Source: Nitratifractor sp. (GTDB lineage: Bacteria > Campylobacterota > Campylobacteria > Campylobacterales > Sulfurovaceae). Taken from it: a stretch of 32,888 bases of DNA. The stretch lies in NCBI GenBank assembly GCA_015488535.1, contig WFNP01000079.1, forward strand, positions 1-32,888. The letters run 5' to 3'. Position numbers and translations under genes: made by a program. Shown here one piece after another: positions 1 to 32,888 of the stretch (the stretch's first letter is position 1; each line of letters starts with the position of its first letter). The notes under the pieces are model-generated. The model had not been told where the DNA came from. It saw only the letters and a list, made by a program, of their open reading frames with translations, and ran no database searches.

Positions 1-142
1 TGGTTATTGGTTATTGGTTATTGGTTATTGGTTATTGGTTATTGGTTATTGGTTATTGTAAGAATATAAGTAGAATATATTTTATCATTACAAGTTTAAC
101 AATTTTCAAATACACCAATACACTAATAACCAATATACTAAA
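1..142. repeat. Heptamer tandem repeat with partial inverted arm (element A, TTGGTTA class)
   Basis: The window opens inside a tandem array of the 7-bp unit TGGTTAT, with eight full copies at 1-56; the array may extend beyond the window. After an AT-rich spacer (about 59-110) comes a degenerate inverted arm at about 111-142 made of CCAATA/CTAATA units. The arm ends at the stop codon of the S4-domain gene, so the element lies at the 3' end of the dapD operon. The same design recurs at 12469-12587 and 28641-28736, and with a different 7-mer at 15673-15768. Confidence 0.85.
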
Positions 143-388
143 CTAAATCTCTTTCACATACTCATCTTTTTTACTTTTAGGGATTGTTTTGGTGGTAGGG
201 ATTGCCAAAACTTCATACTCTTTTGCTCCTTTGAGATACTCAATTTTGACTCTGTCACCTACCTTGACAGACTTGGAGGGTTTGGCAACTGCACCATTGA
301 TATAGACAACACCGCTTTTTACCATATCCTGGGCTATTGTGCGTCTTTTGACTACATTTACACTGCTTAGCCATTTGTCTATTCTCAT
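143..388 (-). CDS. S4-domain RNA-binding protein (Hsp15/RqcP-like)
   Basis: An 81-residue protein consisting almost wholly of one S4 RNA-binding domain. It starts MRIDKWLSSV and then has the typical pattern of a basic helix (VVKRRTIAQDMV), a G-x-V-x-x-N-G turn (about 26-33) and the K-P-S-K-x-V-x-x-G-D strand (about 36-46). Known small S4 proteins of this kind (Hsp15, RqcP) bind stalled 50S subunits carrying peptidyl-tRNA and act in ribosome rescue; a single-domain S4 protein of this size is also known from Helicobacter. The start ATG overlaps the stop of the preceding 74-aa gene (ATGA), so the two are translationally coupled. It is the last gene of the dapD operon. The family is secure; the exact ribosome-rescue role is inferred. 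Confidence 0.85.
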   Translation of the reverse strand: MRIDKWLSSVNVVKRRTIAQDMVKSGVVYINGAVAKPSKSVKVGDRVKIEYLKGAKEYEVLAIPTTKTIPKSKKDEYVKEI

Positions 389-609
389 AATTTAAACTCC
401 TCTTCGGCTCTTTTGGCTTGGGCAACTCCAATCAGAGTCAATTGCCCATCTTTGATATAACCCTCTTTTTCAAGCTCTTTTTTGACTCTTTTGCCCTCTT
501 TGAGAGTGAATACTCCTGTATCGGCGAGTATCTCTATTACATCTTTGATACTCTCATCACTCTGCCTTTTGAGCATTTTAAGTAAAAAGACTCTCTTTTC
601 TATCTGCAT
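385..609 (-). CDS. Small conserved protein of unknown function, possible winged helix
   Basis: A 74-residue, highly charged soluble protein with no signal peptide or membrane segment. Its pattern of short helices followed by a KELEKEGYIKDG-type recognition helix and turn (about 45-56), then a strand-like LTLIGVAQAKRA, resembles a small winged-helix fold, but no family can be named. It lies 3 nt after dapD and overlaps the S4-domain gene by 4 nt, so it is clearly part of that operon. Linkage to an S4 protein suggests a nucleic-acid or ribosome role, which is inference only. Confidence 0.75.
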   Translation of the reverse strand: MQIEKRVFLLKMLKRQSDESIKDVIEILADTGVFTLKEGKRVKKELEKEGYIKDGQLTLIGVAQAKRAEEEFKL

Positions 610-612
610 AGA

Positions 613-1800
613 TTAGTGCAACTCTTCATTTAATTTGACTTCTCTTGTGCTTCTTCTTGCCACCATTTGACCGGTTGTTGAATCAATTCTATAATGGATA
701 CCGTTTAATCCTTGAAGCTCTGCACCTTTGAATATCTCTTTATCTTCGATATTTGCCTCCGGATTTGCCTGTTTGATTTTTTCAAGCTCATTAGCATCTA
801 TTTTGATTTTTGTTCCAGCCAATACCGCAATACCGGCATCTACTATACAACCATCACCAAGTGGAATACCTGTTACAGAGTTGGCACCAAGCAGAGTATT
901 TTCTCCTATGCTTATAGGATTGCCGTCTGTGCCTGATAATACTCCCAAAATACTGGCTCCTCCACCTACATCTGAGCCACTTCCAACAATGGCAGATGAA
1001 CTGATTCTTCCCTCTACCATTACAGCCCCGAGAGTTCCGGCGTTGAAGTTGATATAACTGGCTCCCGGCATTACAGTTGTCCCTGCTGCCAATTGAGCTC
1101 CCATTCTAACCTTTGAGCTGTCAAGTATTCTGGTATTGCCTGCCGGAATGATATGTTGCAGGTATCGTGGGAATTTATCTACACTGTCGATATTTGGGAA
1201 TGTGCCATTTAATTTCATAGCAATTTCATTCTCTCTTAGATATTCAAGCTCATAAGGTTTGTTGCCTACCCACGCAACATTGCTAAGTATCCCAAAAGCA
1301 CCATTTAGATTGACTCCTCTAAGCGGAGCTTTGCCAAGAGACAGGGCGTAGAGTTTGAGATATACACTCTCTACACTCTTTGGTGCATCATCTTCAAACA
1401 AAATTGCAATTTTAAAATCTTTGCCGATATCTTCCATCTCAGAAAGTGTTTTAATTACTTGCACATTTTTATGAGCTTCTCCCACAGCTTCAGCCAAATA
1501 TGGAGCAAAAGCATTCATGGCATTTTGGACAAATTTATCATTAATTGTAGCTACAAATTCACTTTGGCTAAAATCTATACTTTTGTTAGCATCAAGCAAA
1601 GCCTTTATAAATATGGCTGCTGAGCCGTAATTCTCTTTCCAATTTACAATGGCATAATTTGCCTGTAACACTTTATCAGCACTCTTTTGACCTCTATCAA
1701 CCCTTGCTATTCCAAAAGCAACCGGCTCCCTGTAACCATCTATCGCTTTAATCTCTTCAATCAGTGATGCAAACTCTTCTTTTGTTTTAACTGTTTCCAT
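613..1800 (-). CDS. dapD: 2,3,4,5-tetrahydropyridine-2,6-dicarboxylate N-succinyltransferase
   Basis: Transfers a succinyl group from succinyl-CoA to tetrahydrodipicolinate in the succinylase branch of lysine and meso-diaminopimelate synthesis, supplying peptidoglycan. The protein has 395 residues, far longer than the about 274-residue E. coli enzyme and typical of the epsilonproteobacterial form. An N-terminal domain of about 220 residues is followed by a left-handed beta-helix made of hexapeptide repeats (roughly 235-340), visible in runs such as GAQLAAGTTVMPGASYI, with the VEGRISSSAIVGSGSDVGGG stretch inside it. The ATG is preceded by a GAAGGAG ribosome binding site. It is the first gene of a three-gene operon with the 74-aa and S4-domain genes and is divergent from selA. 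A TATAAT box on the minus strand at 1833-1838 is a plausible promoter. Confidence 0.93.
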   Translation of the reverse strand: METVKTKEEFASLIEEIKAIDGYREPVAFGIARVDRGQKSADKVLQANYAIVNWKENYGSAAIFIKALLDANKSIDFSQSEFVATINDKFVQNAMNAFAPYLAEAVGEAHKNVQVIKTLSEMEDIGKDFKIAILFEDDAPKSVESVYLKLYALSLGKAPLRGVNLNGAFGILSNVAWVGNKPYELEYLRENEIAMKLNGTFPNIDSVDKFPRYLQHIIPAGNTRILDSSKVRMGAQLAAGTTVMPGASYINFNAGTLGAVMVEGRISSSAIVGSGSDVGGGASILGVLSGTDGNPISIGENTLLGANSVTGIPLGDGCIVDAGIAVLAGTKIKIDANELEKIKQANPEANIEDKEIFKGAELQGLNGIHYRIDSTTGQMVARRSTREVKLNEELH

Positions 1801-1832
1801 TATATATAGACTCCTTCTTCTGTTTTGTTGAT

Positions 1833-1857
1833 ATTATACTTTATTTTATTATATAAT
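1833..1857. promoter_or_regulatory. Divergent -10 boxes for dapD (minus) and selA (plus)
   Basis: The 85-bp gap between dapD and selA is AT-rich. On the minus strand TATAAT (1833-1838) lies about 32 nt before the dapD start. On the plus strand TATAAT (1852-1857) lies 28 nt before the selA start. No clear TTGACA -35 boxes are visible, as is usual for Campylobacterota sigma-70 promoters, which rely on AT-rich upstream DNA. The two boxes are 13 bp apart, so transcription in the two directions probably interferes. Confidence 0.5.
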
Positions 1858-1885
1858 CTAATAGTTGATATCTTAAAGAGTAGTA

Positions 1886-3208
1886 ATGAACCCATACAGA
1901 CAAATTCCCAAAGTAGATAAGATTTTAAATGATGAGAGTTTTAAAAAATACAATAGATATATTTTGAGTAGAGCTGTAAAAGAGGAGATAAAAACTCTAA
2001 GAGAAGATATATCAAAAGGAAAAGAGTGGAGCAAACAAGAGTTGTATAAAAATATCAAGAGAAGATATCACTCTCTAAGCTCATCATCTTTATATAAAGT
2101 TATAAATGCAACCGGAATAATTATTCATACAAATTTGGGCAGAAGTCCAATAGATAGTGAAGTTTTTGATAGTGTCAAAGAGATAGCTACAAAGTATTGC
2201 AATTTGGAATATGATATGCAAAAAGGGAGTAGGGGAGACAGATATACCCATACTGCTCAAACACTCAAAGAGTTATTTGGGTGTGAAGATGTTTTGATTG
2301 TAAATAATAATGCCTCTGCTGTTTTTTTGATACTCAATACCTTTGCAAAAAACAAAGAGGTTATTGTATCAAGAGGGGAGCTTGTAGAGATAGGCGGAAG
2401 TTTCAGAATACCGGAGGTTATGAGAGCAAGTGGAGCAATTCTCAAAGAGGTGGGGACTACAAACAGAACCAAAATCAGTGATTACAAAGAGTCGATATCA
2501 GAAGATACTGCAATGCTGATGAAAGTGCATAAATCAAATTATAAAATTGTAGGTTTTAGCCAAGATGTAGAGATTGATGAAATTACCAAATTGGCAAAAG
2601 AGAAGAATTTGATAGATTATTATGATTTGGGAAGTGCATATATCCCACCTTTGCCATACTCTCTGTCAAATAGCGAACCTTCCATTATGGATATTTTAAA
2701 AAATCAACCATCACTGGTAAGTTTTAGCGGTGATAAACTCTTTGGCTCTATTCAAGCCGGTATTATTATTGGAAAAAAAGAGTTGATAGCAAAACTTAAA
2801 AAAAATCAAATACTTAGAATGTTTAGAGTTGATAAAATCACATTGGCTATATTACAACAGAGTGCTATTAAATATTTAAAAAAAGAGTATGAAAAAATTC
2901 CCGTATTAAATATGCTCTTTACTCCATTAGAGGAGCTTGAGAAGAGGGCTGAGAGTTTAATAGATATGATACAAGATGGATTTATATACCACACTTCAAG
3001 TTTTGTGGGGGGTGGGACTATGCCGGAAGCTGAAATACCATCAGTCAGTGTAGCACTTAAAGGTAATGCCAAAGAGTTGCAAGAGGCTTTTAGAAGAGAG
3101 AATATTATAGGCAGAATAGAAAATGAGATGTTTTTAATTGATATGAGAACAGTTAAAAGAGATGATATATCTGTAATTGCCAAAGCATATAATAAAATAA
3201 AAGAATGA
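1886..3208 (+). CDS. selA: L-seryl-tRNA(Sec) selenium transferase
   Basis: A PLP-dependent enzyme that converts Ser-tRNA(Sec) to Sec-tRNA(Sec) using selenophosphate. It has 440 residues, normal for bacterial SelA. The N-terminal tRNA-binding region is followed by NATGIIIHTNLGRSP (about 73-87), a hallmark of the family, and by the PLP-lysine motif SFSGDKLFGSIQAGIIIG with Lys284. The C-terminal half has the VGGGTMPEAEIPSV motif (about 373-386). The start ATG has a weak AAAGAG site upstream. The gene is coupled to selB by a 4-nt ATGA overlap. With selB and tRNA-Sec it forms a compact selenocysteine cassette; selD and a selenoprotein are not in the window. Confidence 0.96.
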   Translation: MNPYRQIPKVDKILNDESFKKYNRYILSRAVKEEIKTLREDISKGKEWSKQELYKNIKRRYHSLSSSSLYKVINATGIIIHTNLGRSPIDSEVFDSVKEIATKYCNLEYDMQKGSRGDRYTHTAQTLKELFGCEDVLIVNNNASAVFLILNTFAKNKEVIVSRGELVEIGGSFRIPEVMRASGAILKEVGTTNRTKISDYKESISEDTAMLMKVHKSNYKIVGFSQDVEIDEITKLAKEKNLIDYYDLGSAYIPPLPYSLSNSEPSIMDILKNQPSLVSFSGDKLFGSIQAGIIIGKKELIAKLKKNQILRMFRVDKITLAILQQSAIKYLKKEYEKIPVLNMLFTPLEELEKRAESLIDMIQDGFIYHTSSFVGGGTMPEAEIPSVSVALKGNAKELQEAFRRENIIGRIENEMFLIDMRTVKRDDISVIAKAYNKIKE

Positions 3209-5055
3209 AACATATCATTATAGGCACTGCCGGACATATTGACCATGGTAAAACTTCACTTATAGAGGCGATGACGGGTTATAACGGTGATGAGAGTGAG
3301 CAAGAGAGACAAAGAGGTATTACTACATCTTTAAGCTTTTGTAATATGCAACAAAATGGAATAAATATCTCTTTTATAGATGTCCCCGGTCATGAAAAAT
3401 TGATTAAAAATATGGTAAGCGGAGCATTTGGATTTGATGCTGCACTTTTTGTAGTAGATGCCAAAGAGGGTATTATGCCTCAAACTATTGAGCATATTAA
3501 GATATTAAAACTGCTTGAAATAAAGAGGCTTATTGTAGCTGTTACAAAGTGTGATTTAGTGGATGATGAGGTATCAAAAAGAGAAATATCCAATATCACA
3601 AAGTTTATCGGAAGATACTCATATTTTGATATTCAAGCAGTTGTTCCAACCTCTATTTATGATAAAAAAAGTATAGAAAAGTTAAAAGATACTCTGTTTC
3701 AAACGCCTAAAAAAGAGTCAAAAAATTACCCGTTTTTCAGATGTTATATAGATAGAGTGTTTAGTCTTAAAGGTATCGGCACAGTGGTAACAGGCACTCT
3801 GTTATCCGGAGAGATATACAAAAAAGAGAAAATCAATATAGCCCAATTAAACAGAGTTGTAACAGTAAAAAATATACAGATACACTCCCAAGATACAGAT
3901 ATCGCACATGCTCATCAGAGAGTAGCTTTAAATCTTGATATATCTTATAATAAACTCAAAAAGGGTTATCTGTTATGCTCCAAAGGTTATTTAAGAGGTT
4001 TTGACACTATTGATGTATCTATCAAGAGTATTGATAATAGATTACCTCCGCACAATAGTCAAATACTATTTATTACAGGCTCTATGGTAGTAGAGGGTAA
4101 AATATTATATTATGAAGATAAAAATTATGCCTCCATTAAATTAAAAGATAAAATATTTTCAATATTTGAAGATAAGTTTATAATTTTGCAAAATGGAAGA
4201 TTAAAAGCAGGAGGCAAGATAGTTATACCAATAAGTGAGCCTTTAAGAAAAAGTGTGAAACTATCCCTACTCAAAGCATTGGATAGAAGAGATTTTAAAA
4301 ATGCTTTTGAGATTTTATTACAAAATCATAAAAGAGGTTTTGGATTGATATCTGCTCCCCAAAGATTTAATATGAGCCATCAAGAGGCTATTAAGATAGC
4401 CAAAGATATAAAAGATAGTTTTTTAGATGAAAAAGAGTTGGTGCTTTATTCAATAGAGGCAATAGCTAAATTAGAAGAGTCTATCAAATCTATATATCAA
4501 AATAATCCAAAAGCTCTATTATCTTCAAACTCTATAAATATGATAATTAAATGGGCTTCTGTTTCATTGATTGAATATATTTTAAATAGATTGGCAGATA
4601 GTGGATATATTCAAAAGCAAAAAAATATTTTTGTAAAGAGTGATCAAGATGTTGAAAATTTACTTGATACTGCACATAATCAAATATATCAAACTCTTCA
4701 AAATGGGGGTATGACACCAAAAGCACCAAATGATATATATAAGGATTTGGATATTGATAAAAAGATAGGGGATAATATATTAAGAGCATTATTGAGTTTA
4801 AAAAGAGTGATAAAACTATCTTCCAATATATTTGTTACTACTCAAAATCTACAAAAGGCTATCTATATAATGAAAAATATAGTGCAGGAAGATGGCTATA
4901 TAGATATCAGAAATTTTAAAAGTAAAACTCAAATGAGTAGAAAATATTGTATAGCATATCTTGAATATTTTGATAGTTTTGAAGAGGTTTATAAAAAGAA
5001 AGATAAGAGATTTTTACGGCGAGAGGGTGGAGGAATCGAACCTCCCTTGAGATAG
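3205..5055 (+). CDS. selB: Selenocysteine-specific elongation factor
   Basis: A GTPase that carries Sec-tRNA(Sec) to the ribosome and binds the SECIS hairpin in mRNA. Its 616 residues match bacterial SelB. The EF-Tu-like GTPase domain shows G1 GTAGHIDHGKTS (8-19), G3 DVPGHEKLIKNM (about 59-70) and G4 TKCD (about 114-117), followed by beta-barrel domains (about 170-340) and C-terminal winged helices (about 360-600). It overlaps the selA stop by 4 nt. The last 11 or so codons (residues 606-616, including GGGIEPPLR) are antisense to the 3' part of tRNA-Sec, so the C-terminal tail is dictated by tRNA sequence and is probably not a functional domain. The stop TAG at 5053-5055 lies within the tRNA gene. 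Confidence 0.95.
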   Translation: MKHIIIGTAGHIDHGKTSLIEAMTGYNGDESEQERQRGITTSLSFCNMQQNGINISFIDVPGHEKLIKNMVSGAFGFDAALFVVDAKEGIMPQTIEHIKILKLLEIKRLIVAVTKCDLVDDEVSKREISNITKFIGRYSYFDIQAVVPTSIYDKKSIEKLKDTLFQTPKKESKNYPFFRCYIDRVFSLKGIGTVVTGTLLSGEIYKKEKINIAQLNRVVTVKNIQIHSQDTDIAHAHQRVALNLDISYNKLKKGYLLCSKGYLRGFDTIDVSIKSIDNRLPPHNSQILFITGSMVVEGKILYYEDKNYASIKLKDKIFSIFEDKFIILQNGRLKAGGKIVIPISEPLRKSVKLSLLKALDRRDFKNAFEILLQNHKRGFGLISAPQRFNMSHQEAIKIAKDIKDSFLDEKELVLYSIEAIAKLEESIKSIYQNNPKALLSSNSINMIIKWASVSLIEYILNRLADSGYIQKQKNIFVKSDQDVENLLDTAHNQIYQTLQNGGMTPKAPNDIYKDLDIDKKIGDNILRALLSLKRVIKLSSNIFVTTQNLQKAIYIMKNIVQEDGYIDIRNFKSKTQMSRKYCIAYLEYFDSFEEVYKKKDKRFLRREGGGIEPPLR

Positions 5056-5116
5056 TCATCTATCCCAACAAGCGGGTTTGAAGCCCGTGGCGCCCACCAG
5101 AGACACATACCCTCCG
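5020..5116 (-). tRNA. selC: tRNA-Sec (anticodon TCA)
   Basis: Read on the minus strand this is a 97-nt tRNA with all marks of bacterial tRNA-Sec. The anticodon TCA (complement of 5079-5081) sits in a CGGGC/CCCG stem. The D-stem has 6 bp (GTGTCT/GGGCGC, with three G.U pairs) and a small loop. A long variable arm pairs over 9 bp (TTGGGATAG with CTATCTCAA, loop ATGA). The T-arm is GGAGG-TTCGATT-CCTCC. The acceptor pairs over 7 bp (GGAGGGT/ACCCTCT, one G.U); the expected eighth terminal pair reads C.C. The gene does not encode CCA (CCG follows the discriminator). It starts 13 nt after the deformylase-like gene on the same strand and probably shares its transcript. Its 3' part overlaps selB by 36 nt on the opposite strand. 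Confidence 0.96.
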
Positions 5117-5129
5117 CAACAGTTTAAAG

Positions 5130-5972
5130 TTATAGCAATCCTTGTGGATTTACCCAAAGCCACGCACCTACGGCAAAAGCCAAAGCCACTGCCACTCTTT
5201 TTACAATAATTCCAATCTGGTTTCCTATTTGGCATGAGCTACACTGTTTATACTTTTTGGCTTCATATTGAGCATATATAAAATATATTATCATTAAAAC
5301 TATTACAGATGGGAAAGCTATTTTATCAAATGTATATATTTTGGATATTGTAGTTGTTGTCCAATGAAAAAATTTGGCAAATATAGGAGTGATAAGTGAT
5401 AAGCCCATAAAAAATAGTATCTTGTCTGTAAAACTGGTAATATAATCTTTTCTGCTAAATGTTGGACATACATCAAGACTTTGAGGCACCAATCCTTTAC
5501 CTGCCAAAGCCTCTAATACCTGCTCTCTATAATCCTTATTTACTTTGTCAAGTGGAGTGCCACCAAATAGATAATCTATTTTACGCTGGAGTGTTGTTGA
5601 TAACCATCTATCCTCTATTTTCATACTGTGCTGATTACCCTCTCTATCCTCATATATGATAGATATTTTCTCATATCTTGGCACAGTAAGCTCAATATCG
5701 GGATAATAAGCAGTCTTCTCTTTATTCTCTATTATTCCCTCTTTTTTCAAAATTCGAGGATTTATAAACTCCAAATACTCCCCATCTTTTTTGATAATCA
5801 CAATATTAAAAGGGTGAGCAATTTGAATAGCCGCCAAAGCCTCCAAACTGTTTGCTTCCATTGTATCTTTCATATCTTGCAGTAGTCTTGGCAGACTTTC
5901 ATCTTTGAAATCTCTTACATCGGTGCAAGATAGAATCCTGTCATCAGGATATATTACCAACTCTTTTACCAT
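5130..5972 (-). CDS. Degenerate peptide-deformylase-like protein with C-terminal membrane domain
   Basis: A 280-residue protein. Residues about 1-150 follow the peptide deformylase fold: LEALAAIQ (43-50) stands where PDF has GxGLAAxQ, KTAYYPD (86-92) where PDF has EGCLSxP, and QRKIDYLFGG (129-138) where PDF has QHExDHLxG. The metal-binding Cys and both His of HExxH, plus the catalytic Glu, are all missing, so deformylase activity is very unlikely. The C-terminal half has about three membrane helices (185-203, 217-235, 254-274) and a CSSC pair (244-247) between the second and third. An upstream TTG is in frame, but GGAG lies 6 nt before the ATG at 5972, which decides the start. tRNA-Sec follows 13 nt downstream. 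The fold assignment is from motif spacing; function is unknown. Confidence 0.75.
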   Translation of the reverse strand: MVKELVIYPDDRILSCTDVRDFKDESLPRLLQDMKDTMEANSLEALAAIQIAHPFNIVIIKKDGEYLEFINPRILKKEGIIENKEKTAYYPDIELTVPRYEKISIIYEDREGNQHSMKIEDRWLSTTLQRKIDYLFGGTPLDKVNKDYREQVLEALAGKGLVPQSLDVCPTFSRKDYITSFTDKILFFMGLSLITPIFAKFFHWTTTTISKIYTFDKIAFPSVIVLMIIYFIYAQYEAKKYKQCSSCQIGNQIGIIVKRVAVALAFAVGAWLWVNPQGLL

Positions 5973-6058
5973 TATTTTCTCCAATATGAATGGGATAATT
6001 TTGTAGAATAATAGAATAATAACTCTAAAAAACCATCTGATAAGCTTTTATGAAGGGG

Positions 6059-6083
6059 CAAGATGCCTAAAAAAGGCATCTTG
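6059..6083. terminator. Perfect 9-bp inverted repeat, possible terminator
   Basis: CAAGATGCC (6059-6067) and GGCATCTTG (6075-6083) pair perfectly over 9 bp around an A/T loop. It lies 12 bp beyond the stop of the 57-aa gene and about 90 bp upstream of the deformylase-like gene, so it could end the long sdh/sqr transcript. There is no T-run after the stem on the minus strand, so Rho-independent function is uncertain. Confidence 0.5.
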
Positions 6084-6095
6084 AAAAGATTATGA

Positions 6096-6269
6096 TTAGT
6101 GGCTCTTTTGAACAACTAAAATCATTTTAATATTGATAATTACAAATCTAATAAATTGCCAAATGAGACAAGTTCTCATAAACTTTACAAATGGTGTAGG
6201 AACCATTGTCTCAAAACTTGGCTCATATGCTTGAATATTTTTTTCTATTGAATGATCTACACTTGCCAT
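6096..6269 (-). CDS. 57-aa hydrophobic small protein downstream of SQR
   Basis: A short ORF starting MASVDHSIEKN and ending VVQKSH. It has a strong ribosome binding site (AAAGGAGA, 5 nt before ATG) and starts 17 nt after the SQR stop, so it is almost certainly translated from the SQR mRNA. The first 25 residues are polar. Residues about 32-53 (TCLIWQFIRFVIINIKMILVV region) form one hydrophobic, mildly basic helix that could be a membrane segment or an amphipathic membrane-surface helix. No family is recognised. The context suggests a partner of the membrane-associated SQR or a quinone-site accessory; this is inference. Confidence 0.72.
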   Translation of the reverse strand: MASVDHSIEKNIQAYEPSFETMVPTPFVKFMRTCLIWQFIRFVIINIKMILVVQKSH

Positions 6270-6286
6270 TATTATCTCCTTTTATA

Positions 6287-7759
6287 TTATTCTGGGATTA
6301 AAGTCCAGCCCGGATTGAGCTTGGCTTTATAGATGAACAGGTGATGTAGGATATGCTTAATCCAGTGTCCTGCAAGACCAATTTCACCAAATGTATAATC
6401 CAAATCTCTACCGATTCCCGGATACTTCTCAAAATCAGGAACAACAGGATACACAGTAAGTGCAGCTGCAATACCATTTGTAAGACTTTTACCGGCAGAT
6501 GCTACACATGCTGCACCCATTTCTGCCATAGAAGCTTCGTGAAGTTTTGCACCACTTCCTTCTCTAATCAAATCACATACACTGTGAGCTACTGCCTTAC
6601 CGATAATACCAGATGGCATACCTGTTCTTGGAGGAGTAGGATTGATTGGAGTACCCTTTGGACTCTTCATAGGCTTAGAGATTAGATGTGGTGGAGCAAA
6701 TGCAATACCTGCTGCAAAGATATTTTTGTAATCAGGGTTTTGATAAGTTCTTGGCCAATCACTAGCTTTCCACTCTTCATAAGGCTTAGCAGTATAATCA
6801 GCATCAACTTTCAAGAATCCGTTTGGAGCAAAGATTTTACTTGTGATATCTTCACCTTTTTTATCATAAGCTTTTAGACCTACACCGGCAAATGGAGGGA
6901 TAAGCATTGCAAAATCAAACTCCATTTCACCCTCTGTTCCATCCAACTGCTCATAGTGAAGTTTACCCTCTTCTACTTTGCTTACATGAGCTCCTATTGT
7001 CCAGTCAATTCCTCTTTCAACATAAAGAGACTCAGCAAATATTTTAGAACTGGCTGCATATCCACCTCTTTTGATATGAAGACCACCGATACCGAAATCT
7101 CCAAGGAAAGACTCATTTGATAGCCATCTGATATCGAGCATATCTCTTACACCGGCTTTTTGAGCTTCAAACTCAATATTGAAGATATACTCAAATGCCG
7201 CACCCTGACATGTACACATACCATGACCGGTTCCTATTACAATCTTTTGCTTTTGACCCTGTCTTGCTTTTTCAAATATTTTTCTAAGCTCACCATTTGC
7301 ATGAACTGCGTGATCAGCTGTACATACAGATACAGTATGAGGTCCGATATTTCCGTTGCCGTCACCAAGACCAGGAGTTGCATCAAAGTTTAGTTTTGGA
7401 CCTGTTGCATTGATAAGATAGTCATAAGTAATCTCTTCTGTCTGACCCTCTTTGCCCTGTCCTGTATATTCTATTGTAATATAAGGCTTATCATTGCCCT
7501 CTTTACCTTCCGGATGAATTGATACTGCTTTAGCCTGTCTGTAATCAATTCCTGCTTTTTGATAAACAGGAGCAAGAGGAAATACTACATCCTCTTTTTT
7601 CATCTGTCCAACACCTACCCAAATATTGGAAGGTATCCAGTTCCAATTGCTGTTTGGAGTAACTACTACTACTTCGTGAGCATCACCCAGCCATTCTTTG
7701 GCAAAAGTGGCTGCTGTATGTCCTGCAACACCGCCACCCATAACTACTACTCTAGCCAT
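6287..7759 (-). CDS. sqr: Sulfide:quinone oxidoreductase family flavoprotein
   Basis: A peripheral membrane flavoprotein that oxidises sulfide to polysulfide or sulfur and passes electrons to quinone. The FAD-binding motif VVVMGGGVAGHTAA lies at the N-terminus. Three candidate redox cysteines are Cys146, Cys182/184 (GMCTCQGAAFEYI) and Cys418 (GAACVASAGK), matching the spacing idea of three conserved SQR cysteines. The C-terminus has aromatic, basic helices (GHWIKHILHHLFIYKAK), typical for membrane attachment. The length of 490 residues is longer than the classic about 430; the SQR subtype was not assigned. An in-frame start 15 codons upstream exists, but an AAAGGA site lies just before the ATG at 7759. 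The 57-aa gene follows 17 nt downstream; sdhB is 104 nt upstream. A related flavocytochrome-type flavoprotein is the alternative. Confidence 0.87.
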   Translation of the reverse strand: MARVVVMGGGVAGHTAATFAKEWLGDAHEVVVVTPNSNWNWIPSNIWVGVGQMKKEDVVFPLAPVYQKAGIDYRQAKAVSIHPEGKEGNDKPYITIEYTGQGKEGQTEEITYDYLINATGPKLNFDATPGLGDGNGNIGPHTVSVCTADHAVHANGELRKIFEKARQGQKQKIVIGTGHGMCTCQGAAFEYIFNIEFEAQKAGVRDMLDIRWLSNESFLGDFGIGGLHIKRGGYAASSKIFAESLYVERGIDWTIGAHVSKVEEGKLHYEQLDGTEGEMEFDFAMLIPPFAGVGLKAYDKKGEDITSKIFAPNGFLKVDADYTAKPYEEWKASDWPRTYQNPDYKNIFAAGIAFAPPHLISKPMKSPKGTPINPTPPRTGMPSGIIGKAVAHSVCDLIREGSGAKLHEASMAEMGAACVASAGKSLTNGIAAALTVYPVVPDFEKYPGIGRDLDYTFGEIGLAGHWIKHILHHLFIYKAKLNPGWTLIPE

Positions 7760-7863
7760 GCCTATCCTTTCGATTGATTTTTTGAATGTATCAATTCTAT
7801 GCAAAATTTGTTTAAAAGTGAATTAAAACTCTAGATTTTCATACAAGATAAGAAAAAATAATA

Positions 7864-8562
7864 TTATAAAAATCCAGAAGTCCCAAAATTCATACTCATC
7901 ATATTAGGGTCACTAAATCCTGCTTGCATACTAAGTGAGCGGAGATTTAGTATATCAGATTTTGGGTCTATATTTTGAGGACATACAGCCGTGCACTCTC
8001 CGCACAGTGTGCAATCCCATACGCCATTTTGCTGTATAGCGTTGATAAGAGTCATACTGTCTCCCTCTCTTTTGTCCACAGCATATCTGTATGCTCTGCT
8101 CAAAGAAAAAGGTCCCAAAAAGTCGCTGTTTACTGCAAATACCGGACAGGCAGAGTAGCAACTGTCACATAAAATACAGTCACTTTGTCTCTCATTTGCT
8201 TTTTCGTCATTAGCCGTAAGTATCTCATCTTTATAAGTATGAAGATAGGCATTTGCTCTTTTCAATGTCTCTTTTGTTCTACTCTTATCGACTTTCAGGT
8301 CTTTTTGTATATCGTGATACCTAAGTGGTGCTATAACATCTGTATCCTCCACGGTAGTAGAACATGCCAATACCTCTTTACCGTTTTTCATTACGGCACA
8401 GGCTCCACATACACCGCTCCTGCAACCGCTGGAGAATGTGAGTGTCGGGTCAATATTTTCTTTGATATGATAGAGTGCATTCAAAAGAGTTGTTACTCTA
8501 TCAATGTGAAACTCTTTTTTGTATGTTTTAGTGCCGTTGAATCTATTAATAGTTATCTTCAT
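7864..8562 (-). CDS. sdhB: Succinate dehydrogenase/fumarate reductase iron-sulfur subunit, two-[4Fe-4S] type
   Basis: The electron-transfer subunit of an SdhA/FrdA-type complex. An N-terminal [2Fe-2S] ferredoxin domain carries Cys47, Cys52, Cys55 and Cys67. The second domain has Cys129-xx-Cys132-xx-Cys135-xxx-Cys139-Pro. The third motif is Cys184-xx-Cys187-xx-Cys190-xxx-Cys194-Pro. In classical SdhB/FrdB the residue at Cys187 is not cysteine and the site holds [3Fe-4S]; the extra Cys points to a second [4Fe-4S], as known for type E succinate:quinone reductases, Wolinella/Campylobacter SdhB (MfrB) and thiol:fumarate reductases. Its 232 residues are of normal length. The ATG overlaps the stop of a 19-codon ORF, and its own ribosome binding site is weak. 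sdhA lies upstream; no anchor subunit gene follows. Confidence 0.93.
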   Translation of the reverse strand: MKITINRFNGTKTYKKEFHIDRVTTLLNALYHIKENIDPTLTFSSGCRSGVCGACAVMKNGKEVLACSTTVEDTDVIAPLRYHDIQKDLKVDKSRTKETLKRANAYLHTYKDEILTANDEKANERQSDCILCDSCYSACPVFAVNSDFLGPFSLSRAYRYAVDKREGDSMTLINAIQQNGVWDCTLCGECTAVCPQNIDPKSDILNLRSLSMQAGFSDPNMMSMNFGTSGFL

Positions 8563-8618
8563 TCTCTATACTCTTTAACTACTTTTTTTATTAAAATATC
8601 TCTTGTAGTTCTTATCAT
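8559..8618 (-). CDS. 19-codon mini-ORF translationally coupled to sdhB
   Basis: Between sdhA and sdhB the sequence GGGAGGTAGAAAAG precedes an ATG at 8618. The frame reads MIRTTRDILIKKVVKEYRE and stops at TGA (8559-8561), which overlaps the sdhB ATG. sdhB has no strong ribosome binding site of its own, so ribosomes that finish this mini-ORF probably restart on sdhB. The peptide is basic and short and may have no function beyond coupling. It could also be a remnant of a longer gene. Confidence 0.5.
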   Translation of the reverse strand: MIRTTRDILIKKVVKEYRE

Positions 8619-8644
8619 CTTTTCTACCTCCCTGCTTTTATCTT

Positions 8645-10255
8645 TCAATTTTCTTTTTTATCCATCTCTATTGATAAATTTCCTTGCTTTATCGATACAG
8701 TCACAGTATAAGCTTTTTCTTCACTTTTGGGATAATCACTGCGGTAATGAGCCCCTCTACTCTCTTTTCTTGCGATTGCACTCTTTAGTAAAATTTGTGC
8801 AATATATAAAGAGTTTTTGATTTCTATATAGTCAGTTACACTCTCAGAGTATATAGTATCCAATCCTGCAACAGAGCATTTTTCAAATCTGCCTTTAAAC
8901 TCTTCTAATTTCTCAAGAGCTGTTTTTAATCCCTCTTCATCCCTGATAATACCGGCAGATTCAAACAGCATCTTCCCTAACTCTTTGCGGATAGCGTATA
9001 TATCTTTGATATCACCATCTGCTAAATTTAAATAGTCATCTTTTTTCACAAAAGAGGAGTTTTTTATCTCATTGCTCTCTTTGAGATTTGATAGTGCCGA
9101 TTTTGCAGCCTCTTCACCAAATGCCACAATCTCTAGCAAAGAGTTTCCTCCTAGTCTGTTTGCTCCATGCACTCCTGCTTCTGAGCATTCACCCACAGCG
9201 TAACAGTTTTTTAGTCCCTCTATCTCAAATTTTTCATTTACGGCAATTCCTCCCATGGTGTAGTGAACTGTTGGTGAAATTGGAATTAACTCTTTGGATG
9301 GGTCTATTCCGGCATGGATTTTACACAGATGAAGCTCTTGGGGCATAAGATGCTCTATCTTTTTGATTCCAAAATGACGGATATCAAGATATACTGATTT
9401 ACCCTCAGCAATTTTGTTAAATATTGCCCTGGCTACCTCATCTCTAGGAGCAAGTTCATCAATAAATCTATTGCCATCCTCATCTACTAAATATCCGCCC
9501 TCTCCTCTGGCACTCTCACTTATAAGTATATGCGACTCTTTTAAGGCTGTGGGGTGGAACTGGACAAACTCCATACTTCTAAGCACTCCTCCTGCTCTCA
9601 AAGCTGAAGCTATACCATCACCCGTAGAACCGTAGGCATTGGTGGTGTATCCGTGATATATTGCACCAAATCCTCCGGTAGCCAGTATTACAGATTTTGC
9701 TTTGATTGTAACAATATCAGCACTGGCTATATCCCAAAAGAGAGCTCCTGATACTTTGCCATCTTGTGATATTAAATCCAGTAGCATAAGCTCAGAGCGG
9801 ATATCTATATCCATAGCCAATGCTCTATCATATAGGGTATGCAAAATTTTTAAGCCTGTATAATCCTGGGCATAACAGGCTCTTTTCCTACTTGCTCCAC
9901 CAAGCTTTCTTTGTGCTATTGATGAAAGGGGAGTAGAAGCATTATCTACTCTTGAAAACGGCACTCCGTATCTTTCTAATCTCTCTATCGTTTGGGGTGC
10001 TTTTTCACAAAGTTTTCTTATCATCTCTTTATTGCCCAAAGAGTGAGAGGCTTTGAGGGTATCTTCTATATGAAGAGCAGGTGAATCCTCCTCTATATTT
10101 CCCAATGCGGCATTTATACCGCCTTGAGCCATTACTGTTTGAGACTGTGTCGGCAATCTTTTGGTAGCTACTACTACATTGGCTCCCTCTTCTTTGGCTG
10201 TAAGTGCGGCACTAAGACCCGCTCCTGCTGCTCCGATTATTAGAATATCTATCAT
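8645..10255 (-). CDS. sdhA: Succinate dehydrogenase/fumarate reductase flavoprotein subunit (non-covalent FAD type)
   Basis: A FAD enzyme interconverting fumarate and succinate, or a close relative in the FrdA/SdhA/L-aspartate oxidase family. Visible motifs are the FAD-binding IDILIIGAAGAG (2-13), MAQGGINAALG (42-52), HPTALKE, ESARGEGG, the catalytic-arginine region APRDEVARA, VHYTMGGI, GANRLGGNSLLE and, near the C-terminus, ESRGAHYRSDYP. The residue that usually binds FAD covalently (His in RSHT) is Gln39 in QSQT. There is no signal peptide, so it is cytoplasmic. An upstream in-frame start would add 16 residues inside the previous gene; the ATG at 10255, 1 nt after that gene's stop with GGAG about 10 nt before it, is preferred. 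Pairing with sdhB argues for SdhA/FrdA over NadB. Confidence 0.88.
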   Translation of the reverse strand: MIDILIIGAAGAGLSAALTAKEEGANVVVATKRLPTQSQTVMAQGGINAALGNIEEDSPALHIEDTLKASHSLGNKEMIRKLCEKAPQTIERLERYGVPFSRVDNASTPLSSIAQRKLGGASRKRACYAQDYTGLKILHTLYDRALAMDIDIRSELMLLDLISQDGKVSGALFWDIASADIVTIKAKSVILATGGFGAIYHGYTTNAYGSTGDGIASALRAGGVLRSMEFVQFHPTALKESHILISESARGEGGYLVDEDGNRFIDELAPRDEVARAIFNKIAEGKSVYLDIRHFGIKKIEHLMPQELHLCKIHAGIDPSKELIPISPTVHYTMGGIAVNEKFEIEGLKNCYAVGECSEAGVHGANRLGGNSLLEIVAFGEEAAKSALSNLKESNEIKNSSFVKKDDYLNLADGDIKDIYAIRKELGKMLFESAGIIRDEEGLKTALEKLEEFKGRFEKCSVAGLDTIYSESVTDYIEIKNSLYIAQILLKSAIARKESRGAHYRSDYPKSEEKAYTVTVSIKQGNLSIEMDKKEN

Positions 10256-10256
10256 G

Positions 10257-11192
10257 CTATTTTGACTCCATAAACTCTTGAATATTTTTTGCAATTCCTT
10301 CAATCAATCTAACTCTAGCCTCTTTTGAGGTCCAGGCAATATGTGGAGTGATTAAAAGTCTATCTTTATTTTGAATATTCATTAAAGGATTGTTCTTTTC
10401 AATTGGCTCTTTTGATACTACATCCAATCCCGCATATATATCTCTGCTATCCAGCTCGTTTGCCAAAGCCTCTTCATTTATAATTCCGCCTCTTCCAAGA
10501 TTTAAAATAATTGCTCCCTCTTTTAGTAAAGAGAGTTCATCTTTGCCGATTAGATTTTGGGTATTTTCATTTAGTGGTGCATGAATTGAGATAATATCGC
10601 TCTCTTTTAGCAACTCTTTTAATTCTTTGTGAGGATATTTGTCGCTGTGGGGATTTTTGCTTGTAGAGTAGTAGCTAAGTGTTGCACCAAAACTAGAAGC
10701 CACCTCAGCTACTCTATCTCCAATTGACCCAAGACCGATAATTCCCCATTTCATATTGGCAATTTCACCAAATCCTTTGCCAATATGCGTAAATATACCG
10801 CTTTGGCTCCATTTGCCACTTTTTACAAATTCATCATAATATTTGACTCTTTCAAGCAGATAAAAAAGCATCGAAAATGTATGTTGAACGACACTCTCGG
10901 TAGAGTATCCGGCTACATTTTTTACTTCAATCCCCATTCCTTTGGCAGCTTTCAGATCTACATTATTCATCCCGGTTGCTGCTATACAGATGAGTTTGAG
11001 TTTTGTAGCCATCATCATTGTCTCTCTGTCTATCACAACTTTGTTGGTTATGATAATTTCAGCATCTTTGATTCTCTCATTGACCTCATTTGGGCTTGTC
11101 TTTTCATATATCTGTAATTTTCCAAATTGCTCAAAAATGCTTAAATCAATATCACCACCCAGCGTAATTGCATCTAGTATTACTATCTTCAT
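10257..11192 (-). CDS. D-2-hydroxyacid dehydrogenase (glycerate/hydroxypyruvate reductase-like)
   Basis: An NAD(P)-dependent oxidoreductase that reduces a 2-oxoacid to the D-2-hydroxyacid. The 311 residues match the family. The N-terminal catalytic half contains AATGMNNVDL (71-80). The nucleotide-binding motif is GLGSIG (153-158), and the catalytic triad is Arg234 (LGRGG), Glu262 (KEPIE) and His284 (TPHIAW). The overall pattern is close to glycerate dehydrogenase (HprA), but the substrate cannot be read from sequence. It lies 2 nt after the YjbQ gene and 1 nt before the sdhA start, so it is tightly embedded in the operon. A role linked to glycerate/serine or to organic-acid supply is inference. 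Confidence 0.88.
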   Translation of the reverse strand: MKIVILDAITLGGDIDLSIFEQFGKLQIYEKTSPNEVNERIKDAEIIITNKVVIDRETMMMATKLKLICIAATGMNNVDLKAAKGMGIEVKNVAGYSTESVVQHTFSMLFYLLERVKYYDEFVKSGKWSQSGIFTHIGKGFGEIANMKWGIIGLGSIGDRVAEVASSFGATLSYYSTSKNPHSDKYPHKELKELLKESDIISIHAPLNENTQNLIGKDELSLLKEGAIILNLGRGGIINEEALANELDSRDIYAGLDVVSKEPIEKNNPLMNIQNKDRLLITPHIAWTSKEARVRLIEGIAKNIQEFMESK

Positions 11193-11194
11193 AT

Positions 11195-11608
11195 CTATTC
11201 TCCTATCAATGTTATAGCTATCTCTCTGCGGTTTTTTTCTTTTCTGTGCTCAAGCAGATAGATTCCTTGCCAGATACCCATATCGAGTCTGCCTTTACTA
11301 ATTGGTATTGTCAGTGATGAACCTATAAAGATATTTTTCATATGTGCTGGCATATCATCACACCCTTCAAGTGTATGCTTGAAGCCCTCCCAACAATCAG
11401 GTATGAGAGATTGAAGAAAACTCTCAATATCACTTCTGACTATTGGGTCATAATTTTCATTTATAGCCAAAGAGGCTGATGTATGTTTCAAAAATATATT
11501 GGCTATTCCATCACTAATTTCATTTATCTCTTTTTCTATCTCATTGGTGATGAGATAGACTCCTCTTTTGGGTGTAGTGATATGGATACTCTTTTTTATT
11601 ATTTGCAT
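11195..11608 (-). CDS. YjbQ/UPF0047 family protein
   Basis: A 137-residue, single-domain cytoplasmic protein with the family signatures LKHTSASLAINE (about 40-51), the conserved acid and histidine cluster around EGCDDMPAHMK (about 83-93) and GTWQGI-like MGIWQGIYLLEHR (about 111-123). Members are small trimeric beta-barrel proteins; E. coli YjbQ shows weak thiamine-phosphate synthase activity, and the physiological role is not settled. The gene begins 3 nt after the VKOR stop and ends 2 nt before the dehydrogenase start, so it belongs to the same transcript. Confidence 0.92.
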   Translation of the reverse strand: MQIIKKSIHITTPKRGVYLITNEIEKEINEISDGIANIFLKHTSASLAINENYDPIVRSDIESFLQSLIPDCWEGFKHTLEGCDDMPAHMKNIFIGSSLTIPISKGRLDMGIWQGIYLLEHRKEKNRREIAITLIGE

Positions 11609-11611
11609 TGC

Positions 11612-12454
11612 TTAATTTGCACCCTTTTGACAACTTGACTCTTCAAGAGGAGATAGCGAACAGCCACCCTCATCAGGATTTGCATATATATCAGACTCTC
11701 TTAAAGGCATATTCATACTCTCAGGCTCTTTATTGTCTGATACCTCTTTTTTAGATGCTTTTTTAAAATGCTCTATGATATCTCTGTCGCCTCTTAAAAT
11801 TTCTATATTATTATCTTTTTTAATAATTGCTATCGGAATTTGTGTAATACCGAGTGTAGTTGCACTCATTCGTGCATTTGGATTTGAGATATCTATAGGA
11901 TTGTAAGAGATATTTTCATCTTTAAAAAATGCTTTTACCTTTTTGCAGTGTGGACACTTCTCTGAGTGGATTAGATATATTCCATCTTTTGTAACAATAG
12001 GCATATTTTTTGGAATGGACAGTGTGCTAAGAGCTGCAAAAATTGCAATAATTGCAGGGGTTGCATACAAAAGATATCTTCTTTCAGTCAAAAATGCCGT
12101 AAGTAAAAGAAGTGAATATACACCCAGACAGAATTTACAAATCTCCGGATTGGCAAATACCTGAAATCCTATCATTACAGATTCAAACGCTATTGCACTG
12201 TATAAAGATACGAAAAAAAGAGGCTTGAATACTTCATGTTTTGCCCATAAAATAGCAGTAACAAGCATCAGCATACCTGCCGTGATACCCAAAAAATCAA
12301 GATATATCCCGTTGAAATTTAGCAGCGTTGCCGCCATTTTACACCCTGTGCTTTCACAAATAGATGAGTGGTGCAGTTTCATCCATGTCTCTGTGCCTAC
12401 ATATCCTATCAGTATCAAAGGCATAGTAATTGCTGATATCTTTCTGAAATCCAT
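11612..12454 (-). CDS. Vitamin K epoxide reductase homologue fused to thioredoxin-like domain
   Basis: An integral membrane thiol oxidoreductase, the VKOR counterpart of DsbB, which makes disulfides and passes electrons to quinone. Four to five helices fill residues 8-145. Cys33 and Cys38 (SICESTGCK) are the loop pair and Cys106/Cys109 (CKFC) the quinone-site pair. A C-terminal thioredoxin/glutaredoxin-like domain starts near 155 with CPHC (167-170) and has a cis-Pro at TQIP (204-207). The tail carries two further cysteines (265 and 275), which is unusual. It is the first gene of the long minus-strand run; its upstream region contains repeat element B. The N-terminal helix acts as an uncleaved membrane signal. 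Confidence 0.9.
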   Translation of the reverse strand: MDFRKISAITMPLILIGYVGTETWMKLHHSSICESTGCKMAATLLNFNGIYLDFLGITAGMLMLVTAILWAKHEVFKPLFFVSLYSAIAFESVMIGFQVFANPEICKFCLGVYSLLLLTAFLTERRYLLYATPAIIAIFAALSTLSIPKNMPIVTKDGIYLIHSEKCPHCKKVKAFFKDENISYNPIDISNPNARMSATTLGITQIPIAIIKKDNNIEILRGDRDIIEHFKKASKKEVSDNKEPESMNMPLRESDIYANPDEGGCSLSPLEESSCQKGAN

Positions 12455-12468
12455 ATAAAATCCTTAAA

Positions 12469-12587
12469 TTTGGTGATTTGTGTGTTGGTATATCAGTTAT
12501 TGGTGATGGATATAATACTTTTGCACTTCTGAAATAGACTATTAACTTTTCCAATAACCAATACACTAATACACCAATATACTAACA
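12469..12587. repeat. Heptamer inverted-repeat element B (TTGGTTA class)
   Basis: The 198-bp gap between the divergent VKOR and formyltransferase genes is mostly this element. A left arm of TTGGT/TTATTGG units (about 12469-12509) faces a right arm of CCAATAAC/CACTAATACACCAATA units (12551-12587). The two arms pair imperfectly over about 20 bp around an AT-rich centre of about 40 bp. The element must lie in, or next to, both promoters. A TATAAT (12622-12627) downstream of it is a candidate -10 for the plus-strand gene. Confidence 0.75.
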
Positions 12588-12652
12588 TTGCAAATATATC
12601 CAAATAAGGTAATCGAGTCGCTATAATTATTAAAATTTATTGGAGAAGTCAA

Positions 12653-13603
12653 GTGTATCCTCCCGAAATAGACCATAAAATTTTGGAACTAACGAAAAGT
12701 AATGATTATTCAATGGTAATCATCACAGGCAAAGAGCTTCGGCATAAACGATTTGCATACCGGTTGATAGAGGAGTTTGGGGAAAGGGTAGTTGCGTGGT
12801 ATGAATTGGATGAAACTCTGTCATCAAATCATTCAGAAAATAAAAATGTTTCCAACATAGATAATATACTCACGAAAGCCCGTAAAATACCAAAATGGGT
12901 ATACAGACAGACAGCAACTTCGTTTTTTGCTAAAATTTTTTCACTTTTTAATGATATATACTATCGCTTTTTTGTCATCAGGGGAGTTTACAAGAGAATG
13001 AGAGTGGCTGAAGAGAGACTCTTTGCAGTGGAGGTATCCAAAATCCGAAACAGTACAGATATTACTCCGATAAAGATAGCTCCGTCATCGGTCCACAGTT
13101 CAGAATTTATAGAGACTGTCAGGCAGATATCGCCCTATTTTATTTTAACACTCAGCGGTCCTCTTTATAAAGATGAGTTATTGAATTGTGCCAAAGGTGT
13201 AGCACTCAATCAGCATGCCGGACACTCACCTGACTACAAAGGCAGCAATACGATACACTGGGCTTTGTATCACAGAGATTTATACAGAGTCAGTTCGACT
13301 GTTCATATTACTGCTTCCGGTGCTGACAGCGGAGCGATTTTAAGGCGTTCACAGGTTGCAATGTTCCCTGAAGATGATATAGAGACTGTTTTTATCCGTT
13401 CGGTAGCACTTGGGACAGAATTGATGATAGAGTCTATCAAAGAGATCATCGAAAATCAAACTGTAATAATATTCCCTCAACCCAAATATGTCGGCAGGAC
13501 ATATCTGAATAGAGAGTTGAATTTCAAGATTATGAAAGCTATATACAGAGATTTTAGAAACGGTTGGCTCAGGGATGCTTTGGATAAAAGGAGGATATAT
13601 TGA
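12653..13603 (+). CDS. Formyltransferase-fold protein
   Basis: A 316-residue cytoplasmic protein whose middle and C-terminal part match the N10-formyltetrahydrofolate-dependent formyltransferase domain. The catalytic triad is visible as Asn186 and His188 (LNQHAGHSPDYKG) and Asp225 (SGADSGAI). The first 50 residues form a Rossmann-like half, interrupted by a long insert (about 55-125) rich in basic and aromatic residues. It starts with GTG after TTGGAGAAG. It ends coupled to a NodB-type deacetylase (2-3 nt overlap). The pair recalls the ArnA-formyltransferase/ArnD-deformylase couple, which acts on an aminosugar, but no other Arn genes are here. It is too divergent to be fmt. CGT/CGA/CGG arginine codons are more common than in neighbours, which hints at transfer. 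The substrate is unknown. Confidence 0.82.
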   Translation: MYPPEIDHKILELTKSNDYSMVIITGKELRHKRFAYRLIEEFGERVVAWYELDETLSSNHSENKNVSNIDNILTKARKIPKWVYRQTATSFFAKIFSLFNDIYYRFFVIRGVYKRMRVAEERLFAVEVSKIRNSTDITPIKIAPSSVHSSEFIETVRQISPYFILTLSGPLYKDELLNCAKGVALNQHAGHSPDYKGSNTIHWALYHRDLYRVSSTVHITASGADSGAILRRSQVAMFPEDDIETVFIRSVALGTELMIESIKEIIENQTVIIFPQPKYVGRTYLNRELNFKIMKAIYRDFRNGWLRDALDKRRIY

Positions 13604-14508
13604 AATTGAAAAACGGGTGGTATATACTCAACTATCACGATATTTCGTGGGAAGAGAATCCGTATCTGTGCGGAATCGGCGGGACATTTCCTCCAGATAT
13701 CTTTAGAGAGCATCTCTCTTTTTTGTCCCGATATGCCCAACCGGTATCTATTGATGAGGGTTATAAGAGATTTATAGAGGGTAAAATAGATGAACCTCTT
13801 GTCAGCTTTTGGTTCGATGACGGTTTTGTAGGTGTGAGAAGATATGCTACTCCTGTAATGGGGGAATTCGGGATTACAGGTGCAATATCTGTAAATTCAC
13901 GCTTTATAAAACGCAAAGAGCTGTTTTGGAGAATGAAACTATCTTATATATCGCAAACTGATGCCATGAGATTTTTAAGAAGCAGACTGAATCCATATGG
14001 ATACAGAATTGGAGATTCACTCAAAACTTTTACAATGGATAGGTTTTCTCCTGATATTATCAATATAATAGATGAGGTGTACAGGGAGTGGACCGGGGAG
14101 ATAGACAGAGAAGATGCTTTTAGAGTATTTGATACTAAAGAGGGGTTAAAAGAGTTGGCTGCCGGAGGTTGGGAGATAGCCAACCATTCATCTGCCCACT
14201 ATCCTGTAAGTGAAGAGAGTTATAGCCACAGATTTATAGATGAGTTTGAAGAGTGTGCCGAACTGATTAGAGATATTCGGGGTGATGACAGTCTGTTCTG
14301 GGTATTGCCGTTTGACAGAAATAGTGTAAATGCAGAGAAGATTTTTTCTATGCTTTACGAAAGTAGCATTGATGATAAAGTTTTAGTCAGAGTGGGTAAT
14401 AAATTCAATTTATCTAATAAATATAATTATAAACTACTATATAGAATAGAGCCCCCATCTTTGAGTGGAGTGGCACTTGTAAAATATTTGGCTTCATTAG
14501 GTAACTAA
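13600..14508 (+). CDS. NodB-type polysaccharide deacetylase family protein
   Basis: A 302-residue carbohydrate esterase 4/NodB-fold protein. It opens with the family-typical YILNYHDI (8-15). The metal and catalytic motif is WFDDGF (71-76, equal to TFDDG), and the metal-binding histidines are His196 and His200 in NHSSAH. There is no signal peptide, so a cytoplasmic substrate is likely. It starts with TTG (13600) overlapping the TGA of the formyltransferase, with AAAGGAGG just upstream, so the two are translationally coupled. CE4 enzymes remove N-acyl groups, and ArnD removes a formyl group from a lipid-linked aminosugar; here a formylation/deformylation or aminosugar-modifying pair is inferred. 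It is followed after about 110 nt by aapJ. Confidence 0.85.
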   Translation: MKLKNGWYILNYHDISWEENPYLCGIGGTFPPDIFREHLSFLSRYAQPVSIDEGYKRFIEGKIDEPLVSFWFDDGFVGVRRYATPVMGEFGITGAISVNSRFIKRKELFWRMKLSYISQTDAMRFLRSRLNPYGYRIGDSLKTFTMDRFSPDIINIIDEVYREWTGEIDREDAFRVFDTKEGLKELAAGGWEIANHSSAHYPVSEESYSHRFIDEFEECAELIRDIRGDDSLFWVLPFDRNSVNAEKIFSMLYESSIDDKVLVRVGNKFNLSNKYNYKLLYRIEPPSLSGVALVKYLASLGN

Positions 14509-14617
14509 TGAGATGAATATAAATCACATTTCAGTAATATTTCACAACTTAAACAAAAATTAATGTATAGCTGTTAAACTTAAGCTGTTCAAATCAATAA
14601 ATAGAAGGAGAATGAAT

Positions 14618-15631
14618 ATGAAAAGATTAGTTAAACTCTCGGCAGTAGCAGTATTGGCTACGGCGGTAAGTGCAATGGCTGGGACACTTGATGATGTCAA
14701 AAAGGCGGGCATCCTGAAGTGCGGTGTAAATACCGGCTTACCAGGATTTAGTGAAGCTGATTCAAAAGGTCAGTGGAGAGGATTGGATGTAGATTACTGT
14801 AGAGCATTGGCGGCTGCGGTATTGGGTGATGCAAAGAAGGTAAAATATGTTCCCCTTAATGCAAAAGAGAGATTTACTGCTCTGCAAAGCGGTGAAATCG
14901 ATGTATTGTCCAGAAATACGACAAATACAGAGACCAGAGATACAGCACTGGGACTAAATTTTGCCGGTGTAATGTATTATGACGGTCAAGGCTTTATGGT
15001 ACCCAAAGCTCTTGGAGTAAAGAGTGCCAGAGAGTTGGACGGTGCTACTGTATGTATCCAGGCAGGTACTACTACAGAGCTTAATTTGGCTGACTATTTC
15101 AGAAGAAACAATATGAAATTCAAAGCTATTACCTTCGATACAAATGATCAGGTTGACAAAGCGTTTGAAGCGGGCAGATGTGATGTCGTTACTACTGATG
15201 CATCAGGTCTGTATGCTGCCAGAACCAAAATGAAGCATCCTGAAAAGTATATGATTTTGCCTGATATTATCTCCAAAGAGCCTCTTGCACCTGCTGTAAG
15301 ACATGGTGATGATCAGTGGTTTGATATAGCCAAGTGGGTTAGAAATGCTCTTGTGACAGCAGAAGAGAAGGGCATCACAATGAAAAATATAGATGAGGCA
15401 AAAGCCAAAACTACTGATCCTGAAGTTAAAAGATTGCTCGGAGTAGAGGGTGATATGTGTAAAAATGTAGGTCTTGAAAAAGATTGCTTCTATAAGGTTA
15501 TCAAGCAGGTAGGTAACTACGGTGAAGTATTTGAGAGAAATGTAGGAGCCAAAACACCTCTAAAAATAGAAAGAGGCTTAAATGCTCTATGGAATAAAGG
15601 CGGAATACTATATTCTCCTCCATTTAGATAA
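14618..15631 (+). CDS. aapJ: General L-amino acid ABC transporter, periplasmic binding protein
   Basis: A solute-binding protein for polar and general L-amino acids (AapJ/BztA family). A clear signal peptide, MKRLVKLSAVAVLATAVSAMA, is followed by the mature GTLDDVKKAGILKCGVN. The domain contains typical stretches such as GRWRGLDVDYCRA-like QWRGLDVDYCRALA and LSRNTTNTETRD. Three conserved cysteine positions of the family are present. An ATG 6 nt upstream sits only 1 nt from the AAGGAG site; the ATG at 14618 has proper spacing (7 nt) and is the better start. A hairpin and repeat element C separate it from the permease genes, which would allow more binding protein than permease. Confidence 0.95.
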   Translation: MKRLVKLSAVAVLATAVSAMAGTLDDVKKAGILKCGVNTGLPGFSEADSKGQWRGLDVDYCRALAAAVLGDAKKVKYVPLNAKERFTALQSGEIDVLSRNTTNTETRDTALGLNFAGVMYYDGQGFMVPKALGVKSARELDGATVCIQAGTTTELNLADYFRRNNMKFKAITFDTNDQVDKAFEAGRCDVVTTDASGLYAARTKMKHPEKYMILPDIISKEPLAPAVRHGDDQWFDIAKWVRNALVTAEEKGITMKNIDEAKAKTTDPEVKRLLGVEGDMCKNVGLEKDCFYKVIKQVGNYGEVFERNVGAKTPLKIERGLNALWNKGGILYSPPFR

Positions 15632-15641
15632 TTTTTAGTAG

Positions 15642-15663
15642 TGTAGCGGTTTTATCCGCTACA
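15642..15663 (+). terminator. Hairpin between aapJ and aapQ, possible attenuator or mRNA end
   Basis: TGTAGCGG (15642-15649) and CCGCTACA (15656-15663) pair perfectly over 8 bp, 10 nt after the aapJ stop. No T-run follows, so it may protect the 3' end of an aapJ mRNA or reduce read-through rather than stop transcription fully. This is typical for operons with an abundant binding protein first. Confidence 0.5.
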
Positions 15664-15672
15664 TTGGAAATC

Positions 15673-15768
15673 GGGCATTGGGCAATGGGCATTGATTCTA
15701 TTTGGAGTGTGAACAAAAAATAAGTTTTTATCAAATGGTAAATATTCAATGCCTAATGCCTAATGCCT
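15673..15768. repeat. Heptamer inverted-repeat element C (TTGGGCA class)
   Basis: A left arm of GGGCATT/GGGCAAT units (15673-15697) and a right arm of TGCCTAA units (15744-15768) pair at 23 of 25 positions, three of them G.U in RNA. The 46-nt centre contains TGGAGTGTGAA (15703-15713), also found in the centre of element E. It lies inside the aap operon, between aapJ and aapQ, 29 nt before the aapQ start. Confidence 0.85.
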
Positions 15769-15797
15769 TAATGACTTTATATTAAAAGGAGCCAACA

Positions 15798-16952
15798 GTG
15801 CCAGCTTTTCTACGAGATGAAAAGGTTAGAGGGATACTCTACCAGCTCATTACAATTACTTTATTTGTTGTTTTTCTGTTTTATATAGCCCAAAACACTT
15901 CACATAATATAGAGCAAAGAGGTATCAAGACCGGATTTGGATTTTTGCACTCCACGGCAGGATTTGATATTACTGAGTCACCGATTGAGTATAACCCTTC
16001 AGATACTCATCTGAGAGTATTTGAGGTGGGTTTGCTAAATACGCTCATCGTTTCAGCCTGGGGTATTTTTCTATCATCCTTGCTTGGACTTATTATTGGA
16101 GTAGGGCGACTATCCAAAAACTGGCTGATAAATAAGATATCGGCTGTCTATATTGAGACATTCAGAAATATACCTGTGCTATTGCAAATTCTGTTCTGGT
16201 ACAATGTAGTTTTGGCTATGTTGCCTTCGGTAAGACAAAGTATAGATATCTTTGGCGTTTTTTATATCAATAACAGAGGTCTGTTTATGCCAAAACCTGT
16301 ATTTCAAGATGGAGCATCAATAGTGGGGTTGGGCTTTGTTATTGCATTTATAGCTATATACTTCATCTCAAAATGGGCTAAAAAAAGACACGAAGAGACC
16401 GGTCAGCCTTTTCCTATATTTATTGTATCTTTGGCGATATTAATCATTTTACCTCTTATTGCATACTATCTTGCGGGTAAACCTGTTACATTCGATTATC
16501 CTCACCTGAGAGGATTTAATTTTCAGGGAGGCAAAACCTGGACACCGGAGTTTATGGCGTTGCTGTTTGCTCTGAGTATCTATACAGCTACTTTTATAGC
16601 CGAAGCGATACGAAGTGGTATTGAGGCAGTCCCAAAAGGGCAGAAAGAGGCAGCCAGATCACTTGGTTTGTCTCCATTTCAAGAGTTGAGACTGGTGGTA
16701 TTGCCTCAGGCGGTTAGAATAGCAATTCCTTCTATCATAAATCAATATCTCAACCTTATTAAAAACTCTTCACTTGCAGCAGCTATCGGATATCCCGAAC
16801 TTGTTACGATATTTGCCGGAACAAGTCTCAATCAGACAGGTCAGGCATTGGAGATATTGCTTATTACAATGCTTACATATTTAATAATCAGTCTGTTTGT
16901 ATCATTGATACTCAACTGGTTCAATGCCAAAATGAAAATAAAGGAGCGTTAA
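15798..16952 (+). CDS. aapQ: General L-amino acid ABC transporter, permease
   Basis: The first of two inner-membrane permease subunits. Its 384 residues are long for a HisM-type permease but normal for AapQ/BztB. The first helix is at about 12-30, with a long periplasmic loop after it, and a set of helices runs from about 80 to the end. The ATPase-contact EAA loop reads EAIRSGIEAVPKGQKEAARSLGLSPFQ-like near 272-298. It starts with GTG; AAAGGAG upstream supports this. aapM follows 2 nt downstream. Confidence 0.93.
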   Translation: MPAFLRDEKVRGILYQLITITLFVVFLFYIAQNTSHNIEQRGIKTGFGFLHSTAGFDITESPIEYNPSDTHLRVFEVGLLNTLIVSAWGIFLSSLLGLIIGVGRLSKNWLINKISAVYIETFRNIPVLLQILFWYNVVLAMLPSVRQSIDIFGVFYINNRGLFMPKPVFQDGASIVGLGFVIAFIAIYFISKWAKKRHEETGQPFPIFIVSLAILIILPLIAYYLAGKPVTFDYPHLRGFNFQGGKTWTPEFMALLFALSIYTATFIAEAIRSGIEAVPKGQKEAARSLGLSPFQELRLVVLPQAVRIAIPSIINQYLNLIKNSSLAAAIGYPELVTIFAGTSLNQTGQALEILLITMLTYLIISLFVSLILNWFNAKMKIKER

Positions 16953-16954
16953 TA

Positions 16955-18043
16955 ATGGTATATCCTCCAAAACATTCAAAAGAGCCTCCTGTTTTAGAAA
17001 GAGGAGCAATAGCATGGATAAGACATAACCTTTTGTCAAGTCCTTTTAACATAGCTTTTACTATTTTGGGAATAGCGATTTTGTATATGGTTATTCCTCC
17101 TTTTATCCATTGGGCATTTCTTGATGCCACATTTGTGGGACACAGTAAAAGTGACTGTACAGGAGATGGAGCTTGTTGGGTATTTGTCAAAGAGAAACTC
17201 AATATGTTTATGTTTGGTTTCTATCCTCAGGCTGAGTTATACAGACCCAAAATTGTTATAGTTTCACTGCTTGGACTATTGGCTTTTTCCAAGTTTTTTA
17301 AAGGCAGAGGAGTTATAAAACTGGCTCTTATAATTATCTTCCCTCTATTTGCCTTTATAATGCTACACGGCGGTTATTTCGGCATGCCTATAGTAGAGAC
17401 TCAGAAGTGGGGCGGATTGCTTCTGACACTAGTTATTGCATCTGTCGGAATTGTATTGTCTTTTCCAATTGGGATACTGCTTTCTCTTGGACGACAGTCA
17501 AAACTGCCTATTATCAAATCTTTGAGTGTATTTTATATTGAGTTTGTCAGAGGTGTCCCTTTGATTACTGTGCTTTTTATGGCTTCGGTTGTGCTGCCTC
17601 TTTTCTTTCCTGAAGGGGTGAATTTTGACAAACTTGCCAGGGCTTTGATAGGTATCACACTCTTTGAAGCTGCTTATGTGGCGGAGAATATCCGAAGCGG
17701 TTTTCAGGCTATCCCGAAAGGACAGTATGAAGCAGCTGATGCCCTGGGACTTGGCTATTGGCAAAAGATGGGATTGGTAATTTTACCTCAGGCTATAAGA
17801 ATTACTATACCAAATCTTGTAGGAACATTCATCAGTCTATTTAAAGATACTTCACTGGTAATGATTATAGGACTCTTTGATTTGCTTGCTATGGTTACAG
17901 TTACGGCAAACGACAGAGACTGGCTGGGAATGGATACTGAAGGTTATGTGTTTGTAGCATTTGTATTTTGGATATTTACATTCAGTATGTCAAGATACTC
18001 CAAGTATTTGGAGAAAAAACTCGATACAAGTAAAGGGAGATAA
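16955..18043 (+). CDS. aapM: General L-amino acid ABC transporter, permease
   Basis: The second permease subunit, 362 residues, AapM/BztC type. It has an N-terminal helix (about 31-50), a periplasmic loop with Cys-x6-Cys ([10 protein letters not shown]), then a cluster of helices and the EAA loop ([21 protein letters not shown] region, about 247-268). AAAGGAG precedes the ATG. It is 2 nt after aapQ and 2 nt before aapP, so the three are co-translated. Confidence 0.93.
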
Positions 18044-18045
18044 AA

Positions 18046-18798
18046 ATGTCAAAAGAGCTTGGTGAGCCGATAATAGAGATAAATAAGGTAAATAAGTGGT
18101 ATGATGAATTTCATGTGCTTAAAGATATAGATTTGACTGTCAAAAAAGGTGAAATCGTCGTCATAGCCGGACCTTCAGGCTCCGGTAAATCTACGCTTAT
18201 CAGATGTATAAATCGCCTTGAAGAGTATCAGGAGGGTATTATCAAAGTCAAAGGAATAGAGGTAAACAATGATGTGAAAAACCTCAGAGAGATTCGTGCA
18301 AATGTTGCTATGGTTTTCCAGCACTTTAATCTCTTCCCACATTTGACTATTTTGGAAAATCTGACCCTTGCTCCGGTCTGGGTATATAAAAAGCCAAAAA
18401 AAGAGGCGATTGAGACGGCTATGCACTATCTGGAAAAGGTAAATATCGCCGATCAGGCGAATAAGTATCCCAATCAGCTATCAGGAGGACAGCAACAAAG
18501 AGTTGCTATTGCAAGAGCGTTGTGCAAGAGTCCTGATATCATGCTCTTTGATGAGCCGACCTCTGCACTGGATCCTGAGATGATAGGTGAAGTACTTGAT
18601 GTAATGATTAATTTGGCTCAGGAAGGTAAAACGATGGTGACAGTAACTCACGAGATGGGATTTGCCAGAAAGGTAGCTGATAGAGTAATATTTATGGATG
18701 CCGGGCAGATAGTAGAGGAGAATGACCCCGAAAACTTCTTCCACAATCCGGAGAGTGAGAGATTGCAACTCTTCCTGCAACAGATACTTAATCATTGA
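18046..18798 (+). CDS. aapP: General L-amino acid ABC transporter, ATP-binding protein
   Basis: The 250-residue ATPase that powers AapQM. Walker A is GPSGSGKST (about 45-53), the Q-loop [11 protein letters not shown], the signature LSGGQQQR (about 145-152), and Walker B with D-loop [12 protein letters not shown] (about 165-176); the switch histidine is in VTHEMGFAR. This is the polar amino acid ABC ATPase type (GlnQ/HisP-like). Last gene of the aap operon, 82 bp before recA. Confidence 0.95.
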
Positions 18799-18844
18799 AA
18801 AAGTGCAGAATGACATATTAATTCATACATTATTTCAAGAGTGC

Positions 18845-18850
18845 TAGAAT
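18845..18850 (+). promoter_or_regulatory. Candidate extended -10 for recA
   Basis: TGCTAGAAT (18842-18850) is an extended -10 match about 30 nt before the recA ATG. No -35 or LexA box is obvious, consistent with Campylobacterota generally lacking a classical LexA system. Confidence 0.35.
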
Positions 18851-18880
18851 TGCAAAAAATGAAATATTAAAAGGTAAATT

Positions 18881-19924
18881 ATGGGTATGGATCCTCAAAA
18901 GCAAAAAGCATTGGAGATGGCTATCAAGCAGATAGACAAGACATTTGGCAAAGGTACTTTGATGCGTCTGGGTGACAAAGAGATAGAGCCTATTGCATCA
19001 ATCAGCACAGGTTCATTGGGTCTTGATATGGCTCTTGGAATAGGAGGAGTTCCTCAGGGTAGAATTATAGAGATTTACGGTCCTGAATCATCTGGTAAAA
19101 CTACACTGGCACTTCAAACAATAGCATCAGCCCAAAAGGATGGAAAAGTATGTGCTTTTATTGATGCTGAACATGCTTTGGATGTGTTGTATGCCAAAAA
19201 TCTGGGTGTAGATATAGATAATCTTTTGGTATCTCAGCCTGATTTTGGAGAACAGGCACTTGATATTCTGGAAACAGTTGCCAGAAGTGGAGCAGTGGAT
19301 TTGGTAGTAATAGATTCGGTAGCGGCACTTACTCCAAAGAGCGAAATAGAAGGAGATATGGGTGATAGCCATGTCGGACTTCAAGCGAGATTAATGTCTC
19401 AGGCTCTGCGAAAACTTACCGGAATACTGCACAAGATGAATACTACGGTAATCTTCATCAACCAAATCCGGATGAAGATAGGGACTATGGGGTACGGCTC
19501 TCCTGAAACAACCACAGGAGGTAATGCTCTGAAATTTTATGCATCTGTACGCATAGATGTCCGCCGTATAGCATCACTGAAGCAGGGTGAGTCTCAGATA
19601 GGAAACAGAGTCAAAGCTAAAGTGGTCAAAAACAAAGTAGCACCTCCGTTTAGACAAGCTGAATTTGATATCATGTTCGGTGAGGGAATTTCTCAGGAGG
19701 GTGAGTTGATAGATTATGGAGTCAAGCTTGATATCATAGATAAATCAGGAGCTTGGTTTAGCTATGGTGCTGTTAAACTTGGACAAGGCAAAGAGAATGC
19801 CAAACAGACACTCAAAGAGAATTTAGAGCTTAGAAATGAGATAGAAGCCAAAATAAAACAGGCTCTTGGTTATGGTGAAGCTTTGACAATGGATGAGCAA
19901 GAGATAGCTCAGAGTGAGGATTGA
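18881..19924 (+). CDS. recA: Recombinase RecA
   Basis: DNA strand-exchange ATPase for homologous recombination and repair. The 347 residues are full length. Walker A is [10 protein letters not shown] (67-76); the Walker B region is [12 protein letters not shown]; loop L1 is in [36 protein letters not shown] covers L2. The C-terminal tail is acidic as usual. An AAAAGG site precedes the ATG. It stands alone after the aap operon and converges on the HAD gene. Confidence 0.98.
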
Positions 19925-19948
19925 CAGTAACTGATATTTAATTAATAA

Positions 19949-19973
19949 TTGGGCAATAGGCATTGGGCATTAG
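19949..19973. repeat. Solo heptamer arm (element D, TTGGGCA class)
   Basis: Three and a half units of TTGGGCA/TAGGCAT follow the recA stop by 25 bp. They match the left arm of element C, but no TGCCTAA arm follows in the convergent recA/HAD gap. It is either a decayed element or an independent short array. Confidence 0.7.
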
Positions 19974-20041
19974 AACATATATCCCATAAGACTTGCTTCA
20001 TAAACTCCGAAGCCCTTATTTTGCTAATATTGCAGTAAGTA

Positions 20042-20063
20042 TCCCAAAGCTGGAGCTTTGGGA
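20042..20063. other. Perfect 9-bp stem-loop in the recA/HAD convergent gap
   Basis: TCCCAAAGC (20042-20050) pairs with GCTTTGGGA (20055-20063) around TGGA. It could terminate recA or HAD transcripts, but neither side has a T-run. The rest of the gap (19974-20123) holds nothing else recognisable. Confidence 0.45.
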
Positions 20064-20123
20064 CAAGGAGAAGTCAAGTGGGGATGGTGGAGTGGATTTG
20101 CATTCTCAAACAAGTAAAGGTAA

Positions 20124-20891
20124 TCACGCTTTTGAGAGTAGTGACGGCAGTTGTGCTACTGACTCTATAACCGCATCGGGGAAGATGGCACCCTCCAGAT
20201 CGGCAGGACGGTATTTGCCTGTCTTTACAAGGACTGCTCTAATCCCTGCATTTTGAGAACCGGCTATGTCACTCTCTATATCGTCTCCTACCATCACGAC
20301 TTCATCTATACTCAAACCCATCGACTCTACAGCCTCGTGAAAAAATGCAATACTGGGTTTGCCTACGACAATCGCCTCTGCTCCCGAAGCATACTCCAGG
20401 GCTTTTACGAAGCCTCCCGCATCCATAGACAATTCACCGTCACTGTCTTTGAAATATCTGTTTTTTGCGGCGGCTATCAGTTTGGCTCCGTTCATCAGTG
20501 TCCTGAAGGCTCTATTCATTCTGATATAGTTGAAATTCTCTCCGGCATCACCTACCACTACAAATTCTGAAGATGTATCTATACAGTGAAGTTCTCCAAA
20601 ATACTTTTCAGCCTCTTCTGTCAGTATAGTTACGGCTTTGGCATTTTCTTTGCTTACTAAGGCTTTTGCTGCTGCGAGTGCAGTGAAGAGTTGATGCTCT
20701 TTTATATCAAATCCCATTTTTGTCAATTTGTCATATATTATAGAAGGAGGTCTTCTGGTAGAGTTGGTAACGAAGCGTATTTTATAATGCTCTCTCAGTT
20801 TGGCAATGGCATCTACAGCACCATCTATAACACTATTACCTACATAAAGAACTCCTCCGATATCGAGCAGAATACCTTTTACATTTTTCAT
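20124..20891 (-). CDS. HAD-IIA phosphatase, LHPP-like
   Basis: A 255-residue HAD hydrolase of subfamily IIA. Motif I is LLDIGGVLY, with nucleophile Asp10 but Gly12 in place of the usual second Asp. Motif II is FVTNST (about 40-45). Further stretches, DAGENFNYIRMNRAFRTLM, YFKDSDGELSMDAGGFVKALEYASG and VGKPS, closely follow the pattern of LHPP (phospholysine phosphohistidine inorganic pyrophosphate phosphatase), which also lacks the second Asp. Motif IV is VMVGDDIESD. So the missing residue is probably a family trait rather than decay. The natural substrate is unknown; phosphohistidine or pyrophosphate are candidates by family. It is soluble and 44 bp downstream of the APC-like gene on the same strand. 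Confidence 0.85.
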   Translation of the reverse strand: MKNVKGILLDIGGVLYVGNSVIDGAVDAIAKLREHYKIRFVTNSTRRPPSIIYDKLTKMGFDIKEHQLFTALAAAKALVSKENAKAVTILTEEAEKYFGELHCIDTSSEFVVVGDAGENFNYIRMNRAFRTLMNGAKLIAAAKNRYFKDSDGELSMDAGGFVKALEYASGAEAIVVGKPSIAFFHEAVESMGLSIDEVVMVGDDIESDIAGSQNAGIRAVLVKTGKYRPADLEGAIFPDAVIESVAQLPSLLSKA

Positions 20892-20935
20892 CTATACCTC
20901 CTCTGCTTTGATATTGCCTATTCTATCATAAAATA

Positions 20936-22147
20936 TTATCCTCCTGCAGGGATACCGAAAAACACTACAGAGCCGGCAAGGGATGCTACAAAACAGAAGC
21001 CGATAAATTTAAACCATCTATGTGGTATATCTTTGTGTGCAAAGGCAGTAAGTGCGGCAACAAGAGATTGGAGCATATAGTATAGTGCAAATGCCTGAGA
21101 TGCATAGGTGATAATTTCAAATACATTTGATGTCCATACAATGATAAGTCCACCGATTGCTATCAGAATATAACCCATTCCGGTAGATATTTTGTTTTTG
21201 CTCAATTCATTTATCAATCCGCTTCCTCCCTGAGCATCAGCAACTGCTGCATCAAATTGTGCAATGAGAGCGACTGTTACCAGCATTATTGGCAAAATAG
21301 TGGCTATATGCTTACTTAGGGTAATAATGGCAGTATCCTGCCCTTCCGGTGGTAGAGGATAGTTGAAATAGTATAACATCAATGCTATATATACTATATA
21401 TATACCTCCAGATATCCACTGGGCATATTTCATGGTTTGTATTCTCAAAGTTGGTGGGAACTTTTCGCCAAGATATCTTGATGTTTCAAATCCCTGAACC
21501 ACTATCAGCATACCCAATACCATCTGTATCTCATGCCAACCCGGTGTAGGGCTGTTATACATCATATGCCATATACCTTCACTCCAGGCATTATAATTGC
21601 CCCATACCAAACCTGCCAAGAGACCGGCTATAATTCCGAGTTTCAGTGCTTCAAATTTGGCTAGAAAGTTAAATCCTCTGTGATTACCATAGAATGCTAT
21701 GAATATCAAAACAGCACTTGTAATGATATGAGATAGAGTCATATTTACCATATGCACGCCTCTTAGCATAAAATCACCAAACAGTGAGAGATAATATGTA
21801 ACAGATACTATATAGGCAAAAGATAATGCCCATTGTGATATCTTCTCAGTATAAAAGGCTGTAGGATGCAGTGTGCCAGCAGCCAGTTTTGGCTCAACAT
21901 ATCTGATATTGAATCTGATAGCAGCTCCTATCATATATGCTGTTGTGACCAAAAATGTCATGGCCACAAGTGCATAATTACCGGTACTCATTTGTAAAAT
22001 AGGTGCAATTACCAAAAATCCGCTACCTATAATCGAAGCCAGAGGTATAGCTGTAGCTGCCCACCATGAACTCTTTTCTACAGGTTTGGTAAATAACAAT
22101 ATTGTAACAATCAGCGTAGCTACAATAACAATAATATTCGCAATCAT
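20936..22147 (-). CDS. APC-fold (LeuT-like) integral membrane protein, probable transporter
   Basis: A 403-residue protein that is almost all membrane, with about 11 helices. ASIIGSGFLVIAPIL (about 37-51) resembles the broken first helix of amino-acid/polyamine/organocation transporters (GSGFL motif). Polar breaks such as QGFETSRYLGEKFPP (about 214-228) and FDAAVADAQGGSGLINE (about 291-307) fit substrate or ion sites. It has no long soluble domain. The substrate cannot be read from sequence. It precedes the HAD gene on the same strand and is divergent from the secreted calcium-loop protein; the 123-bp gap holds AT-rich promoter DNA. Confidence 0.7.
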   Translation of the reverse strand: MIANIIVIVATLIVTILLFTKPVEKSSWWAATAIPLASIIGSGFLVIAPILQMSTGNYALVAMTFLVTTAYMIGAAIRFNIRYVEPKLAAGTLHPTAFYTEKISQWALSFAYIVSVTYYLSLFGDFMLRGVHMVNMTLSHIITSAVLIFIAFYGNHRGFNFLAKFEALKLGIIAGLLAGLVWGNYNAWSEGIWHMMYNSPTPGWHEIQMVLGMLIVVQGFETSRYLGEKFPPTLRIQTMKYAQWISGGIYIVYIALMLYYFNYPLPPEGQDTAIITLSKHIATILPIMLVTVALIAQFDAAVADAQGGSGLINELSKNKISTGMGYILIAIGGLIIVWTSNVFEIITYASQAFALYYMLQSLVAALTAFAHKDIPHRWFKFIGFCFVASLAGSVVFFGIPAGG

Positions 22148-22270
22148 TTGGATACCTTTTTGTTTTATTTACTATTTATTAAGAGAGTTGATTTCAAATT
22201 ATATCCAAGCTAATTCACTCATCAAAGCTTTTTAAATATATAATTAAAAAAATTTTTAAAAGGAGTAATT

Positions 22271-23065
22271 TTGATTTCAAAATTTTTAATGAATTTCAGT
22301 GTCATAACAGTAGTCACTGCAAATGCGGGTTTGGGGTTTGCCAATTTACCTTTTGGTCAAGCCAGAGATGTCCCTGACAAATCTACACCGCTGGGGGTAG
22401 ATGTTGTGACAGAAACAGTATCTATAGATGATCTGCCTGTGGCAAAAGATGCCCAAAAAGAGTATGAACCATATCTTGATGGTATTGCACTTGAAAATCG
22501 CTTAAAAGGTGATATTGATGGTGATGGAAAAGATGATATAGTTGCCTGGAAAGAGTTTGCTCATGATGGAAGAGGAAGCTATTATCAATTGATTATTATT
22601 GGTTCTGACGGTACACTTCTTTGGAAAGGTCCCAAAGATAAGAATATAAATAACAGAATGGTATTTGGTGACTGGGATACAGGTATATCTATGCCTCAGG
22701 TATTGGCAGATATAGATGGAGATTGTCAAGTTGAACTTTTAGCACCTGTTGCTTCTTCTGAAATGTCTCCCCAATATTTCAAGAGATTAAAATGGGATAA
22801 GAATATGATGGTTGCATTACAAGATGCAATTTTGATGCGTTCAAAAAGAGATTCAAAAGATTATATATGGGTTAAAAATTACAAAGGCAATGGATTAAAT
22901 ACCGGATGGGTTATGAATCTGTATCCTGCAAAAGTAGCAAATGAAGCAAAGGCTGATATTGTTTATATGGACAGATATGGCAATGCTACATTTAATAAAG
23001 TATTAATTAAATTTAATTCAAAAGGTGCCACAATAAAAAGAGTAATTAAAAAAGGAAGTATTTAA
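22271..23065 (+). CDS. Exported protein with FG-GAP/VCBS-like calcium loops
   Basis: 264 residues. A hydrophobic N-terminus (about 1-24) looks like a signal peptide with possible cleavage near ANAGLGFA. Two aspartate-rich loops are visible: GDIDGDGKDDIVAW (about 79-92) and ADIDGDCQVELLAPV (about 144-158). These have the D-x-D-G-D-G spacing of calcium-binding FG-GAP/VCBS beta-propeller repeats. The C-terminal part is basic. Only about two repeats are clear, fewer than a full propeller. It starts with TTG after AAAGGAG. It is a single-gene unit ending at a bidirectional terminator shared with petC. Its partner is unknown; a surface or periplasmic binding role is inferred. Confidence 0.7.
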   Translation: MISKFLMNFSVITVVTANAGLGFANLPFGQARDVPDKSTPLGVDVVTETVSIDDLPVAKDAQKEYEPYLDGIALENRLKGDIDGDGKDDIVAWKEFAHDGRGSYYQLIIIGSDGTLLWKGPKDKNINNRMVFGDWDTGISMPQVLADIDGDCQVELLAPVASSEMSPQYFKRLKWDKNMMVALQDAILMRSKRDSKDYIWVKNYKGNGLNTGWVMNLYPAKVANEAKADIVYMDRYGNATFNKVLIKFNSKGATIKRVIKKGSI

Positions 23066-23071
23066 AAGGTA

Positions 23072-23092
23072 GAGCAGGTAAAAAACCTGCTC
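23072..23092. terminator. Bidirectional terminator between the exported protein gene and petC
   Basis: GAGCAGGT (23072-23079) and ACCTGCTC (23085-23092) pair over 8 bp around AAAAA, placed symmetrically between two convergent stop codons 6-8 bp away. T-runs are weak, but position and symmetry support termination of both genes. Confidence 0.7.
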
Positions 23093-23099
23093 AGATAGT

Positions 23100-24005
23100 T
23101 TAGTGAAGGTCTTTCCACTGAGACTTATACCACATATAAGCCAAGAATGCGAAACCTACAAAGTATAGTAAAACAATTGGTCCTACTTTTTCTCTTTTTG
23201 GTTTGCTTGGATCGCCTACTTTTTCAAGATATTTATAGATTTTCTCATAACCTTCATTGCTTACACCTACACGAGGCATAGCAGTTCCGTGTAACAGATT
23301 TTGAGGATTTTCTACAAATGTTTTGAGATAATGCTCACCTCTGGCTCTTACAATGATAGACAAATCTGGTGGAAGTTTTCCAAGATACTTAGCAAGATTT
23401 AGCTTATATTGGCCAACTTTTTTATCAAATTCCATCTTTTTCAAATCAACACCGGTTTTGATGTCAGCTTTTGTTTTAGGAGTTTGACCAATTTGTGTCC
23501 ATTTGTCATATCTAACTGCATGGCATCTACCACAGGCAAACTCAAATGCCTCTTTTGGCTTGATCTCTTTTGGAGCGATTGATTTAAGATATGCTGCAAT
23601 ATCAGCTGCACCTTGAGCATCAGCCATACCTGCTGGCATACCACTTTTTTTAACTAATCCGGCGTGAGTAGGACTAACTATAAAATTAGCTATAAATTTC
23701 TCATCCAATACTGCACCGGCATTACTCAAATCTGGTGGATTTACACCATAAGCAGCAGAAGCAGATACTGCATCCATTGGAGCTTTGATTCCCTGGGATT
23801 TGATACCATGACAAGATACACAAGCAGCGATTGCTACTTTGCCTTTTGCCGGATCACCTTTTTTAGCAGGGGCTTTGAGGTCTTTGTATTTAAATCCTTC
23901 AAACTCCACATGCTTGTGCATTACAGAGTGAGCATATGGCTCAACTCCCCAATATGTAACCAGTGTAAAAAATACCACTACACCAAGAATCTTAAGATCT
24001 TTCAT
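23100..24005 (-). CDS. petC: Cytochrome bc1 complex, di-heme cytochrome c subunit
   Basis: The periplasmic electron-accepting subunit of ubiquinol/menaquinol:cytochrome c oxidoreductase. Instead of cytochrome c1 it has two c-type heme sites, CVSCH (62-66) and CGRCH (158-162), in two cytochrome c domains, the known epsilonproteobacterial design. Met residues in GMPAG and TAMPRVG are candidate axial ligands. The N-terminus has an uncleaved helix (6-22), and a C-terminal helix (about 277-295) anchors it. The stop of petB overlaps its ATG by 1 nt. Last gene of petABC. 301 residues. Confidence 0.95.
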   Translation of the reverse strand: MKDLKILGVVVFFTLVTYWGVEPYAHSVMHKHVEFEGFKYKDLKAPAKKGDPAKGKVAIAACVSCHGIKSQGIKAPMDAVSASAAYGVNPPDLSNAGAVLDEKFIANFIVSPTHAGLVKKSGMPAGMADAQGAADIAAYLKSIAPKEIKPKEAFEFACGRCHAVRYDKWTQIGQTPKTKADIKTGVDLKKMEFDKKVGQYKLNLAKYLGKLPPDLSIIVRARGEHYLKTFVENPQNLLHGTAMPRVGVSNEGYEKIYKYLEKVGDPSKPKREKVGPIVLLYFVGFAFLAYMWYKSQWKDLH

Positions 24006-25237
24006 TATTTACTCCCCCTTACTGGTTTTTCCATTTTTGTAATAAAAGGTAATACTGCCCAGAGGAGTATGAATGTCCATGCAGCAACTGTTCCGATAGT
24101 GGTATAAATACCCATTGGAGGAACTTTACCCATAATTGTAAGAACAATCATATCCACTACAAGAATCCAGAACCAATATTTAAATAATCCTCTTCTGTTT
24201 GCTGGTGCAACATTAGCACTTCTGTCAAGGAATGGCAAGAAGAAGAATATTACCTGTGCAAAACCAAATGCAATCAAACCTGCATTTTTAGAGAATGGTC
24301 TAAGTATCTCATAACTCCAAAGGAAATACCACTCAGGATATATATGAGGAGGAGTTTTTAATGGATCTGCCGGATCGAAGTTTACAGGGTCCATAGCAAA
24401 CTCAAAATGATAAAACACCAGGTAGAAATAGATAATAAAGTAAATTGACATAACAAATACATCTTTACTCAAGAATACCGGATTAAACGGAATTACTTTA
24501 GACTCTTTTCTGTTACCTGCTTTCCATTTTTTGGCTTCTTCTTCAAAATCAATCTCTTCACCATCTTGATTATTAACATGAGGTATTCTAAGAGTTCCGA
24601 AGTGAAGCACAATTAGAGCCATAATAATCAAAGGCATCAAAAGAACATGAAGCATAAAAAATCTTCCAAGGAATGCTTGACCTGGAACATAATCCCCTCT
24701 AATCCACTCTACAAGTCCATTGAGATTTAAAGAACCAAGACTGAATAGGTTTGTAATAACCATTCCTGCCCAGTAACTCATCTGTCCCCATGGAAGCATA
24801 TAACCAGAGAATGCCTCAGCTGAGAATGATACAAACAGAAGCATACCACTTATCCAGATAAGCTCTCTACCTCTTTTGTATGAGCCGTAATAGATACCTG
24901 TAAGCATATGGATATATATGATTAAAAATACTACTGATGCGGCAACTCCATGCATATGTCTCCATAGCCAACCATAGCCAACTTCACCCATAATTGTATG
25001 GTTTACGCTGTCAAATGCCAACTTTGTATCAGGAATATAATACATAAGCAAGAAGATTCCACTAAGAAGAAGTATTCCAAATGTAGCAGCAAGAATCATA
25101 CCCATTGCCCAAAGGAAGTTGATATTCTTAGGAATCCAATACTCTGTAGATAACACTTTTTGAAGTGTATCTACTGCCAATCTTTCATCTAACCATTTAT
25201 GTGAAAATGGTTTTGCATTTGGATCAAAATGTGCCAT
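24005..25237 (-). CDS. petB: Cytochrome bc1 complex, cytochrome b
   Basis: The membrane subunit that oxidises quinol at Qo and reduces quinone at Qi using two b hemes. Its 410 residues make a fused full-length cytochrome b. Heme-ligand histidines lie in RHMHGVAASVVFLIIYIHM (about 92-110) and in LHVLLMPLIIMALIVLH (about 196-212). The Qo motif PEWY is in IYPEWYFLWSYEIL. Membrane helices fill most of the sequence. It lies 9 nt after petA and overlaps petC by 1 nt. Confidence 0.96.
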   Translation of the reverse strand: MAHFDPNAKPFSHKWLDERLAVDTLQKVLSTEYWIPKNINFLWAMGMILAATFGILLLSGIFLLMYYIPDTKLAFDSVNHTIMGEVGYGWLWRHMHGVAASVVFLIIYIHMLTGIYYGSYKRGRELIWISGMLLFVSFSAEAFSGYMLPWGQMSYWAGMVITNLFSLGSLNLNGLVEWIRGDYVPGQAFLGRFFMLHVLLMPLIIMALIVLHFGTLRIPHVNNQDGEEIDFEEEAKKWKAGNRKESKVIPFNPVFLSKDVFVMSIYFIIYFYLVFYHFEFAMDPVNFDPADPLKTPPHIYPEWYFLWSYEILRPFSKNAGLIAFGFAQVIFFFLPFLDRSANVAPANRRGLFKYWFWILVVDMIVLTIMGKVPPMGIYTTIGTVAAWTFILLWAVLPFITKMEKPVRGSK

Positions 25238-25246
25238 GCCCTCTCC

Positions 25247-25786
25247 TTACGCCACTAAACCGGATTCTTTGAGCTTTTTATACTCTGGTCCTTCTTCACC
25301 AAGAACAACTTTATTACCTGTAATTTTAAATGGAGGAATTACCAATGGACTTGGAGGCGGAGCTTTTAGCACTTCTCCAGCTGCATTAAATTGTCCTCCG
25401 TGACATGGACAGATAAATTTGTGTTTATCTGAAAAATAATCAGGAATACATCCAAGGTGAGTACACAAACCAATGACAATCATATATTTATGACCACCTA
25501 CACTTATAAGACGAGGGTCTTCATAGGCATTTTTATTATTGCCATTTGGAGCTTCATTGGGTTTGGAGTTTTTAGCTACCTTGATAATCAAGATAGGCTT
25601 TCCTCTCCACTTATCTACATAAAGTTTGTTTTCAGACAAACCACTAAGGTCAAGAGTCGTAAAACCAGCCGCTTTAACACTTGGCAACGGATCCCATGTT
25701 CGTTTGGCAGCATAGAGTGCTCCTAAAGCACCCAAACCGGCAAACGCACCGAGAGCCTTGCCGAAGAAATCTCTTCTATCGCTCAT
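25247..25786 (-). CDS. petA: Cytochrome bc1 complex, Rieske iron-sulfur protein
   Basis: Carries the [2Fe-2S] cluster that takes the first electron from quinol. The N-terminus has a twin-arginine-type sequence (RRDFFGKALGAFAGLG), used for Tat export of folded Rieske protein and as membrane anchor. Cluster ligands are CTHLGC and CPCHGG, followed by the Pro-rich loop APPPSPL. It has 179 residues. First gene of petABC, transcribed from the 100-bp gap after the 275-aa gene's end. Confidence 0.96.
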   Translation of the reverse strand: MSDRRDFFGKALGAFAGLGALGALYAAKRTWDPLPSVKAAGFTTLDLSGLSENKLYVDKWRGKPILIIKVAKNSKPNEAPNGNNKNAYEDPRLISVGGHKYMIVIGLCTHLGCIPDYFSDKHKFICPCHGGQFNAAGEVLKAPPPSPLVIPPFKITGNKVVLGEEGPEYKKLKESGLVA

Positions 25787-25886
25787 ATTGCGTCCTTAAA
25801 TATAAGATTTTGACACTTAATTATAGAGCAACTGGCTTTAAAAAGTATTGAGAAGTATCAAATATTTAGCGAATTAAGATTTATTT

Positions 25887-26714
25887 CTATTCAAAAATAT
25901 TTTTATTATTCAAACTTATATATTTACATTTATCTTCACTATCTATAAATATAGATATTTTCTCTTTATCTTTTATATTTATCATCTCAATTTGAAGATT
26001 ATCTATCATCTGTCTTTGACAACTGTCAAATTCTCCTTTGTCAATTAAAAGTACACAATATCCTGCTACTTTAAGCTCTGAAGCTATCTGAATAGAGGCT
26101 GTAATTACTTTTACTCCATCATTTAACAGCTCTTCAAACTCATCACTTTCGTATATATTTTTAAAATATTTTGCATAATCATCTTCATATTTGACATAAA
26201 AATATTCACCCCATACCAAAGAAATATCCAAATCTTTAAAAACTTCCATATTTTTATGTAAATATAAATCAATATCACTATCTCCATAATATAATACTGT
26301 TTTGGTAGCATTACTCTCTTTTGGTTTTAATCTTTGAAGTTGCCAGTATCCATACTTTTCATCTTTTCCATAGGCTGACAAAACTGTTTCATTAGATATA
26401 TTAGTCATATTACAATCTTGTGATACTCTTATGATTTTGGCAAATTTGTTTTCAAATTTCTCTATAAACTGCTTCAAATCCTCTCTTGTATCCAAAAAAA
26501 GAATATCCCCCTCTTTTGTAATACCTCCTATGTGTCCGATATCCTCTATAGGCACGGCTGGTGGCAAACCAAACGCTATACCTGCCTGTTGGGCTCGAAA
26601 GTCGCTGACTAAAACTTCTACCTCTTTATTCTGGAGAGATTTATATACTGATGCCACTCTTCTTAGTGCGTCCAATCCAAACTCTTTGCCGGTTTGAGCA
26701 TATAGATAAATCAT
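25887..26714 (-). CDS. Protein of unknown function coupled to mnmG
   Basis: 275 residues, soluble, no signal peptide. The N-terminal half has a nucleotide-sugar-epimerase or GT-B-like feel: [27 protein letters not shown] followed by [20 protein letters not shown], but no motif is decisive. The second half is rich in aromatic and acidic residues ([30 protein letters not shown]). The ATG overlaps the mnmG stop (ATGA), so it is translated with MnmG. I do not recognise a family. Operon coupling to a tRNA-modifying enzyme may be only positional. Confidence 0.75.
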
Positions 26715-28585
26715 ACTTTTCCTTTCTGTGCCATTTTAATATAGATATGTATTATCTCGATTGCAGCCGGTGTAATTCCGCTGATACGGGAAGCTTCAAA
26801 GAGTGTAGGCGGTGTGGCTTTTTGCAATTTTTCTACAATCTCATTACTCAAACCATGCACTTTGGAGTAATCGAACTCTTCAGGGACTTTTACTTTCAGC
26901 ATCTCTTGCATCTTATCTATTTGATTTTTCTGCTTTTGAATGTATCTTGCATATTTGGCTTCTATCAGTATCTGCTCCATCTCCTCATCACTGTATTTAC
27001 TCATTTGAGGAAACAGTTTTATGAGCTTCTCTTTTGTAGGCTCTTTCATTCTGGCTACTATATCTATCCATGCAGTTTTGTCATTGATTTTTTGCTCACC
27101 CATCTCTTGGAGTATAAGACTAAACTCTTTGGTAGGGGTAGAGTAATTATCTTTGAGTATCTCCAGAGCTTCTTGTATTCGTCTTTTTTTATATATTGTT
27201 TTATCTATAAAATCTCTATCTAACAAGCCAAACTTTTCAGCATATTTTATCAGTCTCATATCGGCATTATCTTCTCTCAGAAGCAGACGATATTCAGCTC
27301 TGCTTGTAAACATTCTATAGGGTTCATTTGTCCCTTTTGTGACCAAATCATCTATCAGTACGCCTATATAGGCTTCATCTCTGCCCAAAACAAAAGGCTC
27401 TTCTCCTCTGAGAGCCAATACAGCATTGATTCCTGCCATCAATCCCTGAGCAGCTGCCTCTTCATATCCTGTAGTGCCATTTACCTGCCCTGCCCAGTAT
27501 AGTCCTTTGATTTTTTTGCTCTCTAGAGTATGATATAGCTCAGTAGGTTGAATAAAATCATACTCTATCGCATATCCAAATCGCACAATTTTTGCATTTT
27601 CAAGCCCTTTGATGGAGCGTATCATCTCAATTTGCACATCAGTAGGCAAAGATGTGCTAAGCCCGTTGAGATAAAACTCATTACTCTCTCTTGTCTGAGG
27701 TTCTACAAATACCTGATGTCTAGGTCTTTCACTAAATCTGTTGATTTTATCTTCTATGCTGGGGCAGTATCTTGGACCAATTCCCTCTATTTGACCGCTG
27801 AAGAGTGGTGCACGGTAGAAGTTGCTCTCTATAATTTGATGAGTTTTTTCATTGGTGTATGTTACCCAACATGGCAACTGCTCAGGATTGAAATTTTTTC
27901 TATCTGTGCGGAATGAAAATGGTATAGGTGGCTCATCACCGGGTTGCTCTTCCATTACGCTAAAATCTATACTCTCTCCTGCAATTCTAGCACAGGTTCC
28001 GGTTTTGAGTCTGCCTATATCAAAGCCCATATCTCTTAGTTGATTGGCTAAGCTGATAGATGCAAACTCCCCCTGTCTGCCAGCTTGCTGTCTCTTTTCG
28101 CCTATATGTATAAGACCGTTTAGAAATGTTCCTGATGCTATTATGACTTTTGAAGCGTTATATATATTTCCCAGATGTGTCTCCACTCCCTTGATTTCGC
28201 CATCTTCAATGACAATACCATCAACCATCTCCTGTTTTACAGAAAGATTTGCTGTATTTAATACCACATCTCTCATATATATACGGTATCTGTCCATATC
28301 TATTTGGGCTCTGCTACCTCTTACTGCAGGACCCTTTGATGCATTGAGTATTCTAAATTGCAATCCTGTAGCGTCTGTGCAAAGCCCCATCTCTCCACCT
28401 ATAGCATCTATCTCTTTGACCAGGTGTCCCTTTGCCAGTCCACCGATAGCAGGATTACAGCTACTGGCACCAATCTGCTCTGCCAAAATTGTAATAAGCA
28501 GAGTATTGGCTCCCATTCTGGCACTTGCCAATGAAGCCTCTATACCTGCATGACCACCACCGATAACTATCACATCATATTTCAT
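26711..28585 (-). CDS. mnmG: tRNA uridine-5-carboxymethylaminomethyl modification enzyme MnmG (GidA)
   Basis: The FAD protein that with MnmE makes cmnm5U34 in the wobble position of several tRNAs. 624 residues, full length. FAD motif [17 protein letters not shown] (8-24), then [20 protein letters not shown] (about 41-60) and [13 protein letters not shown] (about 152-164). The C-terminal helical domain binds MnmE and tRNA. It is divergent from ribE across element E and is followed by the coupled 275-aa gene. Confidence 0.97.
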
Positions 28586-28640
28586 CTACTGCCTTTATTA
28601 CTAAAAAAGTCTAAAAATATTGTATCATATTAGGACGGTA

Positions 28641-28736
28641 TATTGGTTATTGGTATATTGGTGTATTAGCTGGAGTGTGAATGGTATTTATTCTATTTTT
28701 TCACCAATAACCAATAACCAATAACCAATAACCAAT
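28641..28736. repeat. Heptamer inverted-repeat element E (TTGGTTA class)
   Basis: A left arm of TTGGTTA/TTGGTAT units (28641-28668) faces a right arm of four full CCAATAA units plus CCAAT (28704-28736). The arms pair over about 20 bp with one bulge. The centre starts with TGGAGTGTGAA (28671-28681), the same 11-mer as in element C. The element fills most of the mnmG/ribE promoter gap and ends 13 bp before the ribE start codon. Confidence 0.85.
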
Positions 28737-28749
28737 CCAAAGGATTCAC

Positions 28750-29370
28750 TTGTTTACAGGACTCATTAGAGAGATAGGCGAAGCTACTTCAAATGATGGC
28801 AAGGAGATTAAAATCAAATCTTCTCTCAAGCCCAAGATTGGAGATTCCATTGCAATCAACGGTATATGTCTGACAGTGACTGCCATAAATAGTGACGGTT
28901 TCAGCGTAGAAGCAGCAGATGAAACAAGAAGAGTTGTGCCACCCCAAAAACTGCAAGGCAGAGTTCATTTGGAACCTGCCATGATGATGGGTGACAGATT
29001 TGAGGGGCATATAGTGCAAGGGCATGTGGATACCGTAGGCACTGTTTCAGGTATAAAATCTGGAGAGAATGCAGTAGAGTTTATCATATCGGTAGAGCCT
29101 AAATATATCAAATATATTATCCCTAAGGGATCTATCACGGTTGATGGTGTATCTTTGACAGTCAATGATGTATATGAAGATAGCTGTAGATTAACTATCA
29201 TTCCACATACGGTTGAAAATACACTTTTTAAAGATTATAAAATCGGAAGTAGGGTCAATATAGAGACAGATATGTTTGCAAGATATATAGAACATATTCT
29301 CTCTCATAGGCAGTCTCACAAAAAGGATTTGAAATGGCAGGATGTAGATGCGATACAGATGAGCTTTTAG
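28750..29370 (+). CDS. ribE: Riboflavin synthase, alpha subunit
   Basis: Dismutates two 6,7-dimethyl-8-ribityllumazine molecules to riboflavin. The two lumazine-binding repeats are visible: MFTGLIREIG ... IAINGICLTV and GHIVQGHVDTVG ... ITVDGVSLTVND, each with its conserved G-x-CLTV or G-VSLTV motif. 206 residues. It starts with TTG after AAAGG, directly beside repeat element E. The cupin gene overlaps its 3' end by 37 nt. Confidence 0.95.
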   Translation: MFTGLIREIGEATSNDGKEIKIKSSLKPKIGDSIAINGICLTVTAINSDGFSVEAADETRRVVPPQKLQGRVHLEPAMMMGDRFEGHIVQGHVDTVGTVSGIKSGENAVEFIISVEPKYIKYIIPKGSITVDGVSLTVNDVYEDSCRLTIIPHTVENTLFKDYKIGSRVNIETDMFARYIEHILSHRQSHKKDLKWQDVDAIQMSF

Positions 29371-29663
29371 ATAATTTGTATGATTACAAAATTCCCAAAA
29401 AAGATGAAAACTTCGATATACTCTTATCTCATAAAAATATTAAAATTGTGCGTATTGTCAGTTCAGCTGATTTGGAGCCTACAGAGTATATACAGGATGA
29501 AGATGAGTGGGTAGTGGTAATAAAGGGGAAAGCAAAATTAACACTAAAAACTCAAGAGACAACATTAAAGGAAGGCAATTTCATTTTTATTCCTGCCAAA
29601 ACTCCTCATACTGTATTGTCAGCAGAGGAGGGGACGCTTTGGTTGGCAGTGCATATATTTTAA
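29334..29663 (+). CDS. Small cupin-domain protein
   Basis: 109 residues, a single cupin beta-barrel. WVVVIKGKAKLTL is the first cupin motif (lacking one or more of the usual metal histidines) and GNFIFIPAKTPHTVLSAEEGTLWLAV is the second, with His in PAKTPHTV. The N-terminus has CRC. An AAAGGA site before the ATG supports the start inside ribE (37-nt overlap in another frame). It converges on the next gene with only 2 bp between the stops. Function unknown; small cupins often bind a metal or small ligand. Confidence 0.8.
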   Translation: MAGCRCDTDELLDNLYDYKIPKKDENFDILLSHKNIKIVRIVSSADLEPTEYIQDEDEWVVVIKGKAKLTLKTQETTLKEGNFIFIPAKTPHTVLSAEEGTLWLAVHIF

Positions 29664-29665
29664 AT

Positions 29666-30019
29666 CTATCTTAGAGCAGGACCACAAGCTATACCATCTT
29701 CTACGATTCTAACATCCAAAATCCTCTTTTTATTATCTGTTTTTAGTATCAAAATACACTGAGTCCCCATACCGTCATCACCTCTGGTTACGAAAAACCC
29801 TGCCATTCTGGAATCCCAATATTGCAGGGTATCTCCATTTGGCAGATTTTTCCATCTTGAAGTATTTCCTGCATACATCTCAAAATATACCAGTTTTTTA
29901 CCTATCAGACTCGTTTTGTTTACAGGCTTGGCATGATTATATATATCCTCCAGACTCTTTGCCTGTGATATTGATACCGTTCCTATCAGTAACGATACTA
30001 CTATTAAGAGTTTTTTCAT
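29666..30019 (-). CDS. Small exported protein of unknown function
   Basis: 117 residues. A clear signal peptide (MKKLLIVVSLLIGTVSISQA, cleavage after SQA) leaves a mature protein of about 97 residues with two cysteines (in TQCIL and IACGP) that could form one disulfide. It contains a repeated aromatic/charged pattern (YFEMYAG, YWDSRMAGFF). No family recognised. It is divergent from the copper ATPase gene across a 69-bp gap, and may be periplasmic. Confidence 0.75.
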   Translation of the reverse strand: MKKLLIVVSLLIGTVSISQAKSLEDIYNHAKPVNKTSLIGKKLVYFEMYAGNTSRWKNLPNGDTLQYWDSRMAGFFVTRGDDGMGTQCILILKTDNKKRILDVRIVEDGIACGPALR

Positions 30020-30088
30020 AACTTACTTATCCTTTCTGTTTTCTATATGGTGATATTATACACACAATATTAAACGCCGGAGGATTAT

Positions 30089-32506
30089 ATGGCGAAAGTA
30101 GAGTGTAGCCACTGTAAATTGGAATTTGATGAATCTGTAATGATAAAAGACAGAGATAACAGGGATAGAGATTTATATTTCTGTTGTAAAGGTTGTCAGG
30201 GGGTATATCATCTGCTGGAGAGTGAGGGATTGGATACATTCTATGACAAGCTCGGAAATAATAAATTAGAACCTGCACAGGTCAAAGATGATGATTTGGA
30301 GCGTTTTGATATGGAGGGTTTTGCCAAGAAGTATATCAGAACCACTCCAGAGGGATTTAGTGAAATAAATCTCATAATTGAGGGGATTCACTGCTCTGCC
30401 TGTGTGTGGCTCAATGAAAAGGTGCTTCATCAAACAGATGGCATAATAGAAGCTACTATAAATTACTCCAACAATAAAGCCCATGTGGTGTGGGACAGTG
30501 ATGAGATTAAACTATCAGATATTATTCTAAAAATCCGCTCTATCGGATATAATGCTTATCCTTATGACCCAAAACTTCAAGAAGAGAGAGCTATCAAGCA
30601 AAGAAATGAATACTATGCCCGTATATTGGTTGGTGTATTTGCCACTATGAATATAATGTGGATAGCAATAGCCCAATATGTAGGATATTTTACCGGCATA
30701 GAAAAAGAGCATAAAAATATATTAAATATTGCCGAATTTATTTTAGCAACTCCTACTCTGTTTTACAGTGGTTGGATATTTTATCGTGGAGCTTGGTATG
30801 GGCTTAAAAATCGCTTTATCAATATGGATTTTTTGGTTGCTATCGGTGCAACTTTGGCTTATATATACTCTATTTATGCGATGGTTACTCTCAAAGGTGA
30901 AGTATATTTCGATTCAGTTACGATGATTATTACTTTTGTATTAGTTGGTAAATATCTTGAAATCCTTAGCAAACGAAGAGCAGTAGATACACTGGATAAG
31001 ATTATGGGTAGTATGCCCACAGAAGCTACCGTAGTTAGAGATGGAGAAAAAGCACTTATAGCTATCGAAAATATTGAAATAGACGATATCATAGAGCTAA
31101 AACCTGGTGAAAAGGTAGCCATAGATGGAGTTTTAATTAATGGAACAGCACTCTTTGATGAGAGTCCCCTTACAGGTGAGAGTGAGCCGGTATTAAAAGA
31201 ACCGGAAGATGAAATCCTAAGTGGCACGATATGCCTTGATTCTGTAGTTAGATACAGAGCTACCAAAAGAGCTGATGAGTCTTTGCTACATCAAATTACA
31301 GAGCTTTTATCAGATGCTATTACCAAAAAACCAAAAATTGAGCAGTTGGCAAATACGGTATCAGGCTATTTTTCTATAACAATTTTGATGATAGCGATAG
31401 CCACCTTTATAGGTTGGTATATATACAAAGGGTCATTTGAAGAGGCTTTAATTATATCAATTTCAGTAATTGTTATAGCATGTCCTTGTGCATTGGGACT
31501 TGCTACTCCTATGGCTACGCTTATTGGAATTTCTCGCTCAGCTGAGAGAGGAATATTATTCAAAGAGGCTTCCCAACTTGAGACTATGGCAAAAACCAAT
31601 CTATTAGCACTTGATAAGACAGGCACTATCACAGAAGGCAGACCAAGTGTTGTCAAATTCAAAGCCTTTGATGGATTTGAGCCATCACTTGCTTTGGCAC
31701 TTGCAGAAAGCTCCAATCACCCCATCAGCAAAGGAGTAGCCAGATTTATAAGAGATAGATATGAGAATATTGAGCCAAAAGATATAGATGAAATTAAATC
31801 TATCCAAGCCAAAGGTGTGGTAGCCAAATTTGAAGATATCAAGATTTGCGGAGGTAATCTGGATTTGATAAGAGAGTTTGATATTGATATATCAAAGGTG
31901 GATGAGGTAGAGCATTCACTATATATATTTGCAATAAACAATGAAATCAAAGCCATCATGGAGCTAAGAGACAGACTCAGAGATGGACTCAAAGAGACAC
32001 TACAATATATAAAATCTCTTGGTATAGATATAGTAATGCTTACAGGTGATCATCAAAAAAGTGCATATATCATAGCTAAAGAGGCAGGAATAAAAAAAGA
32101 TAATGTATATCACTCCCTGCTACCGCAACAAAAGGCTGAATTGATAGATAAATTTCATAAAGATAATAAAATTGTAGTGATGGCAGGAGATGGTATAAAT
32201 GATGCCATAGCATTAGCCAAGAGTGATATAGCCATAGCTATGGGTAGCGGAGCTGATATTGCTATTGATGTGAGTGATGTAGTGTTGCTTGAAGACAAGC
32301 CGGAATCTTTGAAAGACAGTTTTATAATCTCCAAAAGAACATTCAAAAGTGTCAAAGAGAATTTGTCTTTGTCTCTGATTTACAATCTGATAGCCATCCC
32401 TTTGGCAGTAGCAGGATATGTCAATCCATTGGTAGCTGCACTATCAATGAGTTTGAGTTCATTGATAGTGGTAGGTAATTCATTTAGGATTGGATTTAAA
32501 AGGTGA
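30089..32506 (+). CDS. ccoI: CcoI/FixI-type heavy-metal (copper) P-type ATPase
   Basis: An 805-residue P1B ATPase that moves copper out of the cytoplasm, in this subgroup for maturation of cytochrome oxidase. The N-terminus has a cysteine-rich region (CSHC at 6-9, CCKGC near 34-38) typical of FixI/CcoI. A heavy-metal-associated domain has GIHCSACVW (Cys102, Cys105). Eight helices include the CPC membrane site (Cys465-Pro-Cys467). The phosphorylated residue is Asp509 in DKTGT; the actuator has the TGES motif (LTGESEP), and the hinge is GDGINDA. It starts with a strong CGGAGGA site. cco oxidase genes are not in the window, so the role is from family. Confidence 0.9.
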   Translation: MAKVECSHCKLEFDESVMIKDRDNRDRDLYFCCKGCQGVYHLLESEGLDTFYDKLGNNKLEPAQVKDDDLERFDMEGFAKKYIRTTPEGFSEINLIIEGIHCSACVWLNEKVLHQTDGIIEATINYSNNKAHVVWDSDEIKLSDIILKIRSIGYNAYPYDPKLQEERAIKQRNEYYARILVGVFATMNIMWIAIAQYVGYFTGIEKEHKNILNIAEFILATPTLFYSGWIFYRGAWYGLKNRFINMDFLVAIGATLAYIYSIYAMVTLKGEVYFDSVTMIITFVLVGKYLEILSKRRAVDTLDKIMGSMPTEATVVRDGEKALIAIENIEIDDIIELKPGEKVAIDGVLINGTALFDESPLTGESEPVLKEPEDEILSGTICLDSVVRYRATKRADESLLHQITELLSDAITKKPKIEQLANTVSGYFSITILMIAIATFIGWYIYKGSFEEALIISISVIVIACPCALGLATPMATLIGISRSAERGILFKEASQLETMAKTNLLALDKTGTITEGRPSVVKFKAFDGFEPSLALALAESSNHPISKGVARFIRDRYENIEPKDIDEIKSIQAKGVVAKFEDIKICGGNLDLIREFDIDISKVDEVEHSLYIFAINNEIKAIMELRDRLRDGLKETLQYIKSLGIDIVMLTGDHQKSAYIIAKEAGIKKDNVYHSLLPQQKAELIDKFHKDNKIVVMAGDGINDAIALAKSDIAIAMGSGADIAIDVSDVVLLEDKPESLKDSFIISKRTFKSVKENLSLSLIYNLIAIPLAVAGYVNPLVAALSMSLSSLIVVGNSFRIGFKR

Positions 32507-32525
32507 TTGGTATATTAGTGTATCG
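32506..32525. repeat. Partial heptamer-class arm (element F)
   Basis: Immediately after the ATPase stop, ATTGGTATATTAGTGTATCG matches the degenerate arms of elements A, B and E. It is a single arm with no partner before the rRNA promoter. Confidence 0.5.
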
Positions 32526-32621
32526 GGAAGGATAAGAGCTTATATAATGTAAGCAAACAATACCCAAAGAGTAAAAAAAGCAAAAAAGTCTAAAAATTTT
32601 AGAAATTTTTTCAAAAAACTC

Positions 32622-32650
32622 TTGACAAGATAGAAATAAGGGGCTATAAT
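32622..32650 (+). promoter_or_regulatory. Strong sigma-70 promoter of the rRNA operon
   Basis: TTGACA (32622-32627) and TATAAT (32645-32650) are both perfect consensus boxes with a 17-bp spacer. The A/T-rich tract at about 32566-32620 could act as an UP element. This is the only promoter in the window with two perfect boxes, as expected for rRNA. Confidence 0.9.
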
Positions 32651-32855
32651 ACGCGTCCACAAACACAGAGAGCTAAGAGAAAACTTAGTAATCGAAGTTA
32701 ATCAGAGTTTGATTAACAATAAAAGTTTGTAAAGTGATCTTTGACAACCGAATATAAGTAATACAATCAACCGTCTATCCTAAAAGAAATTAATTTTAGA
32801 GATAGAAGCACAAATTAGTGATTCAATCTTGACAATGGATTGTAATTTTCCATTT
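32651..32855 (+). other. rRNA leader with boxA-like antitermination site and hairpin
   Basis: About 200 nt between promoter and 16S. It holds a 7-bp hairpin, GTTAATC (32697-32703) with GATTAAC (32711-32717), and TGATCTTTGACAA (32735-32747), which closely resembles boxA of rRNA antitermination (TGCTCTTTAACAA in E. coli). The AT-rich stretch next to 16S (about 32780-32855) should form half of the RNase III processing stem, with its partner beyond the window. No ORF is supported here. Confidence 0.75.
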
Positions 32856-32888
32856 TTTATGGAGAGTTTGATCCTGGCTCAGAGTGAA
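32856..32888 (+). rRNA. rrs: 16S ribosomal RNA (5' end, truncated by window)
   Basis: AGAGTTTGATCCTGGCTCAG (from 32863) is the universal 5' region of bacterial 16S rRNA. The start is placed at about 32856 by alignment with E. coli numbering; the gene runs off the window. Confidence 0.97.

Follow-up and report, generated by a model that had tools for sequence, protein, structure and literature searches.

A membrane-anchored peptide deformylase pseudoenzyme encoded beside sulfide:quinone reductase in Campylobacterota

Divergent type III peptide deformylases (PDFs) are known, as are phage and organellar deformylases with altered motifs. The protein of phage S-SSM7 (3uwa) also has a divergent PDF fold; its entry title names it a probable deformylase, and the companion structure, 3uwb, contains actinonin. 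We know of no altered-motif phage or organellar deformylase with the membrane and CxxC architecture described below, or with its linkage to the gene for sulfide:quinone reductase (SQR). A search of open-licence papers returned none on an inactive membrane PDF, and none in which 'peptide deformylase' appears together with Sulfurimonas or Sulfurovum. SQRs are monotopic membrane flavoproteins, and a purple sulfur bacterium has types IV and VI (PMC9666304), while Sulfurimonas has types II-VI, type IV being found in every sequenced species, and no flavocytochrome c (PMC4584964). The SQR literature that we consulted describes a single monotopic protein, and our search of open-licence papers did not find an accessory membrane subunit of SQR. 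The locus analysed here touches on the question of how SQR passes on its sulfur product and electrons.

A PDF fold without the deformylase active site

The window, a 32,888-nucleotide stretch of Nitratifractor sp. DNA, encodes on its minus strand, at positions 5130-5972, a membrane-anchored pseudo-peptide-deformylase of 280 amino acids (pPDF). The frame (coding 5133-5972, stop codon 5130-5132) is intact, as the original prediction, made from the sequence alone, had stated; an alternative TTG start, 12 nt further upstream, is possible. Since the same gene is present in complete single-contig genomes, pPDF is not an assembly artefact, and the agreement set out below goes far beyond chance. Pfam Pep_deformylase (PF01327) matches residues 3-147 with an E-value of 1.1e-28, and matches to the NCBIfam deformylase equivalogs fall far under their cut-offs. 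When a profile of the pPDF family was compared with known structures, H. pylori PDF was the top match (9.3e-29 with 19 rows, 1.2e-31 with 83 rows). An AlphaFold model built from the 83-row alignment has a mean pLDDT of 89.4 and supersedes an earlier model (19 rows, pLDDT 80) that left the N-terminus unresolved. Residues 1-165 of the model superimpose on H. pylori PDF 2ew5 with a VIA-align Z of 24.1 and an rmsd of 1.8 over 157 residues, and Foldseek matched the model to H. pylori PDF 2ew7 at 2.0e-13. The fold is thus that of PDF, contradicting an unrelated fold, and we assign residues 1-160 (5493-5972, minus strand) to the PDF-like domain. With bona fide PDFs (PF01327; H. pylori 2ew5 and 2ew7, E. 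coli Def), pPDF has in common the fold of residues 1-165, the structural residues and the positions of the three motifs; in contrast to them, it has neither the metal ligands nor the catalytic Glu, adds a three-helix membrane part, C169 and a CxxC pair, and is linked to sqr.

Alignment to PDFs of known structure located all three motifs by position and bore out the predicted replacement of the metal Cys, both His and the catalytic Glu. Former motif I, GxGLAAxQ, reads LxALxAxQ in the family, where L46, A48 and Q50 are retained and the glycines replaced. Former motif II, EGCLS, is EKTAYYP here (residues 85-91; 5700-5720, minus strand), with T87 in place of the metal Cys. Former motif III, QHExDHLxG, is QRKIDYLFG (residues 129-137; 5562-5588, minus strand), in which R130 and Y134 replace the two His and K131 the catalytic Glu. 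Not one of 92 non-redundant homologues has the full metal and catalytic set: position 87 is T or S in 88 and C in only three, H130 occurs once, and E131 and H134 are absent from all. Almost all of the 92 carry the same usual replacements, namely T/S87, R/Q130, K/M/Q/T131 and Y/F134, while P9, R20, N71, E85, R99 and D133, the fold-type residues that had been expected to be kept, are invariant in 92/92, and Q50 is present in 87/92. Active-site loss is, therefore, a trait of the whole pPDF family and not of the window copy alone, and, because the replacing residues are themselves conserved, the pocket has been rebuilt rather than decayed.

When analysed together with 17 Campylobacterota PDFs, the pseudo-PDFs group as a single clade (support 1.0) beside them in the tree, on a long stem whose exact attachment is weak. 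A normal PDF is encoded separately in the same genome, on another contig (G000:C13, locus L154), with EGCLS and QHEMDHL intact. pPDF is under purifying selection: dN/dS is 0.05-0.20 for within-genus pairs with measurable dS (dS is saturated wherever the window copy is one of the pair), and the frame is open in all 87 full-length copies. Homology, family-wide loss of catalytic residues and purifying selection together make pPDF a PDF-fold pseudoenzyme, and the earlier argument from a retained frame to a new function holds for the family.

These numbers bear directly on the idea that pPDF is a decaying pseudogene or a neutral passenger of the sqr locus. A frame-broken copy on a Sulfurovum mangrovi plasmid and the 32 SQR genomes that lack pPDF (see below) would fit such decay; the 87 open frames, the low dN/dS, the residues invariant across families and the maintained paralogues speak against it and make it the least probable of the readings that we considered, hardly to be entertained. 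In the Sulfurovum mangrovi case the two halves of the broken gene are annotated as two 'peptide deformylase' genes, which shows how databases name the pPDF family; some genes so annotated are very unlikely to be deformylases. The replicon in question (L172, NZ_CP087125.1, 395 kb), labelled a plasmid, has the sqr cassette at 6134-10747 alongside rpsI and rplM, so that a second chromosome or a mislabelled fragment is conceivable.

The membrane part and its cysteines

The three membrane helices and the CSSC pair that the original prediction described as additions to the PDF fold were both found. Hydropathy, the model and a profile search delimit a membrane part of residues 175-280 (5133-5450, minus strand) with three hydrophobic segments, peaking at about residues 184-202, 214-235 and 253-274. 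It is preceded by C169 (5466-5468, minus strand), which lies in a D/E-x-CP linker before the first membrane helix in 89/92 homologues. CSSC, residues 244-247 (5232-5243, minus strand), is an invariant C-x-x-C followed by an invariant Gln: C244, C247 and Q248 are present in 92/92 homologues, and Y233, A234 and E237 are nearly invariant. By the positive-inside rule, with KKYKQ before and KR after it, CSSC would be at the cytoplasmic face of the membrane; the PDF-like domain would likewise be cytoplasmic, judging from the same rule and from a signal peptide not being seen.

Searches with a profile of the membrane part alone gave matches joined to a PDF-like part, save in one fragmented genome. 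We therefore rejected the C-terminal membrane and CxxC domain as a family of its own, the sole free-standing frame (111 aa) being in that fragmented genome, together with a cut pPDF. A resemblance of the C-terminal part to FeoB-associated Cys-rich protein (E 0.06-0.22) was dropped.

Linkage to sqr and a hidden small gene

With a full-length match of more than 200 bits required (canonical PDFs reach about 115-130), pPDF was found in 79 of 397 Campylobacterota genomes, as 87 copies. A scan of named genomes with a single peptide pattern placed it, among the best 80 matches, in Sulfurovum, Nitratifractor, Sulfurimonas, Sulfuricurvum and unclassified Campylobacterales. One type of SQR is encoded in 111 of the 397 genomes, including all 79 with pPDF (Fisher p ~1e-57, a value that ignores phylogeny and is to be read only as a strong association). 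In 71 of the 87 copies pPDF directly follows sqr in the same orientation. Genes flanking the pair vary by lineage (rpsI/rplM, selA/selB, a hybrid kinase and others), so that the pairing is not mere large-scale synteny. SQR itself does not need pPDF, given that 32 of the 111 SQR genomes are without it.

In the window the SQR gene (490 aa, ATG start; 6287-7759, minus strand) is two steps upstream of pPDF. It was identified by Pyr_redox_2 and by phmmer against the PDB, which gave 4.6e-40 with Aquifex SQR and 2.5e-36 with A. ferrooxidans SQR. The protein is, thus, a homologue of 3hyv and 3sz0, respectively, and what the present locus adds to these systems is a 57-aa partner and pPDF. Cysteines that could form the redox-active pair are present in its sequence, and its assignment to type IV is only a guess. 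Elsewhere in the set, one SQR copy (G343:C30:1239-2399, minus strand) has an in-frame TGA, for which a broken gene, a sequencing error and selenocysteine are candidate causes.

The gap between sqr and pPDF, 227-415 bp in named loci, contains an ORF of about 53-58 aa in 61/61. In the window this small gene (57 aa; 6096-6269, minus strand) is preceded by a good Shine-Dalgarno sequence, and its product has a single hydrophobic or amphipathic helix and a C-terminal KSH. It has 16 invariant columns across 20 diverse rows and a median dN/dS of 0.24, and no match that counts was obtained in Pfam, NCBIfam or the PDB. Its distribution over the 397 genomes coincides exactly with that of SQR (111 genomes), apart from one spurious weak match. 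Of the 115 SQR copies, among them second copies and those lacking a pPDF, 114 have the small gene behind them, and the remaining one is truncated by a contig end. Downstream of related SQRs (62% and 60% identical to that of the window), homologues occur on plasmids from Candidatus Thiodictyon (a gammaproteobacterium) and Marivivens (an alphaproteobacterium), annotated as hypothetical proteins; pPDF is not annotated beside them. As it accompanies SQRs beyond the phylum, without an annotated pPDF, the small gene is a partner of SQR, to which pPDF looks like a later addition made within Campylobacterota.

Just after the stop of the small ORF lies a stem-loop (AAGATGCC / GGCATCTT; 6059-6083, minus strand), and a strong hairpin is found at this place in 60/61 loci. 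The hairpin separates the small ORF from pPDF, so that the two may not share a transcript; pPDF may have a transcript of its own or depend on read-through past the hairpin. A regulatory RNA in the gap was considered and rejected, because Rfam gave only the nearby tRNA-Sec and the small ORF explains why the gap is conserved. That tRNA-Sec (5021-5115, minus strand) is antisense to the end of selB (3205-5055, plus strand), with a 35-base overlap, and is clustered with selA and selB (1886-5055) beside pPDF. A link of pPDF to selenocysteine genes was dropped, as selAB-like genes are nearby in only about five close relatives.

Candidate roles of pPDF and its second copies

The strict linkage to SQR, together with the hidden 57-aa gene, directs attention to sulfur metabolism and away from the processing of protein N-termini. 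We propose, at roughly even odds (about 0.5), that the PDF-derived pPDF serves SQR as a membrane-anchored accessory, docking onto SQR itself or the small partner, with cysteines that accept or sense the sulfane sulfur made by SQR. According to this proposal, a PDF paralogue would have lost catalysis once, acquired three membrane helices with conserved cysteines as an anchor, and been recruited as an accessory of SQR. The PDF-like domain, with its rebuilt pocket (T/S87, R/Q130 and Y/F134, with E85 and D133 kept), would be a docking module at the cytoplasmic face of the membrane, its target being either SQR or the 57-aa protein, and C169 and C244-x-x-C247, at the membrane surface, would take up, or signal, the sulfane sulfur arising from sulfide oxidation by SQR. 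Peptide binding by the PDF-like groove could remain. A bolder version, which we hold only tentatively and regard as appreciably less probable, is that this type of SQR functions in a membrane complex, with the 57-aa protein as an obligate and hitherto unnoticed subunit and, in Campylobacterota, the dead deformylase as a third, whose cysteines take the sulfane sulfur from SQR; if true, the PDF fold would have gained a new function in sulfur relay. pPDF cleanly illustrates how a housekeeping enzyme fold can be converted into a pseudoenzyme with a new role at the membrane. Together with the small gene it offers named, testable partners of SQR in sulfide oxidisers that are widespread (Sulfurimonas, Sulfurovum, Nitratifractor and Sulfuricurvum).

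Neighbouring regulatory genes bring in a first rival, that pPDF is a membrane sensor of sulfide, polysulfide or redox state, in which reaction of the cysteines with sulfane sulfur would be signalled by the PDF-like domain to a cytoplasmic partner, for example the hybrid histidine kinase and response regulator encoded downstream in Sulfurimonas. Genes for a hybrid kinase (cluster 2) and a response regulator (cluster 3) are near sqr-pPDF in 34 named loci each, and second pPDF copies adjoin MerR regulators, consistent with sensing. The kinase neighbour is, however, absent on the Sulfurovum and Nitratifractor side, the window included, and the strict partner of pPDF is SQR, not the kinase; we consider a sensor unlikely, if the foremost of the rivals.

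Somewhat less likely again is that pPDF acts in assembly or insertion, the dead PDF domain keeping the nascent N-terminus of SQR, or that of its small partner, at the membrane and helping to position these proteins, with no sulfur chemistry involved. PDF folds bind nascent N-termini, pPDF retains Q50, E85 and the region of the C-terminal helix, and the SQR frame opens directly on the FAD-binding strand with no signal peptide visible, all of which would suit such a factor. But the 32 SQR genomes do without pPDF, the invariant CxxC is left unexplained by this role, and the second paralogues sit away from SQR.

The original prediction suggested, as an example of a new function, that pPDF binds N-terminal formyl-methionine peptides at the membrane or acts in sensing, not in catalysis. 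Sensing in general may apply, as in the first rival. With binding or sensing of N-formyl-methionine peptides the kept PDF fold, including the oxyanion Gln Q50, is compatible; yet the metal and catalytic set is gone, and the genomic context is sulfur oxidation, not translation. Having found nothing in support of it, we rank it well below the sensor and the assembly factor, as very improbable. Aminopeptidase N (pepN) adjoins sqr only on the Sulfurimonas side, where it is directly upstream in about 24 loci (for example L099, 3554-6115). That an N-terminal peptidase should stand with a dead deformylase is odd; lineage synteny probably accounts for it.

The copies of pPDF away from sqr are found mainly in a 23-member clade (support 0.997) and among four basal copies. 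Within that clade, many adjoin genes for a MerR regulator, AhpD/CMD-type proteins and DsrE-type sulfur-relay proteins, and the context of the second copies is all sulfur and redox chemistry. Some genomes, such as G161 and G205, are without the sqr-side pPDF and have a second copy about 8 kb away. The only small gene without an adjoining SQR (G333:C95:20119-20271, minus strand) lies 14 bases upstream of a second-copy pPDF. In another locus (L120, 430-3251) a second-copy pPDF follows two YeeE/YedE-like genes and an AhpD-like gene and is itself followed by a thioredoxin-like gene (the YeeE/YedE-type and thioredoxin names were assigned by eye), possibly a cluster for sulfur import or detoxification.
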